From NCBI RefSeq assembly GCF_021491375.1, contig NZ_JAKEVY010000005.1, positions 124,001-188,000 of the forward strand: DNA of 64,000 nt, read 5' to 3'. The first letter of the stretch is position 1; each line of letters starts with the position of its first letter. Made by a program: the position numbers and the translations under genes. The DNA is from Flavihumibacter fluminis (GTDB lineage: Bacteria > Bacteroidota > Bacteroidia > Chitinophagales > Chitinophagaceae). The notes under the pieces are model-generated. The model saw only the letters and a program-made list of their open reading frames with translations. It was not told the DNA's origin and did no database searches. Positions 1-64,000 of the stretch are shown piece by piece.

Positions 1-768
1 CGGATGCGGGAGTTTGAGCAAATGGAAATGCAGTTTTTCATCCGCCCTGGCACACAAAAAGAATGGTACGAATACTGGAAAGCGGAACGCATGAAATGGC
101 ACCTGGGCCTGGGTATCCCGGCCGACCGCTACCGGTTCCACGACCATGTTAAACTGGCCCACTACGCAGATGCGGCCTGTGATATCGAGTACAATTTCCC
201 CATTGGTTTTAAAGAGGTAGAGGGTATTCATAGTCGGACTGATTTTGATCTTCGTAATCATCAGGAGTACAGTAAGAAAAAAATGCAGTATTTTGACAAT
301 GATTTAGACGCGAATGGAAAACCATATGGAAACTATATTCCGTATGTAATTGAAACCTCCATCGGGCTCGACCGCACGGTGATGATGGTTCTCAGCGAAG
401 CCTATGAAGAACAGGATCTTAGCACACCCGATAAACAGGATAGCCGGGTCGTATTAAAGTTCCCTCCCAAATTAAGTCCAATAAAATTGGCCATTCTGCC
501 TTTAGTTAAGAAAGATGGCCTGCCTGAGATCGCCCGCCAGCTGATGGATGATTGCAAGGGTTCCTTCCGGTGTTTCTACGAGGAGAAGGATACCATTGGT
601 AAACGTTATCGCCGGCAGGACGCCATCGGTACACCATTTTGTGTTACCATCGACCACCAGACCAAGGAAGATGGCACAGTGACCGTTCGGTATCGGGACA
701 GTATGACGCAGGAAAGAATACCTATGAGTGCCGTAAAAGGGATGGTTGAAAAAGCCATCGCGTCGTAA
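1..768 (+). CDS. glyS: Glycyl-tRNA synthetase, C-terminal part (5' truncated by window)
   Basis: The reading frame is already open at base 1, so only the last 255 codons are visible. The piece charges tRNA-Gly with glycine in the cytoplasm as a class II synthetase. It shows the glycyl enzyme's core signature GIHSRTDFDL near residue 76 and a class II motif 3 of the form ETSIGLDR near residue 118. An anticodon-binding domain follows from about residue 155 (SPIKLAILPL onward). The eukaryote/archaeon-like single-chain (alpha2) form is implied because the catalytic and anticodon domains are in one chain. The stop is 20 bases upstream of the next small gene. No frameshift is seen. Confidence is high for the enzyme; the N-terminus is outside the window. 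Confidence 0.95.
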   Translation, partial: RMREFEQMEMQFFIRPGTQKEWYEYWKAERMKWHLGLGIPADRYRFHDHVKLAHYADAACDIEYNFPIGFKEVEGIHSRTDFDLRNHQEYSKKKMQYFDNDLDANGKPYGNYIPYVIETSIGLDRTVMMVLSEAYEEQDLSTPDKQDSRVVLKFPPKLSPIKLAILPLVKKDGLPEIARQLMDDCKGSFRCFYEEKDTIGKRYRRQDAIGTPFCVTIDHQTKEDGTVTVRYRDSMTQERIPMSAVKGMVEKAIAS

Positions 769-788
769 CAATTTTATTGACTTACACT

Positions 789-1076
789 ATGATGCAAATT
801 ACTGTACACTTTGGAGTGATTGCTCTTGGATTAGGAGCTGCCGTATGCGTTGGCCTGTTTTTCAGAATGGGCCAGGTAGGATCCCTGCGGAAACAAATCA
901 TGGAACTGGAGCGGGAAAAGATGCAGGATCATGCAGAAATCCTTCAGCTTCAGAAACAACTCGCTGATTTACAGCACTCAAGATCCAGTCAACAAACCCC
1001 TACGCCCGTAGTCCCCTTAATAGAGAAAGATCTGGGAGCAGGCGATTTATCGAAAAACAAGCGGGCTTCACAATAG
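789..1076 (+). CDS. Small membrane protein with coiled coil (paralogue 1)
   Basis: This 95-residue protein is not a family I recognise. It begins with a hydrophobic helix of about 20 residues (around residues 6-25, FGVIALGLGAAVCVGLFF), then a basic stretch and a heptad-like helix (KQIMELEREKMQDHAEILQL). The tail is Pro/Ser-rich and low in complexity. The start was taken as the ATG doublet at 789/792; a TTG at 777 in the same frame is less likely. The layout predicts a single-pass inner-membrane protein with a short cytoplasmic coiled coil. The next gene is a clear paralogue with the same plan, sharing the pattern ELE.E...HAEIL.L.K. A role in a membrane complex is possible but unsupported. Confidence 0.7.
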   Translation: MMQITVHFGVIALGLGAAVCVGLFFRMGQVGSLRKQIMELEREKMQDHAEILQLQKQLADLQHSRSSQQTPTPVVPLIEKDLGAGDLSKNKRASQ

Positions 1077-1126
1077 GCAGGCAATAAGGCAGAAAGAGGG
1101 GGCGTTATAGATTCAAACCAATATCT

Positions 1127-1396
1127 ATGATGCCATCAAGTATCAATATGGCTGTCCTGTTGGGCACTATTGCGGTATTCGCACTCGGTGCTTTGCTTGG
1201 TTTTGTGTGTCGGAACAGACAACTGCAAAAATCCCAAAGAAGAATCCTGGAACTGGAAACGGAAATGGTGAACAACCATGCAGAAATTCTGCGTTTACAC
1301 AAACTGACCGCAGAACAGGAAGATCCGGAGCTCGAAAAAGTTCCTGTGATCAGCCTGCACAAAGCCAAAAATGCCATCGTAAGAAAGCATTCCTGA
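1127..1396 (+). CDS. Small membrane protein with coiled coil (paralogue 2)
   Basis: This 89-residue protein has the same plan as the gene 50 bases upstream: an N-terminal hydrophobic helix (about residues 8-26), then CRNRQLQKSQRR and the helix RRILELETEMVNNHAEILRL. The shared core ELE.EM..NHAEIL.L.K shows a tandem duplication, while the membrane segments and tails have diverged. The start is the ATG at 1127; the second Met, two bases on, is out of the way of any obvious Shine-Dalgarno sequence, as is usual in Bacteroidota. The gene converges on the flavoprotein gene with only two bases between them. The function is unknown. Confidence 0.7.
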   Translation: MMPSSINMAVLLGTIAVFALGALLGFVCRNRQLQKSQRRILELETEMVNNHAEILRLHKLTAEQEDPELEKVPVISLHKAKNAIVRKHS

Positions 1397-1398
1397 GC

Positions 1399-2148
1399 TT
1401 ATCCGTATAATTCCTGGTGAATATCTTTTTTCTCAAATCCCAACGCGAGAATGCGCTGCTTGGCTTCATCTATCATATTCTTCCAGCCACAGAGATAAAA
1501 ATGGGCCGGATAATTACCTTCCGGTTTTTCCAGCTTTTTTTCCTTGCAAATCTCCTCGTACACCTGGTGTACATAACCGGTCCTCACCAAATGACCCTCT
1601 GCCTCTTCCCTTGAGAAGGTTGGTATGTAATGAAAGGAGGGAACTGCTGCTTCCAATTGCTTTAATTCAGGACCATACAGGCAATCCCCAAATTTTCGGC
1701 AACCAAATATCAGGTAGATATGCTGATGCGGTACATTGTTTTCCAGGATAAAATGAGTCATGGACCGAAAAGGCGCTACTCCCGTTCCCGTACAAACGAA
1801 AAACAAATCCCGCTCAATTGATTCAGGCAATACAAATACGCCTGCCGGTCCGCGAAAGGTTAATTCTGACCCTACTTCCACTCTGTTGAACAGGTATTCT
1901 GTTCCCAATCCACCTTCCAGTAACACGATCACCAGCTCAAATACATTAGTACCATCCGGCCAGGAGGCGATGGAATAACTGCGCCACCTTTTATTCTTCT
2001 GCTCATGTATAGGTAAATCCAGGGTTACAAACTGTCCGGGCTTGAAATCAAACCGCTCCAGCTCCTGTACCTGGATCCAGAAACGTTTGGTACTGGAGGT
2101 TTCATTTTCTATGCGGATGACCTTTCCGGTTTGCCAGGGGGGGAGCAT
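1399..2148 (-). CDS. Ferredoxin-NADP(+) reductase-like FAD-binding oxidoreductase
   Basis: This 249-residue flavoprotein is of the FNR superfamily and moves electrons between NAD(P)H and a ferredoxin or flavodoxin partner. It has an FAD-binding beta barrel with the RSYSIASWPDG motif (RxYS), then a nucleotide-binding domain with GTGVAPFRSM and a late CGW motif (FYLCGWKNM), and ends in a short aromatic tail. The frame stays open upstream to 2229, but those 27 extra codons are read from a purine-rich intergenic repeat and are Pro/Ser-rich; the start MLPPWQTGKV at 2148 is preferred. The gene is divergent from the TMEM220-like gene. The redox partner cannot be told from sequence. Confidence 0.85.
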   Translation of the reverse strand: MLPPWQTGKVIRIENETSSTKRFWIQVQELERFDFKPGQFVTLDLPIHEQKNKRWRSYSIASWPDGTNVFELVIVLLEGGLGTEYLFNRVEVGSELTFRGPAGVFVLPESIERDLFFVCTGTGVAPFRSMTHFILENNVPHQHIYLIFGCRKFGDCLYGPELKQLEAAVPSFHYIPTFSREEAEGHLVRTGYVHQVYEEICKEKKLEKPEGNYPAHFYLCGWKNMIDEAKQRILALGFEKKDIHQELYG

Positions 2149-2181
2149 AGGCAGCAATTTGTAGTAAGTTAAGAAAAAGGG

Positions 2182-2219
2182 GGGAATGGAAGAAGGAGGA
2201 AGGGAAGAGGGATTTTTCC
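2182..2219 (+). repeat. Purine-rich intergenic element, copy 1
   Basis: An almost pure A/G tract lies between the divergent flavoprotein and TMEM220-like genes. It shares the cores GGAATGGAAGA and GGAAGAGGG, followed by an ATTT(TT)CC end, with the element at 12847-12942. It creates a false N-terminal extension of the flavoprotein frame on the opposite strand. Confidence 0.6.
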
Positions 2220-2231
2220 GATCTTCCAAGT

Positions 2232-2618
2232 ATGAAATGGGTAAACTATATTTTTATTGTGCTCTTCCTGCTGAGTGCAGCGCTGCAATACAATGATCCG
2301 GATCCTTATCTCTGGATTCCGATTTATTGTTGGGGTGCCTGGCTTTGCTGGCTGGCACTCAAACAAAAATTTCCGCCGGTACTATATCTCTTATCAGCCC
2401 TGTTTTACATCGGCTATGCTGCCTGGCTTTTTATTGCTCCGGATGGAGTTATCAGCTGGGCCAACGAACATCATGCCGAAAGCCTGGTTCAATCCATGAA
2501 AGCCACCAAACCCTGGATTGAACAATCCCGTGAATTTGGTGGCCTCCTTATATTGCTGCTCTCGCTATTATTGAATTGGTTTTTTGCCCGAAGGGACTCC
2601 CGAGTTATTGAAGTTTAA
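2232..2618 (+). CDS. TMEM220-like integral membrane protein
   Basis: This 128-residue protein has four hydrophobic segments (about residues 4-19, 27-44, 49-68 and 103-120). The N-terminal pattern LSAALQYNDPDPYLW is typical of the transmembrane 220 family, found in bacteria and animals and without an assigned biochemical role. It should sit in the inner membrane. It has no operon partner: the flavoprotein gene upstream is divergent, and the gene downstream is convergent across a purine/pyrimidine-rich repeat. The family call rests on the conserved QYNDPDP motif and topology. Confidence 0.8.
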   Translation: MKWVNYIFIVLFLLSAALQYNDPDPYLWIPIYCWGAWLCWLALKQKFPPVLYLLSALFYIGYAAWLFIAPDGVISWANEHHAESLVQSMKATKPWIEQSREFGGLLILLLSLLLNWFFARRDSRVIEV

Positions 2619-2670
2619 TCTTCCTTTCCTCCTTCCTCCATTCTCCCTCCTCCTTTGTCTCCTCTTCCAT
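2619..2670 (-). repeat. Purine-rich intergenic element, copy 2 (inverted)
   Basis: This C/T-rich stretch lies between two convergent genes. Its reverse complement begins TATGGAAGAGGAGAC and continues AAAGGAG, matching the start of the 12847-12942 element over more than 20 bases. It fills the whole intergenic space. Confidence 0.65.
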
Positions 2671-2671
2671 A

Positions 2672-5668
2672 TTAGTTTTTCAAAAATTTCTTCACAAACT
2701 GCTGCTTGTAATCATTGCTGGTTATAGTCAGGATATAGGTTCCGCGTGAGAGCCTGCTGACATCAATACTTCCATTCTGATATCCGCCTGTTCTTTTCAG
2801 CAGCAACTGTCCATTCAGGTTATATACCTGGATCACCAGTTCTTTCACCTCAAACATGTTTCCGACCCGGTACTCCAGGTTGTTGCTGGTAATGGTTGGA
2901 TAAGAGAAGCGGATGAAGTTTTTATCATTGCGCACCGGATCATTCACGCCGGTTCCAACATTCGGTTTATAATTCGGTTGAGGAATCGTGGTGAAATACA
3001 TCCCGTTGCCATGTGTTCCTACCAATAACACATTGTCCTGCGGACGATAGGCCAGTGAGGTTACTACTGCATAATTCAGGGTTCTTCCACCTTCCCGTTT
3101 CCATACGATGGATTTATTGGCGGCCAAAGAATCACGAATACTGATCGAACTGTACAAGCCTACTGAAGTCCCTACATAATATTCCGTAAACTCATTACCG
3201 GTTGCATCCTTACGCGCAACAATAGCACAACTGCGAATAGACGGCAGTGTTAGATTGCCCTCTACCATTGTCCAGGTTGGATTCCCGGATTTTGCATTGT
3301 TGGTTATCCAGATATTGAAATCGCGTCTGGTATTTCCTCCAACAGTTACCTGGTAATTGGTATACACTACCATAATTTCGTTGTCATCATTCGGATTGAT
3401 GGCAATTCCTCCTACACAAACCCGGGCTGAATTCAAAATGGTATTAATTGCCGGCGGCGTAATTTCTACCGGCTGGGTTGCAGGTGCTGCATTTCGTGGA
3501 TCATTCAACCGGAATATCCTTCCCTCCGTAGTTCCAATATACATTGTACTCGATGGGGTATAAGGCCCATGACTTAGTTTGATAGCCCGGATTCCGATAT
3601 CATTACCCGATGGATTATTGGCATTGGTTTTTGCTGCTACGCCAGTTAATTCTGTCCAGCCACTGCCTGCTGTTACAGTTGTGGCATTGGTAGTTCTGAA
3701 GATGCGGTTGAAATTGGCGTAATACAAGTTCTCCGGATTGTCATTGTCCAGGCTAAAATAAGTTACGAATTCTCCTTCACCTCCACCCGGATTGGCAGTT
3801 AACCCACTGGAAGGCTCAATCGCATTTGCCGCATTGGGGGTGAGCCGAACCAGCGTTCCCAGCTGACTCGTTACAAATAAGGTATAATCACTGAAGTTGA
3901 TGAATTTTCCGATGGCAGCAGCACCGCCATCACCTGATCCGGCCTGGACATGATCATTCACATTTCCATTCCTGAAATAAGCCCCGTTGTCCTGCATGCC
4001 TCCAATGAAATTATTCACCTGGTTGCCGGTTGCACGGTGCTCCAGGTTCACATGATAATATTGTGTTGTCTGATAACCAGTGATCATTGTCCAGTCTACC
4101 GGAAGGGTTTCAGAATCGGTACCCATAATATTGTCTGTAATATGAAGGCCTCCATCTGTTGCACACAGCGCACGGTTCGGATTGGTAGGGTCAAATACCA
4201 GGTTGTGTATATCGGGGTGGTTGTTATCGTAATTGGCTACCGGGAAAGTGGTGGCAGATGCTCCCCAGTATTTATAACCACCAATCCAGCTGGTGGAAGT
4301 GGTATTCGAAAATCCATTCGTAGAGCGATACAGGTTGGTTCCTCCTACAAATACCACATTGGGGTTGTCTGGTTTCACCGTCAGCAACATATTGTAACCT
4401 CCCTGTAAGGCAAGTGGATCAATGCCATCCCGCTGTCCCGGGAAGTTGGGCATATTTGAACTCAAATTGGTGAAGGTTGAATTGCTGAAATCAAACTTGA
4501 AAAGATCTGCTTCCGGTGATCCATTTGTTCCTTCCTGCGACAGGCCATTTTCATACATGGCGTACAATATATTATTATTGGATGGCGCCAGCGCGATGAT
4601 TATTCTTTTCGCTGCTGTGGTTGGCGCTCCTGAACTATTATAGGAGTTCGCTCTCCAACCCTGGATGGAATCCTGGTTTACTGTCTGGCCACCCGCGAAT
4701 CTTGTCCAGGAATTGGCATTCCCGGTTGCACTCACCCATAACCCACGTAGATCCTGATCAGCAAATCCTCCATTTACTGCCAGGTACACTCTTCCGGTAC
4801 TCGTTACCGCAACATCCATTTGTCCATTGTCTGCTGCCGCAGGCTGTGACCCTACGAATACTTCCTGGAAGCTCACTCCTTCATCCGTGCTTCTCAATAA
4901 TCTTCTGTGACCGGCTACATATACATGCCCGTTTACCGGGTTCACTACTATTTTGTGTACAATGTCAAAGGCAGCATCAAATACCTCCAGGCTTCCCTGG
5001 AACGTGCTGGTTACCCGCTGCCAGGTGGCACCGTTATCCGTTGATTTGAACAAGCCATTGCCCAGGTAAAATGCGCCTCCTGCAGAGGGGGAAGCTGAGT
5101 TGCCCAAAGGCTCACCGCCACCTGCATACCAGATATTCTGCTTGCCGGTTCTTGGATCCTGTGCAATCGCAGTTACGTTGTGAATTTCATTGTCCGGAGT
5201 CACTTTGGTCCAGCTGCTTCCTCCATCGGTAGACCGAAACAAACCTCCACTTACCGCACCGGCTATAATTACATTATTGCCGGCTGTTCCAAACCGAACA
5301 TCAAATGCTACAGCCCGGGTACGACCTCCGAAATTGGCTGGTCCCGCTGCCTGGTAAGTATTATCCGCAAAGGGCGATAGCCATCCTGCCTGCTCCTGCT
5401 CCCGTACCGGAATTCTTCTTGCCATCGCCAACTCCCTGTCCATCACACCAATAGGAAATATGCCGGTTCCTCCATCCTTCAGCATATCGTACTCATATTG
5501 TACGCGCTGTTGACTAAAAAAGGCCCGCTCGGCCTGTGTTTTCTTTTTCCTGGGTTTATTTCCCCTGTAAATGGAACCGTTTTCCTGGGTATCAGTAGAA
5601 AATAAGAGGATGCCGGCAAGGATCACAGTTACTGTGGTAAGTGAGGCAGCAGTTATGACTTTGTTCAT
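2672..5668 (-). CDS. Secreted BNR/sortilin-like propeller protein with T9SS type A sorting domain
   Basis: This 998-residue protein is likely exported and cell-surface or released. It starts with a Sec signal or anchor (hydrophobic residues about 8-24). BNR-type blades follow with recurring motifs such as GGLFRSTDGGSSW, NGLFKSTDNGATW and RRLLRSTDEGVSF at about residues 140-270, giving one or two beta-propellers like the WD40/YVTN/BNR and Vps10 families. The last 75 residues form a T9SS type A domain: a beta sandwich with VYNLNGQLL and DVSRLSRGTYILTI, ending in a Lys-rich tail. Its substrate or ligand is unknown; such proteins are often annotated only as glycosyl hydrolase-like propellers. No operon partner is seen. 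Confidence 0.85.
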   Translation of the reverse strand: MNKVITAASLTTVTVILAGILLFSTDTQENGSIYRGNKPRKKKTQAERAFFSQQRVQYEYDMLKDGGTGIFPIGVMDRELAMARRIPVREQEQAGWLSPFADNTYQAAGPANFGGRTRAVAFDVRFGTAGNNVIIAGAVSGGLFRSTDGGSSWTKVTPDNEIHNVTAIAQDPRTGKQNIWYAGGGEPLGNSASPSAGGAFYLGNGLFKSTDNGATWQRVTSTFQGSLEVFDAAFDIVHKIVVNPVNGHVYVAGHRRLLRSTDEGVSFQEVFVGSQPAAADNGQMDVAVTSTGRVYLAVNGGFADQDLRGLWVSATGNANSWTRFAGGQTVNQDSIQGWRANSYNSSGAPTTAAKRIIIALAPSNNNILYAMYENGLSQEGTNGSPEADLFKFDFSNSTFTNLSSNMPNFPGQRDGIDPLALQGGYNMLLTVKPDNPNVVFVGGTNLYRSTNGFSNTTSTSWIGGYKYWGASATTFPVANYDNNHPDIHNLVFDPTNPNRALCATDGGLHITDNIMGTDSETLPVDWTMITGYQTTQYYHVNLEHRATGNQVNNFIGGMQDNGAYFRNGNVNDHVQAGSGDGGAAAIGKFINFSDYTLFVTSQLGTLVRLTPNAANAIEPSSGLTANPGGGEGEFVTYFSLDNDNPENLYYANFNRIFRTTNATTVTAGSGWTELTGVAAKTNANNPSGNDIGIRAIKLSHGPYTPSSTMYIGTTEGRIFRLNDPRNAAPATQPVEITPPAINTILNSARVCVGGIAINPNDDNEIMVVYTNYQVTVGGNTRRDFNIWITNNAKSGNPTWTMVEGNLTLPSIRSCAIVARKDATGNEFTEYYVGTSVGLYSSISIRDSLAANKSIVWKREGGRTLNYAVVTSLAYRPQDNVLLVGTHGNGMYFTTIPQPNYKPNVGTGVNDPVRNDKNFIRFSYPTITSNNLEYRVGNMFEVKELVIQVYNLNGQLLLKRTGGYQNGSIDVSRLSRGTYILTITSNDYKQQFVKKFLKN

Positions 5669-5754
5669 ACGGAGTAGTTAAAGCCTACGTTTTTTTATCA
5701 AAACGTTTTTATAAGCTTAGTGGTTGACACAAGTTATAAAAAACTATTCGTATT

Positions 5755-5762
5755 ACCTTTGC
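5755..5762 (+). promoter_or_regulatory. Possible -7 box upstream of mfd
   Basis: TACCTTTG matches the Bacteroidota -7 consensus TAnnTTTG and lies 34 bases before the mfd start. No convincing -33 TTG is at the right distance. The leader then holds a short hairpin, ACCCCC/GGGGGT with a TTAACC loop (about 5770-5787). Confidence 0.4.
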
Positions 5763-5796
5763 ACCCTTCACCCCCTTAACCGGGGGTATTTGTGTA

Positions 5797-8700
5797 ATGA
5801 ATTTGGAACATTTACTGGAGCAGTACGCTAAAGACCCCCGCCTCTTTCAATTGGCGGACAGGCTCACTATGTCCGTACCTCAGCACCTCGTGCTGAAAAA
5901 CCTGACCGGCAGCTCCCCGGAATTCCTTCTGACAGCGCTTTTCAAACATTCGGTTTCAGAACAACTCAATCATGTTGTTGTACTTAACGATGCCGAAGAA
6001 GCAGCGTACTTCCACAATACCCTGGAAAGTTTGTCCAAAGCGCTCGATCTTTTTTATTTCCCTTCTTCCTTCCGTATCAAAAAGAATTACCGATTGCTGA
6101 ATAGCAGTCACGTTATGCTTCGAACGGAAGCCCTGACCCGACTCAGTGCAGGGGGCAATAAAAAGATGGTGATCACCTATCCCGAAGCACTCTTCGAGAA
6201 ACTGGTGCGCCCTGAAACCCTCAGTGGTAATATCATTCGCATTAAAGTGAATGATACGCTGGATACGGTTAAACTCTATGAACAGTTGACCGATGCAGGT
6301 TTCACGCGTACTGATTTTGTATACGAACCCGGACAATTTGCTGTTCGCGGTGGCATCCTCGATATCTATTCCTTTGGTAATGAAAAACCCTATCGCGTAG
6401 AACTTTTCGGCAATGAGGTTGATAGTATCCGCCTCTTTGATCCTGAGTCCCAACTCAGCGAACGAAAATTATTGCAGGTTAATATCATTCCAAATGTGCA
6501 GGCAGAAATGCCGGATGAAGCTACCATCTCCCTGTTTGATTATTTCCCCGAGAATACGGTGGTTTGGATGAACGACTGGACCTTTGTGAAAGAACGCCTC
6601 GAACTGCAGGAAGAAGAACTGGACCTGTTTCTTGCCAGGAATGAATCGCATGTTCCCCGCGAAGAAGAGGAAGAAGATAAACTCATTCGTACCATTATTA
6701 AAAAGGATGAGTTTCTGACAGCCGAAGAGATCGCTTCTATTCTGCAGCATCATCATATTGTGGAACTCGAAGGCCATGCCAGTTGGCAGGGCCGAGTGTC
6801 TTATGAAGTGGATTTTCAAACACGTCCGCAGCCTGCTTTCAATCGCCAGTTTGAATTATTGATCAAGGATCTGCAACAATGGGAGAAGAAGAAGTTTCAG
6901 TTGTATCTCTTCGCGGAAAATCCAAAACAGCTGGAGCGATTGCACAGCATTTTTGCCGACCTCAAAGCTGAAATTAATTTCACTCCTATTCCTGCCGCCA
7001 TACATGGTGGTTTTATTGATGAGGGATTGAAACTGGTTTGTTACACCGATCACCAAATCTTTCAGCGTTATCACAAGTACAAGGTTAAACAGGCCTATAA
7101 TAAAAACAAGGCGCTGACCATCCGCACCCTGCGCGAATTACAACCCGGTGATTTCGTATCACATATTGACCATGGGGTAGGAGTATACAGTGGCTTGCAG
7201 AAACTGGAAGTGAATGGCAAATTGCAGGAAGCCGTTCGCATCATTTATAAGGACAGTGATATCCTCTATGTGAATATCAACTCCCTGCATAAGATTTCTA
7301 AATACACAGGTAAGGAAGGCACGGTTCCCAAAGTAAACAAACTGGGTAGTGATGCCTGGGCCAAACTGAAAGAAAAAACCAAAACCCGCGTTAAGGAAAT
7401 CGCTTTCGATCTGATCCAGTTATATGCGCAGCGTAAAGCTCAAACCGGATTCCAGCACACACCGGATACCTATCTGCAAACAGAGCTGGAAGCTTCCTTC
7501 ATCTATGAAGACACGCCGGATCAGAGTAAGGCTACCGCGGATGTGAAAAAGGATATGGAATCACCTTCACCTATGGATCGCCTGGTTTGTGGAGATGTTG
7601 GTTTTGGTAAAACAGAAGTAGCCATTCGGGCAGCTTTCAAATCAGTGGTGGATGGTAAACAAGCTGCTGTTTTGGTACCTACTACGATTCTTGCTTTTCA
7701 GCATTATAAAACCTTCTCAGATCGCCTGCGCGATTTTCCGGTGACCGTGGATTATATCAACCGGTTCAAATCTGCGAAGGAGAAAAAGGAAACGCTCAAA
7801 CGAGTTGAAGAAGGCAAGATTGATATACTTGTTGGTACGCATGCCATCCTGGCCAAAGATGTAAAGTTCAAAGACCTGGGCATTCTCATCATTGATGAAG
7901 AACAAAAATTCGGTGTGGCACACAAAGAGAAGATCAAAACCCTTCGTACCAATGTGGATTGCCTTACCCTAACAGCTACCCCTATCCCAAGAACCCTGCA
8001 GTTCAGTCTGATGGGTGCGCGGGATCTGAGCATCATGAATACACCGCCACCCAACCGGCAACCCATTCAAACAGAAGTGCAGGTCTACAATGAAGACTTT
8101 ATCCGGGATGCAATCTATTTTGAAACAGAAAGAGGCGGACAGGTATTCTTCATTCACAACCGGGTAAAAGGCCTGGCAGAAATGGCGGCCATCATTCAGA
8201 GTCATTGTCCGGATTTAAGCATTGGATACGCACACGGACAAATGGAGGGGCATGAACTGGAAGAACGCATTCTGGATTTCATCGACAAGAAATACGATGT
8301 ACTGGTTTGTACCAATATCGTGGAGAGTGGAGTTGATATTCCCAATGTGAATACCATCATCATCAACAATGCGCATCAGTTTGGATTAAGTGATCTGCAT
8401 CAGTTGAGAGGGCGCGTGGGCAGAAGCAATAAAAAAGCATTCTGTTATTTATTGGCACCTCCGTTGAGTACCCTTCCATCGGATTCAAAAAAACGATTGC
8501 AGACACTGGAGCAGCACAGTGAACTGGGCAGTGGATTCCAGATTGCCATGCGCGACCTCGATATCCGCGGAGCCGGTAACCTGCTTGGTGGCGAGCAGAG
8601 TGGATTCATGGCAGAGATCGGATTTGAAATGTACCAGAAGATTCTGGATGAAGCGATCAGAGAACTGAAACGCACTTCTTTCCGCGAACTGTTCAAAGAA

Positions 8701-9222
8701 GAAATTGCACGGCAGGAAGATTATGTGCAGGATTGTACCATTGATACCGATCTGGAAATACTGATCCCGGATGAATATGTGGAAAGTATTGGTGAACGTT
8801 TGTCTTTGTACCAACGCCTCGACAACTGTGAAACAGAAGCAGAATTGCAGGATTTCCACCAGGAAATGGGCGATCGTTTTGGTCCGGTTCCTCCGCAGGT
8901 GGAAGATCTCTTTGATACCGTACGGATTCGCAAACTCAGTGTGGAACTTGGATTTGAGAAACTACTGTTGCGCGACCAGGTACTGAAATGTTTCTTCGTC
9001 AACAAACACGATTCACCTTATTTTGAATCAGAACTGTTTCATAGTATCCTTGCGTATCTTCAAACCTATACCAACAATGCACGCCTGAAACAGAGCGGAA
9101 AGAATTTCCTGCTGGTAGTGGAAGGCATGAAGGATATGGCAACCATATTGACCTTCCTGCAACGGATGCATAAGCAGGTAGTGGAAATCCCCCAAACAAA
9201 AGAAAAAGAACCAACCATATGA
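5797..9222 (+). CDS. mfd: Transcription-repair coupling factor Mfd
   Basis: This 1141-residue protein is close to the usual length of about 1150. It removes RNA polymerase stalled at DNA lesions and recruits UvrA for nucleotide excision repair. The UvrB-like N-terminal module (about 1-330) is followed by the RNA polymerase-interacting domain around 450-540 ([16 protein letters not shown]). The SF2 translocase has Walker [12 protein letters not shown] near residue 599, the DEEQ box near 700, SATP-like LTATPIPRT, and the helicase C motif [15 protein letters not shown]-terminal domain ends the chain. The stop overlaps the next start in ATGA, so the HAD gene is probably translated with it. Confidence 0.97.
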
Positions 9223-9893
9223 TATCGGCCATTTTATTTGATCTCGACGGAGTGATCCTTGATTCCAATCCGGTTATTGAAGCATTCTGGGGTAAGTGGG
9301 CAGAGCGGGAAGGCATCCCCTTTAATGAACAGATCATTAAGGAAACAATTCATGGCCGAACTACCTGGGAAACGATTCATACTCTATTCGTCCACGCAGA
9401 TGATGCCCGCAAACAGGAAATTTATGATGATGGCGTTTCTTTTGATTTAACCATGCAGCCAGCCCTGATTCCGGGTGTGCAGGATTTTATTTCGGGTATT
9501 GCTGACCGTGGTTTGCCTTTTATATTGGTAACCAGTTCACCCCATAAACGTGCATGGCATTTTCTGCGCCAGCAGGGACTTGCTCAATATTTCACTGACA
9601 GCATCACGATGGAAGATGTTACCAAAGGCAAGCCCGATCCCGAGCCTTATCTGAAAGGTGCAGCCAAATTAGGTATTGATCCGGATGCCTGCCTGGTGTT
9701 TGAAGATTCCGACAGTGGCATACGATCCGGCTTGGATGCAGGCATGCGGGTAGTGGCTGTGAACAACAGCAATTTTAATCATGAACGCGTGATCTGGACC
9801 ATCAGTGATTTCACCGAATTGCAGGTAGAGGAGCAACACCTGCGACTGGAAGGCAATAAGGATTCAGGAAAACTTGCTTTTCGCTTACCGTAA
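9219..9893 (+). CDS. HAD-superfamily phosphatase (beta-phosphoglucomutase-like subfamily)
   Basis: This 224-residue cytosolic hydrolase acts on a small phosphorylated substrate. The HAD motif 1 FDLDGVILDS gives nucleophile Asp8 and acid/base Asp10. Motif 2 is VTSSPHKR, and motif 3/4 is KGKPDPEPYLKGA, followed by VFEDSDSGIRSG. The helical cap between motifs 1 and 2 is the small type seen in phosphoglycolate phosphatase and beta-phosphoglucomutase relatives. The start overlaps the mfd stop by four bases. The 3' end overlaps the convergent GNAT gene by nine bases. The substrate is not predictable from sequence. Confidence 0.88.
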   Translation: MISAILFDLDGVILDSNPVIEAFWGKWAEREGIPFNEQIIKETIHGRTTWETIHTLFVHADDARKQEIYDDGVSFDLTMQPALIPGVQDFISGIADRGLPFILVTSSPHKRAWHFLRQQGLAQYFTDSITMEDVTKGKPDPEPYLKGAAKLGIDPDACLVFEDSDSGIRSGLDAGMRVVAVNNSNFNHERVIWTISDFTELQVEEQHLRLEGNKDSGKLAFRLP

Positions 9894-10316
9894 GCGCTTT
9901 TCCATGATGTAGTGAGCAATCGTCACTTCTTCAAATTCATCACTGCAGATCTGGTAACCCAGGTGTTCGTAGAAGCCGACCGCTGTTTTTCGGGCATGCA
10001 TGGTGAGGCGTTTGAAGCCCTGGTCGCGCGCGATGTTCTCGGCAAAATTCATCAGTGCCCGGCCGATTCCCTTTCCCTGGAGATTGTTGTTAACCGCCAT
10101 CTGGCGCAGGCGAACCACGCCATCCCCTTCATTAACCAGCATACAGCAGCCCAGCATTTTGTCATCGTCAAAAGCCCCGATGAGGATCTGGTCCTTTTCC
10201 TGCTGCAATTCCTCCTGGCTAAAACTCAGTCCCAATGGCTTGCGCAGGATATCATCCCGCAACTTGATCATCTGCTGGTATTCCGGAGTTCCGTGGTCAA
10301 TGATTTTAAGTGCCAT
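9885..10316 (-). CDS. GNAT-family N-acetyltransferase
   Basis: This 143-residue protein should transfer acetyl from acetyl-CoA to an amine. The acetyl-CoA-binding motif QGKGIGRALM lies at residues 80-89, preceded by the beta-4 strand VVRLRQMAV and followed by the helix FAENIARDQG and the strand LTMHARKTAVGFYEHLGY, the typical GNAT motif B. It resembles the ElaA/YitI-type single-domain acetyltransferases. It is transcribed against mfd-HAD and overlaps the end of the HAD gene. Its acceptor is unknown. Confidence 0.85.
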   Translation of the reverse strand: MALKIIDHGTPEYQQMIKLRDDILRKPLGLSFSQEELQQEKDQILIGAFDDDKMLGCCMLVNEGDGVVRLRQMAVNNNLQGKGIGRALMNFAENIARDQGFKRLTMHARKTAVGFYEHLGYQICSDEFEEVTIAHYIMEKRLR

Positions 10317-10422
10317 CTGCTGTGTTTTGGTCAGTTAGGATTTGTAATTTAAAAAATTTTTACTACTAGGTGTTAGTTAACCGGGCAGTTTTCGGGCCGG
10401 AAATTAAAAAAAGCGTCAAAAA

Positions 10423-10451
10423 TTGTTATTTACCCAAAAAGTATATTTTTG
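10423..10451 (+). promoter_or_regulatory. Candidate promoter of acpP
   Basis: TTG at 10423-10425 is followed after 18 bases by TATTTTTG at 10444-10451, matching the Bacteroidota -33/-7 pattern. The expected start of transcription is a few bases later, leaving a leader of about 20 bases before the acpP ATG at 10476. Confidence 0.6.
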
Positions 10452-10475
10452 CAGCCGTAACTAAACTTTACTACA

Positions 10476-10712
10476 ATGTCAGACATCGCAACAAGAGTTA
10501 AAAAGATCATTGTTGACAAATTAGGAGTAGACGAAGCAGAAGTAACTAACGAAGCTTCTTTTACCAATGATCTTGGAGCTGACTCTCTGGATACAGTAGA
10601 ACTGATCATGGAATTCGAAAAAGAATTCAACATCTCTATCCCGGATGAGCAGGCCGAAACCATTACTACTGTAGGCCAGGCTGTTGCTTATTTAGAAGAG
10701 CACGCTAAGTAA
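10476..10712 (+). CDS. acpP: Acyl carrier protein
   Basis: This acidic 78-residue protein carries growing fatty acyl chains on a 4'-phosphopantetheine arm. The attachment site is Ser37 in the DSL motif ([12 protein letters not shown]). The length and charge are typical of type II fatty-acid synthesis ACP. It is followed 93 bases later by fabF, the usual neighbour. The spacer has a short hairpin just after the stop (AAACGG/CCGTTT) and a longer inverted repeat, either of which could lower read-through and favour higher acpP expression. Confidence 0.97.
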
Positions 10713-10738
10713 ACGGAACTCCGTTTCAGGCAATATTT

Positions 10739-10778
10739 AATCCGCCTCTCGAAAGCATTTCCGCTCAGAAGGCGGATT
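10739..10778. repeat. Inverted repeat between acpP and fabF
   Basis: AATCCGCCT at 10739-10747 pairs with AGGCGGATT at 10770-10778, a perfect 9-bp stem with a 22-base loop. There is no T tract directly after it, so it is more likely an attenuating or RNA-processing hairpin than a full terminator. The same ATCCGCC/GGCGGAT pair recurs in the leader of tRNA-Ser. Confidence 0.6.
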
Positions 10779-10805
10779 ATTCACTTTTAAAATCCGGCAA
10801 TCTAC

Positions 10806-12059
10806 ATGGAACTTAAAAGAGTAGTAGTCACAGGTATGGGCGCTCTGACTCCGATTGGGAATACCCTGGAGGAGTACTGGCAGGGTTTGCTAAATGGCAC
10901 TCCCGGCGCTAACAATATCACTTTGTTTGATGCCTCCAAATTCAAGACAAAGTTTGCCTGTGAGGTTAAGAACTTTGATCCAACGCAGTTTCTCGATAAA
11001 AAAGAAGCCCGAAAAATTGACCGGTTCACCCAGTTTGCCCTGGTGGTTTCTGATGAAGCTATGGCAGATGCGGGACTGAACCGCGAAAATGTCAACCCCG
11101 ATCGTACGGGGGTGGTATTCGGAAGTGGAATCGGCGGACTGATTACCTTTCAAAATGAGGTAATGGACTTCGCCAAGGGCGATGGCACTCCACGATTCAA
11201 TCCCTTCTTCATTCCCAAGATGATCCTGGACATTGCAGCCGGACAAATCTCCATGCGCCACAACCTGCGCGGTCCCAATTTTGCCGTAGTGAGTGCCTGT
11301 GCGAGCAGTACCAATGCTATTATTGAAGCCGTTAACCTGATCAAGCTGGGCAAAGCCGATATTATCGTAAGTGGTGGTTCTGAGGCAGTTATCAGCGAAG
11401 CAGGCGTAGGCGGATTCAATGCCATGAAGGCGATGAGCGAGCGCAATGATGATCCCGCTACCGCCAGCCGTCCTTATGATAAAGACCGTGATGGATTTGT
11501 GATGGGTGAAGCAGCCGGTATTCTGATCCTGGAAGAACTGGAGCATGCGAAAGCCCGTGGTGCCAAAATCTATTGCGAAATCGCCGGAGGTGGCGCTACA
11601 GCTGATGCACATCACATTACTGCCCCCCATCCGGAAGGATTGGGCGCGCGCAATGTAATGCTGGCAGCCCTGGAAGATGCAGGTATGCAGCCATCCGACA
11701 TCGACTACATCAATACGCATGGTACTTCAACACCCCTGGGGGATGTAGCCGAGGTAAAGGCGATCATGAATGTGTTTGGAGAACATGCCTATAACCTGAA
11801 TATCTCAGCTACCAAGTCGATGACCGGGCACTGTCTCGGTGCGGCTGGAGTGATTGAGGCCATCGCGGCGATTCAGTCTGTGGTGCATGATATCGTGCCG
11901 CCAACCATCAATCACTTTACGGATGATCCGGAACTGGATCCCCGCCTGAATTTCACATTCAACAAAGCACAAAAACGCACCGTGCGTGCTGCCCTGAGCA
12001 ATACATTTGGCTTCGGCGGACACAATGCCTGTGTGATTGTGAAGAAATTTGAGGGTTAA
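10806..12059 (+). CDS. fabF: 3-oxoacyl-ACP synthase II (FabF)
   Basis: This 417-residue enzyme condenses malonyl-ACP with acyl-ACP in fatty-acid elongation. The catalytic triad is visible: Cys165 in VVSACASSTNA, His in NTHGTSTPLGD (about 305) and His in KSMTGHCLGAAG (about 342). The glycine-rich end FGFGGHNACVI is also typical. The length matches the family (about 412). It follows acpP on the same strand and precedes rnc by 55 bases, an order common in many bacteria. Confidence 0.97.
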   Translation: MELKRVVVTGMGALTPIGNTLEEYWQGLLNGTPGANNITLFDASKFKTKFACEVKNFDPTQFLDKKEARKIDRFTQFALVVSDEAMADAGLNRENVNPDRTGVVFGSGIGGLITFQNEVMDFAKGDGTPRFNPFFIPKMILDIAAGQISMRHNLRGPNFAVVSACASSTNAIIEAVNLIKLGKADIIVSGGSEAVISEAGVGGFNAMKAMSERNDDPATASRPYDKDRDGFVMGEAAGILILEELEHAKARGAKIYCEIAGGGATADAHHITAPHPEGLGARNVMLAALEDAGMQPSDIDYINTHGTSTPLGDVAEVKAIMNVFGEHAYNLNISATKSMTGHCLGAAGVIEAIAAIQSVVHDIVPPTINHFTDDPELDPRLNFTFNKAQKRTVRAALSNTFGFGGHNACVIVKKFEG

Positions 12060-12114
12060 TTTAGCAAGTCTGGCGCCAAACGCTTAAATTGACCCCGGTA
12101 ACTAAACGAAATCT

Positions 12115-12846
12115 GTGGGTTTATTTGATAGCATCCTGAAAGGTTCTTCTCCCGAAACGACGGAATTCAAGAAACAATTGAAAAACGTACTCGGGTTTGC
12201 GCCTGGAAATACCGACCTATATAAAACTGCACTGACACACCGGTCGGTAAAGGATTCTTCTGCAGATAATAATGAGCGGCTGGAATACCTGGGCGATGCC
12301 ATTTTAAGTGGTATTGTGGCAGATTTTCTCTTCAAAAAATACCCTTATCGCGAGGAAGGTTTCCTGACGGAGATGCGCTCCAAGATGGTGAACCGGGTAA
12401 CCCTTAATGAGGTGGCCATCAAAATGGGCCTCAAAAAAATCGTCTATTTCAACAAGTTTGATAACTCGCTGAAGGTGAGCCAGATCTTTGGCAATACCCT
12501 GGAAGCGGTGGTTGGAGCAGTGTACCTGGACAAAGGCTTCAAGAAAACCCGCACCTGGGTACTGGAAAGAATTATCCTGCCTTACATGTTCATGGACGAC
12601 CTGGAAAACCTCGAAATCAATCACAAGAACAAATTATACGGCTGGGCCAACAAAAATGGCAAGAACCTCGAATTCGAAACCCTCGAAGAAAAGTTTGAGG
12701 GTGGTCGCCGCCTCTTCACCATTGGTGCGGTGGTAGATGGCCAGTTGCTCGCCCAGGGCAAGGCCTACAATAAAAAAGACGCCAGCCAGGTAGCTGCCCA
12801 GGCCGCCGTGGAGAAGCTGGGGCTGAATAAGGAAAGTGAAACGTAG
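12115..12846 (+). CDS. rnc: Ribonuclease III
   Basis: This 243-residue endonuclease cuts double-stranded RNA in rRNA maturation and mRNA turnover. The start is a GTG. The signature NERLEYLGDA lies at residues 53-62, giving the metal ligands equivalent to E. coli Glu38 (E54) and Asp45 (D61). The second half-site reads GNTLEAVVGAVYLDKG, so Glu117 is kept (E130) but the Asp114 position is Asn127. A double-stranded RNA-binding domain fills about residues 170-238 (ASQVAAQAAVEKLG). It lies downstream of fabF, probably in one transcript. The Asn may be a lineage trait. Confidence 0.93.
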   Translation: MGLFDSILKGSSPETTEFKKQLKNVLGFAPGNTDLYKTALTHRSVKDSSADNNERLEYLGDAILSGIVADFLFKKYPYREEGFLTEMRSKMVNRVTLNEVAIKMGLKKIVYFNKFDNSLKVSQIFGNTLEAVVGAVYLDKGFKKTRTWVLERIILPYMFMDDLENLEINHKNKLYGWANKNGKNLEFETLEEKFEGGRRLFTIGAVVDGQLLAQGKAYNKKDASQVAAQAAVEKLGLNKESET

Positions 12847-12942
12847 TATGGAAGAGGAGACAAAGGAGAAGGGAGACAGGAGACAAAGGAGAAGGGAGAC
12901 AAGGGAGGAATGGAAGATGGAGGAAAGGAAGAGGGGATTTCC
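12847..12942 (+). repeat. Purine-rich intergenic element, copy 3, with 23-bp tandem duplication
   Basis: This A/G-rich tract starts directly after the rnc stop. It contains a perfect 23-base unit (beginning GGAGACAAAGGAG) twice in tandem at 12856-12878 and 12879-12901. It then runs into GGAATGGAAGATGG and GGAAAGGAAGAGGGGATTTCC, matching copy 1. Its first 22 bases match copy 2. It extends the next gene's frame upstream artificially. Confidence 0.75.
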
Positions 12943-12975
12943 GGTTTTGAATTCCACCTATTATATTTGGGCCTG

Positions 12976-15900
12976 ATGCCTTCCTGTGTAAAAAAAAATT
13001 GCTGCAAACCTTTTCTGGTTCTGATATTACTATTGTCCGGATATGTTTCTTTGAGTCAGTCGAATGCTCCGAAACGTCCTGTACCATCTGGTCAAAAAAT
13101 TCAGGGCAGCAGATCGCTGCTGGAATTTTCGCTATTACTTGAACGAACAGAGAAACTGCCATCACCTGGCAGTCCGGGAGCAACCCCGGCCAGAGTAAAA
13201 AAACTTCAATCGCAAATTCCTCAGCGACCTTCCTCATTCCAGCATAATTCGACAGGGATAACCAATTCCCTGAGTGAAGTATGTTTTACCATTTCCGGCA
13301 GAGATTTTTTACATCATAGTTCGTTGGGGTTTTATACTGCGCAACCAATCCAGACCAGGGATGGACATTTTATTATACCTGGCGAATTTGTTGATTATAA
13401 TAGTGTACCCTACCGCAGCGGGGGATCCTGTATAAAAACGGATGCCGAAGGAAATGTAATTTGGGCGAAATTGATTGATAGTCTTCAGCAAACACCGGGC
13501 TATTTTTTGAGTTACTTCAGGGTGCTTGAATTAGTTGACCGTTCCCTGCTATTATTGGGGAGAACACCCAATAAAGTTACCGGCAACTATGATCTGATCT
13601 TTACCAAACTTGATCCCAATGGCAATCTGCTTTGGTCAAAAACTTTTTCTTCAAGGCTGTGGGAAGGTTATAATGGAACAGGGGATTATTTCTATGTAAC
13701 CGACCTGGAGCAGGATCCCGCAGATGGTCAGGTTTACCTGGTTGGCTCACATTGGGCAAAGGGAATTTCTGTTACGAAATTAAATCCGGCGGATGGAAGC
13801 ATAAGGTGGAGCAATGTGTACCAGTCCGGCGAATTTGAAAACAGTTTTGGATTGGCTATACAATCGAATCAATTACTTCTTTTTAATCTCCAGGGCAATT
13901 ACAATTCCTACCTTGTCATAAGTGCGCTGGATAAAAATTCAGGAAACAAAATCCGGCAAAAATCATTGATCAGCACGATGGATTGGATGGGTCCCAAAAT
14001 CTATCGGCCGATCGAACTGGTGGTTACGGAATCCGGAAAATTTCTTTTATCCGGAATAACCAACTGGTACTCCAGAACGCCAGGGGTTCCCGGGCCGGAA
14101 TACTTATCACATGCTGAAGTAATTGAACTGGATCAAAACGCTGATTTTGAAAATAGTTTTGTTTTCAGAAACCAGGTAGATGCTTCTCCCTTATTAACGC
14201 AAGTCAGTTTGGCAAAAGATGGCTCGGGAGTATTTTCCATGTTTGAATACGAGAGTGGGTTTACGGGCAAAGCACATATTGCTATGTTCAAAGACGGGAA
14301 AATTTACCACCAGAGAAAACGTGAACATATTAATGAGGGAATACCTTATGAACCGCCTTATCTTTCAACTGGTAATGGTGGTTTCGTGAACATTAAATTG
14401 ATGGGCGATAGTACCAAAACCTTTGCAGATGGATCCCGAATCGATTTTTATAAAATGCACAGTTCAGATACGCTGGGAGCATGTATCGGATTTCCGGATT
14501 CCGTTACTTCCCTGCTATCCAAATATTACATACCGGCTGACTTGCCGATGTATGAAAAAATAGAGCGAAATGATTTGAGTGAACAGCTTTCAATCGTTCA
14601 TAATGTAAATGACAATCGGTTTGTTAAAGCGCCAGCATGTCAAATTATATCGCACTGTGATTCCGTATCTGTTCGTGCAGACCAGGAGGCGGTATGTGTT
14701 GGTTCCAGGATAACTGTTACACTGGGGAAGAACCCCGCTTGCGGAAGCCTTATCCCGTTGGAATTTGATTCCAGTTTTGTGAGCGCTGTACAACAGCTTA
14801 ATGATTCCATGTATTCTTTCCAATTGGCAAAATCCGGCATCTTCACAATACATGCCAGTGTAATGGGATGTTCAATAAAAAAAGACAGTGTACGGATAAT
14901 TGTAACGCAGGTTCAAAATATTCTTGATTTAGGAGCGGATACGGTGCTTTGCAAAAACAATTCCCTTTTATTGAAAGCCGATGCTGGTTTTATACAGTAT
15001 CGCTGGCAGGATGGCACAACAACTCCCGAATTCAGGGTTACCCAGCCTGGAAAATATTATGTTGACGTTACTAACGCTTGTGGTAATTCATTGAGTGATA
15101 CTATTTGGGTTCGGGAACATCCGCCGATTGCATTGAACTTGGGAACCGACAAGGAACTGTGTTTCGATGCGCCAGCTACCATTGAAGCCCCTGAGGGATT
15201 TATTAACTATGAATGGTCAAATTCCCTGGACACAAGTGCTTATAATGGAAGAACCCTATTCATCCGTCCCAATCAACCTGTAGAATACAGATTAACAGCA
15301 GAATTAAAACCCGGCTGTTTTGCTTACGATACGATTCAGTTGTCCATCAGCCGGCCACCGGCTATTGACCTGGGTCTGGATACTTCTATATGTAAAACAG
15401 CTACTCTTTCACTGAACGCCGGTGCCGGGTTTAGTTCATATCAATGGAGTACAGGTTCAACAAGCAATTTTATTACGGTATCAGAAAAGGGAAGTTATTG
15501 GGTAAATGGTTATTTGCCGAATGGCTGCTTCAGTTCAGATACGATTGAACTGGTAGAAGTATATGAATTGCCAGTTCCTTATTTAGGACCAGATCGGGTT
15601 ATTTGTGAAGGCCAACCGGAACTATTACAACCGGCAGGGACCTATGCAAATTACTTATGGCAGGATGCTTCCATTGCGCCTGTTCTACAGGTAAATCAAC
15701 CTGGAACCTATTGGGTAAGAGCATCCAATAGTTTTGGGTGTATTGGGACAGATACACTGGTCATAACTGAAACCAAACTACCTCCTTCCGATTTCCTGGA
15801 TGCCGATACATTAATTTGTTCCTACAGTACCATTGACCTGGTGCCAGGGAGAGATTTTAGTAACTATAAATGGAATACAGGAGCCAGTTCCCGCGGAATT

Positions 15901-16272
15901 CAGGTTAAAACACAGGGGCTCTATTGGCTTACAGTTACAGATGAGTTTAATTGCAGGGGTACCGACTCCATTGTTATAACTACGAAAGACTGTCTGAAAG
16001 GTGTCTTTTTGCCGAATGCTTTCAGTCCGAATGGAGACCACAAAAATGATCTGTTCAGAGCACAGGTATTTGGTCAGCTTCAGAAATTTGAACTGCGGAT
16101 TTATAACCGGTTTGGACAGCTGATTTTTGAAACAACGAATCCTGATTCGGGCTGGAATGGTACCCTGAATGGAATGCTCCAGAATACCGGAACCTTTATT
16201 TGGACCTGTACGTATCAGCTAATCGGCGAGCCACTTGAACAACAGAAAGGGCTACTTCAGTTGATTCGGTAA
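12976..16272 (+). CDS. Large secreted repeat protein with gliding-motility-associated (T9SS type B) C-terminal domain
   Basis: This protein of 1098 residues is probably exported and bound to the cell surface by the type IX system. The start MPSCVKKNCC gives a signal peptide (FLVLILLLSGYVSLSQ, about residues 12-27); an in-frame ATG at 12910 lies inside a repeat and is rejected. The first 600 residues contain strand-rich segments resembling propeller blades (GNLLWSKTFSS, GSIRWSNVY). About five repeats of roughly 70 residues follow (about 14,920-15,990), each with LG.D...C, Y.W..G and G.YWV...GC..DT. The end is the gliding CTD, starting FLPNAFSPNGD with NRFGQLIFET. The ligand is unknown. Confidence 0.88.
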   Translation: MPSCVKKNCCKPFLVLILLLSGYVSLSQSNAPKRPVPSGQKIQGSRSLLEFSLLLERTEKLPSPGSPGATPARVKKLQSQIPQRPSSFQHNSTGITNSLSEVCFTISGRDFLHHSSLGFYTAQPIQTRDGHFIIPGEFVDYNSVPYRSGGSCIKTDAEGNVIWAKLIDSLQQTPGYFLSYFRVLELVDRSLLLLGRTPNKVTGNYDLIFTKLDPNGNLLWSKTFSSRLWEGYNGTGDYFYVTDLEQDPADGQVYLVGSHWAKGISVTKLNPADGSIRWSNVYQSGEFENSFGLAIQSNQLLLFNLQGNYNSYLVISALDKNSGNKIRQKSLISTMDWMGPKIYRPIELVVTESGKFLLSGITNWYSRTPGVPGPEYLSHAEVIELDQNADFENSFVFRNQVDASPLLTQVSLAKDGSGVFSMFEYESGFTGKAHIAMFKDGKIYHQRKREHINEGIPYEPPYLSTGNGGFVNIKLMGDSTKTFADGSRIDFYKMHSSDTLGACIGFPDSVTSLLSKYYIPADLPMYEKIERNDLSEQLSIVHNVNDNRFVKAPACQIISHCDSVSVRADQEAVCVGSRITVTLGKNPACGSLIPLEFDSSFVSAVQQLNDSMYSFQLAKSGIFTIHASVMGCSIKKDSVRIIVTQVQNILDLGADTVLCKNNSLLLKADAGFIQYRWQDGTTTPEFRVTQPGKYYVDVTNACGNSLSDTIWVREHPPIALNLGTDKELCFDAPATIEAPEGFINYEWSNSLDTSAYNGRTLFIRPNQPVEYRLTAELKPGCFAYDTIQLSISRPPAIDLGLDTSICKTATLSLNAGAGFSSYQWSTGSTSNFITVSEKGSYWVNGYLPNGCFSSDTIELVEVYELPVPYLGPDRVICEGQPELLQPAGTYANYLWQDASIAPVLQVNQPGTYWVRASNSFGCIGTDTLVITETKLPPSDFLDADTLICSYSTIDLVPGRDFSNYKWNTGASSRGIQVKTQGLYWLTVTDEFNCRGTDSIVITTKDCLKGVFLPNAFSPNGDHKNDLFRAQVFGQLQKFELRIYNRFGQLIFETTNPDSGWNGTLNGMLQNTGTFIWTCTYQLIGEPLEQQKGLLQLIR

Positions 16273-16453
16273 ATAACTACCCTGTGGGTAAAATTCCTTG
16301 GGAGTATCCTTGAGCGGTTGGGGAATAGTTCACTGACGGTTCATTGGTGCTTCAATAGTAGTGAAACAATGATGCGGGAGCGGTTGAGATTGACTGACTG
16401 GTTAGATAAAAGTGGCCGAATGGATGGAGAAGAGAGGGTGAATGGCTAAAGAA

Positions 16454-16541
16454 GTGAGACGTCAGACGTGAGACGTGAAGCAAAAGAATGGAAAAGACTT
16501 CTCACATCTCACGTCTGACTTCTGACGTCTCACGTTTCACC
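16454..16541. repeat. Inverted heptanucleotide repeat array, copy 1
   Basis: The left arm at 16454-16481 is four consecutive 7-base units of the form GTSAGAC (GTGAGAC, GTCAGAC, GTGAGAC, GTGAAGC). The right arm at 16500-16541 is six units of the complementary form (TCTCACA, TCTCACG, TCTGACT, TCTGACG, TCTCACG, TTTCACC). The arms can pair across an 18-base spacer. The right arm overlaps the 3' end of the methylmalonyl-CoA epimerase gene. Confidence 0.8.
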
Positions 16542-16933
16542 TCCATGCACAGCTCCACCAACACCCCCGTAGTTCCCTTCGGATGTAAAAAACAAACCAG
16601 CTTATTATCCGCACCGGGTTTGGGTTCGGGATTGAGGAGTTCAAATCCTGCTGCGCGGAGGCGTTCCATTTCAGCATAAATATCCTCTACGGCAAATGCG
16701 ATATGATGCATGCCTTCCCCTTTTTTCTCAATATAGCGGGCGATTACTCCCTGAGGATCAGTGCTTTCGAGCAATTCAATTTTGCTTTCTCCCACTGCGA
16801 AAAAGGCTGTACGCACTTTCTCTGTTGTCACTTCTTCCGTTTTATAACAGGGTGTGTTTAAGAGGGCTTCATAGAGCGGGATCGAGGTTTCCAGGCTTTT
16901 TACAGCAATCCCGATATGTTCAATTTTATTCAT
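16502..16933 (-). CDS. mce: Methylmalonyl-CoA epimerase
   Basis: This 143-residue protein of the glyoxalase/vicinal-oxygen-chelate fold interconverts (R)- and (S)-methylmalonyl-CoA in propionate metabolism. The start MNKIEHIGIAVKSLE gives the first metal ligand His6, and GMHHIAFAVEDI and VLVELCME supply the later ones. A longer frame to 16996 is rejected because homology begins at MNKIEH. The last 12 residues (VKRETSEVRREM) are read from the heptanucleotide repeat, so the natural C-terminus has been extended or replaced by the repeat. A B12-binding mutase subunit lies about 12 kb downstream. Confidence 0.9.
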   Translation of the reverse strand: MNKIEHIGIAVKSLETSIPLYEALLNTPCYKTEEVTTEKVRTAFFAVGESKIELLESTDPQGVIARYIEKKGEGMHHIAFAVEDIYAEMERLRAAGFELLNPEPKPGADNKLVCFLHPKGTTGVLVELCMEVKRETSEVRREM

Positions 16934-17065
16934 GTGCCAACTGATTTTTGAACCAGAGGAAGCGTGCTCGGAGCAGGACATCCACCAGCGATTCAAAGAT
17001 AAGAAGTGGCTTCGCTGACTTTACCCTTATCCGAACGATTGCATGTAACTTTATGTTCTTTAAAT

Positions 17066-18217
17066 ATGGAAACTCCTTTTCAGGTACCGGTTTATTTGGA
17101 TAACAATGCCACCACCCCCATGGATCCGAGGGTGCTGGAGGCCATGATGCCCTATTTCACCAAACAGTTTGGCAATGCCGCCAGCAGGTCACATGCTTAT
17201 GGCTGGGCTGCAGAGGAAGCAGTTGAACTCGCACGTGAACAGGTTGCCCGATTGATTGGGGCTATTCCCCAGGAAATTGTATTTACCTCGGGAGCAACAG
17301 AAGGAGTGAACCTGGCCATTAAAGGCGTGGCAGAAATGTACACCTCAAAAGGCAACCATATTATTACCTGTCAAACCGAACACAAGGCGGTAATCGATAC
17401 CTGTAAACACCTCGAGAAAAAAGGACTGGAAATCACCTGGTTACCGGTGGATGCAACCGGGATGATCAACCTGCAGGAGCTGGAAGCTGCTATCCGGCCC
17501 ACCACCATCCTGATTGCGATCATGTATGCCAACAATGAAACAGGCGTGATCCATCCCGTTCGGGAAATCGGGGCTATTGCCAAAAAGCATGGTGTGCTCT
17601 TTTTCACCGATGCCACCCAGGCGGCAGGAAAGATCCCGGTGGATGTGGAGACAGATCATATTGATATCTTAACCCTTTCGGCACATAAAATCTATGGTCC
17701 CAAAGGAGCCGGAGCTGTGTATGTGAGAAGAAGAGATCCGCGGGTTCGACTTACCGCCCAAATGGATGGGGGAGGTCATGAACGAGGGATGAGATCGGGC
17801 ACCTTAAATGTGCCGGGTATAGTGGGACTTGGAAAAGCAGCTGATCTATGCAGGTTGGAAATGGAGGCAGAGGCAGCGCGACTTACAACTTTGCGTAACC
17901 GCCTGCAGGAGGGTATCTTATCCTTACCGGGTGTGGTCCTGAATGGACATCCATCCAACCGGTTACCTCATACCCTGAATATCTCTTTCCCCGATCGGGA
18001 TTCCAACAGCCTGTTGCTACAGTTTAACAAAAAACTGGCCTTGTCTGCTGGTTCGGCCTGCACTTCTGCAACCCTGGAACCGTCTTATGTGTTGAAAGCC
18101 ATGGGCTTCTCAGATGAGCGATCCTATTCAGCCCTTCGCTTTGGCCTGGGTCGCTTCACCACGGAAGCTGAAATTGAGTGGGTGCGGGAACTGTTCAGGC
18201 AGGAGTTGGGGAGTTAG
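17066..18217 (+). CDS. Cysteine desulfurase (IscS/NifS family)
   Basis: This 383-residue PLP enzyme takes sulfur from cysteine for Fe-S clusters and tRNA thiolation. It has YLDNNATTPMDP at the N-terminus, the PLP lysine Lys208 in LSAHKIYGPKGAG, and the persulfide Cys332 in LSAGSACTSATLEPS, the short-loop form of group I enzymes. The start METPFQVPVYLDN at 17066 is chosen over an upstream in-frame non-ATG start. An IscA-like carrier follows 97 bases later, which supports a role in Fe-S assembly. Whether it is the IscS or NifS orthologue is not clear. Confidence 0.93.
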   Translation: METPFQVPVYLDNNATTPMDPRVLEAMMPYFTKQFGNAASRSHAYGWAAEEAVELAREQVARLIGAIPQEIVFTSGATEGVNLAIKGVAEMYTSKGNHIITCQTEHKAVIDTCKHLEKKGLEITWLPVDATGMINLQELEAAIRPTTILIAIMYANNETGVIHPVREIGAIAKKHGVLFFTDATQAAGKIPVDVETDHIDILTLSAHKIYGPKGAGAVYVRRRDPRVRLTAQMDGGGHERGMRSGTLNVPGIVGLGKAADLCRLEMEAEAARLTTLRNRLQEGILSLPGVVLNGHPSNRLPHTLNISFPDRDSNSLLLQFNKKLALSAGSACTSATLEPSYVLKAMGFSDERSYSALRFGLGRFTTEAEIEWVRELFRQELGS

Positions 18218-18281
18218 CCTCACTCCGACTTAGGGTACCTCACTAGTTGGGTGCCATCCACCACGGCGGAGAGAAAAAGTG

Positions 18282-18289
18282 TAAATTTG
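18282..18289 (+). promoter_or_regulatory. Possible -7 box upstream of the IscA-like gene
   Basis: TAAATTTG fits TAnnTTTG and lies 25 bases before the ATG at 18315. No -33 TTG is at the standard distance, so the call is weak. Confidence 0.35.
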
Positions 18290-18314
18290 TACATCGAAAT
18301 AAACGGAGACGACT

Positions 18315-18647
18315 ATGTTATTTGTAAGTGATAAAGCAAAGGATAAAGTATTGAAGCTGCTGGATGAGGCAGATGTAAACAAAACCGGGGATTATTTCCT
18401 GAGGGTTTCCGTTGTGGGAGGAGGATGCTCCGGACTCAGCTACAAACTGGATTTTGACAATGTGAGCAAGCCGGCCGATCAGGTATTTGAAGACAATGGT
18501 ATCAAGGTAGTAACCGATTTGAAGAGTTTTCTCTACCTGGTAAACACCACCCTGGAATTCTCCGACGGCCTCAATGGTAAAGGTTTTTATTTCAGTAACC
18601 CCAATGCAAGCAGAACCTGCGCCTGCGGGGAGAGCTTCGCGGTCTAA
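18315..18647 (+). CDS. Iron-sulfur cluster carrier/assembly protein (IscA/ErpA/SufA type)
   Basis: This 110-residue A-type carrier receives and delivers Fe-S clusters. The three conserved cysteines are present: Cys38 in VVGGGCSGLSY and Cys102 and Cys104 in SRTCACGESF at the C-terminus. The length equals the family norm. It lies just after the cysteine desulfurase on the same strand, in line with a shared role in cluster assembly. Sequence alone does not separate IscA from ErpA or SufA. Confidence 0.93.
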   Translation: MLFVSDKAKDKVLKLLDEADVNKTGDYFLRVSVVGGGCSGLSYKLDFDNVSKPADQVFEDNGIKVVTDLKSFLYLVNTTLEFSDGLNGKGFYFSNPNASRTCACGESFAV

Positions 18648-18652
18648 GGAAT

Positions 18653-18730
18653 GTGAGACGTCAGACGTCAGACGTGAGAGGTGAGACGAGGGAAATTCAG
18701 CGTCTCACGTCTGACATCTCACATTTCACC
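18653..18730. repeat. Inverted heptanucleotide repeat array, copy 2
   Basis: The left arm at 18653-18687 is five 7-base units (GTGAGAC, GTCAGAC, GTCAGAC, GTGAGAG, GTGAGAC). The right arm at 18702-18729 is four (GTCTCAC, GTCTGAC, ATCTCAC, ATTTCAC). It fills the gap between the IscA-like gene and gldF, and its translation makes a false N-terminal extension of gldF. Confidence 0.8.
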
Positions 18731-18745
18731 TTATTTTTACCCCCT

Positions 18746-19471
18746 ATGTGGTCAATTGCTAAAAAAGAGTTCAGGCAGTTTTTTGGAAGTCTGACTGGCC
18801 TGGTGGCTATCGTCGTTTTCCTGCTGCTGAACGGACTTTTTCTTTTTGTATTTCCCGATTCCAGCATCCTGGATTATGGGTATGCGAGCCTGGATAAATT
18901 CTTCCAGCTGGCACCCTGGATCCTGCTCTTCTTGGTTCCCGCTGTTACTATGCGCAGCTGGTCCGATGAATTCAGGGCAGGAACCTTTGAGATCCTGGCA
19001 ACCCGGCCACTTAAACCATCGCAACTGGTTGTTGGAAAATTCCTTGGGGCCTATGCTATCGTGGTGATTGCACTGCTGCCTACCATCCTCTATGCGTTCA
19101 GCGTTCAGGCATTGGCGGTAGATAAAGGCATTGATTGGGGTGGCACCATCGGATCCTATATCGGACTGTTTTTGCTGGCTGCTGTTTTTACCGCCATCGG
19201 TACCTGGTGCAGCAGCCTGAACTCGAACAGCGTAATCGCCTTTCTTCTGAGTGCATTTATGTGTTTCATTTTATATACCGGCTTTAACGCGCTGAGTCAG
19301 TTACCCGCCCTGCAGGGAAATGCCGATTACCTGCTGCAAAAAATTGGCATCGATTTCCATTATCAAAGCATCAGCAGAGGCGTGGTAGACAGTCGGGATA
19401 TCATTTACTTCGGCAGCGTAATTGCTTTTTTCCTGCTCATCACCAACCGTAAAATTGCGCTGAACCAGTAA
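18746..19471 (+). CDS. gldF: Gliding motility ABC transporter permease GldF
   Basis: This 241-residue inner-membrane protein of the ABC-2 permease type has about six transmembrane helices, starting MWSIAKKEFRQFFGSLTG. The segment PAVTMRSWSDEFRAGTFE followed by LATRPLKPSQLVVGKFLG is characteristic of ABC-2 permeases. It works with GldG and the ATPase GldA, which is not in this window. The start at 18746 excludes 31 codons read from the repeat. GldG begins two bases after the stop, so the two are co-translated. In Flavobacterium this transporter is linked to gliding, though its exact role is unsettled. Confidence 0.9.
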   Translation: MWSIAKKEFRQFFGSLTGLVAIVVFLLLNGLFLFVFPDSSILDYGYASLDKFFQLAPWILLFLVPAVTMRSWSDEFRAGTFEILATRPLKPSQLVVGKFLGAYAIVVIALLPTILYAFSVQALAVDKGIDWGGTIGSYIGLFLLAAVFTAIGTWCSSLNSNSVIAFLLSAFMCFILYTGFNALSQLPALQGNADYLLQKIGIDFHYQSISRGVVDSRDIIYFGSVIAFFLLITNRKIALNQ

Positions 19472-19473
19472 GT

Positions 19474-21180
19474 ATGAAAAAGAACCTGCTTTCCAACAAA
19501 TTTTATTGGATTCTTTTACTGCTGGTTGTTATCGCAGTAAACTGGCTTGCGGAACAAGTACCAGTGAGATTGGATCTTACTGCGGAAGGTCGATACACTT
19601 TGTCATCACCCACCCGCAAGCTCTTAAACGAAATTGAAGAACCTGTACAGATCGATATCTTATTAAGTGGCGAATTACCCGCCGGCTTCAAGAAACTCGC
19701 CGCCAGCACCGATGATCTGCTGCGCGAATTCAAAGCTGTTGGGAAATCCAATATCCGGTTTCAGTTTATTAAACCCGGAGAGGGTTTGAATGATACGGCG
19801 AAAGCAATCCTGTATGATTCCCTATCGCGCCTCGGACTCAACCCTACTAACATTAAGGCGCAAACGAAAGAAGGAGAGGGCCAGGAAGAGCGCCTGGTAT
19901 TTCCTGGTGCCGTCGTCCAGCACAAAGGCAGAACTACCGCGATTGATTTGTTGCAGGGAGTGAGTGCAGCAGGCGGACTCGAATCACTCAATACAGCAGA
20001 AGCCCTGCTCGAATTCAAGTTTGCCTATGCTATTAAACAACTGAACCAGGATACTGTGCCCCTGATCGGCTACCTGGTTGGTAATGGGCAGCCACTTACT
20101 TACCAGGTACAGGATCTGATTGAAAATGTATTGCGTAAAAACTATGCGTTCCGCATTCTTCCAATTGATAGCGTGGGATTGATCCCCCCGGTTTTTGATG
20201 CGCTGATCATTACCAAGCCTACCACTGCCTTCAGTGATGAACAGAAAATCAAACTGGATCAGTATGTGATGCAGGGCGGAAAACTGCTCTGGATGATTGA
20301 TAAGCTCTATGCAGAGATGGACAGTCTCCAGCGTACGCAAAATGAATTCATCGCCTTTGACCGCGCACTCGAACTGGATGACCTGCTGTTCCGCTATGGC
20401 GTACGCATCAACCAGGATCTGCTACAGGACCTGAATGCAGATAAAATGCCTTCTGTTATTGGTTCAGTGGGAGGCAAACCTCAAATTCAACTGCTTCCCT
20501 GGTTTTATAGTCCGTTGCTTTCTAATTATAGCGGTCACCCGATTGCCAAAAACCTGGATTATGTGTTGACCCAGTTTCCCAATACCCTGGATACGGTGGA
20601 AGCAAAAGGAATTCAGAAAACCATTTTATTAGCCAGCTCCCAACAGGCACGCACACTCGAAACGCCTGCCAAAGTGAGCTGGAATTCGGTAGAAAAGGAA
20701 GAAGATTTCAACACCTTCAATAAATCGAAAATTCCGGTTGCAGTATTACTGGAAGGGAAATTCACTTCTCATTATGCCAACCGCCTGAGTACAGAACAGA
20801 GAGCATTCATAACCGCACAGGGACAAACAATTAATACACAATCTCCCGAAAGTAAAATGATTGTCATTGCGGATGGAGATATCGCCCTGAATGCAGTAAC
20901 CCAGAATGAAGGGCCGCTTCCGATGGGCATGAATCCTTATACCAAGTTCCAGTTTGCGAATCGTGATTTTATTCAAAATTCCATTGAATACCTCGTAGAT
21001 GAATCCGGTATCCTGGAAACAAGGGCCAAGGATTTCAGTCTGCGTTTACTGGATCAGAAAAAACTGGAAGAAAGCAAAACCAACTGGCAATTGATCAATA
21101 TTGTGGTACCAATCCTGTTAATGATTGCCTTTGGATGGGCTTTCCACTATTTCAGAAAGCTGCGCTATCAGCATAAATAA
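19474..21180 (+). CDS. gldG: Gliding motility-associated ABC transporter component GldG
   Basis: This 568-residue membrane protein is the partner of GldF. An N-terminal transmembrane helix (about residues 10-25) is followed by a large periplasmic region (VPVRLDLTAEGRYTLSSPT and the IDILLSGELP strand). A C-terminal helix (about 543-560) is followed by a basic tail. These features define the GldG family, whose soluble part resembles the IFT52/GldG-type domain. It is followed six bases later by the terC-like gene, suggesting one operon from gldF to lspA. Confidence 0.92.
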   Translation: MKKNLLSNKFYWILLLLVVIAVNWLAEQVPVRLDLTAEGRYTLSSPTRKLLNEIEEPVQIDILLSGELPAGFKKLAASTDDLLREFKAVGKSNIRFQFIKPGEGLNDTAKAILYDSLSRLGLNPTNIKAQTKEGEGQEERLVFPGAVVQHKGRTTAIDLLQGVSAAGGLESLNTAEALLEFKFAYAIKQLNQDTVPLIGYLVGNGQPLTYQVQDLIENVLRKNYAFRILPIDSVGLIPPVFDALIITKPTTAFSDEQKIKLDQYVMQGGKLLWMIDKLYAEMDSLQRTQNEFIAFDRALELDDLLFRYGVRINQDLLQDLNADKMPSVIGSVGGKPQIQLLPWFYSPLLSNYSGHPIAKNLDYVLTQFPNTLDTVEAKGIQKTILLASSQQARTLETPAKVSWNSVEKEEDFNTFNKSKIPVAVLLEGKFTSHYANRLSTEQRAFITAQGQTINTQSPESKMIVIADGDIALNAVTQNEGPLPMGMNPYTKFQFANRDFIQNSIEYLVDESGILETRAKDFSLRLLDQKKLEESKTNWQLINIVVPILLMIAFGWAFHYFRKLRYQHK

Positions 21181-21186
21181 GAGAAC

Positions 21187-22140
21187 ATGACACCCGAACA
21201 GATTACGTATTTAGTATTTGGCATCGTTGTAGTGCTGGCCCTGGTATTTGACCTCGGACTGATGAGTAAAAAATCATCTGAGGTAACTATGAAAAAAGCG
21301 TTGGGACAAACCATTTTCTGGGTTTCCCTGGCGCTTGGATTTTTTGTATTTGTATGGTTTGAAGACGGGCAAAAACCAGCCCTGGAATACCTCAGTGCGT
21401 ATTTAATGGAATGGTCGCTCAGTATTGACAATATTTTTGTATTCATACTCATCTTCACTTTCTTTGGCGTAAAGCAGGAATATGTGCCGAGAGTCTTGCT
21501 GATTGGAATTATCCTCGCTATTGTTTTCCGAATAATCTTTATTTCTGTTGGTATTGTTCTGATTGAACGGTTTGAATGGTTACTCTATGTGTTTGGAGCA
21601 TTGCTGCTTTACACCGGTATCAAAATGTTTACAGCGAAACACGATGAAGAGACCGATATGTCGGAGAATACCGTGTATAAGTTCCTGCAGCGTATACTTC
21701 CGCTGGTGGCGCATGATGGTGGAGGTAAGTATACCATCATAAAAGATGGAAAACGATACTATACCAGCATGTTTGTGGTAGTGATCATGCTGGCAACCAC
21801 CGATATTGTATTTGCGCTGGATTCCATACCGGCGGTATTTGCCATTTCCCAGGACAGGATGGTAGTATATACCTCCAATATTTTCGCAGTTCTGGGATTG
21901 CGTTCCTTGTTCTTCCTTTTGAAAGGTGCAGTAAATAAGTTTTCTTATCTGCAACAGGGAATCGCGATTGTATTGGTGTTTATCGGCTTGAAAATGCTGG
22001 TGGGGTATTTTGGACTTCATTTACCTGTTTATATTTCCTTACTGGTGATTGTGTTTTGTATTGGCGCATCTATCGTTTATTCAATTCATGTGGCCAATAA
22101 AAATGCCGCCAAAGAGCTCGCGTCCAAAGAACCTGAATAA
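21187..22140 (+). CDS. TerC/Alx-family integral membrane protein
   Basis: This 317-residue protein has about eight transmembrane helices. The family hallmark is seen twice: EWSLSIDNIFVFILIFTF near residue 75 and ATTDIVFALDSIPAVFAIS near residue 207, acidic residues within membrane helices. TerC and Alx relatives export manganese or other metals, or act in tellurium resistance and in metalation of exported proteins. It lies between gldG and murF-alr with gaps of six bases on each side. The substrate is inferred, not shown. Confidence 0.9.
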   Translation: MTPEQITYLVFGIVVVLALVFDLGLMSKKSSEVTMKKALGQTIFWVSLALGFFVFVWFEDGQKPALEYLSAYLMEWSLSIDNIFVFILIFTFFGVKQEYVPRVLLIGIILAIVFRIIFISVGIVLIERFEWLLYVFGALLLYTGIKMFTAKHDEETDMSENTVYKFLQRILPLVAHDGGGKYTIIKDGKRYYTSMFVVVIMLATTDIVFALDSIPAVFAISQDRMVVYTSNIFAVLGLRSLFFLLKGAVNKFSYLQQGIAIVLVFIGLKMLVGYFGLHLPVYISLLVIVFCIGASIVYSIHVANKNAAKELASKEPE

Positions 22141-22146
22141 ACAAAC

Positions 22147-24621
22147 ATGTACAGCATTTCCGATATCGCTGAAATTCTGCAGGGCCGATGGATACAGAAA
22201 GCCGACAATGGTTTGATTGTCCACCTGTTGAATGACAGCCGGAAACTATTATTTCCCAAAACCAGTTTATTCTTTTCGATTGTAAGTGGGAACAGAAATG
22301 GTCACCAGTTTATTCCTGCCTTGTACCAACAGGGGGTGCGGCATTTCCTGGTATCAGAAGAAGTGGATACCACAGGATTGGAGGAGGCCAATATTATTTG
22401 GGTACCGGATACGGTGAAAGCACTCCAGGCAGTTGCAGCACATCATCGCCGCCAATTCTCCTTTCCGGTAATTGGCATCACCGGCAGCAATGGAAAAACT
22501 ATCGTAAAAGAATGGTTGAACCAGTTGCTGGAGCCCGATTACCGAATAGTCAGGAGTCCCAGGAGTTATAACTCTCAAATTGGAGTGCCCCTTAGCGTTT
22601 GGCTGATGAATGAACAGCATCAACTGGGTTTATTTGAAGCAGGTATATCTCGCAAGGGAGAAATGCAGGCATTGGCTGACATCATTCAACCAGGTATCGG
22701 AGTCTTTACCAATCTGGGTTTGGCACATAGTGAAGGCTTTGCCTCGATGCAGGAAAAGCTGGAAGAAAAGTGGAAACTCTTTGATACCTGTAAAGTAATC
22801 ATCACTCATTACCAGGACGACTGGATCAATGAATTTATAGAAAGCAGGGTACAAGCCGGACAGCGATTGGTTCGATTTGGTTCTCATCCAGGTGCAGACC
22901 TGCGGATAAAAACAATTTCAAGAAAGGAAGAAAGTGCTGAATTAGAGCTTCAATATAAGGAACTTGATTTTCGGTTAGCCCTTCCCTTTAGTAGTGATGC
23001 GGCGCTGGAAAACAGCCTGACCTGCATATTGGTCCTGCTTGAATTGGGTATATCGCCTGATTCAATACAGCAACGAATATCCGGTCTGCATGCCATTTCC
23101 ATGCGATTGGAGTTGAAGGAAGGCATTAACCAGTGTTCGGTTATTAATGACAGTTATTCGGCGGATATCAGTTCGCTGGTAATTGCACTGGATTTTTTAT
23201 CGCAACAGCAGCAGCATTCGAAAAAGACCGTCATAGTTTCAGATATTCCGGAAACCGGCTGGACATCTGCACAGCTCTACGAACGCGTAGCAGCTTTATT
23301 GCATCATCATGGTGTACAACGCGTAATCGGAGTTGGTCCGGAAATAACAGAACATGCAGCCATCTTTGCAGCCTATGGTTTTTCAGAACTTCAATGGTTT
23401 GCAGCCACCGATCTATTATTGCAGCATTGGGAAGAGTTGAATTTCAGAGAGGAAACCATCCTGGTAAAAGGAGCCCGTCGTTTTCAGTTTGAACGGATTT
23501 CTGCCTTGCTGGAAAAGCAGGTACACCAGACCGTTATGGAGATCAACCTGAATGCGATGCTACAGAATCTCAAATGGTACCAGCAGCGCCTACAGAAAGG
23601 AACCCGTCTCATGGCTATGGTGAAAGCTTTTTCCTATGGCAGTGGTAGTTTTGAGATTGCCAATCTGCTGCAGTTTCATGGAGTGGATTATCTGGCGGTG
23701 GCCTATACAGATGAAGGAGTGGCCTTGCGTAAGGCCGGTATTCATCTTCCAATTATGGTTATGAATGTGGCGCCACCTGGTTTTGATGCATTGGTAGAAC
23801 ATAATCTGGAGCCGGTCTTGTATTCCTCCAGCCTGTTTCAAAGCTTTGCGAATTTTATCCGCCAGGAAGGCATTCCACAATACCCGGTTCACCTGGAATT
23901 GGAGACTGGCATGAATCGATTGGGCTTTGCACTGGCAGAACTTCCTTTTTTAACTGCGCAACTACCTGGTTCACCCTTTAAAATACAATCGGTTTTCAGT
24001 CATTTGGCAGCCAGTGAAGATGCAGCATTTGATGCGTTTACCAAAGAGCAGGTGCAGCGCTTTGAACAATTTTCGGAGGCGTTGAAAGAGGTAGTTCAGT
24101 ATCCGTTTTTAAGGCATATTGAAAATACCTCGGGCATCTTCCGGCATCCGCAATGGCAGTTTGATATGGTGCGGCTGGGAATTGGCCTCTATGGATTTGA
24201 TGCTGCCATGGCGGGATCATCACCATTGGAGGAAGTTTCCACCCTGGTTACCACCATCGCGCAAATCAAAGACCTGGAGCCTGGGGAATCAGTAGGTTAT
24301 GGTCGGAGGGGCCGGATTACAAGTCCGACCCGGATTGCCACGATTCGTATAGGTTATGCAGATGGCTATCCGCGATCCCTGGGAAATGGAGTTGGAAAAT
24401 TATGGTGGAAGGGTCAACTGGTTCCGACAATTGGTTCAGTTTGTATGGATATGACCATGATTGATATTACCGGTTTGCAAGGCGTGCGGGAAGGCGATCC
24501 GGTTACGGTTTTTGGAAAAGGGCTGCCGGTTTCGAAGGTGTCAGAATGGGCGGGTACCATTCCTTATGAGATCCTGACAGGTATTTCCCAGCGGGTAAAA
24601 AGAATTTATTACCAGGAATAA
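22147..24621 (+). CDS. Fused MurF (UDP-MurNAc-tripeptide:D-Ala-D-Ala ligase) and alanine racemase
   Basis: This single chain of 824 residues joins two consecutive steps of peptidoglycan supply. Residues about 1-455 are a Mur ligase with ATP loop GITGSNGKTIVKEW (110-122), adding D-Ala-D-Ala to the UDP-tripeptide. Residues about 461-824 are a PLP alanine racemase with Lys493 in MAMVKAFSYGSG, GYADGYPR and VCMDMTMIDIT. The alanine racemase makes the D-Ala that the ligase uses as D-Ala-D-Ala after Ddl. Such fusions are common in Bacteroidota. It lies six bases after terC and 41 bases before lspA. Confidence 0.95.
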   Translation: MYSISDIAEILQGRWIQKADNGLIVHLLNDSRKLLFPKTSLFFSIVSGNRNGHQFIPALYQQGVRHFLVSEEVDTTGLEEANIIWVPDTVKALQAVAAHHRRQFSFPVIGITGSNGKTIVKEWLNQLLEPDYRIVRSPRSYNSQIGVPLSVWLMNEQHQLGLFEAGISRKGEMQALADIIQPGIGVFTNLGLAHSEGFASMQEKLEEKWKLFDTCKVIITHYQDDWINEFIESRVQAGQRLVRFGSHPGADLRIKTISRKEESAELELQYKELDFRLALPFSSDAALENSLTCILVLLELGISPDSIQQRISGLHAISMRLELKEGINQCSVINDSYSADISSLVIALDFLSQQQQHSKKTVIVSDIPETGWTSAQLYERVAALLHHHGVQRVIGVGPEITEHAAIFAAYGFSELQWFAATDLLLQHWEELNFREETILVKGARRFQFERISALLEKQVHQTVMEINLNAMLQNLKWYQQRLQKGTRLMAMVKAFSYGSGSFEIANLLQFHGVDYLAVAYTDEGVALRKAGIHLPIMVMNVAPPGFDALVEHNLEPVLYSSSLFQSFANFIRQEGIPQYPVHLELETGMNRLGFALAELPFLTAQLPGSPFKIQSVFSHLAASEDAAFDAFTKEQVQRFEQFSEALKEVVQYPFLRHIENTSGIFRHPQWQFDMVRLGIGLYGFDAAMAGSSPLEEVSTLVTTIAQIKDLEPGESVGYGRRGRITSPTRIATIRIGYADGYPRSLGNGVGKLWWKGQLVPTIGSVCMDMTMIDITGLQGVREGDPVTVFGKGLPVSKVSEWAGTIPYEILTGISQRVKRIYYQE

Positions 24622-24636
24622 AACAAGTCCAACGGT

Positions 24637-24644
24637 TATCTTTG
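24637..24644 (+). promoter_or_regulatory. Possible -7 box upstream of lspA
   Basis: TATCTTTG fits TAnnTTTG and lies just after the murF-alr stop and 18 bases before the lspA start. No -33 element is seen at the right spacing. It could give lspA its own transcript. Confidence 0.35.
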
Positions 24645-24662
24645 TTGTTTTACAAGTTGATT

Positions 24663-25382
24663 ATGGCAAAAGCAAGGAATTTAATACTCTTAATACTACT
24701 GATTCTGGTAGCTGATCAGGCGTTAAAGATCTGGGTTAAGACCAATATGCCACTGAGTTATCATTGGGATGCAAGTCACCAGCCGCTGACACCTTATGAT
24801 CGGGGGATCAAAATGTTTGGCGAGAACGCGGAGTGGGCCCAGTTGTATTTTGTAGAGAATGAAGGCATGGCCTGGGGCTGGAAGTTTGGGGGCGAATTCG
24901 GTAAAATTGCGTTAACGCTGTTCCGCATGGTGGCAGTGGTATTTGGGGTCTGGTACATTCGCAGTATATTGAGGAAGCAGCAGCATCCGGGTTTTGTAGT
25001 TTGTGTGGGATTGATATTTGCGGGAGCCCTGGGTAACCTGATTGACAGTTTGTTTTATGGGCTGATTTTTGAGGAGAGTACCTATACTTCGGTGGCAAAA
25101 ATGTTCCCGGAGCAGGGATACGCAGGGTTTTTACATGGGAAAGTGGTGGATATGTTTTATTTCCCGATCATACGCACCACCTATCCTGAATGGATGCCTT
25201 TTGTAGGCGGGGAGGATTTTGAATTTTTCAGTCCGGTTTTTAACATCGCGGATGCTTCCATTTCCGTGGGAGTGATTGCGTTGCTGATATTCCAGAATAA
25301 GTTTCTTCCGAAAGAAGAAAAAGATAAAAAACGACCCATTGAAACCAGCACCCGTGTGAACGACGATGTGCAGGTGTCTTAA
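24663..25382 (+). CDS. lspA: Lipoprotein signal peptidase
   Basis: This 239-residue inner-membrane aspartyl protease cleaves signal peptides of diacylglyceryl-modified prolipoproteins. The catalytic aspartates fit Asp128 in GNLIDSLFYG and Asp197 in FNIADASISVG. The conserved VVD of HGKVVDMFYF is at about residues 161-163. The start at 24663 (MAKARNLILL) is preferred to a non-ATG start 21 bases upstream. It is longer than E. coli LspA (164) because of an insert between helices (about 29-60), as seen in Bacteroidota relatives. A lipoprotein gene follows. Confidence 0.95.
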   Translation: MAKARNLILLILLILVADQALKIWVKTNMPLSYHWDASHQPLTPYDRGIKMFGENAEWAQLYFVENEGMAWGWKFGGEFGKIALTLFRMVAVVFGVWYIRSILRKQQHPGFVVCVGLIFAGALGNLIDSLFYGLIFEESTYTSVAKMFPEQGYAGFLHGKVVDMFYFPIIRTTYPEWMPFVGGEDFEFFSPVFNIADASISVGVIALLIFQNKFLPKEEKDKKRPIETSTRVNDDVQVS

Positions 25383-25394
25383 ATAAAAATGACT

Positions 25395-25868
25395 ATGAAA
25401 AAGGGATTGGCATTACTGGCGCTTGTTATCGCGGTATTGATTTCAGCCTGCAGCAAGGAAACAAGTGTTGAAAAAGCGACGCAGCAAAACCAGCTGAATA
25501 CCTGGAGTTTCAGTGTTGGCAGTACCCAGTACAGTGGCACCATTGATACGAGTTTTGTGGAGGATTTTTCGGTGTTCCAGTTTATAAATGTGGAGGGCTT
25601 TACTCCAGTTAATAACGGTCAGATATTTGTGAGTTTCGGGGGCACCACCCTGCAGGTAGGGGAATACGTATTTCCCTTTGCAAATTTTGGCTATGCTGAA
25701 AATGGAGAACTTGTTTTCGAAACTGGCACTACTACTACTGATTTTCGGATTGTGATTACGGAGTTGACAGCAGACAGGGCAGTGGGAACATTCTCAGGAA
25801 CAGTGGTGGAATCAGCGACCGGTAATCCAATTGTCATTTCCAATGGCCGATTTGCTACTTCGAGGTAG
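25395..25868 (+). CDS. Predicted lipoprotein with DUF6252-like beta fold
   Basis: This 157-residue protein has a lipoprotein signal peptide (MKKGLALLALVIAVLISAC, with the lipobox Cys at residue 19) and an acidic, strand-rich mature part. The C-terminal signature VGTFSGTV....IVISNGRF resembles another lipoprotein in this window at 43895-44389 (EGSFQGTI....IAITEGRF), suggesting a shared fold. The function is unknown. It follows lspA on the same strand, 12 bases after its stop, and the convergent fumC lies beyond a set of hairpins. Confidence 0.7.
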   Translation: MKKGLALLALVIAVLISACSKETSVEKATQQNQLNTWSFSVGSTQYSGTIDTSFVEDFSVFQFINVEGFTPVNNGQIFVSFGGTTLQVGEYVFPFANFGYAENGELVFETGTTTTDFRIVITELTADRAVGTFSGTVVESATGNPIVISNGRFATSR

Positions 25869-25881
25869 GTGGCAAAAAATT

Positions 25882-25903
25882 GTCCCTCCCAAAAAGGAGG
25901 GAC
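25882..25903 (+). repeat. Hairpin downstream of the lipoprotein gene
   Basis: GTCCCTCC and GGAGGGAC form a perfect 8-bp stem with a six-base loop. There is no T tract, so it may stabilise the 3' end rather than stop transcription. The rest of 25905-26050 shows a second small stem (AACCAAG/CTTGGTT at 25942-25958) followed by a short T run. Confidence 0.5.
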
Positions 25904-26052
25904 GCTAAACCCTATATTCGAAATTGACAACATTTCCTTTTAACCAAGCCTCTTGGTTTTTCAGTGGATATTGGTCGTCAAATCAATAGTAGGGAACGGA
26001 CCAAAACAGAACATGAGTATTTTAATGTACTAACAATCAATTTTGTCAATGA

Positions 26053-26080
26053 AAAACGGCCACGAGGGCCGTTTTATTGT
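26053..26080. terminator. Bidirectional intrinsic terminator between the lipoprotein gene and fumC
   Basis: AAAACGGCC at 26053-26061 pairs with GGCCGTTTT at 26067-26075, a 9-bp GC-cored stem with an ACGAG loop and an A/T flank on both sides. This suits two convergent transcripts. Confidence 0.75.
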
Positions 26081-26116
26081 TTTGGGGAGAGCTAGATTTC
26101 GACGAATGGAAGGGTC

Positions 26117-27511
26117 TTACAGCCCTACCATCTTCCCGGGAACCACCCACTCGTCAAATTCTTCCGGAGTGAGGTAGCCGAGTTTTACAGCCATTTCTTT
26201 TAATGTAGTTCCTTCTTTATGAGCTTTCTGTGCGATTTCTGCCGCCTTATAATACCCGATTTTGGGGTTCAGGGCAGTAACCAGCATCAGGGAGTTATCC
26301 ACGTGTTTTTTAATATTGGCTTCAATTGGTTCAATACCTACGGCACATTTGTCGTTGAAACTTACACAACCTTCTCCAATCAGGCGGGCACTGTGCAGGA
26401 AATTGTAGATCATCATCGGCTTGAACACATTGAGTTCAAAGTGACCGGTTGCTCCTCCGATATTGATAGCCACATCATTCCCCATTACCTGCGCCGCGAT
26501 CATAGTCAGCGCTTCACACTGGGTGGGGTTCACCTTACCCGGCATGATGGAGGATCCGGGTTCATTATCCGGAATGAACAGTTCGCCAATGCCGGATCTT
26601 GGACCACTGGAAAGCATCCGGATATCGTTGGCGATTTTCATCAGGCTTACTGCAACTGTTTTCAACGCACCATGTGCTTCCACTATGGCATCGTGTGCCG
26701 CCAGGGCTTCAAATTTGTTTTCAGCAGTTACGAAAGGCAGTCCTGTTAAGGTTGCGATATGTTTGGCTACGTTTTCGCTGTAGTTGGGAGGTGTGTTGAT
26801 ACCGGTTCCTACTGCAGTACCACCCAGCGCGAGTTCACTCAGGTGCGCCAATGTGTTTTTAATGGCTTTCAAACCATGATCTAACTGAGATACATAACCG
26901 CTGAATTCCTGTCCTACAGTAAGCGGGGTGGCATCCATGAAATGGGTGCGACCAATTTTCACCACCTGCATGAATTGTTTGCTCTTATCAGCAAGTGTGT
27001 TGCGCAGTTTTTCAATACCAGGAATGGTTACTTCCAGGAGTATTTTATAAGCCGCGATATGCATCGCAGTAGGGAAGGTATCGTTGGAGGATTGTGATTT
27101 GTTTACGTCATCATTCGGATGCAGAAACTTTTCTTTATCAGAAAGCTGACCGCCATTGAGTACATGTCCGCGATATGCTACTACTTCGTTCACGTTCATA
27201 TTGCTCTGGGTACCGGATCCGGTTTGCCAAACTACCAGGGGAAAATAAGCGTCCAGTTTGCCTTCCAGGATTTCATCGCAAACCCGGCCGATCATATCAG
27301 CTTTTTCTTTGGGCAGTATACCTGCTTCGAAATTGGTGATGGCGGCTGCTTTTTTCAGGTAAGCAAATGCCTGGATGATTTCCTTCGGCATTTTATTGGT
27401 ATCCTGCGCGATCTTGAAATTTTCAATACTGCGCTGGGTTTGGGCACCATAATAGGCATCCACGGGCACTTTCACTTCACCCATCGTGTCTTTTTCAATT
27501 CTGTAGTCCAT
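26117..27511 (-). CDS. fumC: Class II fumarate hydratase
   Basis: This 464-residue citric-acid-cycle enzyme hydrates fumarate to malate without an iron-sulfur cluster. The superfamily signature [15 protein letters not shown] is present, as are [14 protein letters not shown] near residue 100 and [16 protein letters not shown] near 185. The length equals the family's usual 460-467. The start [13 protein letters not shown] at 27511 is preferred over an upstream start that adds 13 residues. A -7-like box TAACTTTG lies upstream (27536-27543 on this strand). An enoyl-CoA hydratase gene is upstream on the same strand. Confidence 0.96.
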
Positions 27512-27535
27512 ATGGCGATTGTATTTGGTTGGCCG

Positions 27536-27543
27536 CAAAGTTA
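27536..27543 (-). promoter_or_regulatory. Possible -7 box upstream of fumC
   Basis: On the minus strand the sequence reads TAACTTTG, matching TAnnTTTG, 24 bases before the chosen fumC start. No -33 motif is evident. Confidence 0.35.
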
Positions 27544-27553
27544 ACGGCACTGG

Positions 27554-28336
27554 TTATTTTCCTTTAAAAACCGGTTGTCTTTTTTCGAGAAAGGCTTTGG
27601 CTCCTTCTTTGGCATCTTCAGTATCGAAAAGCCGTCCGAATGCATTGATTTCTTCCTGTAAACCATTGTCTGCACCAATTGCTGCAATATTCGTAAGCCG
27701 GATGACTTCACTGATGGCAAGTGGCGCTTTATGGATGATGGTTTGCAGCAGGCTGTTGGCTTTTGGCAGCAGTTCTTCTGCAGGAGTCACATAGTTTACG
27801 AGTCCCAGTTGCAGTGCTTCGGGGGCAGTGATCATGGCTCCGGTCATCATGAGTTCCATCGCCTTGCCCTTCCCGATGAGCTGGGTGAGTCGTTGTGTTC
27901 CTCCATAGCCGGGGATCAGTCCGAGGTTCACTTCCGGTTGCCCGAACTTCGCCTGCTCGGATGCAAGGCGAAAATGGCAGGCCATAGCGAGTTCACAACC
28001 TCCGCCGAGTGCAAATCCATTCACTGCAGCGATGATGGGTTTGGGGGAGTTTTCGATTTTAGAGAATACCTGTTCCTGCCCTTTTGCGGCAAGTGCTGCA
28101 CCTCCTGCTGCATCCAGTTCGAGGAATTCAGAGATATCAGCTCCGGCGACAAAACTTTTTGGTCCGGCTCCGGTGATGATGGCGGCCTTCATTTCGTGAT
28201 GCTTGTAAAAGGATTCCAGTACGATATGTAATTCTTCTATTACCGTTTTGTTGAGGGCATTCAGTTTATCGGGTCGGTTGATCGTGATCGTGAGTACCCC
28301 TTCATTCAGGTGCGTTAAGATAGTTGACAGCTGCAT
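27554..28336 (-). CDS. Enoyl-CoA hydratase/isomerase family protein
   Basis: This 260-residue crotonase-fold protein hydrates or isomerises acyl-CoA esters. The oxyanion-hole motifs are present: FVAGADISEF near residue 60 and NGFALGGGCELAMACHFRLA near residues 103-122, followed by GLIPGYGGTQRL and a late FLEKRQPVFKG. It lies 17 bases downstream of the B12-binding mutase gene, so the pair may be cotranscribed, and just upstream of fumC. Together they suggest acyl-CoA or propionate metabolism. The exact substrate is not clear. Confidence 0.9.
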   Translation of the reverse strand: MQLSTILTHLNEGVLTITINRPDKLNALNKTVIEELHIVLESFYKHHEMKAAIITGAGPKSFVAGADISEFLELDAAGGAALAAKGQEQVFSKIENSPKPIIAAVNGFALGGGCELAMACHFRLASEQAKFGQPEVNLGLIPGYGGTQRLTQLIGKGKAMELMMTGAMITAPEALQLGLVNYVTPAEELLPKANSLLQTIIHKAPLAISEVIRLTNIAAIGADNGLQEEINAFGRLFDTEDAKEGAKAFLEKRQPVFKGK

Positions 28337-28353
28337 TGGTATAGTTTTCTCTC

Positions 28354-28770
28354 TTAAAAATTGCGGTGTTGTTTCACCCAGTTGGTGATGTATTGCGCGA
28401 TATCAGCAGTATTGGTGCCGGGCGGAAAGAGTTGCCCAACACCCATTTCCTGGAGCTTTTGCATATCATCTTCCGGGATAATGCCCCCGCCTGTAAGCAG
28501 TACATCCTGCATCTCGCGCTCCTTCATTAATTCAATTAGTTTTGGAAAAACAGTCATATGTGCACCGCTGAGAATACTTACTCCGATGGCATCCACATCT
28601 TCCTGGAGGGCGGCGTTTACGACCATTTCCGGGCTCTGGCGCAGTCCGGTATAAATGACTTCCATGCCTGCATCGCGCAGGGCAGTAGCAATAACTTTGG
28701 CGCCGCGGTCGTGACCATCCAGGCCAACCTTGGCAACCAGTACACGTATGGGTCGATTCATGTTATTCAT
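28354..28770 (-). CDS. Stand-alone cobalamin-binding subunit of an acyl-CoA mutase
   Basis: This 138-residue protein is the B12-binding domain only, as found at the C-terminus of methylmalonyl-CoA mutase and in the small subunit of isobutyryl-CoA mutase-type enzymes. The DxHxxG motif is at residues 18-23 (DGHDRG), with His20 the expected lower cobalt ligand. Further signs are [11 protein letters not shown] and [12 protein letters not shown]. The large catalytic subunit is not in the window. The epimerase gene at 16.5 kb and the adjoining crotonase fit carbon-skeleton rearrangement of short acyl-CoAs. An ATG nine bases downstream is an alternative start. Confidence 0.9.
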
Positions 28771-28824
28771 ATGGCGGGGTAAAGATAGTTAAAACCCAGT
28801 CGGGAAAAGTTGTAGCTTGGTGGG

Positions 28825-29817
28825 ATGAGATACAGGAAATTCGGAAATACCGATCTGCTGGTTAGTGAGGTCGGGTTTGGGGCCTGGGCAATCGGAGGCG
28901 ATGCCATGGTTGGTAACACGCCCATTGGCTGGGGACCCGCAGATGACGAAAGCTCTAAAAAGGCCATTCACCAGGCACTGGACCAGGGGATCAACTTTTT
29001 TGATACCGCTGATTTTTATGGTCTGGGTCATTCGGAGACATTGCTCGGCAATACTATTGGCAGTAATCCCGAAATATTGATTGCTACCAAAGTGGGGCAC
29101 CGTGATGTCAATGACACCATCGTACTGGATTACTCAAAAAACTATATTCTTCAGGCTGTTGAACAAAGTCTGAAACGTTTAAAAAGAGACCGGATCGATT
29201 ATTACCAACTACATTCAGCCCGCCTCAAACATTTTGAAACCGAAGCCTGCATCGAAGCCATGGAGGAATTGAAACAAAGTGGAAAGATCCGGTACTGGGG
29301 TTTATCGCTCAACAGTTTTGAACCTGCTCCGGAAGCGGATTTTCTCCTGCAACATCAGAAGGGATCCGGATTTCAGCTGGTATTTAACCTGATCAACCAG
29401 ATCGCGCTGCCCGTTATGGAAAAGTCGGCTGCTGCCGGATATGGCATCATTGCCCGTATGCCACTGCAATTTGGCTTACTAACAGGCAAGTTTAAACGCA
29501 ATCAACAGTTTGGTAAAAATGATCATCGCAGCTTCCGGCTCAATGAATCTGTACTGGATGCATCATTATCGATCCTGGAAGAAAAAATCTGGCCGCTTTG
29601 TGAAAAGTACAAGACCACCAAAACCGGACTGGCTATGAGTTTTATCCTGAGTTACCCGCAGGTAAGCACAGTGATACCTGGCATTCGTACAAAAGAACAA
29701 GCGATCGAAAATTCCAGTGGCATTGTTCAGCTGGAGGATTCCGATCGCCTGCTATTACAAAATTTATTTAGTACTGACTGGCTTCCGTTGGTGGACCAAA
29801 TGAAAGCGCTGGGCTGA
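28825..29817 (+). CDS. Aldo/keto reductase
   Basis: This 330-residue NAD(P)H-dependent reductase acts on carbonyl compounds in the cytoplasm. The catalytic tetrad is present: Asp60 and Tyr65 in FFDTADFYGLG, Lys89 in LIATKVGH, and His in YYQLHSA (about 133). The end GIRTKEQAIENSS is the family cofactor-binding segment. The N-terminus RKFGNTDLLVSEVGFGAW is typical of the AKR11/AKR12-like group. It is divergent from the B12-binding gene and ends one base before the convergent lipoprotein gene. The substrate is unknown. Confidence 0.92.
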   Translation: MRYRKFGNTDLLVSEVGFGAWAIGGDAMVGNTPIGWGPADDESSKKAIHQALDQGINFFDTADFYGLGHSETLLGNTIGSNPEILIATKVGHRDVNDTIVLDYSKNYILQAVEQSLKRLKRDRIDYYQLHSARLKHFETEACIEAMEELKQSGKIRYWGLSLNSFEPAPEADFLLQHQKGSGFQLVFNLINQIALPVMEKSAAAGYGIIARMPLQFGLLTGKFKRNQQFGKNDHRSFRLNESVLDASLSILEEKIWPLCEKYKTTKTGLAMSFILSYPQVSTVIPGIRTKEQAIENSSGIVQLEDSDRLLLQNLFSTDWLPLVDQMKALG

Positions 29818-29818
29818 G

Positions 29819-30532
29819 TTATTTGATGGTGTAGTCAACCAGATAAGAGGCAGCTGACGTGTAGGTTTGTCCCAACAGACTTAATGAATAATCTGTCTTA
29901 ACCAAACCTATCCCTTTTGCACAATAAAATTGATAGGTTCCCATGGGCATCCAGGTTCCCATCAGATTGTATTCCAAATCAACACTCGTATGAATGATGT
30001 CCTTATAGGTTTTGCCTACCCAGGTTTTAGTAATTCCTTTCGCTGCAATTTTTCCTTTGATGCGTGCTGGAAATCCATTGGCAGTTCCGGCATCTTTGGT
30101 CCAGGTGTATCCTACATTTTCCTTGTCGTTTAAAAAAAGCATATTGATATCAATCGTGGCACCGTTTGCAGCCCCGGCCTCCAGTAACATATAATAGTCA
30201 TTCTTGATATTCCCATAATAAACTGGCACATCATTAATACCCTCTACAACATCATATTGTTTGTAGGAGATGCCAGCAATGGTTTTGGAAACATCCGTTG
30301 CAACCATCACAGTTTTAAAGTTGGTAACAGCACTGTCCTGGTAGGTCCAGCTGGAACCCTTGGTATAAGGCATATAAGAACTACCGGTCGGCGCCGGAGC
30401 ACCAGTTCCAGGTTCATTATTATTTTCTTCTTCCAATGGATTAATTTCCTTCTGGCAGGAAACAAGGACGCCAACTGCCATCAACAAAAAAAATGTCTTC
30501 AGGAAACTGGATAAGGTGTTATTTTTTCTCAT
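29819..30532 (-). CDS. Predicted lipoprotein, unknown function
   Basis: This 237-residue protein has a lipoprotein signal (FLLMAVGVLVSCQKE, Cys about residue 26). A short acidic and Pro/Gly/Ala linker follows (EEENNNEPGTGAPAPTG), then a strand-rich globular part (YMPYTKGSSWTYQDS onward). I do not recognise a named family. It should be anchored in the outer or inner membrane and face outward. It converges on the aldo/keto reductase gene with one base between, and its 5' end lies 29 bases from the end of gltX. Its role is not predictable from neighbours. Confidence 0.7.
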   Translation of the reverse strand: MRKNNTLSSFLKTFFLLMAVGVLVSCQKEINPLEEENNNEPGTGAPAPTGSSYMPYTKGSSWTYQDSAVTNFKTVMVATDVSKTIAGISYKQYDVVEGINDVPVYYGNIKNDYYMLLEAGAANGATIDINMLFLNDKENVGYTWTKDAGTANGFPARIKGKIAAKGITKTWVGKTYKDIIHTSVDLEYNLMGTWMPMGTYQFYCAKGIGLVKTDYSLSLLGQTYTSAASYLVDYTIK

Positions 30533-30561
30533 AGGGCGACAAAATACACTGACAAGTTTGT

Positions 30562-32091
30562 TTATGCAAGATTTTCCAATCCTTTTTTAATGCGTTCAAT
30601 AGTGGATGCTTTACCAATCAACGCTGCAATATCAAAAACAGCCGGACCAAATTTGCCTCCTACCAGCATCAATCGAAGTGGTAATTGCAATTCTCCCACT
30701 TTGATCGCGCGGGCTGTTGCCATTTCTTTAAATGCTGTTTCAATCGAAGCCGCCGACCAGTCATGTAAATCTGCCAGCACGCCCTGCAGGTCCGTAAAGA
30801 ATAAATTCTTGTCCAGGTTCCACTTGGCTTTTACCGGCTCCATATCAGGTGATGCAGGTGCAGCAAAAAAGAAACCTGCCTGCTCCACAAAATCAGGTAA
30901 GAGGGTGCAACGCTCCTTCACAAGGTCTATTATGGTTGCCAGATAACTGTCATCTGTAACCGATAATCCTGCCGTTGTTAAAACATTTTTTACATCTGGC
31001 AGCAAACGCGCTGCAGGAGCAGCTTTGATCCATTCGTGGTTGAACCATTTAGCTTTTTCGAAATCGAATTTGGCGCCGCCTTTATGAACTCGGCTCATAT
31101 CAAAGGAAGCGATCAATTCCTCCATGGTAAAAATCTCTTTACCACTGCCATCATTCCAACCCAGCATGGCCAGCATGTTCACAAATGCTTCCGGCAGGAA
31201 TCCTCTTTCGCGGAAACCCTGTGTGAATTCATTGGTGCGCGGATCTGTCCAGTTCATGGCAAAAACGGGGAAGCCTAACCGATCTCCATCGCGTTTGCTG
31301 AGTTTGCCATTGCCATCGGGTTTTAAAATCAGTGGGAGATGTGCCCATTGGGGCATCTCATCACTCCAGCCCAGGTATTTCCATAATAAGAGATGAACCG
31401 GTGCACTGGGCAACCATTCTTCACCACGAAATGCATGGGTGATTTTCATCAGGTAATCATCCACTACCACAGCAAGGTGATAAGTAGGCATACCATCTTT
31501 TTTCAACAATACTTTATCATCCACTGTACCGGTTGAAAAGCTCACCTCGCCACGAATCATATCTGTGAAAGAAACGGTTTCATTTTCAGGCATTTTAATG
31601 CGTACCACATAGGGAACACCTTCACTGATGAGGCGCTGCACTTCATCCTCTCCCATACTCAGGGAGTTGCGCATCTTCATACGCAACTTGTGATCATACT
31701 GGGGCGATGGGTTCTCTGCAGTTTTAAACTGCGTCCGCATTTCCTCCAACTCTTCGGGTGTATCAAATGCATAATAGGCATATCCATTCGCGATCAGCTG
31801 ATCTGCATATTGACGGTAACTTGCTTTGCGCTCACTCTGGCGATAAGGTGCATAAGGCCCGCCTGCAACCGGACTCTCATCCGGCTCCATACCACACCAG
31901 CGAAGGGTTTCCATGATATAGTCTTCTGCGCCTTCAACAAACCGCGTACTGTCGGTGTCTTCGATTCGCAGAATGAAATCGCCCCCGTGATGGCGGGCAA
32001 ATAAATAATTGAATAATACGGTGCGTACGCCCCCGAGGTGTAAACCTCCTGTGGGACTTGGTGCAAATCGTACTCTAACTTTTCTGGTCAT
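30562..32091 (-). CDS. gltX: Glutamyl-tRNA synthetase
   Basis: This 509-residue class I synthetase charges tRNA-Glu. The HIGH-like region reads FAPSPTGGLHLGG (residues 9-21) and the KMSKS-like loop is NGKLSKRDGDR near residue 265. The length agrees with the bacterial enzyme. The start MTRKVRVRF at 32091 was chosen over a TTG codon nine bases upstream. The polysaccharide deacetylase gene diverges from it, and both have a TAnnTTTG box in the shared gap. Confidence 0.96.
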   Translation of the reverse strand: MTRKVRVRFAPSPTGGLHLGGVRTVLFNYLFARHHGGDFILRIEDTDSTRFVEGAEDYIMETLRWCGMEPDESPVAGGPYAPYRQSERKASYRQYADQLIANGYAYYAFDTPEELEEMRTQFKTAENPSPQYDHKLRMKMRNSLSMGEDEVQRLISEGVPYVVRIKMPENETVSFTDMIRGEVSFSTGTVDDKVLLKKDGMPTYHLAVVVDDYLMKITHAFRGEEWLPSAPVHLLLWKYLGWSDEMPQWAHLPLILKPDGNGKLSKRDGDRLGFPVFAMNWTDPRTNEFTQGFRERGFLPEAFVNMLAMLGWNDGSGKEIFTMEELIASFDMSRVHKGGAKFDFEKAKWFNHEWIKAAPAARLLPDVKNVLTTAGLSVTDDSYLATIIDLVKERCTLLPDFVEQAGFFFAAPASPDMEPVKAKWNLDKNLFFTDLQGVLADLHDWSAASIETAFKEMATARAIKVGELQLPLRLMLVGGKFGPAVFDIAALIGKASTIERIKKGLENLA

Positions 32092-32097
32092 AGGCCG

Positions 32098-32105
32098 CAA
32101 AGATA
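32098..32105 (-). promoter_or_regulatory. Possible -7 box upstream of gltX
   Basis: On the minus strand this reads TATCTTTG, just before the gltX start, leaving a very short leader. A -33 TTG is not evident. Confidence 0.4.
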
Positions 32106-32121
32106 AGCCCGGTGGATTGTT

Positions 32122-32129
32122 TATTTTTG
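32122..32129 (+). promoter_or_regulatory. Possible -7 box upstream of the polysaccharide deacetylase gene
   Basis: TATTTTTG fits TAnnTTTG and lies only four bases before the ATG at 32134, which would give an almost leaderless transcript. No -33 motif is evident. Confidence 0.35.
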
Positions 32130-32133
32130 AGGA

Positions 32134-32781
32134 ATGTTGTACTGGGCGAAAGGAAATAAATTGTTACAAACACTCTATCCGAACTGGATCTGGTCGGTGC
32201 GTACCAAAGAGAAAAAAATCTATCTGAGTTTTGATGATGGTCCGCATCCGGAAATTACACCCTGGGTATTGGATCAGCTAAAAGCTTACAAAGCCAAAGC
32301 AACATTTTTCTGCATTGGAAAAAATGTTGCTGCTTATCCAGAAGTATATCAGCGCATACTCCTGGAAGGACATCGCACGGGTAATCATACCATGAATCAT
32401 TTAAATGGATGGAAGAGTAATACAGCAGATTATTTCAACAACATTCTGGAAGCAGGAAAATACATTGATAGTAAACTGTTTCGTCCGCCTTATGGAAAGC
32501 TCACGCGCTTCCAGGGAAAAGCACTTAGGCAAGCAGGTTATGAAATCATCATGTGGAGTTTGCTGAGTGCTGATTTTGATACCCGATTATCCCCATCGGA
32601 TTGCTGGGAGTTGGTGAAGAAAAATTATCGTGCGGGCAGCATACTTGTATTCCATGATAGTGAAAAGGCATGGCCCCGATTGAAAGAGATTTTGCCGATG
32701 TTTTTAGAGCAGGCAAGCAGGGAAGGGTACACATTTGATGCCCTTGCTATGGGTACTGCTATCAAAAACAGGGTGGAATAA
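32134..32781 (+). CDS. Polysaccharide deacetylase (NodB-like, carbohydrate esterase family 4)
   Basis: This 215-residue protein removes acetyl groups from an N- or O-acetylated polymer such as peptidoglycan or chitin-like glycan. The NodB domain shows the LSFDDGPHPE motif with Asp34 and Asp35, the metal ligands His85 and His89 in GNHTMNH, RPPYGKL, and a late FHDS. No clear signal peptide is visible in the hydrophilic start MLYWAKGNKL, so it may be cytosolic or membrane-associated through a hydrophobic stretch. It is divergent from gltX. The true substrate is unknown. Confidence 0.88.
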   Translation: MLYWAKGNKLLQTLYPNWIWSVRTKEKKIYLSFDDGPHPEITPWVLDQLKAYKAKATFFCIGKNVAAYPEVYQRILLEGHRTGNHTMNHLNGWKSNTADYFNNILEAGKYIDSKLFRPPYGKLTRFQGKALRQAGYEIIMWSLLSADFDTRLSPSDCWELVKKNYRAGSILVFHDSEKAWPRLKEILPMFLEQASREGYTFDALAMGTAIKNRVE

Positions 32782-32831
32782 ATAGGGTAAAAAAATATCT
32801 GAAAAAATAAGGTACCCCCTAAAAAAGAGTT

Positions 32832-32865
32832 GGGCCTGGGTAGAAACCCTGGCCCGTTTTTAATC
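32832..32865 (+). terminator. Intrinsic terminator after the polysaccharide deacetylase gene
   Basis: GGGCC-TGGG pairs with CCC-T-GGCCC across a TAGAAA loop with one T/T mismatch, and five T residues follow at 32857-32861. It lies between two convergent genes. Confidence 0.65.
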
Positions 32866-32908
32866 CGTACCCTATGAAAACTGATTTAAAGGTAAATTAA
32901 ATTTTTAA

Positions 32909-33793
32909 TTACTTCAAAGTAATTTCTCGGGAAACCCCATTTACCGTGATTGTGGCCTTATTGTCACATTCGCCGTTTCCGAAGTCCAGGCTGGCCTTTC
33001 TGCCATTCAGGCGCTGGATTTCCTGGGTGCCGGCACTGATCCAGCGACAGCTGAAAGCCTTTTCCAGGGGGGTGGTGGTGGTGCTCGTCCAGGTACCGGT
33101 TTTATCACCAATAGTAACAGTACCGGAGCCATTGCTGGTAATGGCGAACACATCATCAGTGGGCACATAGGGGGTACCGGAGCCAGAAATCATGGTGAAA
33201 GTGCGAACACGGTTCCAGTTGATCTGGTTGCCGTTCTCCCGGCTAAGTTTCCCATCGATAACCCTGGTTTCGAAGGCCCACTGGTTGGCGGTGCTCTTGT
33301 TTTCGAGGGTATGAGTTCCTTCAACTTTTACTCCATTTACATAATAATTGGTAAAGGTGGTAGTTGCTTTACTGCCTGGCAGGATCATATGGCCGGTATA
33401 AATCGTGCTGAACTTGCCTTTGCGGGTGCGACCATCACGACCGAGGCAGCCTTCGCTACCAAAATCTACAGTAACGGTGATGGGGAAACCATCTCCGGTT
33501 TTGGAGAGGGTCAGGGTAAAGCAGGTGCTTTGCAGCGGGCCGGGTTGATCACTGTTGGCAGATTGGAATACGCCGGTACCTCCAATTGCAACTTGCTGAT
33601 CGGCGCCCATTACATTATTAAATACATCATCATACATAAGTTCAGCTTCCGCTTCCGCTTCCACGGTAGCCTGGGTCAGTTCGGGATCGCGGTCAACCTG
33701 GGTGTCATTGTTTTTGGAGCAGCTTGAAAAGCCGATAACAAGGGCTGCAGTGGCGATCAGGAAGAGTGATTTCTTTGGGTGGTTCATTTTCAT
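32909..33793 (-). CDS. Predicted lipoprotein, unknown function
   Basis: This 294-residue protein has a lipoprotein signal (FLIATAALVIGFSSC, Cys about residue 25) and an acidic low-complexity segment EAEAEAELMYDD (about residues 46-57). A strand-rich body follows with GRTRKGKFSTIYTGH and paired TFTNYYVNG and EGTHTLENK strands. I do not recognise a family name. It is probably surface- or periplasm-facing. It is convergent with the deacetylase gene and divergent from tatD. An ATG two codons downstream is an equally good start. Confidence 0.72.
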   Translation of the reverse strand: MKMNHPKKSLFLIATAALVIGFSSCSKNNDTQVDRDPELTQATVEAEAEAELMYDDVFNNVMGADQQVAIGGTGVFQSANSDQPGPLQSTCFTLTLSKTGDGFPITVTVDFGSEGCLGRDGRTRKGKFSTIYTGHMILPGSKATTTFTNYYVNGVKVEGTHTLENKSTANQWAFETRVIDGKLSRENGNQINWNRVRTFTMISGSGTPYVPTDDVFAITSNGSGTVTIGDKTGTWTSTTTTPLEKAFSCRWISAGTQEIQRLNGRKASLDFGNGECDNKATITVNGVSREITLK

Positions 33794-33887
33794 AAAAGGT
33801 GATTTGTAGTTTCTAAATCTTTACAGTTTAGAAAGGGTTGCATGTAAAACGTTTAAAAAGGAATAAAATTTTCTGGAAATTTGCCGA

Positions 33888-34661
33888 ATGACCTTAATCG
33901 ATACCCATTGTCATTTATATGTAGAGGAGTTTCAGAGCGATGTAAAGCAGGTTGTGGAAGCTGCGCAATCCGCTGGTGTTCAGCGCATTTACCTGCCGGC
34001 GATCGATCATACCGAGCATGAATCCCTGTTGAAACTGGAGGCAGCTTATCCCGGTTATTGCATTGCGATGATGGGATTGCATCCCTGTTATGTGAAGGAG
34101 AACTACGAAGAAGAATTACGAAAGGTAGAGGATTGGCTGGCTAAACGACCTTTTGCAGCAGTGGGAGAAATCGGGCTGGATTTCTATTGGGATCGCAATT
34201 ATGATGTGCAGCAGTACGAAGCATTTCGCCGGCAGCTTGAGCTGGCGAAGCACTATAAGATACCGGTATCCATTCACTCGAGGAATTCCACACTGGAGTG
34301 TATCAAGGAAGTGAAAGCCTTACAGGATGGAGGGCTCAGTGGGGTCTTTCATTGTTTTGGAGGAAGTTATGAGTTGGCAAAGGAAGTGGTGAAGCTGGGG
34401 TTTTATCTTGGTATCGGTGGGGTGTTAACCTATAAGAAAAGTGGATTGCCGGAAGTGTTGAAGCAAATACCGCTGGAGCATATTGTGCTGGAAACCGATG
34501 CTCCTTATTTATCGCCGGTACCGTATAGGGGTAAACGAAATCAGCCCTCCTATCTGTTACCCATAGCCGAAAAGTTGGCGGAGGTGTATGAGAAAACTGT
34601 AGAAGAAATTGGTGAGATTACCACTGCGAATGCCAACAGGCTCTTTCAATACCAGCCTTAA
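33888..34661 (+). CDS. TatD-family metal-dependent hydrolase (DNase)
   Basis: This 257-residue TIM-barrel hydrolase has the metal-binding start DTHCHLY (His7 and His9), GEIGLDFYWD with the metal Glu, HSRNST, and the late ETDAPYLSP with the metal Asp. TatD and its relatives YcfH and YjjV are exonucleases linked to DNA quality control and D-amino-acyl-tRNA-type activities in different members. The length is the family norm. The type I asparaginase gene starts 16 bases after the stop and is likely in the same transcript. Confidence 0.92.
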   Translation: MTLIDTHCHLYVEEFQSDVKQVVEAAQSAGVQRIYLPAIDHTEHESLLKLEAAYPGYCIAMMGLHPCYVKENYEEELRKVEDWLAKRPFAAVGEIGLDFYWDRNYDVQQYEAFRRQLELAKHYKIPVSIHSRNSTLECIKEVKALQDGGLSGVFHCFGGSYELAKEVVKLGFYLGIGGVLTYKKSGLPEVLKQIPLEHIVLETDAPYLSPVPYRGKRNQPSYLLPIAEKLAEVYEKTVEEIGEITTANANRLFQYQP

Positions 34662-34677
34662 CAGCGCGAACTGATAT

Positions 34678-35718
34678 ATGAGAAAAAACAGAAACACCCC
34701 CCGGATACTCATCATCTATACCGGGGGCACCGTTGGTATGGTGATGGATCCACTGACTGGAGCCTTGAAGCCGATTGGATTCAAAGAGATCCGGGATAAT
34801 ATTCCGGAGATTGTGAAGTTGGGGTATGAAGTGGAAGTTCATGCCTTTAATCCGCCGATGGATTCGTCCAATATGACACCTGAAGTTTGGGTGGAGCTGG
34901 CACTGATCATTGAGAAAAATTATGAAGCTTTTGATGGATTTGTGATCCTGCATGGATCCGATACGATGGCCTTTACAGCCTCGGCATTGAGTTTTTTACT
35001 GGAGCATTTATCCAAGCCGGTGGTGCTAACCGGATCGCAGCTGCCGATAGGGGAGATCCGGACCGATGCGAAGGAGAATATCATCACAGCGTTGGAAATT
35101 GCTGCAGCGCGTAAGGGCAGCAGAGCAATTGTGCCGGAGGTATGTATCTATTTTGATTACAGTCTGTTTCGCGGGAACCGCGCGAAGAAGTACAATGCGG
35201 AGAAGTTTGAAGCTTTTTATTCGATGAATTATCCGGCATTGGCGGAAGCGGGGATCAATATCAAGTATAAAAAGGAGTTTTTGCTGAAGCATCCGGAGCA
35301 GCCATTGAAGGTGCACAAGAAACTGGATCCGGCGGTGGCGGTGTTGAAGATATTTCCGGGAATTACAGAGGCAACGGTAGAGGCGGTGTTGCAGACCCCG
35401 GGGGCGAAGGCGGTGATCCTGGAAACCTTTGGCAGTGGCAATGCGACTACGGCGCCCTGGTTTCTGGCGGCGGTAAAAAGGGCAATCGACAGAGGTATGA
35501 CCATCATTGATATCACCCAATGTGATGGCGGATCGGTGGAGTTGGGCATGTATGAAACAAGCCGGGCGCTGAAGGAGATGGGGGTGGTGTCTGGTTATGA
35601 TATGACCTTTGAAGCGACCCTGGCCAAGCTGATGTTTTTGTTGGCGCAAAAGCCCTCCCGGCGCAGGCTGCATGAATTATTGGAAACTTCCTTACGGGGG
35701 GAATTGACGAATCCCTGA
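34678..35718 (+). CDS. Type I (cytoplasmic) L-asparaginase
   Basis: This 346-residue enzyme hydrolyses asparagine to aspartate and ammonia. The first catalytic Thr is Thr15 or Thr18 in IIYTGGTVGM, and the second motif HGSDTMAFTASALSF is near residue 95. No signal peptide is present, which separates it from periplasmic type II enzymes. The length fits. It is coupled to tatD upstream. The 3' end overlaps the -33 element of the tRNA-Ser promoter. Confidence 0.93.
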   Translation: MRKNRNTPRILIIYTGGTVGMVMDPLTGALKPIGFKEIRDNIPEIVKLGYEVEVHAFNPPMDSSNMTPEVWVELALIIEKNYEAFDGFVILHGSDTMAFTASALSFLLEHLSKPVVLTGSQLPIGEIRTDAKENIITALEIAAARKGSRAIVPEVCIYFDYSLFRGNRAKKYNAEKFEAFYSMNYPALAEAGINIKYKKEFLLKHPEQPLKVHKKLDPAVAVLKIFPGITEATVEAVLQTPGAKAVILETFGSGNATTAPWFLAAVKRAIDRGMTIIDITQCDGGSVELGMYETSRALKEMGVVSGYDMTFEATLAKLMFLLAQKPSRRRLHELLETSLRGELTNP

Positions 35719-35733
35719 GAAACCCTATATTTG
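35704..35733 (+). promoter_or_regulatory. Promoter of tRNA-Ser(GGA)
   Basis: TTG at 35704-35706 lies 19 bases before TATATTTG at 35726-35733, an excellent match to the Bacteroidota -33/-7 pattern. The -33 box is inside the last codons of the asparaginase gene. The leader then carries a perfect 7-bp hairpin, ATCCGCC/GGCGGAT with a GAA loop, at 35760-35776. Confidence 0.7.
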
Positions 35734-35784
35734 CGTCCCGATTTTACCGGTCGGGTGGCATCCGCCGAAGGCGGATAAAAGTTT

Positions 35785-35872
35785 GGAGAGATGTCCGAGT
35801 GGTTGAAGGAGCACGCCTGGAAAGTGTGTATACCTCTAAAGGGTATCGCGGGTTCGAATCCCGCTCTCTCCG
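35785..35872 (+). tRNA. tRNA-Ser(GGA)
   Basis: An 88-base class II tRNA folds fully. The acceptor GGAGAGA (35785-35791) pairs with TCTCTCC (35865-35871), and the discriminator is G. The anticodon stem CACGC/GTGTG encloses the loop CTGGAAA, giving anticodon GGA, which reads UCC and UCU. The long variable arm TACCT...AGGGTA is typical of serine tRNAs. The T loop is TTCGAAT. The 3' CCA is not encoded, as is common in this phylum. Confidence 0.97.
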
Positions 35873-35899
35873 CAAAAAGTAAAAGAGAAAGAAGTGAAA

Positions 35900-35930
35900 G
35901 CCTGCAAAAGAAATATTTGCAGGCTTTTTT
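35900..35930 (+). terminator. Intrinsic terminator after tRNA-Ser
   Basis: GCCTGCAAA at 35900-35908 pairs with TTTGCAGGC at 35916-35924, a perfect 9-bp stem, followed by six T residues. Confidence 0.85.
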
Positions 35931-35977
35931 ATTATACTCTTGGAGGTAAAAATATTTTATTAAGCGGCAAATATTTA

Positions 35978-36007
35978 TTGAAAAACAATAAATACACATT
36001 ATTTTTG
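35978..36007 (+). promoter_or_regulatory. Promoter of the esterase gene
   Basis: TTG at 35978-35980 is followed after 19 bases by TATTTTTG at 36000-36007, matching the Bacteroidota consensus. The ATG at 36031 follows 23 bases later, giving an ordinary short leader. Confidence 0.65.
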
Positions 36008-36030
36008 TTTTGATCGAAAAACTGATCAAC

Positions 36031-37506
36031 ATGAAAAACAGTATACTTATTCTAGTATTATTATTGATTTATGAGTGCATATCTGCTCAGCAGCCGCAGC
36101 CTATTACGATTGGAAAAATAGAAACGATTCATTCCAGTGTCTTAAATGAAAACAGAAAGATTTGGGTGTATTCTCCAACCAATACGTCGAATCTTGTCCA
36201 ACCTGAGAAGCGATACCCGGTTTTGTATTTATTGGATGGTGAGGCGCATTTTTATTCCACCATTGGTATTATCCAACAATTAAGCCAGGCCAATGGAAAT
36301 GGTGTGTTGCCAGAAATGATGGTGGTCGGCATTGAAAATACCAATCGGTTCAGGGATTTAGTTCCTGCCTATCAGGCAGCCGATAAGATGGGAAATGCGA
36401 ACCCTTTCATGAATTTCCTGTCATCTGAATTGATGCCATATATTGAGAAACACTATCCAACCGCACCTTATAAAGTAATAGTGGGACATTCCTTAGGCGG
36501 ACTTACTGTAATTGATTTGCTGGTTAATTATCCGTCTCTGTTTAATGCCTACATCGCCATTGATCCAAGTTTGTGGTATAACAATGAAAAATACCTGAAC
36601 CAGTATCTGACCCACTTACGTAATCAGCAGATAAGCAATAAAAAGTTGTTTATTGGCATTGCTAATCCTATAGCACTCGGAACGACACTCGCAACAATTA
36701 ATGATGACAAAACTAGTGAAACAAAACCTGTACGTGCAATAATGAAGTTTGATCAATTCTTGCAAACAAATTCAATTCAATTGAAATATGCTTATAAGTA
36801 TTATGATAAGGACAGACACAACACCGTACCGTTGATAACTGAATATGATGGGTTACGTTTTATTTTTGATTTTTATTCTTTCGACGCTTTAGAAAAAGAT
36901 TTTATTGATACAAGCACCCGTATAGTAGAAAGATTACAAACACATTACCAAAAAATTTCATCGGAATTAGGTTATAAATCAAATCCGCCTGAAACGCTCA
37001 TTAATTATTTGGGCTACGATGCCCTTAGAAAGAAACAGTTCAATAAAGCAGGAGCTTATTTTAAAATGAATGTAGAGAACTATCCTTCCAGCAGCAATGT
37101 TTTTGATTCCTATGGTGATTTTTTTGCTGCAAAAAAAGATACGGTTAATGCAATAATGAATTATGAAAAGGCATTGACAATTACAATGAACGCCATTACC
37201 CTCCAAAAATTAAATGCTCTTATCAAACGGGAACCATTCCAATTATCACTTACTGACTTAAAAAAATACATCGGTGTGTACATATTGGAGAATTACAACC
37301 TTCCAGTTGTTATCGAACTACAAAGCGGCAAATTGATTGCGAAAGTTAGTGGTGATTCGGATAGTGAATTGGTACCTGTTGCAAAAGATTTATTCACCGT
37401 TAAAAATAAACTGGGATACAGTATAACTTTCACATTCCAAAACAACAAACCAGTATACTTTATATCCGTTCAGCCTAATGGAACATTTAAAGGAGTGTAT
37501 AAGTAG
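36031..37506 (+). CDS. Secreted alpha/beta-hydrolase esterase with C-terminal TPR-like region
   Basis: This 491-residue protein begins with a signal peptide (MKNSILILVLLLIYECISAQ). The hydrolase domain (about 25-300) resembles the esterase D/IroE and Fes group, with Ser154 in the nucleophile elbow GHSLGG. The later part has helices such as LRKKQFNKAGAYFKMNVENYPSS followed by NAIMNYEKAL, which look like tetratricopeptide repeats, and ends in a beta-rich domain. It could remove acyl or ester groups from glycan or siderophore-like substrates. The start at 36031 is preferred to 36010 because it sits at the signal peptide and after a good promoter. It is not in an obvious operon. Confidence 0.8.
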   Translation: MKNSILILVLLLIYECISAQQPQPITIGKIETIHSSVLNENRKIWVYSPTNTSNLVQPEKRYPVLYLLDGEAHFYSTIGIIQQLSQANGNGVLPEMMVVGIENTNRFRDLVPAYQAADKMGNANPFMNFLSSELMPYIEKHYPTAPYKVIVGHSLGGLTVIDLLVNYPSLFNAYIAIDPSLWYNNEKYLNQYLTHLRNQQISNKKLFIGIANPIALGTTLATINDDKTSETKPVRAIMKFDQFLQTNSIQLKYAYKYYDKDRHNTVPLITEYDGLRFIFDFYSFDALEKDFIDTSTRIVERLQTHYQKISSELGYKSNPPETLINYLGYDALRKKQFNKAGAYFKMNVENYPSSSNVFDSYGDFFAAKKDTVNAIMNYEKALTITMNAITLQKLNALIKREPFQLSLTDLKKYIGVYILENYNLPVVIELQSGKLIAKVSGDSDSELVPVAKDLFTVKNKLGYSITFTFQNNKPVYFISVQPNGTFKGVYK

Positions 37507-37549
37507 TCCGGTTGAAGGATCCTCCATTAATCCATTGAATTGCTTCGGC

Positions 37550-38884
37550 CTACAATTTTCTGAAAACAACCAGCGGACAAGCAACAGAGGTTAGATAAAC
37601 TGGATTCTGATTATATCCGGATGGATTGAAACACTCATAGGGTGCCCCGTATGTTTCCCCTTTTCTAAAATCATTTTCAATTAACTCGTCAATATACTCA
37701 CGGGCAAGCGCAGTTGCAGATCCGGGGTCTGAAAGTTTAATCGCATTCACAACCCATCCGGTTGGGGTACCCCAGTAAGCACCGTTTTGATATAGATTTT
37801 TTGGGGAAAGGGATATTTCCCAGGCAGTGTTCTCATTGAAATCATCTGTTGTAAGTATATGCCGGATGTTACCTTTATAACTTAAACTACCTGCTTTATA
37901 GGCATCAGCAAAAAGCCTGGAGACTTTCATAGCTGCATCTCCTTCCAGTAATCCAAAATGAACAGCGAGTGCGGTAGCCCAAACATCCGGTTGCTTGCTT
38001 CTTCCTGTTGAAGCCATTAACATTCCTCTTTTATCTGAAAATATCCCTGGTAAAGAACTTTTTATCTTTTCTGCAATCATTCGGTACTGTTGTGCATCCT
38101 GAGGTTTAACCAGCTCCAATAAATCTGCAAGTTCATTTGCTGCCCTGTATTTCAGAATAGATGCAAAACACAAATCACCGGTTATTGTCTGTACATCCCT
38201 GAATCCAAAATCCACCCCTCTCAGTTTTTCTGTAGCATACACCATATATGTTATACCATTGGAAGGCGGCATATGAAAGGCTGCCTTTAGCCGGTCTATT
38301 AGCCTTATGCCATTTATTTCCTTTTTGAGAATTTTTCGATCGCGGCTTTGCATTACGTAATAGTGCGCCATATGAATAAAAAAGAACTGATCACAAAAGG
38401 GGGGCAATGTTCCAAACTCCGGACTTCCCTGGTTTTCAAAGTCATACGTACCGGGAAAATAAATCGGCTTGCCATCATCAATCCTGATATGATCCGCAAT
38501 CGATCCAGCGGGCACCAGACTTCCACCTTTGGTGATCCAGGCCTGATCACACTGTGTAGTGGCAGTTAATTCTAACATGTGCTTTTGGTCAGCTACCGAA
38601 ACAAAGCCTGTTTCCAATGACATTGCATAATCCCTTATCCAGAAGGAGGGATAGGCATTCCTTCCGCCAGGTCTGATTAGTATCCCTCCAGTTTTATTAG
38701 CCCCAAACTCTTCGGAAATGATTTGTTCAGGATAGATTCGGGATGCTTCAAGAACATCTCTGGTTAATTGTTCCAGGAACAAAAGGTGATCCCTTATTAG
38801 AATAGATTCTTTCTGATTTGTTTGCGTTTTTCCGTTAACTGAAATACACATATACATAATCAGAAAAAATAGGGAAACCCGCAT
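37550..38884 (-). CDS. Secreted (alpha/alpha)6-barrel glycosidase-like protein
   Basis: This 444-residue protein has a signal peptide (MRVSLFFLIMYMCISVNG). The remainder is helical with conserved-looking motifs for six-hairpin glycosidases: RPGGRNAYPSFWIRDYAMSLE near residue 70, DFGFRDVQTITGDLCFASIL near 220, NENTAWEISLSP and GAYWGTPTGWVV near 365. WIRD and GAYWG/TGW patterns occur in GH63-, GH37- and related barrels. I cannot assign it to a numbered family. It sits on the opposite strand to the surrounding glycan genes, divergent from the IlvD/Edd gene. Confidence 0.7.
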   Translation of the reverse strand: MRVSLFFLIMYMCISVNGKTQTNQKESILIRDHLLFLEQLTRDVLEASRIYPEQIISEEFGANKTGGILIRPGGRNAYPSFWIRDYAMSLETGFVSVADQKHMLELTATTQCDQAWITKGGSLVPAGSIADHIRIDDGKPIYFPGTYDFENQGSPEFGTLPPFCDQFFFIHMAHYYVMQSRDRKILKKEINGIRLIDRLKAAFHMPPSNGITYMVYATEKLRGVDFGFRDVQTITGDLCFASILKYRAANELADLLELVKPQDAQQYRMIAEKIKSSLPGIFSDKRGMLMASTGRSKQPDVWATALAVHFGLLEGDAAMKVSRLFADAYKAGSLSYKGNIRHILTTDDFNENTAWEISLSPKNLYQNGAYWGTPTGWVVNAIKLSDPGSATALAREYIDELIENDFRKGETYGAPYECFNPSGYNQNPVYLTSVACPLVVFRKL

Positions 38885-38902
38885 AAGAGGAATATTAAGT
38901 GC

Positions 38903-38927
38903 ATGTAATTTAAAAAGTTAATTACAT
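38903..38927. promoter_or_regulatory. Palindrome between divergent glycosidase and dehydratase genes
   Basis: ATGTAATT at 38903-38910 and AATTACAT at 38920-38927 are perfect inverted 8-base arms with a nine-base spacer. The site lies in the gap between two divergent carbohydrate genes and could be an operator for a regulator of both. Confidence 0.4.
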
Positions 38928-39012
38928 TTAGTAACCGCCTATGTTTACCTCTATGGCTGACAGGATGATGCCGGTTGGCCTGTTGTAATTCTTATGTATA
39001 AACAAAGCAAGC

Positions 39013-40725
39013 ATGGAGAAAAAGCTAAGAAGCCAGCAATGGTTCGGGAAAAAGGGAAAGGACGGATTTATCTACAGAGCCTGGATGAAGAACCAGGGAA
39101 TACCCGATTATGAACTTCAGGGTAAACCGGTTATCGGGATCTGTAATACCTGGTCAGAACTTACTCCCTGTAACGGACATTTTCGTGAACTCGCAGAATC
39201 AGTAAAAAAAGGGATCATAGAGGCAGGCGGATTTCCGGTTGAATTTCCTGTTATGTCGCTGGGAGAAACCCTGATCAAACCTACCGCCATGCTCTACCGG
39301 AACCTGGTTAGTATGGATGTGGAGGAATCCATCCGTGCCAATCCGGTTGATGGTGTGGTCTTGCTCTGTGGTTGCGATAAAACAACACCGGCATTGGTGA
39401 TGGGTGCCTGCAGTGTCAATATTCCAACTATTGTTGTGTCCGGTGGCCCTATGCTAACCGGAAAATTTAAAGGCCGGGATATTGGTACCAGCGATCTCTG
39501 GCGATTTTCTGAAGATGTAAGAACCGGTATCATGTCGGAGGAAGAATTGAATATGGCGGAAGCCGGTATGTGCCGCAGCAAAGGACATTGTGCAGTAATG
39601 GGTACTGCCTCTTCTATGGCCAGTATGGTAGAAGCGCTGGGCTTATCCTTACCTGGAAACGCTGCTATACCCGCAGTAGATGCTGCCAGGAAAGTACTGG
39701 CTCAACTTTCAGGAAAACGAATCGTTGAGATGGTGCGGGAGGAGCTGACTCCTTCGGTTATACTTACCCGTGCAGCCTTCGAAAATGCCATCAAAGTGAA
39801 TGCAGCAATTGGTGGTTCTACCAATTTCGTTATTCATTTACTTGCTATTGCAGGTCGGGTTGAGCTCCCGCTGACCATTGATGATTTTGATAGGCTTTCT
39901 AAAAACATTCCGCTACTTGCCAATCTTCAACCTTCCGGAAATTATTTTATGGAGGACCTGTACTATGCTGGCGGGATTCCAGCTGTAATGAAAGAGCTCA
40001 GTAATGAATTACAGCTGGATTGCCTCACTGCAAATGGAAAAACCGTTCGACAAAATATCGAAAAAGCAACCGTCTACAACCGGGATATCATCTCCACCAT
40101 GCAGGAGCCATTTAATCAACTAGCCGGATTTATCGTACTGCATGGAAACCTTTGTGAAGGTGGTGGCGTTATGAAACCTTCTGCAGCGGATCCCAAACTG
40201 ATGCAACATACAGGCAAAGCTGTAGTGTTTGAAAACATAGAAGACTACAAAGCAAGAATCGATGACCCTCATCTGGAGGTGGATGAAAATTCTGTTCTTG
40301 TTTTAAAAAATGTGGGTCCCAAAGGCTACCCGGGTATGCCGGAAGTGGGAAACATGGGACTGCCCAAAAAACTTCTCGAAAAAGGTGTAAAGGATATGGT
40401 TCGCATTTCTGATGGCCGTATGAGTGGAACAGGTTTTGGAACAGTGGTGCTTCAAATTTCTCCCGAAGCAGCTGTGAACGGTACGTTGGCGCTGGTACAG
40501 AATGGTGATCTCATTCAATTGGATGCAAAAGGACGTCAATTGAATTTGCTGGTGAATGAAATGGAATTAGAAAAAAGAAAGGCAGCGCTTCCAGCACCAT
40601 TCAATCCGTTCAATAGGGGTTATGCCAAACTATTTGTTTCGCATGTGGAACAGGCTCATCTCGGGGCGGATTTTGATTTCTTAAAAGGTAAATCCGGTAG
40701 CGATGTGCTGCGTGATTCTCATTAA
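39013..40725 (+). CDS. IlvD/Edd-family dehydratase (sugar-acid dehydratase type)
   Basis: This 570-residue Fe-S enzyme removes water from a 2,3-dihydroxy acid. Family motifs are visible: GICNTWSELTPCN near residue 45, CDKTTPALVMGA near 120, FGTVVLQISPEAA near 475 and the SDGRMSGTGFG near 465. This is the subgroup of L-arabinonate/D-xylonate and related sugar-acid dehydratases rather than the branched-chain amino-acid enzyme. It is followed nine bases later by an SDR gene. Together they fit oxidation of a sugar to its lactone/acid and dehydration to a 2-keto-3-deoxy acid. The sugar, perhaps L-fucose in this locus, is inferred. Confidence 0.88.
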   Translation: MEKKLRSQQWFGKKGKDGFIYRAWMKNQGIPDYELQGKPVIGICNTWSELTPCNGHFRELAESVKKGIIEAGGFPVEFPVMSLGETLIKPTAMLYRNLVSMDVEESIRANPVDGVVLLCGCDKTTPALVMGACSVNIPTIVVSGGPMLTGKFKGRDIGTSDLWRFSEDVRTGIMSEEELNMAEAGMCRSKGHCAVMGTASSMASMVEALGLSLPGNAAIPAVDAARKVLAQLSGKRIVEMVREELTPSVILTRAAFENAIKVNAAIGGSTNFVIHLLAIAGRVELPLTIDDFDRLSKNIPLLANLQPSGNYFMEDLYYAGGIPAVMKELSNELQLDCLTANGKTVRQNIEKATVYNRDIISTMQEPFNQLAGFIVLHGNLCEGGGVMKPSAADPKLMQHTGKAVVFENIEDYKARIDDPHLEVDENSVLVLKNVGPKGYPGMPEVGNMGLPKKLLEKGVKDMVRISDGRMSGTGFGTVVLQISPEAAVNGTLALVQNGDLIQLDAKGRQLNLLVNEMELEKRKAALPAPFNPFNRGYAKLFVSHVEQAHLGADFDFLKGKSGSDVLRDSH

Positions 40726-40734
40726 AAGAAACTT

Positions 40735-41502
40735 ATGACTACAGGGAATTTTCAGGACAAAACTGCTATTATCACCGGCGCAGCTATTGGTATCGGTTTT
40801 GAAATTGCCAGGCAACTTGCTGCAGCTGGGGCGCATGTGTTTTTGAATGATATCGATCCAGCCGCAGCTGCTCAGGCTGCTGAGCAAATACAGAAGGAAT
40901 CCGGCAGCTGCACCGCAGTACCTGGTGATTCCAGTGATAGCCAGTTCATTAATAACATGGTAGAAAAATCGATTGAACAAACAGGCCGACTGGATATCGC
41001 CATCGCAAATGCCGGTATTACCTTGTTTGGTGATTTTCTCACCTATCCGGAAGATTCGTTTAATCGTGTTATCAGAGTAAATCTGAATGGAAGTTTCTTT
41101 CTTGCACAGGCTGCTGCCAACCAGATGAAGCAACAGGCAACCGGAGGATCCCTTCTGTTTATGTCATCCGTAACCGGACACCAGGCACATAAAGACCTGG
41201 CGGCCTATTCCATGACGAAAGCCGCCCTTGAAATGCTGGCAAAGAATCTGGTAATCGAGTTATCTCAATACCGGATAAATGTAAATTCCATTGCTCCCGG
41301 GGCAACCTTAACCGAGCGAACCCTGCATGATAAAAATTATGAAGCCGTATGGTCTCGTATCACACCTATGGGCAGGCCGGCTACTGCCTCTGATATTGCA
41401 GCTGCGGCACTCTTCCTGGTATCAGATCAGGCAAGGCATATAACCGGCCAAAGTCTGGTTATTGATGGTGGCTGGACTTCTGTTAGTCCGTCTCCTTATT
41501 GA
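40735..41502 (+). CDS. Short-chain dehydrogenase/reductase (sugar dehydrogenase-like)
   Basis: This 255-residue Rossmann-fold oxidoreductase has cofactor motif TGAAIGIG (residues 14-21), the NAG of IAIANAGIT, the catalytic triad Ser145, Tyr158 and Lys162 (FMSSVTG, AAYSMTKAAL), and a conserved C-terminal VIDGGW. The group includes glucose 1-dehydrogenase and L-fucose- or L-rhamnose-type dehydrogenases. It starts nine bases after the IlvD/Edd gene, so the two are probably one transcript. A likely role is NAD(P)-dependent oxidation of a sugar before the dehydratase. The substrate is not determined. Confidence 0.9.
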   Translation: MTTGNFQDKTAIITGAAIGIGFEIARQLAAAGAHVFLNDIDPAAAAQAAEQIQKESGSCTAVPGDSSDSQFINNMVEKSIEQTGRLDIAIANAGITLFGDFLTYPEDSFNRVIRVNLNGSFFLAQAAANQMKQQATGGSLLFMSSVTGHQAHKDLAAYSMTKAALEMLAKNLVIELSQYRINVNSIAPGATLTERTLHDKNYEAVWSRITPMGRPATASDIAAAALFLVSDQARHITGQSLVIDGGWTSVSPSPY

Positions 41503-41598
41503 TTCCAGTTATTCAATATTCACTAAATCTTACATCATTCTATCCTAATTGCTTATTTATAGGGATTTGCATCTTCTATTGAGTAAATTCAGAAGCAT

Positions 41599-43362
41599 AT
41601 GGTAAGAATACTAACAATTGGATTACTGATTCTGTCTTCTCTTTCTGCTTTCACCCAACAGACTGCCAGGGATACTATCGTAGTGGATAAAAAACATCCC
41701 CTAAGCGATTGGTTTACTGAATCAAAATATGCGTTGTTCCTGCATTGGGGACTTTATTCCCAATATTCCAATCAATGGAAAGGCAAAACACTGTATGGAA
41801 TTGGTGAATGGATTATGTACCTCGCACAAGCGGATATCAAAGAATATGAAGAAGCTGCACAATTCTTTAATCCGGTTCGGTTCAATGCGAGCGAATGGGT
41901 TCAGATCGCGAAAAATGCGGGCATGAAATACATTGTTATTACGGCTAAGCATCACGAGGGATTTGCCATGTTCAACTCCTTCCATCCCTTTAACATTACC
42001 AGTGCTACTCCTTTCAAAAGAGACCCCCTGAAAGAGCTTGCCGCAGCCTGCGAGAAAGAAGGTATTGGATTGGGATTTTATTATTCTCAATTCCAGGACT
42101 GGCATGAAATCAATAACTGGAGTAAAGACCTCCCGAAACAATCTTTTGCAGTTTATTTCAAGAATAAATGCATCCCACAGGTAAAAGAACTGCTAACGAA
42201 TTATGGACCGATTTCATTGATCTGGTTTGATACACCGGGCGAAATGACAAAAGAGCAATCGCTCGAATTGGTAAAGCTGGTTAAACTATATCAACCCCGG
42301 GCTTTGATCAATAGCCGGATTGGAAATGGTGTAGGAGATTATGAAACCTATGGTGATCATGAAATACCGTTGAAAAATGTTCAGGGCTTATGGGAAGCAA
42401 TAAATACTTCCAACGATTCCTGGGGTTTTGCTTGGTACGATGAAAACTGGAAAACTGCAGATGTAATGGCAAGAGACCTCGTTTCTGTAATTGCAAGAGG
42501 AGGTAACTATATGCTGAATATCGGGCCAAAAGCAGATGGCACCCTGCCGAAGTTTAATGTGGATCAAATCCTGACAGTAGGCAAGTGGATCAGACAATAT
42601 CCCGATGCTATTTATGGTGCAACAGCCTCTCCCTGGTTGCAGGCATTTCCCTGGGGTGATGTTACCGTAACAAAAAACAACCTGAATCTATTTGTGTTCG
42701 ATTGGAAGCCGGGTGCAAGTATCTTTCTGACCGGAATCGGAAATAAAATCAAAAGCGTAGTAACAAAGGGTGCCAATGAACAACTTAAATATTCTTTCAA
42801 TAAGGGTTTTTTGAAAATTGAACTGCCGGTAAGGACCTCCAAACAATTGCTGGAATGTATTCGGGTAGAACTGGATGGTGCACCCAGGGTTCAAGCGGCT
42901 ATGGCGATTGATCCAAACTATCCGACAACCTTGTCCGCAGCATTTGCAACTACGGAAGGGACGGCTTTCAATAAGCTAAGCTGGATGGAAAAATTTGGTG
43001 AATGGAAACATCGTACGGTCATCAATAAATGGAAACTCCAGGATGGGGCTGCCAGTTGGGAGGTAAACTTCCTGGAGCCTGGGTATTACCAGGTGGAAGT
43101 AGATTATCATGCCTGTAAAGAAAGCGATGGAACAGAGTTTGATTTGTTTAATAATGCCAGTGATACCTTGCGTTTATATTTAACAGCAACAACAGGTGCA
43201 AAAGAAGCGGATGGTGACCGGCCGAGATTCAGACAAACAAAAGTTGGTATTATTAAAGTGGATACACCCGGATTGAAAAAAATTTCAATGATTCGTCGTA
43301 ATGCCGAACAAAAAGGAGATATCCATATAGCCTCCATTCAGTTGAGTAAGATCATTTTTTGA
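41599..43362 (+). CDS. GH29 alpha-L-fucosidase
   Basis: This 587-residue protein has a signal peptide (MVRILTIGLLILSSLSAFTQ). The TIM-barrel shows GH29 motifs: FLHWGLYS near residue 48, KHHEGFAMF near 118, GFYYSQFQDWHE near 159, and the nucleophile Asp211 in LIWFDTPGEM. A beta-sandwich C-terminal part follows. It hydrolyses alpha-linked L-fucose from oligosaccharides with retention. It follows the dehydratase-SDR pair, which would fit use of released fucose. A GH95 enzyme further on suggests two fucosyl linkages in the substrate. Confidence 0.93.
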   Translation: MVRILTIGLLILSSLSAFTQQTARDTIVVDKKHPLSDWFTESKYALFLHWGLYSQYSNQWKGKTLYGIGEWIMYLAQADIKEYEEAAQFFNPVRFNASEWVQIAKNAGMKYIVITAKHHEGFAMFNSFHPFNITSATPFKRDPLKELAAACEKEGIGLGFYYSQFQDWHEINNWSKDLPKQSFAVYFKNKCIPQVKELLTNYGPISLIWFDTPGEMTKEQSLELVKLVKLYQPRALINSRIGNGVGDYETYGDHEIPLKNVQGLWEAINTSNDSWGFAWYDENWKTADVMARDLVSVIARGGNYMLNIGPKADGTLPKFNVDQILTVGKWIRQYPDAIYGATASPWLQAFPWGDVTVTKNNLNLFVFDWKPGASIFLTGIGNKIKSVVTKGANEQLKYSFNKGFLKIELPVRTSKQLLECIRVELDGAPRVQAAMAIDPNYPTTLSAAFATTEGTAFNKLSWMEKFGEWKHRTVINKWKLQDGAASWEVNFLEPGYYQVEVDYHACKESDGTEFDLFNNASDTLRLYLTATTGAKEADGDRPRFRQTKVGIIKVDTPGLKKISMIRRNAEQKGDIHIASIQLSKIIF

Positions 43363-43369
43363 TTCCTGG

Positions 43370-43392
43370 AAATTACCCAATGGTAATTTTTT
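43370..43392 (+). terminator. Intrinsic terminator after the GH29 gene
   Basis: AAATTACC at 43370-43377 pairs with GGTAATTT at 43382-43389 over a CAAT loop, and the 3' arm runs into a T tract. The stem is AT-rich but perfect. Confidence 0.6.
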
Positions 43393-43474
43393 ATCAATTT
43401 CTGCTTTCTAATTTCGAACTGCGCTACATACTACAAAAAGTTAGATCGTACAGTTTGAAAATTAAACCTTGAGT

Positions 43475-43885
43475 ATGAAATTGATCTTTTCCATTAAGAC
43501 AATCCTGATTGGATTATTGTGTGTTGTTTTATTTACCGGATGCGACAAAGATGATGATTCCGGTTATCCTAAAAGGGTATCCATTGAGTACAAAATAACC
43601 GGACTTTCCGGCGTGAATGGCCCCTTATCTTCAGTAAGTTTCACCAACGAAACAGGTGGTAACAATGATTTGGTTAATCAGTCGCTGCCTTTTAGCAGTA
43701 AACTAACCCGCACGCTGAATTCGGGAGACAATGCAGTACTGTCCTTTCGGTATAATAATGGTTCGGGAGGGACGAATGTTTCCATCAAATTGGAAATAAT
43801 TGTTGACGGGAAAGTGATAAAAACCGAAACGGTTAATAGTAGTACAGCTGTTGTAATAGCAGCAATTGCTCACGTTTTCATTTAA
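43475..43885 (+). CDS. Small predicted lipoprotein with MmpS-like beta fold
   Basis: This 136-residue protein has a lipoprotein signal (LIGLLCVVLFTGC, Cys about residue 24) followed by DKDDDSGYP and a strand-rich domain (SIEYKITGLSG, SVSFTNETGG, VSIKLEIIVDGKVIKTE). The pattern of a strand-rich sandwich with a G.V..T turn resembles MmpS-type small domains, but the link is tentative. The start at 43475 is preferred to a TTG two codons upstream. It is nine bases before a second lipoprotein gene, with which it may be cotranscribed. Confidence 0.65.
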   Translation: MKLIFSIKTILIGLLCVVLFTGCDKDDDSGYPKRVSIEYKITGLSGVNGPLSSVSFTNETGGNNDLVNQSLPFSSKLTRTLNSGDNAVLSFRYNNGSGGTNVSIKLEIIVDGKVIKTETVNSSTAVVIAAIAHVFI

Positions 43886-43894
43886 TAATCCACT

Positions 43895-44389
43895 ATGATA
43901 AGCCTATCAAATCTTCAGCGTATAATTTTAGGATTGCTGGCAGTTTTACTATTTTCCTGCAGTAAATCTGATGACAACAATAACGACGGCAACTATTTTA
44001 TCCGGGCAAAGGTAAATGGCGAACTGGTTGAATTTAACCAAACAGCCATCGCAAATAAAACCACAAAAACTATTACTGGAACAGCCTTCCGTAATATGCA
44101 AAATAATTTCCCGTTTTTTAGTTTTGATATAGAATCAGATAATGCAATTTCAGCTGGAACATTCAGGGAGAATAATTATTCATTTATCATGATTTTCCGG
44201 TATGGATTAGGTGTTGATGAACTTTTTCATTCGCAAATGGGCGAAGAGGAGGATTTTCTGTTTGTAGTGGATCGAATTACCAATGAGGTGGCTGAGGGTA
44301 GTTTTCAGGGAACTATCCGAAATGCGTACAATTCCAGCCAGTCAATCGCTATAACGGAGGGGCGTTTTCTTTTGAAAGTAGTGCCCTGA
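43895..44389 (+). CDS. Predicted lipoprotein, related to that at 25395-25868
   Basis: This 164-residue lipoprotein has the signal LGLLAVLLFSCSKSDD (Cys about residue 22) and an acidic Asn-rich linker (SDDNNNDG). Its C-terminal segment GSFQGTI...IAITEGRFLLK matches that of the lipoprotein near lspA (GTFSGTV...IVISNGRF), placing both in one uncharacterised family. It lies between a small lipoprotein and the TlpA-like gene (23 bases to the next start). A role in binding or sensing a glycan or in surface assembly is possible but not shown. Confidence 0.7.
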   Translation: MISLSNLQRIILGLLAVLLFSCSKSDDNNNDGNYFIRAKVNGELVEFNQTAIANKTTKTITGTAFRNMQNNFPFFSFDIESDNAISAGTFRENNYSFIMIFRYGLGVDELFHSQMGEEEDFLFVVDRITNEVAEGSFQGTIRNAYNSSQSIAITEGRFLLKVVP

Positions 44390-44411
44390 CCTGTTCTGTA
44401 ATTTTATGTGA

Positions 44412-45521
44412 ATGCAAACGCTGCTACTGATATCAATAACTTATTTATTATCTGGGATTAATTCAATCAGCCCAATTGGCTATGTTCCTGCTTCCAGGAG
44501 TTCATTTCAAAAAAATGCAGAGATCCTGGGTGCTGTAACTGGCTTTGATGATGGTACCTGGATTTATTTTTCCGCTGAGTTTCCTGTTAAGATTTTTGAT
44601 TCAGTACAGATCCGTAATAACAAGTTTAGGTATGTTCCAACCATTGATACAGACTATCCTGTTTATTTGATGATCCATACAAAAGATTACCGAGATTATA
44701 AAAGAATATGGATCGAAAAGAAAAAAATTGAATTTATTGGTTCAAAAGGAGAATTTAAAAATTCGATAGTAAAGAACAGTGTCTCTAATACCATACATGA
44801 AAACTTTGAAAAACGTATTGAACCCTATCTGTATGAAATAGATAGTTTAAGAAGAAACGTGGGAACCGATGATCCGGCTGCGCGAATTAGAATTGCTGCT
44901 CTTGATTCGAGTATCTATACGGAATCAGCTTCCTTTATTTATACTTATCCGGAATCTATAGTTTCCAGTTTACTATTATTCAATAATCATCGGGCTTGGG
45001 GAAAAGAAAAATCAAAGCGACTGTTTGATGCGTTATCAAAGGAAAATAAGCAAGGTTATTACGGATTATTAATTGATAAATTTCTTGCGCTTAACAGGGA
45101 AATCAATATTGGTGATAAATACACAGATATCCGGCAATTATCTCCGGAAGGTAAGCAGCTAAGTTTATCTGATTATGAAGGAAAATTAATTTTGCTGGAG
45201 TTCTGGGCATCCTGGTGTGGCCCCTGCAGAAAAGAAAATCCATTGCTTGTTAAGCTTTACAATAAGTACCATGCGAGAGGGTTTGAGATCTTTGGGGTCT
45301 CTGCTGATGCTGATAAGCGAAATTGGATCAATGCCATCAAAACTGATCAGTTAAACTGGCCCCAGGTTAGTGAATTAAACGGTGGTAATAATAGTGCTAT
45401 GCTCACCTATGGGATTGCTGAGATTCCTTTCAACTATTTAATTGATAAAGACGGGAAAATCATCGCTCAAAACCTTAGGGGAGCAGCGTTGGAAAAAAAG
45501 CTATCCGAAATCTTCAGGTGA
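44412..45521 (+). CDS. TlpA-like thioredoxin-fold protein with N-terminal DUF4369-type region
   Basis: This 369-residue exported protein has a hydrophobic start and a beta-rich N-terminal half (GFDDGTWIYFSAE and VQIRNNKFRY, DUF4369-like). A thioredoxin domain follows with the redox motif FWASWCGPCRKEN (Cys269 and Cys272). The region GTIEIPFNYLIDKDGKII-like (AEIPFNYLIDKDG) closes the fold. In Bacteroidota such proteins reduce or exchange disulfides in the periplasm or handle metals. The placement within a glycan locus is unusual but common for TlpA homologues. The ORF of the next gene overlaps its tail on the same strand. Confidence 0.88.
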   Translation: MQTLLLISITYLLSGINSISPIGYVPASRSSFQKNAEILGAVTGFDDGTWIYFSAEFPVKIFDSVQIRNNKFRYVPTIDTDYPVYLMIHTKDYRDYKRIWIEKKKIEFIGSKGEFKNSIVKNSVSNTIHENFEKRIEPYLYEIDSLRRNVGTDDPAARIRIAALDSSIYTESASFIYTYPESIVSSLLLFNNHRAWGKEKSKRLFDALSKENKQGYYGLLIDKFLALNREINIGDKYTDIRQLSPEGKQLSLSDYEGKLILLEFWASWCGPCRKENPLLVKLYNKYHARGFEIFGVSADADKRNWINAIKTDQLNWPQVSELNGGNNSAMLTYGIAEIPFNYLIDKDGKIIAQNLRGAALEKKLSEIFR

Positions 45522-45624
45522 GTTCCGGTTTGGGGTATATTGCCGGAGCAAACTTTTATTAGTGACCTTACCATTTAAACAACTGCACGCTTATGCTGTT
45601 GGGAGGAAGACACCATCAAAAAAA

Positions 45625-46839
45625 GTGTTTTATCTAGCCTGTATTATTTATTTCCTTCAATTACAATCAGTTCAGGGTCAATATCTGGAAGTAAACCCCT
45701 TACCAATAGACGCAACTATTTTACAAGTTGATAGTACAGTCATGTTAAAGGGTCCGGCTGTATTAATGGACCTTCAAAAAATGGTGTGGTGCGGAAGTGT
45801 TGTAAAGATGGACGACAGTCTTTATTATATGTTTTATTCAACATTTAACGGGGGGCCTGACAGTCTGACTTTTTACAATAGCTGGGTGCTTGAATCAGAA
45901 ATTGCTGTTGCCTCATCTGCTACTCCAACCGGAAATTTCAAATATTTGAAAACATTGCTCAAGGGAAGAAGATTTTTAGGTGATAGTGCTGCCTGGGATG
46001 CTCAGATGGTCCATAATCCGCATGTACAGAAATTCAATGATACCTACTATTTATACTACGTCGGGTCGAAGGATCCCGGGCCACAAGCAATTGGTTCGAC
46101 AGGTGAAAAACTATCCAAAAGAGACAGGGTTCAGCAAAGTCAGCAAATAGGTGTAATCGAATTTTCCTCTGTAAAAGCGTTGCTTACGGACAATTTTATA
46201 AGACCTGATAAGCCATTATTAAGTCCGTCTACCAGGGTTAAATCGGCAAATGTCATAAATCCTTCTCCTGCAGGAACGATTGCTGGTCCGGATAATATGG
46301 TCGTTGTGAATCCCTCTGTTGTTTATCGGAGGGCCGATAGCAAATATCTGCTTTACTTTAAGGGAAATTGGTATGATCCGGTTTGGAGAGGAGTCCACGG
46401 AGTAGCGATTGGAGATTCTCCACTCGGACCTTTCCAGGTTCAACCACAAATAATGTTTGATATTAAAGACAAAAATGGAAAAATCGCCAATGCGGAAGAT
46501 CCGTTTGTTTGGTACCATCCGGAACATAAGCTCTTTTATGCAGTTTTAAAGGATTTTACCGGGCGACTAACAGGAGGAGAGCCATCACTGGCATTACTCC
46601 AATCTCAAAATGGGATAAAATGGGAGTTGTCTCCAAAGCCAGAGTTCATGAAAAAGCAAGTTCTGCTTAAAAATGGAAACAATATTCAGTTGTATCATCT
46701 TGAGCGTCCATATTTGTTGTTAGATACTAGTGGATATCCTGTTGTTTTTTATGGTGCGGCTGCTATCAAGTCACCTGCTAAACAAATAATTACAGGAACC
46801 TTTAATGTACATATTCCTTTGCAGCGGCCGAAAGAATGA
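45625..46839 (+). CDS. GH43-like five-bladed propeller glycosidase-like protein (start uncertain)
   Basis: This protein of about 404 residues has repeating propeller motifs: LYYMFYSTFN near residue 60, AWDAQMVHNPHVQKFNDTYYLYYVG near 115-140, YLLYFKGNWYDP and AEDPFVWYHP near 300. This is the GH43/GH117-type fold, but I cannot assign a family. A signal peptide VFYLACIIYFLQLQSVQGQ is clear, yet no ATG sits in front of it. The only reasonable start is GTG at 45625. Upstream, in another frame, there is ATCAAAAAAAGTG, which resembles a lost ATG. The next gene is GH3. Confidence 0.72.
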   Translation: MFYLACIIYFLQLQSVQGQYLEVNPLPIDATILQVDSTVMLKGPAVLMDLQKMVWCGSVVKMDDSLYYMFYSTFNGGPDSLTFYNSWVLESEIAVASSATPTGNFKYLKTLLKGRRFLGDSAAWDAQMVHNPHVQKFNDTYYLYYVGSKDPGPQAIGSTGEKLSKRDRVQQSQQIGVIEFSSVKALLTDNFIRPDKPLLSPSTRVKSANVINPSPAGTIAGPDNMVVVNPSVVYRRADSKYLLYFKGNWYDPVWRGVHGVAIGDSPLGPFQVQPQIMFDIKDKNGKIANAEDPFVWYHPEHKLFYAVLKDFTGRLTGGEPSLALLQSQNGIKWELSPKPEFMKKQVLLKNGNNIQLYHLERPYLLLDTSGYPVVFYGAAAIKSPAKQIITGTFNVHIPLQRPKE

Positions 46840-46956
46840 AAATAAATTCCTGTTTCGAATGATGTAATTAGATAAAATAGTCAGCGTTATTGGCAGAAAT
46901 GAATATCAGTACATATCATGGAATCCCTAGTTTTAAGGCATATTTTATACTGAATA

Positions 46957-49296
46957 ATGCTTCGGAACTTTTTGTTACTAGTAGTACTTCTGCCAATAGA
47001 AATTGAACTTGTTGGACAAGTAAGTCCAGCCTATAAAAATCCCAGACTTCCCATCCCCCAACGCACCGCTGATTTGCTCAAACGTATGACGGTGGAAGAG
47101 AAAATCGGACAACTCCTTTGTCCCATGGGTTGGGAAATGTGGGAAAAAAAGGGCAATGAGGTTACCTATTCCTCCAAATTCAAACATCTCATTGATTCGT
47201 CCTATGTAGGTGCCTTCTGGGGAGTATACCGGGCGGATCCCTGGACTAAAAAAACACTGGTGACTGGGCTCAATCCGGAACTGGCTGCGAAAGCAGGTAA
47301 TGCCCTGCAAAAATATGTGATGGAACATTCGCGGCTGGGCATTCCCATCTTTCTGGCGGAAGAATCACCACACGGACATATGGCCATTGGAACCACTGTA
47401 TTTCCAACCGGAATCGGTTTGGCATCCACCTGGAATCCTGAATTGGTGGAAAGCGCTGCCAGCGTAATGGCAAGGGAAATTCGCCTGCAGGGTGGACATA
47501 TCAGCTATGGTCCGGTTATGGATCTCTCACGTGATCCGCGTTGGTCGAGAGTGGAAGAAAGCTTTGGAGAAGATCCTGTATTAACTGCCGCTATTGGTGT
47601 AGCAGCAGTGAAAGGAGGAGGGGGTGGTGATCTTTCCAAACCCTCCAGCGTGATCTCCACGCTTAAACATTTTATCGCCTACGGTATACCGGAGGGTGGG
47701 CACAATGGAAATACGACGATACTTGGTCAACGGGAACTCCATGAAAACTTTCTGCCACCCTTTCAGAAAGCAGTTAAAGCAGGAGCACTTTCCATTATGA
47801 CTGCTTATAATTCCATTGATGGTATACCCTGCACGAGCAATGAATACCTGTACCGCGATTTATTAAAATCGCAATGGGGCTTCCGTGGTTTTGTTGTGTC
47901 GGATTTGTTCAGCATAGACGGATTGGCGGGCAGTCATCGCATTGCAAAAGATATCAGGGAAGCCGGTGAGCTGGCACTGAAAGCCGGTGTGGACATGGAT
48001 TTGGGCGCGAATGCATTCGCTAAGATGAAACAATCTGTAGCAGAAGGAAAGATTTCTATAAAGCAACTAGACGAGGCCGTTAGCAGGGTTCTAAAACTGA
48101 AATTTGAAATGGGATTATTTGAAAATCCCTATGTGAATCCGCAACAGGCAAAAGCCCGGGTTAGAACCAGTGAATCTATTGCCATTGCAAGAGAAACTGC
48201 CCGTCAATCCATCATCCTGCTTGAGAATAAAAACAATATACTGCCGTTGAAAAAGACAATTTCGCGCATCGCAGTTATTGGTCCCAATGCCGATAATCAA
48301 TACAACCAGTTAGGCGATTACACGGCGCCGCAGGAACCTGGAAATATTGTCACGGTGTATGAGGGTATTAAAGCAAAATTTCCAACTGCAACAGTAAAGT
48401 ATGTGAAAGGAGTTGCCATTCGGGATACCCTCAACACTGATATTCCTGCTGCTGTGCAGGCTGCTAAAAATGCGGAAGTTGCTATTGTAGTTGTTGGAGG
48501 TTCCAGTGCAAGAGATTTTCAAACCAACTACCAGGAAACCGGTGCTGCCATCGCAGATGCAAAATCTGTTCAGGATATTGAAAGTGGAGAAGGTTTTGAC
48601 AGAGCATCCTTAAACCTGCTGGGAAAACAACAGGAATTGTTGGAAGCGGTGAAAGCTACCGGCACACCTGTAATCGTGATTTATATTCAGGGTCGTCCGC
48701 TTGAAATGAACTGGGCAGCAGCCCATGCGGATGCTTTTTTATGTGCCTGGTATCCCGGACAGGAGGGAGGTACAGCCATCGCGGAAATTCTTAAAGGAGA
48801 TGTTAATCCTTCCGGTAAGTTACCAATATCGGTTCCAAAATCAGTGGGTCAATTACCTGTTTACTACAATAAGAAAAACCCAAGGGGACATGATTATGTA
48901 GAGATGAGTGCAGCGCCTTTATATCCTTTCGGTTTTGGGAGAAGCTACACGGGTTTTGAATACAGTCAACTGAATGTTCAATCAACCGGCACAAATCGAT
49001 TTGAAGTTAGCTTTCAGTTGAAAAATACCGGAGTTGTTGATGGAACCGAAGTTGTACAATTGTACCTACGGGATGAGCTGGCTTCTGTGGTACAACCCAA
49101 CAAACAATTGAAACAGTTTCAAAGGATCGCACTAAAAGCCGGCGAACAAAAAGCCATTCGGTTTACCCTTGGTCAGGAAGACCTTCAAATCATTGATCAA
49201 TATATGAAACTTAAAGTGGAGGCTGGAGTATTTACAGTAATGATCGGTGGGTCTTCTTCCGAACTTCCATTGAAAACAACCTTTACAGTTAAATAA
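46957..49296 (+). CDS. GH3 beta-glycosidase
   Basis: This 779-residue secreted enzyme has a short hydrophobic start (MLRNFLLLVVLLPIEIELVG). The GH3 N-terminal barrel shows LKRMTVEEKIGQLL near residue 41 and the nucleophile Asp316 in FRGFVVSDLFSIDG. The C-terminal alpha/beta sandwich and a fibronectin-like end are present (FGFGRSYTGFEYS near residue 645). Family members cleave beta-glucosides, beta-xylosides or N-acetylglucosaminides; the exact linkage here is unknown. It is the first of a run of three enzymes (GH3, GH2, sulfatase) with gaps of 12 and 6 bases, so they are likely one transcript. Confidence 0.93.
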   Translation: MLRNFLLLVVLLPIEIELVGQVSPAYKNPRLPIPQRTADLLKRMTVEEKIGQLLCPMGWEMWEKKGNEVTYSSKFKHLIDSSYVGAFWGVYRADPWTKKTLVTGLNPELAAKAGNALQKYVMEHSRLGIPIFLAEESPHGHMAIGTTVFPTGIGLASTWNPELVESAASVMAREIRLQGGHISYGPVMDLSRDPRWSRVEESFGEDPVLTAAIGVAAVKGGGGGDLSKPSSVISTLKHFIAYGIPEGGHNGNTTILGQRELHENFLPPFQKAVKAGALSIMTAYNSIDGIPCTSNEYLYRDLLKSQWGFRGFVVSDLFSIDGLAGSHRIAKDIREAGELALKAGVDMDLGANAFAKMKQSVAEGKISIKQLDEAVSRVLKLKFEMGLFENPYVNPQQAKARVRTSESIAIARETARQSIILLENKNNILPLKKTISRIAVIGPNADNQYNQLGDYTAPQEPGNIVTVYEGIKAKFPTATVKYVKGVAIRDTLNTDIPAAVQAAKNAEVAIVVVGGSSARDFQTNYQETGAAIADAKSVQDIESGEGFDRASLNLLGKQQELLEAVKATGTPVIVIYIQGRPLEMNWAAAHADAFLCAWYPGQEGGTAIAEILKGDVNPSGKLPISVPKSVGQLPVYYNKKNPRGHDYVEMSAAPLYPFGFGRSYTGFEYSQLNVQSTGTNRFEVSFQLKNTGVVDGTEVVQLYLRDELASVVQPNKQLKQFQRIALKAGEQKAIRFTLGQEDLQIIDQYMKLKVEAGVFTVMIGGSSSELPLKTTFTVK

Positions 49297-49308
49297 ATTA
49301 TTCGCTGA

Positions 49309-51939
49309 ATGAAAAAGTTTCTGGTTAGCCTCTTTGCTTTAGCTTGTTGCAGTTATTCGATCAAAGCGCAAAAACAATATGAATTAGCCGGTGAATGGAA
49401 AGCGGCCTCCATTTCCCAGGTAAAAGAAAACGGGGAGCGCATCTCTTTTCCGGGTTTTGAACTATCCAACTGGCAGCCGGCCATTGTTCCCGGTACCGTA
49501 TTAACCACTCAATTGGCGAATGGTCAAATACCGGATCCTTTTATTGGGATGAACAACAAATATATACCTGATATCTATGATACCGGGCGGGATTATTATA
49601 CCTATTGGTTTGTAAGAGAGTTTTCAGAAACCGCTGCTGCAGGTGAACAGGTCTGGCTTCATTTGCGTGGAGTAAATTATAGCTCAGATGTATATCTCAA
49701 TGGGCATAAACTGAACAGGCAGTTGCATAAAGGCATGTTCCTTAGGCAGCAGTACAATATAACTAAGCTGCTTCGCAAGGACGGAAAAAATCGTCTGGCT
49801 GTAATTGTATTTCCGCCGGACGAACCAGGTAATCCGAATGGGGGTCAGGGTGGAGATGGAACCATCGCTAAGAACGTGGGACATCAATATGTGGCAGGGT
49901 GGGACTGGATCCAGCCAATCCGCGACCGGAATACAGGTATCTGGGACAAGGTCTTCATAGAAAAGACCGGCTCAGTGAATTTGCAGAATCCACATGTAGT
50001 AACCCTGGTACCTGGTAAGAGAAAGCCAACTGGCGGTCAGCAACCTGCCATTTTGAAAGTATCCGCAGAATTACAAAATACAGGGTCAGTGCCTCTTACC
50101 GGAATCCTGAGATATACGATTGATGGCAAAACCGTATCAAAATCAGTAAGCCTTAAACCAACTAGTACAACTGAAGTATCGTTACCGGATTATTCATTGG
50201 TTAATCCCAAACTCTGGTGGCCTAACGGTTATGGAGAGCCGCATTTATATCCTGTGAAACTGGAATTCGTGGCGGGAGGAAAAATTTCTGACCGGGAAGA
50301 AATAAAAGTGGGTGTTCGGGAAATCACTGCCGACTGGAATACCACAACCAGGAGCAAGCAGATCTTTGTCAATGGACAGCCTGTTTTCATCAAAGGAGGT
50401 AACTGGATTATTTCAGATGCCATGTTACGCTTCAGTGAAGCACGTTATGATGCCGAGATCCGCTTTCACCGGGATATGAACCTGAACCTGATTCGCATCT
50501 GGGGTGGAGCTATCAGTGAACGTCCGGAGTTTTATGAAGCCTGTGACAAATATGGAATGTTGGTGATGCAGGACTTTTGGGGTTCCGGAGATTGTAATGG
50601 CCGCTGGTTGGATCCCATGAAAAAAGACGATCAGTGGACTCGAAGAAAGTATCCGGATGATCATACCCTGTTTTTGGTTTCGGCAGCGGATCAGATTAAA
50701 ATGATTCGCAATCATGCATCATTGGCGATCTGGTGTGGTGGCAATGAGATTACACTGCCTCAGGATATTCAAACTCCGCTGCGCGATTCTATTCTGCCCA
50801 AACTGGATGGCACACGCTGGTTCGTGGACTATAGCAACTCCGATGATATGTCCTATAATTTCCTCGGGGGTAATGGTGATGGTCCCTATGGTATCCAGGA
50901 CATCAAAACATTTTTCAATCACCGCACCTGGCCTTTTAATTCCGAGATCGGATCAGTAGGTGCAGGGGATTATGCATCACTGGAACGGTTTATCCCCGCG
51001 CCCAACCTGGTGCCACCTGTTTACAAAAAGGAGATACGCAGAGAAACAGTGGATTCTGTTTGGGAATATCATAAATACATTGGGTATGGAAAATCTATAG
51101 ATGCCTATGGTAAGGCCTCCGATTTGAAAGATTGGGGCCGTAAAGCGCAACTTGTGAACTATGATCAGTACCGGGCTTTGATGGAGGGATTCAGTTCACG
51201 TATGTGGGACTGGTATACGGGAGTGATCATCTGGAAAACGCAGAATCCCTGGACCGCTTTACGCGGCCAGATGTATGATTATTACCTGGATCCCAATGCC
51301 TGTTTGTATGGTTTGAGACAGGGAGGAGCGCCAGTCAATTTCTTCTACAATCCTGCAGATACAAGTTTACATCTGATCAATAATACATTTGTTCACCAGT
51401 ATGACCTGATGCTGGTAATGAGCCTGTTTGATAAAGATGGAAAGGAGCGTAGCCTGGGGCAGGTGTTTGCGGAGATTGGTCCGGCTACCACCCGTAAAGT
51501 CATGGATATAAATAGAGCAATTCGCGAAGCCGCCAAAACGGAAGGAGTTTTTCTGAGTCTTAAAATTTTGAATCTGGATAAAAAAGTCGTTTCCCAAAAC
51601 CTGTATTGGCTGCCGGATTCAAGCGGTCAGTACAGCGGGCTTGCCAATATGCCCAAGGTTCAACCGGAGATCAGTGCCTCAGCAATTCAAAAAGGTAAAA
51701 TAGCAGTAACCATCAATGCTCCGGCAGGTGGACCGATCTCTTTTTTCAATCGCTTGTCGTTAGTTGATCCCACTACTAAAAAACGCATACTCCCGGTATT
51801 TTATGAAGATAATTATGTATCGGTGTTGCCTGGCGAAAGCAGAACAGTGGTATTGGACTATACCCCAAAGAATGGTGTGAAGCCGATGCTGGCCTTGGAG
51901 GGATGGAATATGCCTGAACAGTTTATTTCTATAAAATGA
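49309..51939 (+). CDS. GH2 beta-mannosidase-like exo-glycosidase
   Basis: This 876-residue protein has a signal peptide (MKKFLVSLFALACCSYSIKAQ). A jelly-roll sugar-binding domain (about residues 25-220), an immunoglobulin-like domain (about 225-340) and the TIM-barrel follow. The catalytic residues fit Glu480 in IWCGGNEIT (acid/base) and Glu546 in FNSEIGSVG (nucleophile). The layout is that of beta-mannosidase and exo-beta-D-glucosaminidase relatives of GH2. It lies directly between GH3 and the sulfatase. Mannosidase versus glucosaminidase activity cannot be told from these motifs. Confidence 0.9.
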   Translation: MKKFLVSLFALACCSYSIKAQKQYELAGEWKAASISQVKENGERISFPGFELSNWQPAIVPGTVLTTQLANGQIPDPFIGMNNKYIPDIYDTGRDYYTYWFVREFSETAAAGEQVWLHLRGVNYSSDVYLNGHKLNRQLHKGMFLRQQYNITKLLRKDGKNRLAVIVFPPDEPGNPNGGQGGDGTIAKNVGHQYVAGWDWIQPIRDRNTGIWDKVFIEKTGSVNLQNPHVVTLVPGKRKPTGGQQPAILKVSAELQNTGSVPLTGILRYTIDGKTVSKSVSLKPTSTTEVSLPDYSLVNPKLWWPNGYGEPHLYPVKLEFVAGGKISDREEIKVGVREITADWNTTTRSKQIFVNGQPVFIKGGNWIISDAMLRFSEARYDAEIRFHRDMNLNLIRIWGGAISERPEFYEACDKYGMLVMQDFWGSGDCNGRWLDPMKKDDQWTRRKYPDDHTLFLVSAADQIKMIRNHASLAIWCGGNEITLPQDIQTPLRDSILPKLDGTRWFVDYSNSDDMSYNFLGGNGDGPYGIQDIKTFFNHRTWPFNSEIGSVGAGDYASLERFIPAPNLVPPVYKKEIRRETVDSVWEYHKYIGYGKSIDAYGKASDLKDWGRKAQLVNYDQYRALMEGFSSRMWDWYTGVIIWKTQNPWTALRGQMYDYYLDPNACLYGLRQGGAPVNFFYNPADTSLHLINNTFVHQYDLMLVMSLFDKDGKERSLGQVFAEIGPATTRKVMDINRAIREAAKTEGVFLSLKILNLDKKVVSQNLYWLPDSSGQYSGLANMPKVQPEISASAIQKGKIAVTINAPAGGPISFFNRLSLVDPTTKKRILPVFYEDNYVSVLPGESRTVVLDYTPKNGVKPMLALEGWNMPEQFISIK

Positions 51940-51945
51940 AACAAG

Positions 51946-53301
51946 ATGAACGTCAAGATTTTTAAGTGGATAGTGTTGGCAGCTTTTCTGTTTGAAATAA
52001 ATGGAGAACTGGAAGCGCAATCAACCAAACCCAATGTAATAATAATCTATTCTGATGACCAGGGGTATTCTGATCTGAACTGTTATGGAGCCAAAGATTT
52101 ACATACACCGCATATAGATAAACTGGCAAAGCGTGGGGTTCGCTTTACTGAGTTTTATGCAGCGGCACCAGTATGTTCTCCTTCGCGGGCGGCATTGTTG
52201 ACCGGACTTGTTCCCCAACGTGCCGGATTGCCTGGTAACGCCTCCTCTACAGCAGGAGTGGCTGGTATGCCAACCGAACAATACACAATGGCTGAGTTAT
52301 TTAAAGCAGGGGGGTACAAAACCGCTCATATTGGAAAATGGCATATTGGGTATACTCCGGAAACAATGCCCAATGGCCAGGGATTTGATCACTCCTTTGG
52401 ATTTATGGGAGGATGTATTGATAATTATTCGCATTTTTTTTACTGGGATGGTCCCAATCGCCATGATCTGTGGAGAAACGGAGTTGAAATTCATGAACCA
52501 GGAAAATATTTTCAGGATTTGATGGTAGATGAAGCAGCCAACTTCATGCGGAATAATCGGAAGGATCCATTTTTCCTATATTTTGCCTTGAATACACCAC
52601 ATTATCCTTTACAGGGGGATACCAAATGGCTGGAGTACTATAAAAATCTCCCTTCTCCCCGAAGAGAATATGCAGCCTTTGTTTCTGCCATGGATGAGCG
52701 GGTGGGGGCATTGCTGGCAAAACTGGATGAATTTGGAATGACAGAAAACACCATCGTGATATTTCAATCTGATCATGGTTATTCTGAAGAAATCAGAACA
52801 TTTGGAGGAGGTGGAACTGCCATTGGAAAGCGGGGATCCAAGTTCAGTTTGTTTGAAGGGGGCATCAGAGTGCCGGCAATCATTAGCTGGCCAGGGCAGT
52901 TACCCATGAATGTCACAAGAGATCAGTTTGCTGCCAATGTCGATTGGTATCCAACACTGGCTGGTTATTGCGGGCTGGCACTACCTGATAAAAAATTAGA
53001 TGGAAGGGATTTGCGTAAATTGATCGCATCGGAAACTGCAAAGTCGCCCCACGAGCTTTTTGTTTGGCAAAGTGGAGGCACAAAAGAGGCACCACAGTGG
53101 GCAGTAAGAAAAGGCGATTGGAAATTATTACATGCGCCTCTGCAATCGAATCCTGCGGAACTGGATGCAAATGGACTGATGCTGGTTAATCTTCAGTCAG
53201 ATCCCGGGGAAAAAGTTAATCTGGCATCAAAATACCCTGCTAAGGTGCAGGAGTTAAGAGCGGCTTATCAGGAGTGGCTTATAAGAGTTGATGAAAAGTA
53301 G
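51946..53301 (+). CDS. Type I sulfatase (S1 family, formylglycine-dependent)
   Basis: This 451-residue secreted enzyme hydrolyses sulfate esters, probably on a polysaccharide. It has a signal peptide and the metal-binding start NVIIIYSDDQGYSD. The modification site is Cys77 in VCSPSRAALLTG, matching CxPxR, which needs an anaerobic-type or FGE maturase elsewhere in the genome. Further motifs are HIGKWHIG near residue 130, DHGYSE and GGIRVPAIISWPG. It follows GH2 by six bases. Its presence with fucosidases points to a sulfated glycan target. Confidence 0.93.
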   Translation: MNVKIFKWIVLAAFLFEINGELEAQSTKPNVIIIYSDDQGYSDLNCYGAKDLHTPHIDKLAKRGVRFTEFYAAAPVCSPSRAALLTGLVPQRAGLPGNASSTAGVAGMPTEQYTMAELFKAGGYKTAHIGKWHIGYTPETMPNGQGFDHSFGFMGGCIDNYSHFFYWDGPNRHDLWRNGVEIHEPGKYFQDLMVDEAANFMRNNRKDPFFLYFALNTPHYPLQGDTKWLEYYKNLPSPRREYAAFVSAMDERVGALLAKLDEFGMTENTIVIFQSDHGYSEEIRTFGGGGTAIGKRGSKFSLFEGGIRVPAIISWPGQLPMNVTRDQFAANVDWYPTLAGYCGLALPDKKLDGRDLRKLIASETAKSPHELFVWQSGGTKEAPQWAVRKGDWKLLHAPLQSNPAELDANGLMLVNLQSDPGEKVNLASKYPAKVQELRAAYQEWLIRVDEK

Positions 53302-53375
53302 TTTGCAGGTAAATTAGAATTGCAATCGGTTGAAATTTTCTGCCTACATTTAATTACCAGCAGGGAGGGAGCCAT

Positions 53376-55832
53376 ATGAACCGACTATTTTTGATTCTTT
53401 TTTCATTTCTTTTTTTTAGTGCGGCAGGCCAAAAAAAAGAATCTTTAAAATTGTGGTACCAGCAACCAGCCGGGCAAATATGGGAAAATGCGCTGCCGGT
53501 GGGAAATGGTTTTTTGGGCGCTATGATTTACGGGAATGTTGAGGAAGAGCTGATTACACTAAATGAACATACTGTGTGGAGTGGAAGTCCGAACCGGAAT
53601 GATAATTCGGCAGCAATGAATGCATTGGCCAGTGTCCGGGAGTTGATATTTGAGGGGAAACAAAAAGAAGCTGAAAAAATCGCCAATGAACAAATAATTA
53701 CGAAAAAATCGCACGGACAATTTTTTGCACCGGTAGGTACGATGCATCTTGATATGAAGGGCCAGCACCAATACAGTAATTATTACCGGGAACTGGATAT
53801 AGATAACGCAATAGCAAGTACCATCTATGAATCAAATGGTGTTTCGTATAAAAGAGAGGTATTTGCATCTCTTGCAGATCGTGTTCTTGTCATTCGGCTT
53901 ACTGCGGATAAAGCAAAAATGCTCAGTTTTACAGCACGGTATTCTACACCTCAACCAAGGGCTGCAGTAGTTGTTGAAAATGGCTTGCTTATATTAAAAG
54001 GTACTACACCAGATCATGAAACCGTTCCGGGGAAAGTCAGATTTTATACGATTGCACAGATTAAAACTACAGGTGGAAATATCGTTAACACTGATTCAAG
54101 CATTCAGGTGCAGCAGGCTGATGCAGCTGAAATTTATATCTCCATCGCAACCAATTTTAATTCGTATAAAGATCTGGGTGGTGATGAAGTAGCAAGAAGT
54201 ATATTCTGGCTTAATAAAGCTGTCAAAAAATCGTACAGTGTTTTAAAAAAGGAACATATTCATCAATACCAGCAGTATTTTAACCGGGTGCAATTTGACC
54301 TTGGGGTGAGTACGGCTAATAATGAACCAACGGATGAACGATTGCGCAAATTCAGAAACAGGAACGATCCGCAGCTGGTTAGTTTGTATTATCAGTATGG
54401 AAGGTATTTATTGATTTCTTCTTCTCAGCCAGGTGGTGAGCCGGCCAATTTGCAAGGAATTTGGAATCACCGGATGTATCCTCCATGGGACAGCAAGTAT
54501 ACAATCAATATCAATGCTGAAATGAATTACTGGCCGGCCGAGAAAACAAATCTTTCGGAATTGCATGAACCCTTCCTGCGAATGGTCAGGGAACTTTCTG
54601 AAACGGGCAGGGAAACTGCTAAAACCATGTATGGAGCAAGGGGATGGGTAGCCCACCACAACACGGATATATGGAGGATTACAGGGCCTATTGATGGTGC
54701 TTTCTGGGGGATGTGGGTGGCTGGTGGCGCCTGGACCAGTCAGCATTTATGGGAGCATTTTTTATACACTGGTGACCTCAAATTTCTGGCTACGGCTTAT
54801 CCTGTTTTAAAAGAAGCGAGCCGTTTTTATATGGATTTTCTTATTCCGCATCCGAATGAAAAATACCTGGTGATCAACCCTGGTAGTTCTCCCGAAAATG
54901 CACCTGCTGCTCATGGTGGATCCTCTTTGGATGCAGGCACAACGATGGATAATCAGCTTGCGTTTGATCTATTCAGCAGTACTATCAGGGCTGCAGAATG
55001 GTTAAAAACGGATCGGGCATTTACTGATTCCTTAAAATATTTGAGAGGCCAGTTATCGCCTATGCGAATTGGTCGGTTCGGTCAGCTCCAGGAATGGATG
55101 GAAGACATAGATGATCCGAATGACCACCACCGGCATATATCTCATTTATACGGATTGTATCCATCCAACCAAATTTCACCGTATTGAAATCCCAGCTTGT
55201 TTCAGGCAGCCAGGGTAAGTCTGGAACACAGGGGGGATGTTTCAACGGGCTGGAGTATGGGATGGAAAATCAACTGGTGGGCCAGATTGCAGGATGGTGA
55301 CCGTGCTTTGCAATTACTCAGAAATCAACTATCACCGGTTGGTTCCAATGGTGAAGGAGGTGGTAGTTATGACAATCTTTTTGACGCACACCCGCCTTTC
55401 CAGATTGATGGAAACTTTGGTTGTACCTCAGGTATTACTGAGATGCTGATGCAATCAGCTGATGGGGCGGTGCATATGCTGCCTGCTTTACCAAAAGAGT
55501 GGGCGGATGGATATATTACCGGAATTAAAGCAAGGGGTGGATTTGAAATCAAAGAAGTAAGCTGGAAAGACGGAAAAATTAAGCAACTGGTGATACTGTC
55601 GCATTTGGGAGGTAACCTGCGATTGCGGGTACATCAGCCACTTCAATTTTATTCGGGAAAAAAGATTGAGAAGAGTTCCGGAATCAATCCCAATCCATTT
55701 TATGTTATTGAATCAATTCCGGAACCCCTGGCAGGGAAGAATTTAGCAGGGGGTAAGACAGCTCTTAAAGAAATTATAGAATACGATGTAATGACTGAAA
55801 TGAACAAGGTTTATACGTTCATCAGCCAGTAG
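53376..55832 (+). pseudogene. GH95 alpha-L-fucosidase interrupted by one in-frame TGA (codon 604)
   Basis: The frame from ATG 53376 runs to a TGA at 55185-55187 and then continues in the same frame without a further stop to 55832, a full length of about 818 codons. The protein has a signal peptide (FLILFSFLFFSAAGQ), the GH95 N-terminal domain (PVGNGFLGAMIYG near residue 41), the barrel core with INAEMNYWPAEK near residue 380, and after the stop ARVSLEHRGDVSTGWSMGWK and PPFQIDGNFG, which holds conserved GH95 residues. It would hydrolyse terminal alpha-1,2-L-fucose. A CGA-to-TGA change would explain the stop. The downstream part is undecayed, so the lesion is recent, read through, or a sequence error. 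Confidence 0.88.
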
Positions 55833-55837
55833 ATTGT

Positions 55838-58800
55838 TTAATTCACATTTTCTTTTCTCGTTTTTATCATGTATTCGGATGGAAGTAAATTGTATTTTGC
55901 TTTAAAGGATTTTGCAAAATAATTAGGGGTTGAAAACCCGACTGAATAAGCAATTTCTGCAACATTCATATCTGATTTTTCAAGTAATACGGCGGCTTTT
56001 TCAAGTTTGATCGAACGGATGAATTCAACGGGAGTTTGTCCGGTTAATTCCAGCAGTTTATTATAAAGTGAACTTCTGCTCATGCCTACATGCCTGCTCA
56101 ACTCTTCTACCGAAAGTTGGGAATTATTCAAATTTTCATCCAGGTACTTTAAAATCGTATGCAATAATTTTTCATCGGCCGACTGAATTTCAATTTCTGG
56201 AGTCAGGGCTTTAATTTGTTTTGAATAGGTTGTTTTTAAGGTATCGTTGAGCAGCAACAGGTTTTTAATTTTTGCATTTAAAAGCTCAAAATTGAAAGGC
56301 TTGGTGATATAATCGCTGGCACCTGTTTTTAATCCGTTAAGCTGGTCATCTTCACCCGTTAATGCTGTTAGCAGGATGATTGGAATATGCATGGTTCTTT
56401 TGTCTGATTTGATTTTCTGGCAGAATTGAATTCCATCCATTTCAGGCATACTAATATCACTAACGATAAGTTGGGGATGATGCGTCAGGGTTTTTTGCCA
56501 TCCTTCCTTGCCATTGGTTGCTTCGAAAACCTTATAATGCAAACGAAGATTGTCTTTTAAATAAAACCGAAAATCATCGTTGTCTTCTACTAAAAGAATA
56601 GAGGGTAGCGGTCCGGTTACAGTATTGCTTACCGGATTAACAACCTCCTGCATTAATTTACCCGGTACTGAATAGTTTGCTTCTGCCAGTTTGCCTTCCT
56701 GTTCTGGCTCCTCCAGCAGGGTGAGCGGAAGTAAAATTCTGAAAGTAGTTCCTTTGTCCGGAGTACTTTCCAATTCAATATCGCCACCATGCATTTTTAC
56801 AAATTCCCTTGTAATAGATAATCCGATTCCAGTCCCCTGGTTTAAGATGGAGGCAGGTGACTGATGTTGAAAAAACAAGTCATAAATGCGGGATTGCTGT
56901 TCCTGCGGAATTCCGATTCCGGTATCTGCAATTGTAATTTCGACCCAGGTTTGTTCTGCGGTAGTGCGTTTTGCCCAGTTCAGAGACATGTGCACGGAGC
57001 CACCTTTGTTAGTAAACTTAAACGCGTTAGAAAGAATATTGAATAATATTCTTTCTAATTTATCATGATCAAAACTGGTGTGCAGTTTCTCTATTAAACT
57101 GGTGTAGCTGAAACCGATTTTTTTTCTTTCTGCCAGGTCAACAAATGCCTGACTGATTTCCTTCATGAATGGAACTAGGTCACCTTCCGTTGGCAGGAGT
57201 TTTAATTCGTGTTCTTCCATTTTCCGGAAATCAAGTAGCTGGTTTACAAGATTTAGTAAGCGTTTTGCATTATGTTTTACTAATAGCAATTGTTTGGAAT
57301 CATTCCCATGTTCCCGCAGAAGTAAACTTTCAACCGGACCCAGGATCAATGAAATGGGAGTTCTGAATTCATGACTAAGATTGGTCAGAAATTTTATTTT
57401 TAATCGGTCTAGTTCACGAACCCGTTCTACCTCACGGCGTTCCTGTTCAATTTTTAACTGTTCCTGCTCGCGCGCAAATTTCTTTTTCCATTTTTGCAGT
57501 GATAAATAGCGGATGTATAGTAATATTCCAAGTGTAAGTAATGCATAAAAAATATAAGCATAAGTGGTTCTCCAGAAAGGCGGATGTACAATTACACGGA
57601 TGGAATTTCCTGCTTCATTCCATAACCCATCATTATTGCTTGCCTTTATTCGGAATACATAATTCCCAGGATCCAGATTGGTATACGAGGCACTTGTTTT
57701 GTTACCAACCTCGTTCCAGTCTTTTTCAAAACCTTCCAGTTTATAAGCATATTTATTCTGTAATGGAGCAGTATAAGTCAGTCCAATATATTCCAGTGTA
57801 AAATTTTGTTTGAAATCCAGGTTGATTTCTTTTGCAACCGAAATGTGATCAGTAACAGGTCCATCTTTGGATGCCTGAACGCTTTGGTTTCCGATTTTCA
57901 AATCTGTGAGGGTAACAATCGGAATATTATTGTTTTTTATCAGTTTTTCCGGATTAAAATAATTAAAACCTTCTTTCCCGCCGAAATACAAGTCTCCATT
58001 TCTAAGCTTAATTCCAGCACCCCGAACAAAGTTATTTTCCTGTAATCCATTGTGCGATCCATAATTATTTATGTTGTTCGTTTTCGGATCTATGCTGCTG
58101 ATTCCATTATTCGTGCTTACCCATATCAACCCGGTTTCGTCTTCCAGTAAAGTATAAGCCATACTATTGGCCAGGCCGTTATTTTCAGCATATGTTTGAA
58201 ATGATTTTTTTTCTTTTGAGAACCTGACAACCCCTGAGCCAAAAGTTCCCATCCATAAATCCCCCTTATTATCTTTTAGAATGCATTGTATTTTATCGTT
58301 TGGCAAATTGCTATTGCTGCTTTTGTAGACATTGAATTCATTTTGTTTCTCGTTAAAACAAGCTACTCCTCCACCGTGTGTAGCTATCCATATATTTCCG
58401 TCGGCATCTTCCACAATATCTCTGATATAACCATTAATTGGAAGCAAACTATCGTTAGGCTGTTTGGGGGAAGGAGTATAGCGACGAATCACCTTGAAAT
58501 CTGAATTTAGTACATTGATTCCCTGGCCATTCATTCCCAGCCAGATCTCTCCGTTTTTCATTGGACTCACCACAAATACCTCATTGGCATTCAGCATGGA
58601 AGAGTTATTTCCAGCTTTAATGCGTCTTATGCTTTTTCCGGCTGGATTCATCACAAGAAGTCCATCCCCATACGTTCCAATTAAGATGGTTCCATTCGAG
58701 AGTTTTTTAAGCGTTAATACATCAATTTCAGTGTTGGAGGTCCCACGTTCTGAGGGAATCAGAACCTGTTTGAATATTTTCGTTTTGGGATCAAACAAAC

Positions 58801-59941
58801 TCAATCCTCCCCCTTCCGTACCAACAAATACGTTACCATCTGAATCCTCCGCAAAAGCTTTGACAATTGGGTCATTTAGTCCATAGTTATCAAATGGATT
58901 ACTCTGGACATAATTAAAGAGATTCAGATTGCTGTCAAATTTATTGATACCACCCCCAACCGTACCAATCCAGTAAATCCCCTGGTTATCAATAAAAATA
59001 CTTCGTACCTGTTTGGCAGAAAGGCTGTGCAGATTTCGCTGATTTTGTCTGAAACTATTGGTTCTTCCTGTTCTTAAATCCATGATTTCAAGTCCTTCAG
59101 ATGTACCTATCCATAAATGTTGACCATCGTCTGCGAGCGCATTTACCGAATGGGAAGCAATTTTTGAAAAAGACTGATTTGTAGGATTGTAACGAAATAA
59201 GCCATGACTTGTTCCAACCCAAAGTGTACCGGATTTATCTTCTCTTATTGCATTGATTGTTTCGTCTGATTGGGTAGCCATAGGATCCGCCAATTTTGTG
59301 AAGTATTTTACTGTTTTGGTAACCGGATTGTAGAGATGTAATCCTTTACCTGAACCAATCCAGATAATATGCCGGCTGTCTTCAAACAGACAGGTTGGAG
59401 GGGTTTGGATAGAAGAGATGCCGGATGAAGGATTAATTTCCAGGTCCCGTGTTGAACCTGTTGCCGGATCCAATAAAGTTATACCATCGAAATGGGCAAC
59501 CCAGATCATTCCTTTTGAATCGCTGATGACACTTCTGATTACATTGTTCTGGATCGCATCTTTTTTTCTAACTGCCGGATAATGCTGAAACTTATCAGTC
59601 CTGCGGTCGTATTTACTTAAGGAACCGCCACTGGTACCAATCCATAAATTCCCTTGCGGATCTTCGTGTAGACTCAAAATTTCATTTGCCATTAAAGTAC
59701 CTTCTCTCGTTTCATTTCGCCGGTAAATGGTAAAGTTGGTACCATCGAAACGGGCCAATCCATCTTCCGTGCCTGCCCAAAGCCAACCCGATCGGTCCTT
59801 CAATAACACATTCACGGAATTTGATGATAGTCCGTCTTTCGTCGTAATTGCTATAAGGTTAATCTGATTGGGTTGAGCCTGCCCCTGGTAGAAAAAGACC
59901 GGCACCAATACAAACATGAGTAGTCCCAAAATTCTATTCAT
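55838..59941 (-). CDS. Hybrid two-component regulator (HTCS) of a glycan-use locus
   Basis: This 1367-residue one-protein signal system has a signal peptide, about 14 two-component-regulator propeller blades (for example SGWLWAGTEDGLARFDG and GNLWIGTSGGSLSKYD) and a Y_Y_Y domain near residue 720. A transmembrane helix at about 794-812 and a coiled-coil linker come next. The kinase has His857 in NLSHEFRTPISL and ATP-binding NILSNAFKFTN, IADTGIGIP and GTGIGLSITREF. A receiver domain (about 1115-1230, Asp1162 in VSDISMPEMDG) and an AraC-type DNA-binding domain (about 1260-1360) follow. It should sense a periplasmic oligosaccharide and activate the susC/susD and glycosidase genes. Confidence 0.95.
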   Translation of the reverse strand: MNRILGLLMFVLVPVFFYQGQAQPNQINLIAITTKDGLSSNSVNVLLKDRSGWLWAGTEDGLARFDGTNFTIYRRNETREGTLMANEILSLHEDPQGNLWIGTSGGSLSKYDRRTDKFQHYPAVRKKDAIQNNVIRSVISDSKGMIWVAHFDGITLLDPATGSTRDLEINPSSGISSIQTPPTCLFEDSRHIIWIGSGKGLHLYNPVTKTVKYFTKLADPMATQSDETINAIREDKSGTLWVGTSHGLFRYNPTNQSFSKIASHSVNALADDGQHLWIGTSEGLEIMDLRTGRTNSFRQNQRNLHSLSAKQVRSIFIDNQGIYWIGTVGGGINKFDSNLNLFNYVQSNPFDNYGLNDPIVKAFAEDSDGNVFVGTEGGGLSLFDPKTKIFKQVLIPSERGTSNTEIDVLTLKKLSNGTILIGTYGDGLLVMNPAGKSIRRIKAGNNSSMLNANEVFVVSPMKNGEIWLGMNGQGINVLNSDFKVIRRYTPSPKQPNDSLLPINGYIRDIVEDADGNIWIATHGGGVACFNEKQNEFNVYKSSNSNLPNDKIQCILKDNKGDLWMGTFGSGVVRFSKEKKSFQTYAENNGLANSMAYTLLEDETGLIWVSTNNGISSIDPKTNNINNYGSHNGLQENNFVRGAGIKLRNGDLYFGGKEGFNYFNPEKLIKNNNIPIVTLTDLKIGNQSVQASKDGPVTDHISVAKEINLDFKQNFTLEYIGLTYTAPLQNKYAYKLEGFEKDWNEVGNKTSASYTNLDPGNYVFRIKASNNDGLWNEAGNSIRVIVHPPFWRTTYAYIFYALLTLGILLYIRYLSLQKWKKKFAREQEQLKIEQERREVERVRELDRLKIKFLTNLSHEFRTPISLILGPVESLLLREHGNDSKQLLLVKHNAKRLLNLVNQLLDFRKMEEHELKLLPTEGDLVPFMKEISQAFVDLAERKKIGFSYTSLIEKLHTSFDHDKLERILFNILSNAFKFTNKGGSVHMSLNWAKRTTAEQTWVEITIADTGIGIPQEQQSRIYDLFFQHQSPASILNQGTGIGLSITREFVKMHGGDIELESTPDKGTTFRILLPLTLLEEPEQEGKLAEANYSVPGKLMQEVVNPVSNTVTGPLPSILLVEDNDDFRFYLKDNLRLHYKVFEATNGKEGWQKTLTHHPQLIVSDISMPEMDGIQFCQKIKSDKRTMHIPIILLTALTGEDDQLNGLKTGASDYITKPFNFELLNAKIKNLLLLNDTLKTTYSKQIKALTPEIEIQSADEKLLHTILKYLDENLNNSQLSVEELSRHVGMSRSSLYNKLLELTGQTPVEFIRSIKLEKAAVLLEKSDMNVAEIAYSVGFSTPNYFAKSFKAKYNLLPSEYMIKTRKENVN

Positions 59942-60362
59942 ACAGCAGAAGGCATTCGTTCAAAATCAGCTTCTTAGATGATGCTGGAGGAATTTAAACA
60001 TTTGTTCCATGAGTTTCGACAAATGTGCTATGGTTCATTTTTCCTTGCTAATATCTTCACGATCATTAATAGTCTAACGAAACAGTCATGGTCTAATTCC
60101 TAACAAATAAAAACAATAAAATGTAAAAACGACATTTAAATTAAAACCTGATTATTGGGTGAACTGAAATAACTGCTAATAACCAAATACGATTTACATG
60201 CTGCCATTTCCAAAGCTATTCTTCAGTCCAATTAAAATCCGGGATCCCCGGAATCATGTCTCCTCCACAGCCGTCCGGCCTACCGGCAAGGACTCTTGAC
60301 TCATCCAAAAGCTGTTCAACACGTCTGAATTGCTGATCAAAAAAAAGATTTCATAAATCATT
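59942..60362. promoter_or_regulatory. Regulatory gap between the HTCS gene and susC
   Basis: This 421-base gap holds the promoters of two divergent genes. ACATTTGT at 59998-60005 and ACAAATGT at 60019-60026 form a perfect inverted repeat. GTCTAA occurs directly repeated at 60072 and 60091, 19 bases apart. No clear TAnnTTTG box lies near the susC start, as expected if the HTCS activates it. Nothing else was recognised in the gap. Confidence 0.4.
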
Positions 60363-63300
60363 ATGAAAAAACAAATAAAAAGACGATTATTGCAATCGAT
60401 TGCAAAAACCAAAATTCTAACGATTATGAAAGTACTAACGATTCTGCTTGTGGCGCTGAGCCTAATAGCAGTGCCAGTTTTTGCCCAAAGTCCGGTTACC
60501 GGGCGCATCACAGACGGGCAGGGGAGACCCATCCCCCAGGCTTCTGTGGTTATCAAGGGCACAGGTAACGGGGTTAGCAGCAACGATAATGGTGAATTTT
60601 CCATCGTTGCCCCCGCTAATGGAACCCTGGTTATCTCTTCTGTCGGTTACCCTACTAAAGAGTTGGCTATCAATGGAAAAACTCAGTTTTCAATTACCCT
60701 GGAAGCAGGTGCTGATGATCTAAATCAGGTAATTGTAGTGGGTTATGGAACACAGCGAAAAAGAGATGTTACGGGTTCAACAGTTTCAGTAAAAGGAGAA
60801 ACATTGAATGAAATAAAAGCTCCGAATATTTTCAATCAGTTGCAAGGCCGGGCTGCTGGGGTGGATATTGTGAATAACAGCACCCAAATTGGAGCCGCCG
60901 GACAGATACGTATCCGTGGTAACCGTTCCATTACAGGGAATAATAATCCATTAATTGTGGTGGATGGAATGGTATACGGTGGTAGTGTAAATGATATTAA
61001 CCCGGATAATATTGCCAATGTGGACATTTTAAAAGATGCCTCCGCAACTGCCATTTATGGTTCACGGGGTTCAAATGGTGTAATAATCATTACCACCAAA
61101 AGAGGTACCTCGGGTAAGGCAACCACTACCTACAATGGGTATGCGGGTATGTCTAAGGCCATTGATACATGGCGTGTATTCAATGCGCAGGAATACGCCC
61201 AGTTTAAGGAGGATGCCCGCCAGGGACAGCCAGCTTTCCAAACCAACCCCAATGTGATTAGTCCGTATGCGCTTACACCAATTGAAGTTTCCAACCTCGA
61301 GGAAGGTGTAAATACAGACTGGCAGGATCTGCTGCTGACCACCGGTTTAAGGACCGGGCACGACATCAGTGTTCGTGGCGGTACTGATAAAACCCAGTAT
61401 TTCTTTGGATTGGGTTATTACCGAGAAACTGGTATCGTTCATGATCAGTCACTCGATCGCCCTTCTTTCAGTGTCAACATTGATCATAAAATGAGCAACA
61501 AGCTGAAAATAGGGTTCACCAGCTTTAATACCATGTTTTATTCCAATCGGGTAGGGACCAATGCATTTGGTACTGCAACACGGATCGGCCCGATTTACAA
61601 GCCCTACAATGAAGATGGGACACTAAATCTTCAGCCGACTGTTCAACAAGGGGTTGATAATAATACATTCAACCCGCTTACAGCTATTGGCAACAATGAC
61701 CTCATTAAAGCGAGAAGCCGCCGATTTCAATTCCAGCACAATGTGTATGGTGAGTGGCAAATTCTGAAAGAACTGAAATTCAGAACTACTTTTGGATTTA
61801 GCTGGTCCCAGACCTTCAACAGTAATTATAATGGTCCGGGTACCATCTTTAATACCAATACCAATACTGCAGGATCCAACCTGAGTCAGTCAAATGCTGA
61901 AGGCTGGCAGTATACGATTAATAATTCGCTTGAATACAATAAACTGTTTGCAGACAAACACAAAGTCCAGGCGCTTGTTTTGCAAGAAGTTCAGAAGAAC
62001 AGTTTCCAGTCGCAGGGCTGGACAGGTCAGGGAGTTCCTGCCAACTATATTGAGGACTACAATTTCCAACTGGTTAATTCTATCAATCCCCAGGCTGGCC
62101 AGTACAGTGAATCCGGCATCATCGGGTACATGGCACGGATTAACTATGCATTTGATGACAAATACCTGTTGACTGCAACCTTCCGGGCTGATGGAGCTTC
62201 GGTATTGGCGAAAGGTAATCAATGGGTAACCTATCCTGCGCTTTCACTTGGTTGGAATATTGACCGCGAAGGCTTCATGCAAAACCAGGATATTTTCAGT
62301 AACCTGAAACTACGTGCGGGTTGGGGTATCAGTTCAAACGCGGGTATCAATCCTTATACTACCCTGGGAAGTTTGAGTACCGGTTTCTATAACTATGGAC
62401 AGGGTACAACACCACTTGTGAATTTTGTAAACGGTTATACTATTAATACAATTCCCAACCCTAATCTCACCTGGGAAAAAACAAGAGGTATCAACTTCGG
62501 ACTTGATTTCGGATTGTTGAACAATCGGTTGACCGGTACAATTGAATATTATAATACCAGCACAACAGATATCCTGCTGAGTAAGAGCCTGCCACGTAGC
62601 CAGGGAGCCAACTCTATTCTAACCAATGTGGGTGAAACTGCCACCAATGGTATGGAATTCAGTTTAAGCAGTTATAATATTCAGGCTAAAAAACCAGGTG
62701 GTTTTACCTGGAGAACAGATGTAAATGCATTTTTCAATCGTGAAAAAATTGTTGCCCTTCAACAGGGATTACAGCAGGATATTGCGAATGGCTGGTTTGT
62801 TGGTCAGCCGATGACAGTGATTTATGATGTTCGGAAAATCGGTATCTGGCAATTAGGAGAGGAAGCAGAAGCTGCACAATACGGGCAGGCTCCTGGTGAT
62901 ATAAAGTTGGAAGATGTTAATAAAAATAACGCAATTGGACCGGAAGACCGCCAGATCATTGGTGATTTTCAACCCAACCTGGTAGCAGGTTTAACCAATA
63001 GTTTCAGCTTTAAAGGATTTGATCTGAACGTAGTAATGTTTGGAAGATTTGGTCAAACTGTAGCAGCTACCTATTTGTCTGCTGATGGAGGTGCTGCAGG
63101 TTATCCCTTCTTCCTGAACAGCCGTGTCAATCAGCACAAAATCAACTATTGGACACCAACCAATCCAACCAACGACTTTCCTCAGCCTGATGCAAGCCGT
63201 GATGCTCAATTGTATACTTCCACATTAACCTACAGAGATGGTTCTTTCATCAAAATCAGGACTATTGATCTTGGCTATACATTCAAAAAGGCAATGTTAG

Positions 63301-63533
63301 AAAAGCTGAAGATGCAATCTTTACGGGTGTATGTATCTGCTCAGAATCCGTTCATTTTATGGGCGCCGCTGGTTCGCGATGGATTGGGAATTGATCCGGA
63401 AGGAAACGGCACTGGTAATGCTGTCAACTCCAATGCAGGTGGTGGATCTCCTGTTCAAACCAGGGCCATTACTGTGGGTATGGGTGTTCCGCCAAGTCGG
63501 TTATTCATTTTTGGCGTAAACCTGAATTTCTAA
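60363..63533 (+). CDS. susC-like: SusC/RagA-family TonB-dependent outer-membrane transporter
   Basis: This 1056-residue protein imports oligosaccharides across the outer membrane with SusD. The signal peptide appears as MKVLTILLVALSLIAVPVFAQ at 60426, but a longer start at 60363 with a basic n-region is also possible. It shows the carboxypeptidase-like regulatory domain (SPVTGRITDGQGRPIPQA), the TonB-box plug (VVVGYGTQRKRDVTGS), YGSRGSNGVIIITTKRG, and a large C-terminal barrel ending in an aromatic FGVNLNF. It is followed 17 bases later by susD. The glycan is inferred from neighbours to contain fucose. Confidence 0.95.
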   Translation: MKKQIKRRLLQSIAKTKILTIMKVLTILLVALSLIAVPVFAQSPVTGRITDGQGRPIPQASVVIKGTGNGVSSNDNGEFSIVAPANGTLVISSVGYPTKELAINGKTQFSITLEAGADDLNQVIVVGYGTQRKRDVTGSTVSVKGETLNEIKAPNIFNQLQGRAAGVDIVNNSTQIGAAGQIRIRGNRSITGNNNPLIVVDGMVYGGSVNDINPDNIANVDILKDASATAIYGSRGSNGVIIITTKRGTSGKATTTYNGYAGMSKAIDTWRVFNAQEYAQFKEDARQGQPAFQTNPNVISPYALTPIEVSNLEEGVNTDWQDLLLTTGLRTGHDISVRGGTDKTQYFFGLGYYRETGIVHDQSLDRPSFSVNIDHKMSNKLKIGFTSFNTMFYSNRVGTNAFGTATRIGPIYKPYNEDGTLNLQPTVQQGVDNNTFNPLTAIGNNDLIKARSRRFQFQHNVYGEWQILKELKFRTTFGFSWSQTFNSNYNGPGTIFNTNTNTAGSNLSQSNAEGWQYTINNSLEYNKLFADKHKVQALVLQEVQKNSFQSQGWTGQGVPANYIEDYNFQLVNSINPQAGQYSESGIIGYMARINYAFDDKYLLTATFRADGASVLAKGNQWVTYPALSLGWNIDREGFMQNQDIFSNLKLRAGWGISSNAGINPYTTLGSLSTGFYNYGQGTTPLVNFVNGYTINTIPNPNLTWEKTRGINFGLDFGLLNNRLTGTIEYYNTSTTDILLSKSLPRSQGANSILTNVGETATNGMEFSLSSYNIQAKKPGGFTWRTDVNAFFNREKIVALQQGLQQDIANGWFVGQPMTVIYDVRKIGIWQLGEEAEAAQYGQAPGDIKLEDVNKNNAIGPEDRQIIGDFQPNLVAGLTNSFSFKGFDLNVVMFGRFGQTVAATYLSADGGAAGYPFFLNSRVNQHKINYWTPTNPTNDFPQPDASRDAQLYTSTLTYRDGSFIKIRTIDLGYTFKKAMLEKLKMQSLRVYVSAQNPFILWAPLVRDGLGIDPEGNGTGNAVNSNAGGGSPVQTRAITVGMGVPPSRLFIFGVNLNF

Positions 63534-63550
63534 CCGAAAAAAATCAAACG

Positions 63551-64000
63551 ATGCGTATAAAAATAATTAACTACAGTTTAGTTCTTGCCCTGATTTCAGT
63601 TATTGCGGCAGGATGTAGCAAGGTGTTGGATGAACAGCCCAGAGCGGGAATTGATCCATCCTATTTCCGCACCCCGGAAGGTATCCAGGGTGGTATTGCA
63701 GGTATTTATTCTTCCTTCCGCGGTCATTGGGGTACACAAATTTTCACGCAGCTTTTTAATGCAGGTAGTGATGAATTTCAGAAAGGAGCGGCAGCGGATG
63801 TGCAGCATTGGTACACTTTCAATAATGCGCAGATCAGGACAGAAGCAAACAACTATGCCGGTTTTTGGAATTCCATGTTCATTAATATCAATACAGCGAA
63901 TGGTGTGCTCGAATATGGGGCTGCGGCCAATATGCCGGAAGCAACCAAGACCCAGGTATTGGCACAGGCCAAATTTTTACGTGCTTTCTGCTATTTCTAC
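63551..64000 (+). CDS. susD-like: SusD/RagB-family outer-membrane lipoprotein (3' truncated by window)
   Basis: The 150 visible codons begin a glycan-binding lid protein that works with SusC. The lipoprotein signal reads LVLALISVIAAGC with Cys22, followed by SKVLDEQPRAG, a common SusD start. Helical TPR-like segments then appear, with QVLAQAKFLRAFCYF just before the end, a typical SusD motif. The frame is open at base 64000, so it continues outside. It lies 17 bases after the susC stop and is surely cotranscribed. Confidence 0.93.
   Translation, partial: MRIKIINYSLVLALISVIAAGCSKVLDEQPRAGIDPSYFRTPEGIQGGIAGIYSSFRGHWGTQIFTQLFNAGSDEFQKGAAADVQHWYTFNNAQIRTEANNYAGFWNSMFININTANGVLEYGAAANMPEATKTQVLAQAKFLRAFCYFY

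What the first reader, a model, noticed from the sequence alone, without database searches (positions are those of the whole stretch)
16454..18730. Two inverted arrays of a GTSAGAC heptanucleotide
At 16454-16541 and 18653-18730 a seven-base unit (GTGAGAC or GTCAGAC) repeats in tandem, then repeats again as its complement after a short spacer, so each locus can form a long hairpin or cruciform. The two copies lie only 2.2 kb apart, at gene ends. The unit length is not a multiple of three and the arms differ in number (4+6 and 5+4 units), which suggests slippage. I know of no named Bacteroidota repeat of this kind.
Basis: seen in the sequence. Interest (0 to 1): 0.7.

Follow-up and report, generated by a model that had tools for sequence, protein, structure and literature searches.

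The report
Seven-base repeat hairpins at gene ends
Short seven-base DNA words are repeated, often in facing pairs, at the ends of many genes in this bacterium, and close relatives keep a facing pair at some of the same spots but spell it with a different word, which suggests that the folded shape may matter more than the letters.

Summary
Both loci carry facing GTSAGAC arrays (4+6 and 5+4 units) that fold far better than shuffles. They belong to a genome-wide family: 177 exact dimers, none for the reversed pattern. The host is probably a Flavihumibacter (Chitinophagaceae).

Arrays sit at gene boundaries, usually just after a stop codon (54 of 78 arms), with the G-rich strand reading outward, so two arrays in one gap face each other (44 of 46 two-arm loci over four species).

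Two congeners, 91-92% identical at one locus, have arrays at most of the same gaps compared, often with another unit (GTGAAAR, GTGAATAAR, GAATTAT), sometimes changed in both arms. In the SufA|gldF gap, of 13 species of the genus, five have facing arrays, seven an intrinsic terminator, none both. Elsewhere arrays and terminators do co-occur.

The kind is known: Xanthomonas GGGAATC arrays have much the same geometry, and Nostoc trnL-intron stems swap heptamer classes. Unit swapping in genome-wide gene-end arrays I did not find described.

Best reading: slippage-prone arrays whose facing copies form replaceable transcript-end hairpins. Anatomy is shown; termination and copying mechanism are inferred. 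A test for locus-specific arm copying was negative.

The parts
16454..16481 (+). Locus 1 left arm: GTGAGAC GTCAGAC GTGAGAC GTGAAGC
16499..16540 (-). Locus 1 right arm: six degenerate GTSARAN units; 16502-16540 also encodes the array-derived C-terminal residues VKRETSEVRREM and the stop of the glyoxalase-family gene
16502..16933 (-). Glyoxalase-family protein (methylmalonyl-CoA-epimerase-like; that name is recalled), 3' end built from the array; the 16933 start is inferred, the longest ORF begins at 16996
   Evidence: (PF13669, E 3.6e-21)
12910..16272 (+). Type IX secretion CHU_C-domain protein whose 3' end faces locus 1 (called gap 16272-16501)
   Evidence: (PF13585)
18315..18647 (+). Fe-S cluster biosynthesis gene (SufA/IscA-like; the name is recalled); array begins 5 nt after its TAA
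   Evidence: (PF01521)
18653..18687 (+). Locus 2 left arm: GTGAGAC GTCAGAC GTCAGAC GTGAGAG GTGAGAC
18702..18729 (-). Locus 2 right arm: four units (complement strand: GTGAAAT GTGAGAT GTCAGAC GTGAGAC)
18732..18739 (+). TATTTTTA, similar to the -7 element of Bacteroidota promoters (consensus TAnnTTTG recalled); a TATTTTT-like stretch recurs just before the next start in most congeners
   Evidence: read by eye
18746..19471 (+). ABC-2 membrane protein (GldF-like, name recalled), next gene after locus 2
   Evidence: PF12679
12855..12907 (+). AGGAGACAAA-type array: another unit of the same class of gene-end arrays, after the gene at 12115-12846 (RNase III-like by eye, not tested)

Best explanation
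The two loci are members of a genome-wide family of intergenic heptanucleotide arrays. Each array starts at or just outside a gene boundary, usually a few nt after a stop codon, with the G-rich strand reading outward, so two arrays in one gap form a hairpin-capable inverted pair. Copy number changes by slippage. The whole unit can be exchanged for another heptamer or nonamer, at several loci in both arms, while the site and the facing geometry persist. I infer that the facing arrays act as replaceable transcript-end hairpins (termination or 3'-end protection), and that template switching or conversion between arrays homogenises arms and spreads units. Shown: the family, the geometry, the folding, the unit exchange, and at one gap the alternation between array hairpin and intrinsic terminator. 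Inferred: slippage, termination, selection for the hairpin, and the copying mechanism.
For: Family: 177 exact dimers in G000 versus 0 for the reversed pattern. Geometry: single + arms 22 of 22 nearer the left gene, single - arms 17 of 19 nearer the right gene. Arm classes in 732 kb, of 78 arms: 54 sense after stop, 13 antisense before start, 5 antisense after stop, 0 sense before start, 4 far, 2 inside coding sequence. Two-arm loci purine-first: 44 of 46 over four species. Outermost arms share a unit more often than permuted in G004 (6 of 9, P 0.012) and G008 (6 of 9, P 0.007). Unit exchange at orthologous gaps, in several with both arms changed (read by eye). Native hairpins had lower mean MFE than arm-swapped versions in 18 of 21 species-pair comparisons at 7 loci, not independent of each other. 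SufA|gldF gap: facing tandem arrays in 5 of 13 species of the genus with 4 kinds of unit (GTSAGAC, GTGAATAAA, a GTGAATA/GTGAATAAA mix, TAAGGTT), intrinsic terminator in 7 of 13, both in 0, neither in 1. Another genus, G034: adjacent pairs '+-' 8, '-+' 0. Published parallels: Xanthomonas arrays on the coding strand 0-50 bp after stops and 70 and 75 convergent pairs; Nostoc P6b class replacement.
Against: In the own genome, GTSAGAC arms of one locus are no more alike than arms of different loci (15 loci, 19.57 versus 19.00, P 0.20), so locus-by-locus copying is not demonstrated. Unit concordance of outermost arms is borderline in the own genome (15 of 24, permuted 12.4, P 0.056) and uninformative in G014 (1 of 2); immediate-neighbour arms in the own genome show none (8 of 25, permuted 8.9). 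The GAATTAT class as detected there is not above its Markov control in the own genome (16 versus 25 arms). Arrays do not avoid intrinsic terminators genome-wide: 15 of 46 array-bearing gene ends have one, versus 43 of 240 others. Over 45 species-by-gap cases the exclusion is not significant (P 0.13). Many arrays are single-armed, and one lies inside isoleucyl-tRNA synthetase coding sequence. At one locus only one arm changed unit and at another the change is mixed (B 73005 and B 76794). The split points were chosen on native sequences, which favours native over swapped. No transcript data were available. Species counts are not corrected for phylogeny.
Confidence: 0.5

Rival explanations
1. Neutral mutational by-product: heptamer arrays arise by polymerase slippage and template switching, survive only where harmless (just past stop codons, away from promoters), and have no function. 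The facing geometry reflects mutation and tolerance alone.
For: Arrays are depleted in divergent gaps (4 of 59 loci, while divergent gaps hold 14241 of 48913 gap bases). Single-armed and coding arrays exist. Heptamer units of very different sequence occur in loci from many phyla. Mrazek's proposal of 7-nt slippage is cited in PMC4679880.
Against: Orientation bias also holds for the AAAGGAGAC and GGAAGATGGA units, which I read as stop-free on both strands (22 sense versus 2 antisense after stops). Pure tolerance does not predict alternation with an intrinsic terminator at one gap or unit exchange in both arms.
Confidence: 0.35
2. Backup stop codons: because 7 is 1 modulo 3, three GTGAGAC units present TGA in all three frames, so sense arrays catch read-through and frameshifted ribosomes.
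For: 31 of 53 gene ends with a sense array within 60 nt stop with TGA, versus 176 of 629 genes; in 16 the stop is the TGA of the first unit (distance -4). The two GTSAGAC arms inside coding sequence are in the stop-free orientation.
Against: Units without stops obey the same orientation in this genome, and the published Xanthomonas GGGAATC unit also reads stop-free to me. Among multi-phylum 7-mers, stop content is only slightly raised (44 of 66 units versus 36.5 +- 3.2). The nonamer arrays do not cover all frames.
Confidence: 0.12
3. A mobile REP/MITE-like element copied by a transposase (RAYT, Y1) or carried by phages.
For: Many dispersed copies share a core, GTGAGACGTCAGACGTGAGA (by eye), and the unit occurs patchily in many phyla.
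Against: No Y1 transposase (PF01797) match in G000 or G008; 4 of 15 genomes of the genus have weak matches, not tracking the arrays. Only 2 IMG/VR stretches hold the trimer. I saw no fixed ends or target duplications, but did not test for them formally; positions are the same gaps in relatives with other units.
Confidence: 0.05

Closest known systems
GGGAATC / GGGGAYT heptameric repeats of Xanthomonas and Nostoc (PLoS One 2015, PMC4692102)
   Same: 7-nt unit; dispersed intergenic arrays (186 and 183 in two xanthomonads); coding strand within 0-50 bp after stops including overlap with the stop; non-coding strand before starts; 70 and 75 convergent pairs able to form stem-loops; length and sequence variation between close species (passages and section 10 read)
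   Different: G-quadruplex-forming unit there; the present unit has no G run. Replacement of the whole unit in both arms at orthologous gaps was not in the passages I read; host is Bacteroidota here. Few pairs were found in Nostoc.
Degenerate heptanucleotide stem P6b of the Nostoc trnL intron (PLoS One 2015, PMC4476775)
   Same: Hairpin stem built on one of two heptamer classes; repeated independent replacement of one class by the other; indels of the repeat units (abstract and passages read)
   Different: One locus inside a group I intron, not genome-wide gene ends.
TAACTGA direct repeats of Beggiatoaceae, Cyanobacteria and a few Bacteroidetes (Front Microbiol 2015, PMC4679880)
   Same: Genome-wide mostly intergenic 7-mer arrays with scattered taxonomic distribution (abstract, introduction and passages read)
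   Different: Mostly directly upstream of start codons in forward orientation, one inverted case only; related heptamers rarely repeated.
REP/BIME palindromes with RAYT transposases (features recalled)
   Same: Dispersed intergenic hairpins
   Different: Not tandem heptamers; no RAYT match in the own genome.

Membership tests
Intergenic heptameric SSR families (Xanthomonas/Nostoc type) | 7-nt tandem unit, many dispersed copies per genome | tested here: met
   177 exact dimers, reversed control 0; TRF period 7
Intergenic heptameric SSR families (Xanthomonas/Nostoc type) | Intergenic, near stop on coding strand, or before start on non-coding strand | tested here: met
   Of 78 arms: 54 sense after stop, 13 antisense before start, 5 antisense after stop, 0 sense before start, 4 far, 2 in coding sequence
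Intergenic heptameric SSR families (Xanthomonas/Nostoc type) | Convergent pairs forming inverted repeats | tested here: met
   GTSAGAC loci with both arms: 15 of 15 purine-first; all unit classes: 24 of 25 in the own genome, 44 of 46 over four species
Intergenic heptameric SSR families (Xanthomonas/Nostoc type) | G-quadruplex potential of the unit | tested here: not met
   GTSAGAC has no run of G (sequence itself); G4 is a feature of that published unit, not of heptameric SSRs in general
Nostoc trnL P6b heptamer stems | Both sides of a stem built on one heptamer class, class exchangeable | tested here: met
   not at every locus
Nostoc trnL P6b heptamer stems | Located in a group I intron | tested here: not met
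   Only Rfam match in the window at gathering threshold is one tRNA at 35785-35872; loci lie between protein genes
Intrinsic (Rho-independent) terminator | Short GC-rich stem followed at once by a T run | tested here: not met
   No such site at either locus (locus 2)
Intrinsic (Rho-independent) terminator | Ends transcription | not testable with these tools
   No transcript data
REP/RAYT elements | Y1 REP-associated transposase in the genome | tested here: not met
   PF01797: no match in G000
TAACTGA-type repeats | Forward orientation just upstream of start codons | tested here: not met
   0 sense-before-start arms among 78

The most novel reading that the evidence does not exclude
Bacteria of several phyla may use a sequence-agnostic class of transcript-end hairpin: facing heptamer arrays whose letters are freely exchangeable. 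Slippage and template switching would rewrite both arms together, and such a hairpin would repeatedly replace intrinsic terminators at the same gaps.
Probability: 0.2. Interest if true: 0.75.

Novelty: new variant of a known kind. Interest (0 to 1): 0.5.

Why it matters
Heptamer arrays have been reported as the commonest class of long simple repeat in many bacterial genomes, with polymerase slippage proposed as the reason (PMC4679880 citing Mrazek). Here a set of closely related species keeps the place and the facing geometry while swapping the unit, so structure and mutation can be separated. At one gap an array hairpin and an intrinsic terminator appear as alternatives. If the hairpins work, this would be a terminator-like element that sequence-based searches miss, and a natural test bed for template switching as a maker of RNA stems. 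If they do not, the loci still show how fast repeat DNA rewrites gene ends, including protein C-termini.

Tried and rejected
RAYT/REP mobilisation: no Y1 transposase match in the own genome. Phage carriage: 2 viral-contig stretches only (near-own records may be left out there). Known RNA family: one tRNA in the window. Stop-codon backup as the main reason for orientation: rejected for this genome because stop-free units obey it too. Across phyla the G-strand was sense near 59 and antisense near 21 long-frame ends, but this is confounded by stops inside the arrays; stop-free units gave 7 and 7. A first version counted 44 of 75 arrays with a sense end nearby and 36 of 75 with an antisense end. 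General purine enrichment after stops: only 0.54-0.55 over the first 30 nt, 332 genes. Local mirror order of unit variants: not significant. Exclusion of terminators as a general rule: not supported.

Special status of GTSAGAC among heptamers across the phylum: weak. Six of 158 genomes match, own included, and the reversed control had one genome with 6 hits. Cross-phylum occurrence (115 stretches when the scan stopped at its limit; about 1 expected by my arithmetic under uniform composition) is real but may not exceed that of other heptamers. An early intergenic autocorrelation shows lag 7/14 peaks, but its crude gene calls leave little intergenic DNA, and the G002 row is spoilt by N runs (2,739 N). 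An ungapped inverted-repeat finder was too strict and was dropped.
Full report
Observation. Fifteen dimer matches with up to two mismatches compare with a mean of 0.38 in shuffles. Both loci fold with z about -5.3 as RNA and locus 2 with z -5.6 as DNA. No intrinsic terminator-like site lies at either locus.

Genome-wide family. The exact dimer GTSAGACGTSAGAC occurs 177 times in the 4.71 Mb genome; the same pattern read backwards occurs 0 times. In one search, 12 of 99 genomes (own included) match. Of the 14 congeners among them, G004 has 119, G005 (55% complete) 72 and G008 30, and eleven have none. In the family, 27 of 294 genomes match and 17 have at least three hits; the reversed control hits 13 genomes, never more than twice (counted by eye). 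In the phylum 6 of 158 match, own included; the reversed control hits one genome, six times. The genus is inferred to be Flavihumibacter, family Chitinophagaceae: the contig length 580,471 of G004 equals that of F. cheonanensis WS16, and its counts of 66 and 53 equal those of that locus's genome.

Geometry. In 732 kb of the genome (two contiguous blocks of 448 kb in all, and 284 kb chosen for hits) with 629 called genes I found 59 loci: 34 in tandem gaps, 20 convergent, 4 divergent, 1 inside a gene; gap bases are 26,286, 8,386 and 14,241. Loci with both orientations are purine-first in 15 of 15. Single + arms lie nearer the left gene in 22 of 22 and single - arms nearer the right gene in 17 of 19. 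By arm, 54 of 78 are sense after a stop, 13 antisense before a start, 5 antisense after a stop, 0 sense before a start, 4 far, 2 inside coding sequence. Of 53 gene ends with a sense array within 60 nt, 41 have it starting between -11 and +10 nt of the stop, 16 of them at -4, where the unit's own TGA is the stop. GTGAAAR and AAAGGAGAC show the same bias; GGAAGATGGA does too, but 11 of its 32 matches lie inside coding sequence, so that unit is noisy; GAATTAT has only 7 arms (3 sense and 2 antisense after stops, 2 antisense before starts). Over four species and all unit classes 44 of 46 two-arm loci are purine-first. Class detection there includes chance matches: the Markov controls give none for AAAGGAGAC but more GAATTAT arms than the real own-genome sequence. 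In another genus, G034 (400 kb, 7 of 20 stretches chosen for hits), adjacent pairs are '+-' 8 and '-+' 0; its 21 arms are 9 sense after stop, 6 antisense before start, 2 sense before start, 4 far.

Relatives. I aligned loci with G004 and G008, which are 91 and 92% identical over the cysteine desulfurase/Fe-S gene stretch. Of the nine loci, eight could be anchored in both; by eye G008 has another unit or palindrome at seven of them and G004 at four. One search found 46 orthologous array groups (40 with all three species), of which one search shows 20. The window's locus 1 is GTGAAAG in both arms in G008 (G004 not anchored); locus 2 is GTSAGAC in G004 and the nonamer GTGAATAAA in both arms in G008. 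At B 167392 GAATTAT stands in both arms in G008 where the own genome has GTSAGAC. Not every locus changes both arms: at B 73005 only the left arm changed, and B 76794 is mixed. The SufA|gldF gap was readable in 13 of the 15 genomes of the genus: 5 have facing tandem arrays (G000, G004, G008, G014, G003), 7 an intrinsic terminator, none both, and G002 neither. By my arithmetic the chance of no overlap is about 0.005 if species were independent, which they are not. G011 has inverted repeats of another kind, pyrimidine-first, beside its terminator: an exception to the polarity. Over all 45 testable non-divergent species-by-gap cases the exclusion is not significant (P 0.13), and in the own genome array-bearing ends have terminators more often, not less (15 of 46 versus 43 of 240).

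Coding effects. The right arm of locus 1 encodes the C-terminal VKRETSEVRREM of the glyoxalase-family protein; G008 has VKGEK and G014 VKGER there, and the other congeners have unrelated short tails (the G004 row of that call hit a fragment and is dropped). In isoleucyl-tRNA synthetase the loop before WTTTPWTLPSN carries a stop-free heptamer arm in G000, G004 and G008, about 12 residues longer than the commonest short form. The loop varies in length anyway: G001 has a longer one without heptamers. G029, of another genus, has TAATGAC-like repeats in the same loop, read by eye (29 of 30 fetched loci gave the motif).

Co-variation tests. Native hairpins beat arm-swapped ones in mean MFE in 18 of 21 species-pair comparisons and in arm score in 14 of 21, at 7 loci; the comparisons are not independent and the split points favour natives. 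Outermost-arm unit agreement exceeds permutation in G004 (6 of 9, P 0.012) and G008 (6 of 9, P 0.007), is borderline in the own genome (15 of 24, P 0.056) and uninformative in G014 (1 of 2). Immediate neighbours agree in G004 (6 of 9, P 0.0125) and G008 (7 of 10, P 0.0005) but no more than chance in the own genome (8 of 25). Arms within one GTSAGAC locus are not closer to each other than to other loci (15 loci, P 0.20). So arms agree in unit class in two species, but locus-specific copying is not shown.

Beyond the phylum. Thirty genomes reached from those loci, one of them G004 again, hold 2 to 136 dimers; the reversed control is zero in 28 of 30. In the 80 loci listed, tandem arrays without the query are mostly period 7: 87 of 140, with 3 arrays in the Markov control. 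These genomes were ascertained by GTSAGAC, so the figures describe them, not bacteria at large.

Literature. Heptamers as the most abundant long simple repeats in most genomes of one survey, and the slippage proposal, are reported in PMC4679880 citing Mrazek (introduction read). Geometry and convergent pairs like those here are described for GGGAATC (PMC4692102, passages and section 10), and heptamer class replacement for Nostoc P6b (PMC4476775, abstract and passages). Template switching as a source of RNA stems: PMC8794818 (abstract and opening text). A search for four dimer strings found one unrelated paper. I found no description of unit exchange in genome-wide gene-end arrays in the seven paper searches, which cover open-licence papers only and of which I opened four.

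Reading. The anatomy and the unit exchange are shown. That the hairpin ends or protects transcripts, and that template switching rewrites arms, are inferences held at about even odds, a purely mutational reading being the main rival.

Noticed in passing
own genome C37:53442-53476 (L049), outside the window: A stop-free GTCTSAC arm lies in a length-variable loop of isoleucyl-tRNA synthetase in three congeners; TAATGAC-like repeats stand in the same loop in another genus (G029, L236).
   Followed up: partly
window 12855-12932: AGGAGACAAA / GGAGGAAAGGAAGAT arrays after the gene at 12115-12846: other units of the same gene-end class.
   Followed up: partly
window 2626-2670: TTCCTCC / CTCCCTCCTCCATT array of the GGAGGAATGG type.
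   Followed up: no
own C37:120118-120149: Array of the palindromic decamer ACGTAGGATT, also present in G004 and G008.
   Followed up: no
G014 stretches L086, L096, L097 and G008 near the orthologue of own C37:98907: A second palindrome family (GGTGCCACCCGACCGGTG with a 5-nt loop); one such palindrome stands at a G008 gap where the own genome has a heptamer array.
   Followed up: no
L093 (G003), SufA|gldF gap: TAAGGTT heptamers face each other around further sequence, a distant congener's own unit at the same gap.
   Followed up: partly
L103, L169, L172: Telomere-like GGGATTA, GGGGTTT and ATTCAGTT arrays in Bacteroidota loci beside GTSAGAC arrays.
   Followed up: no
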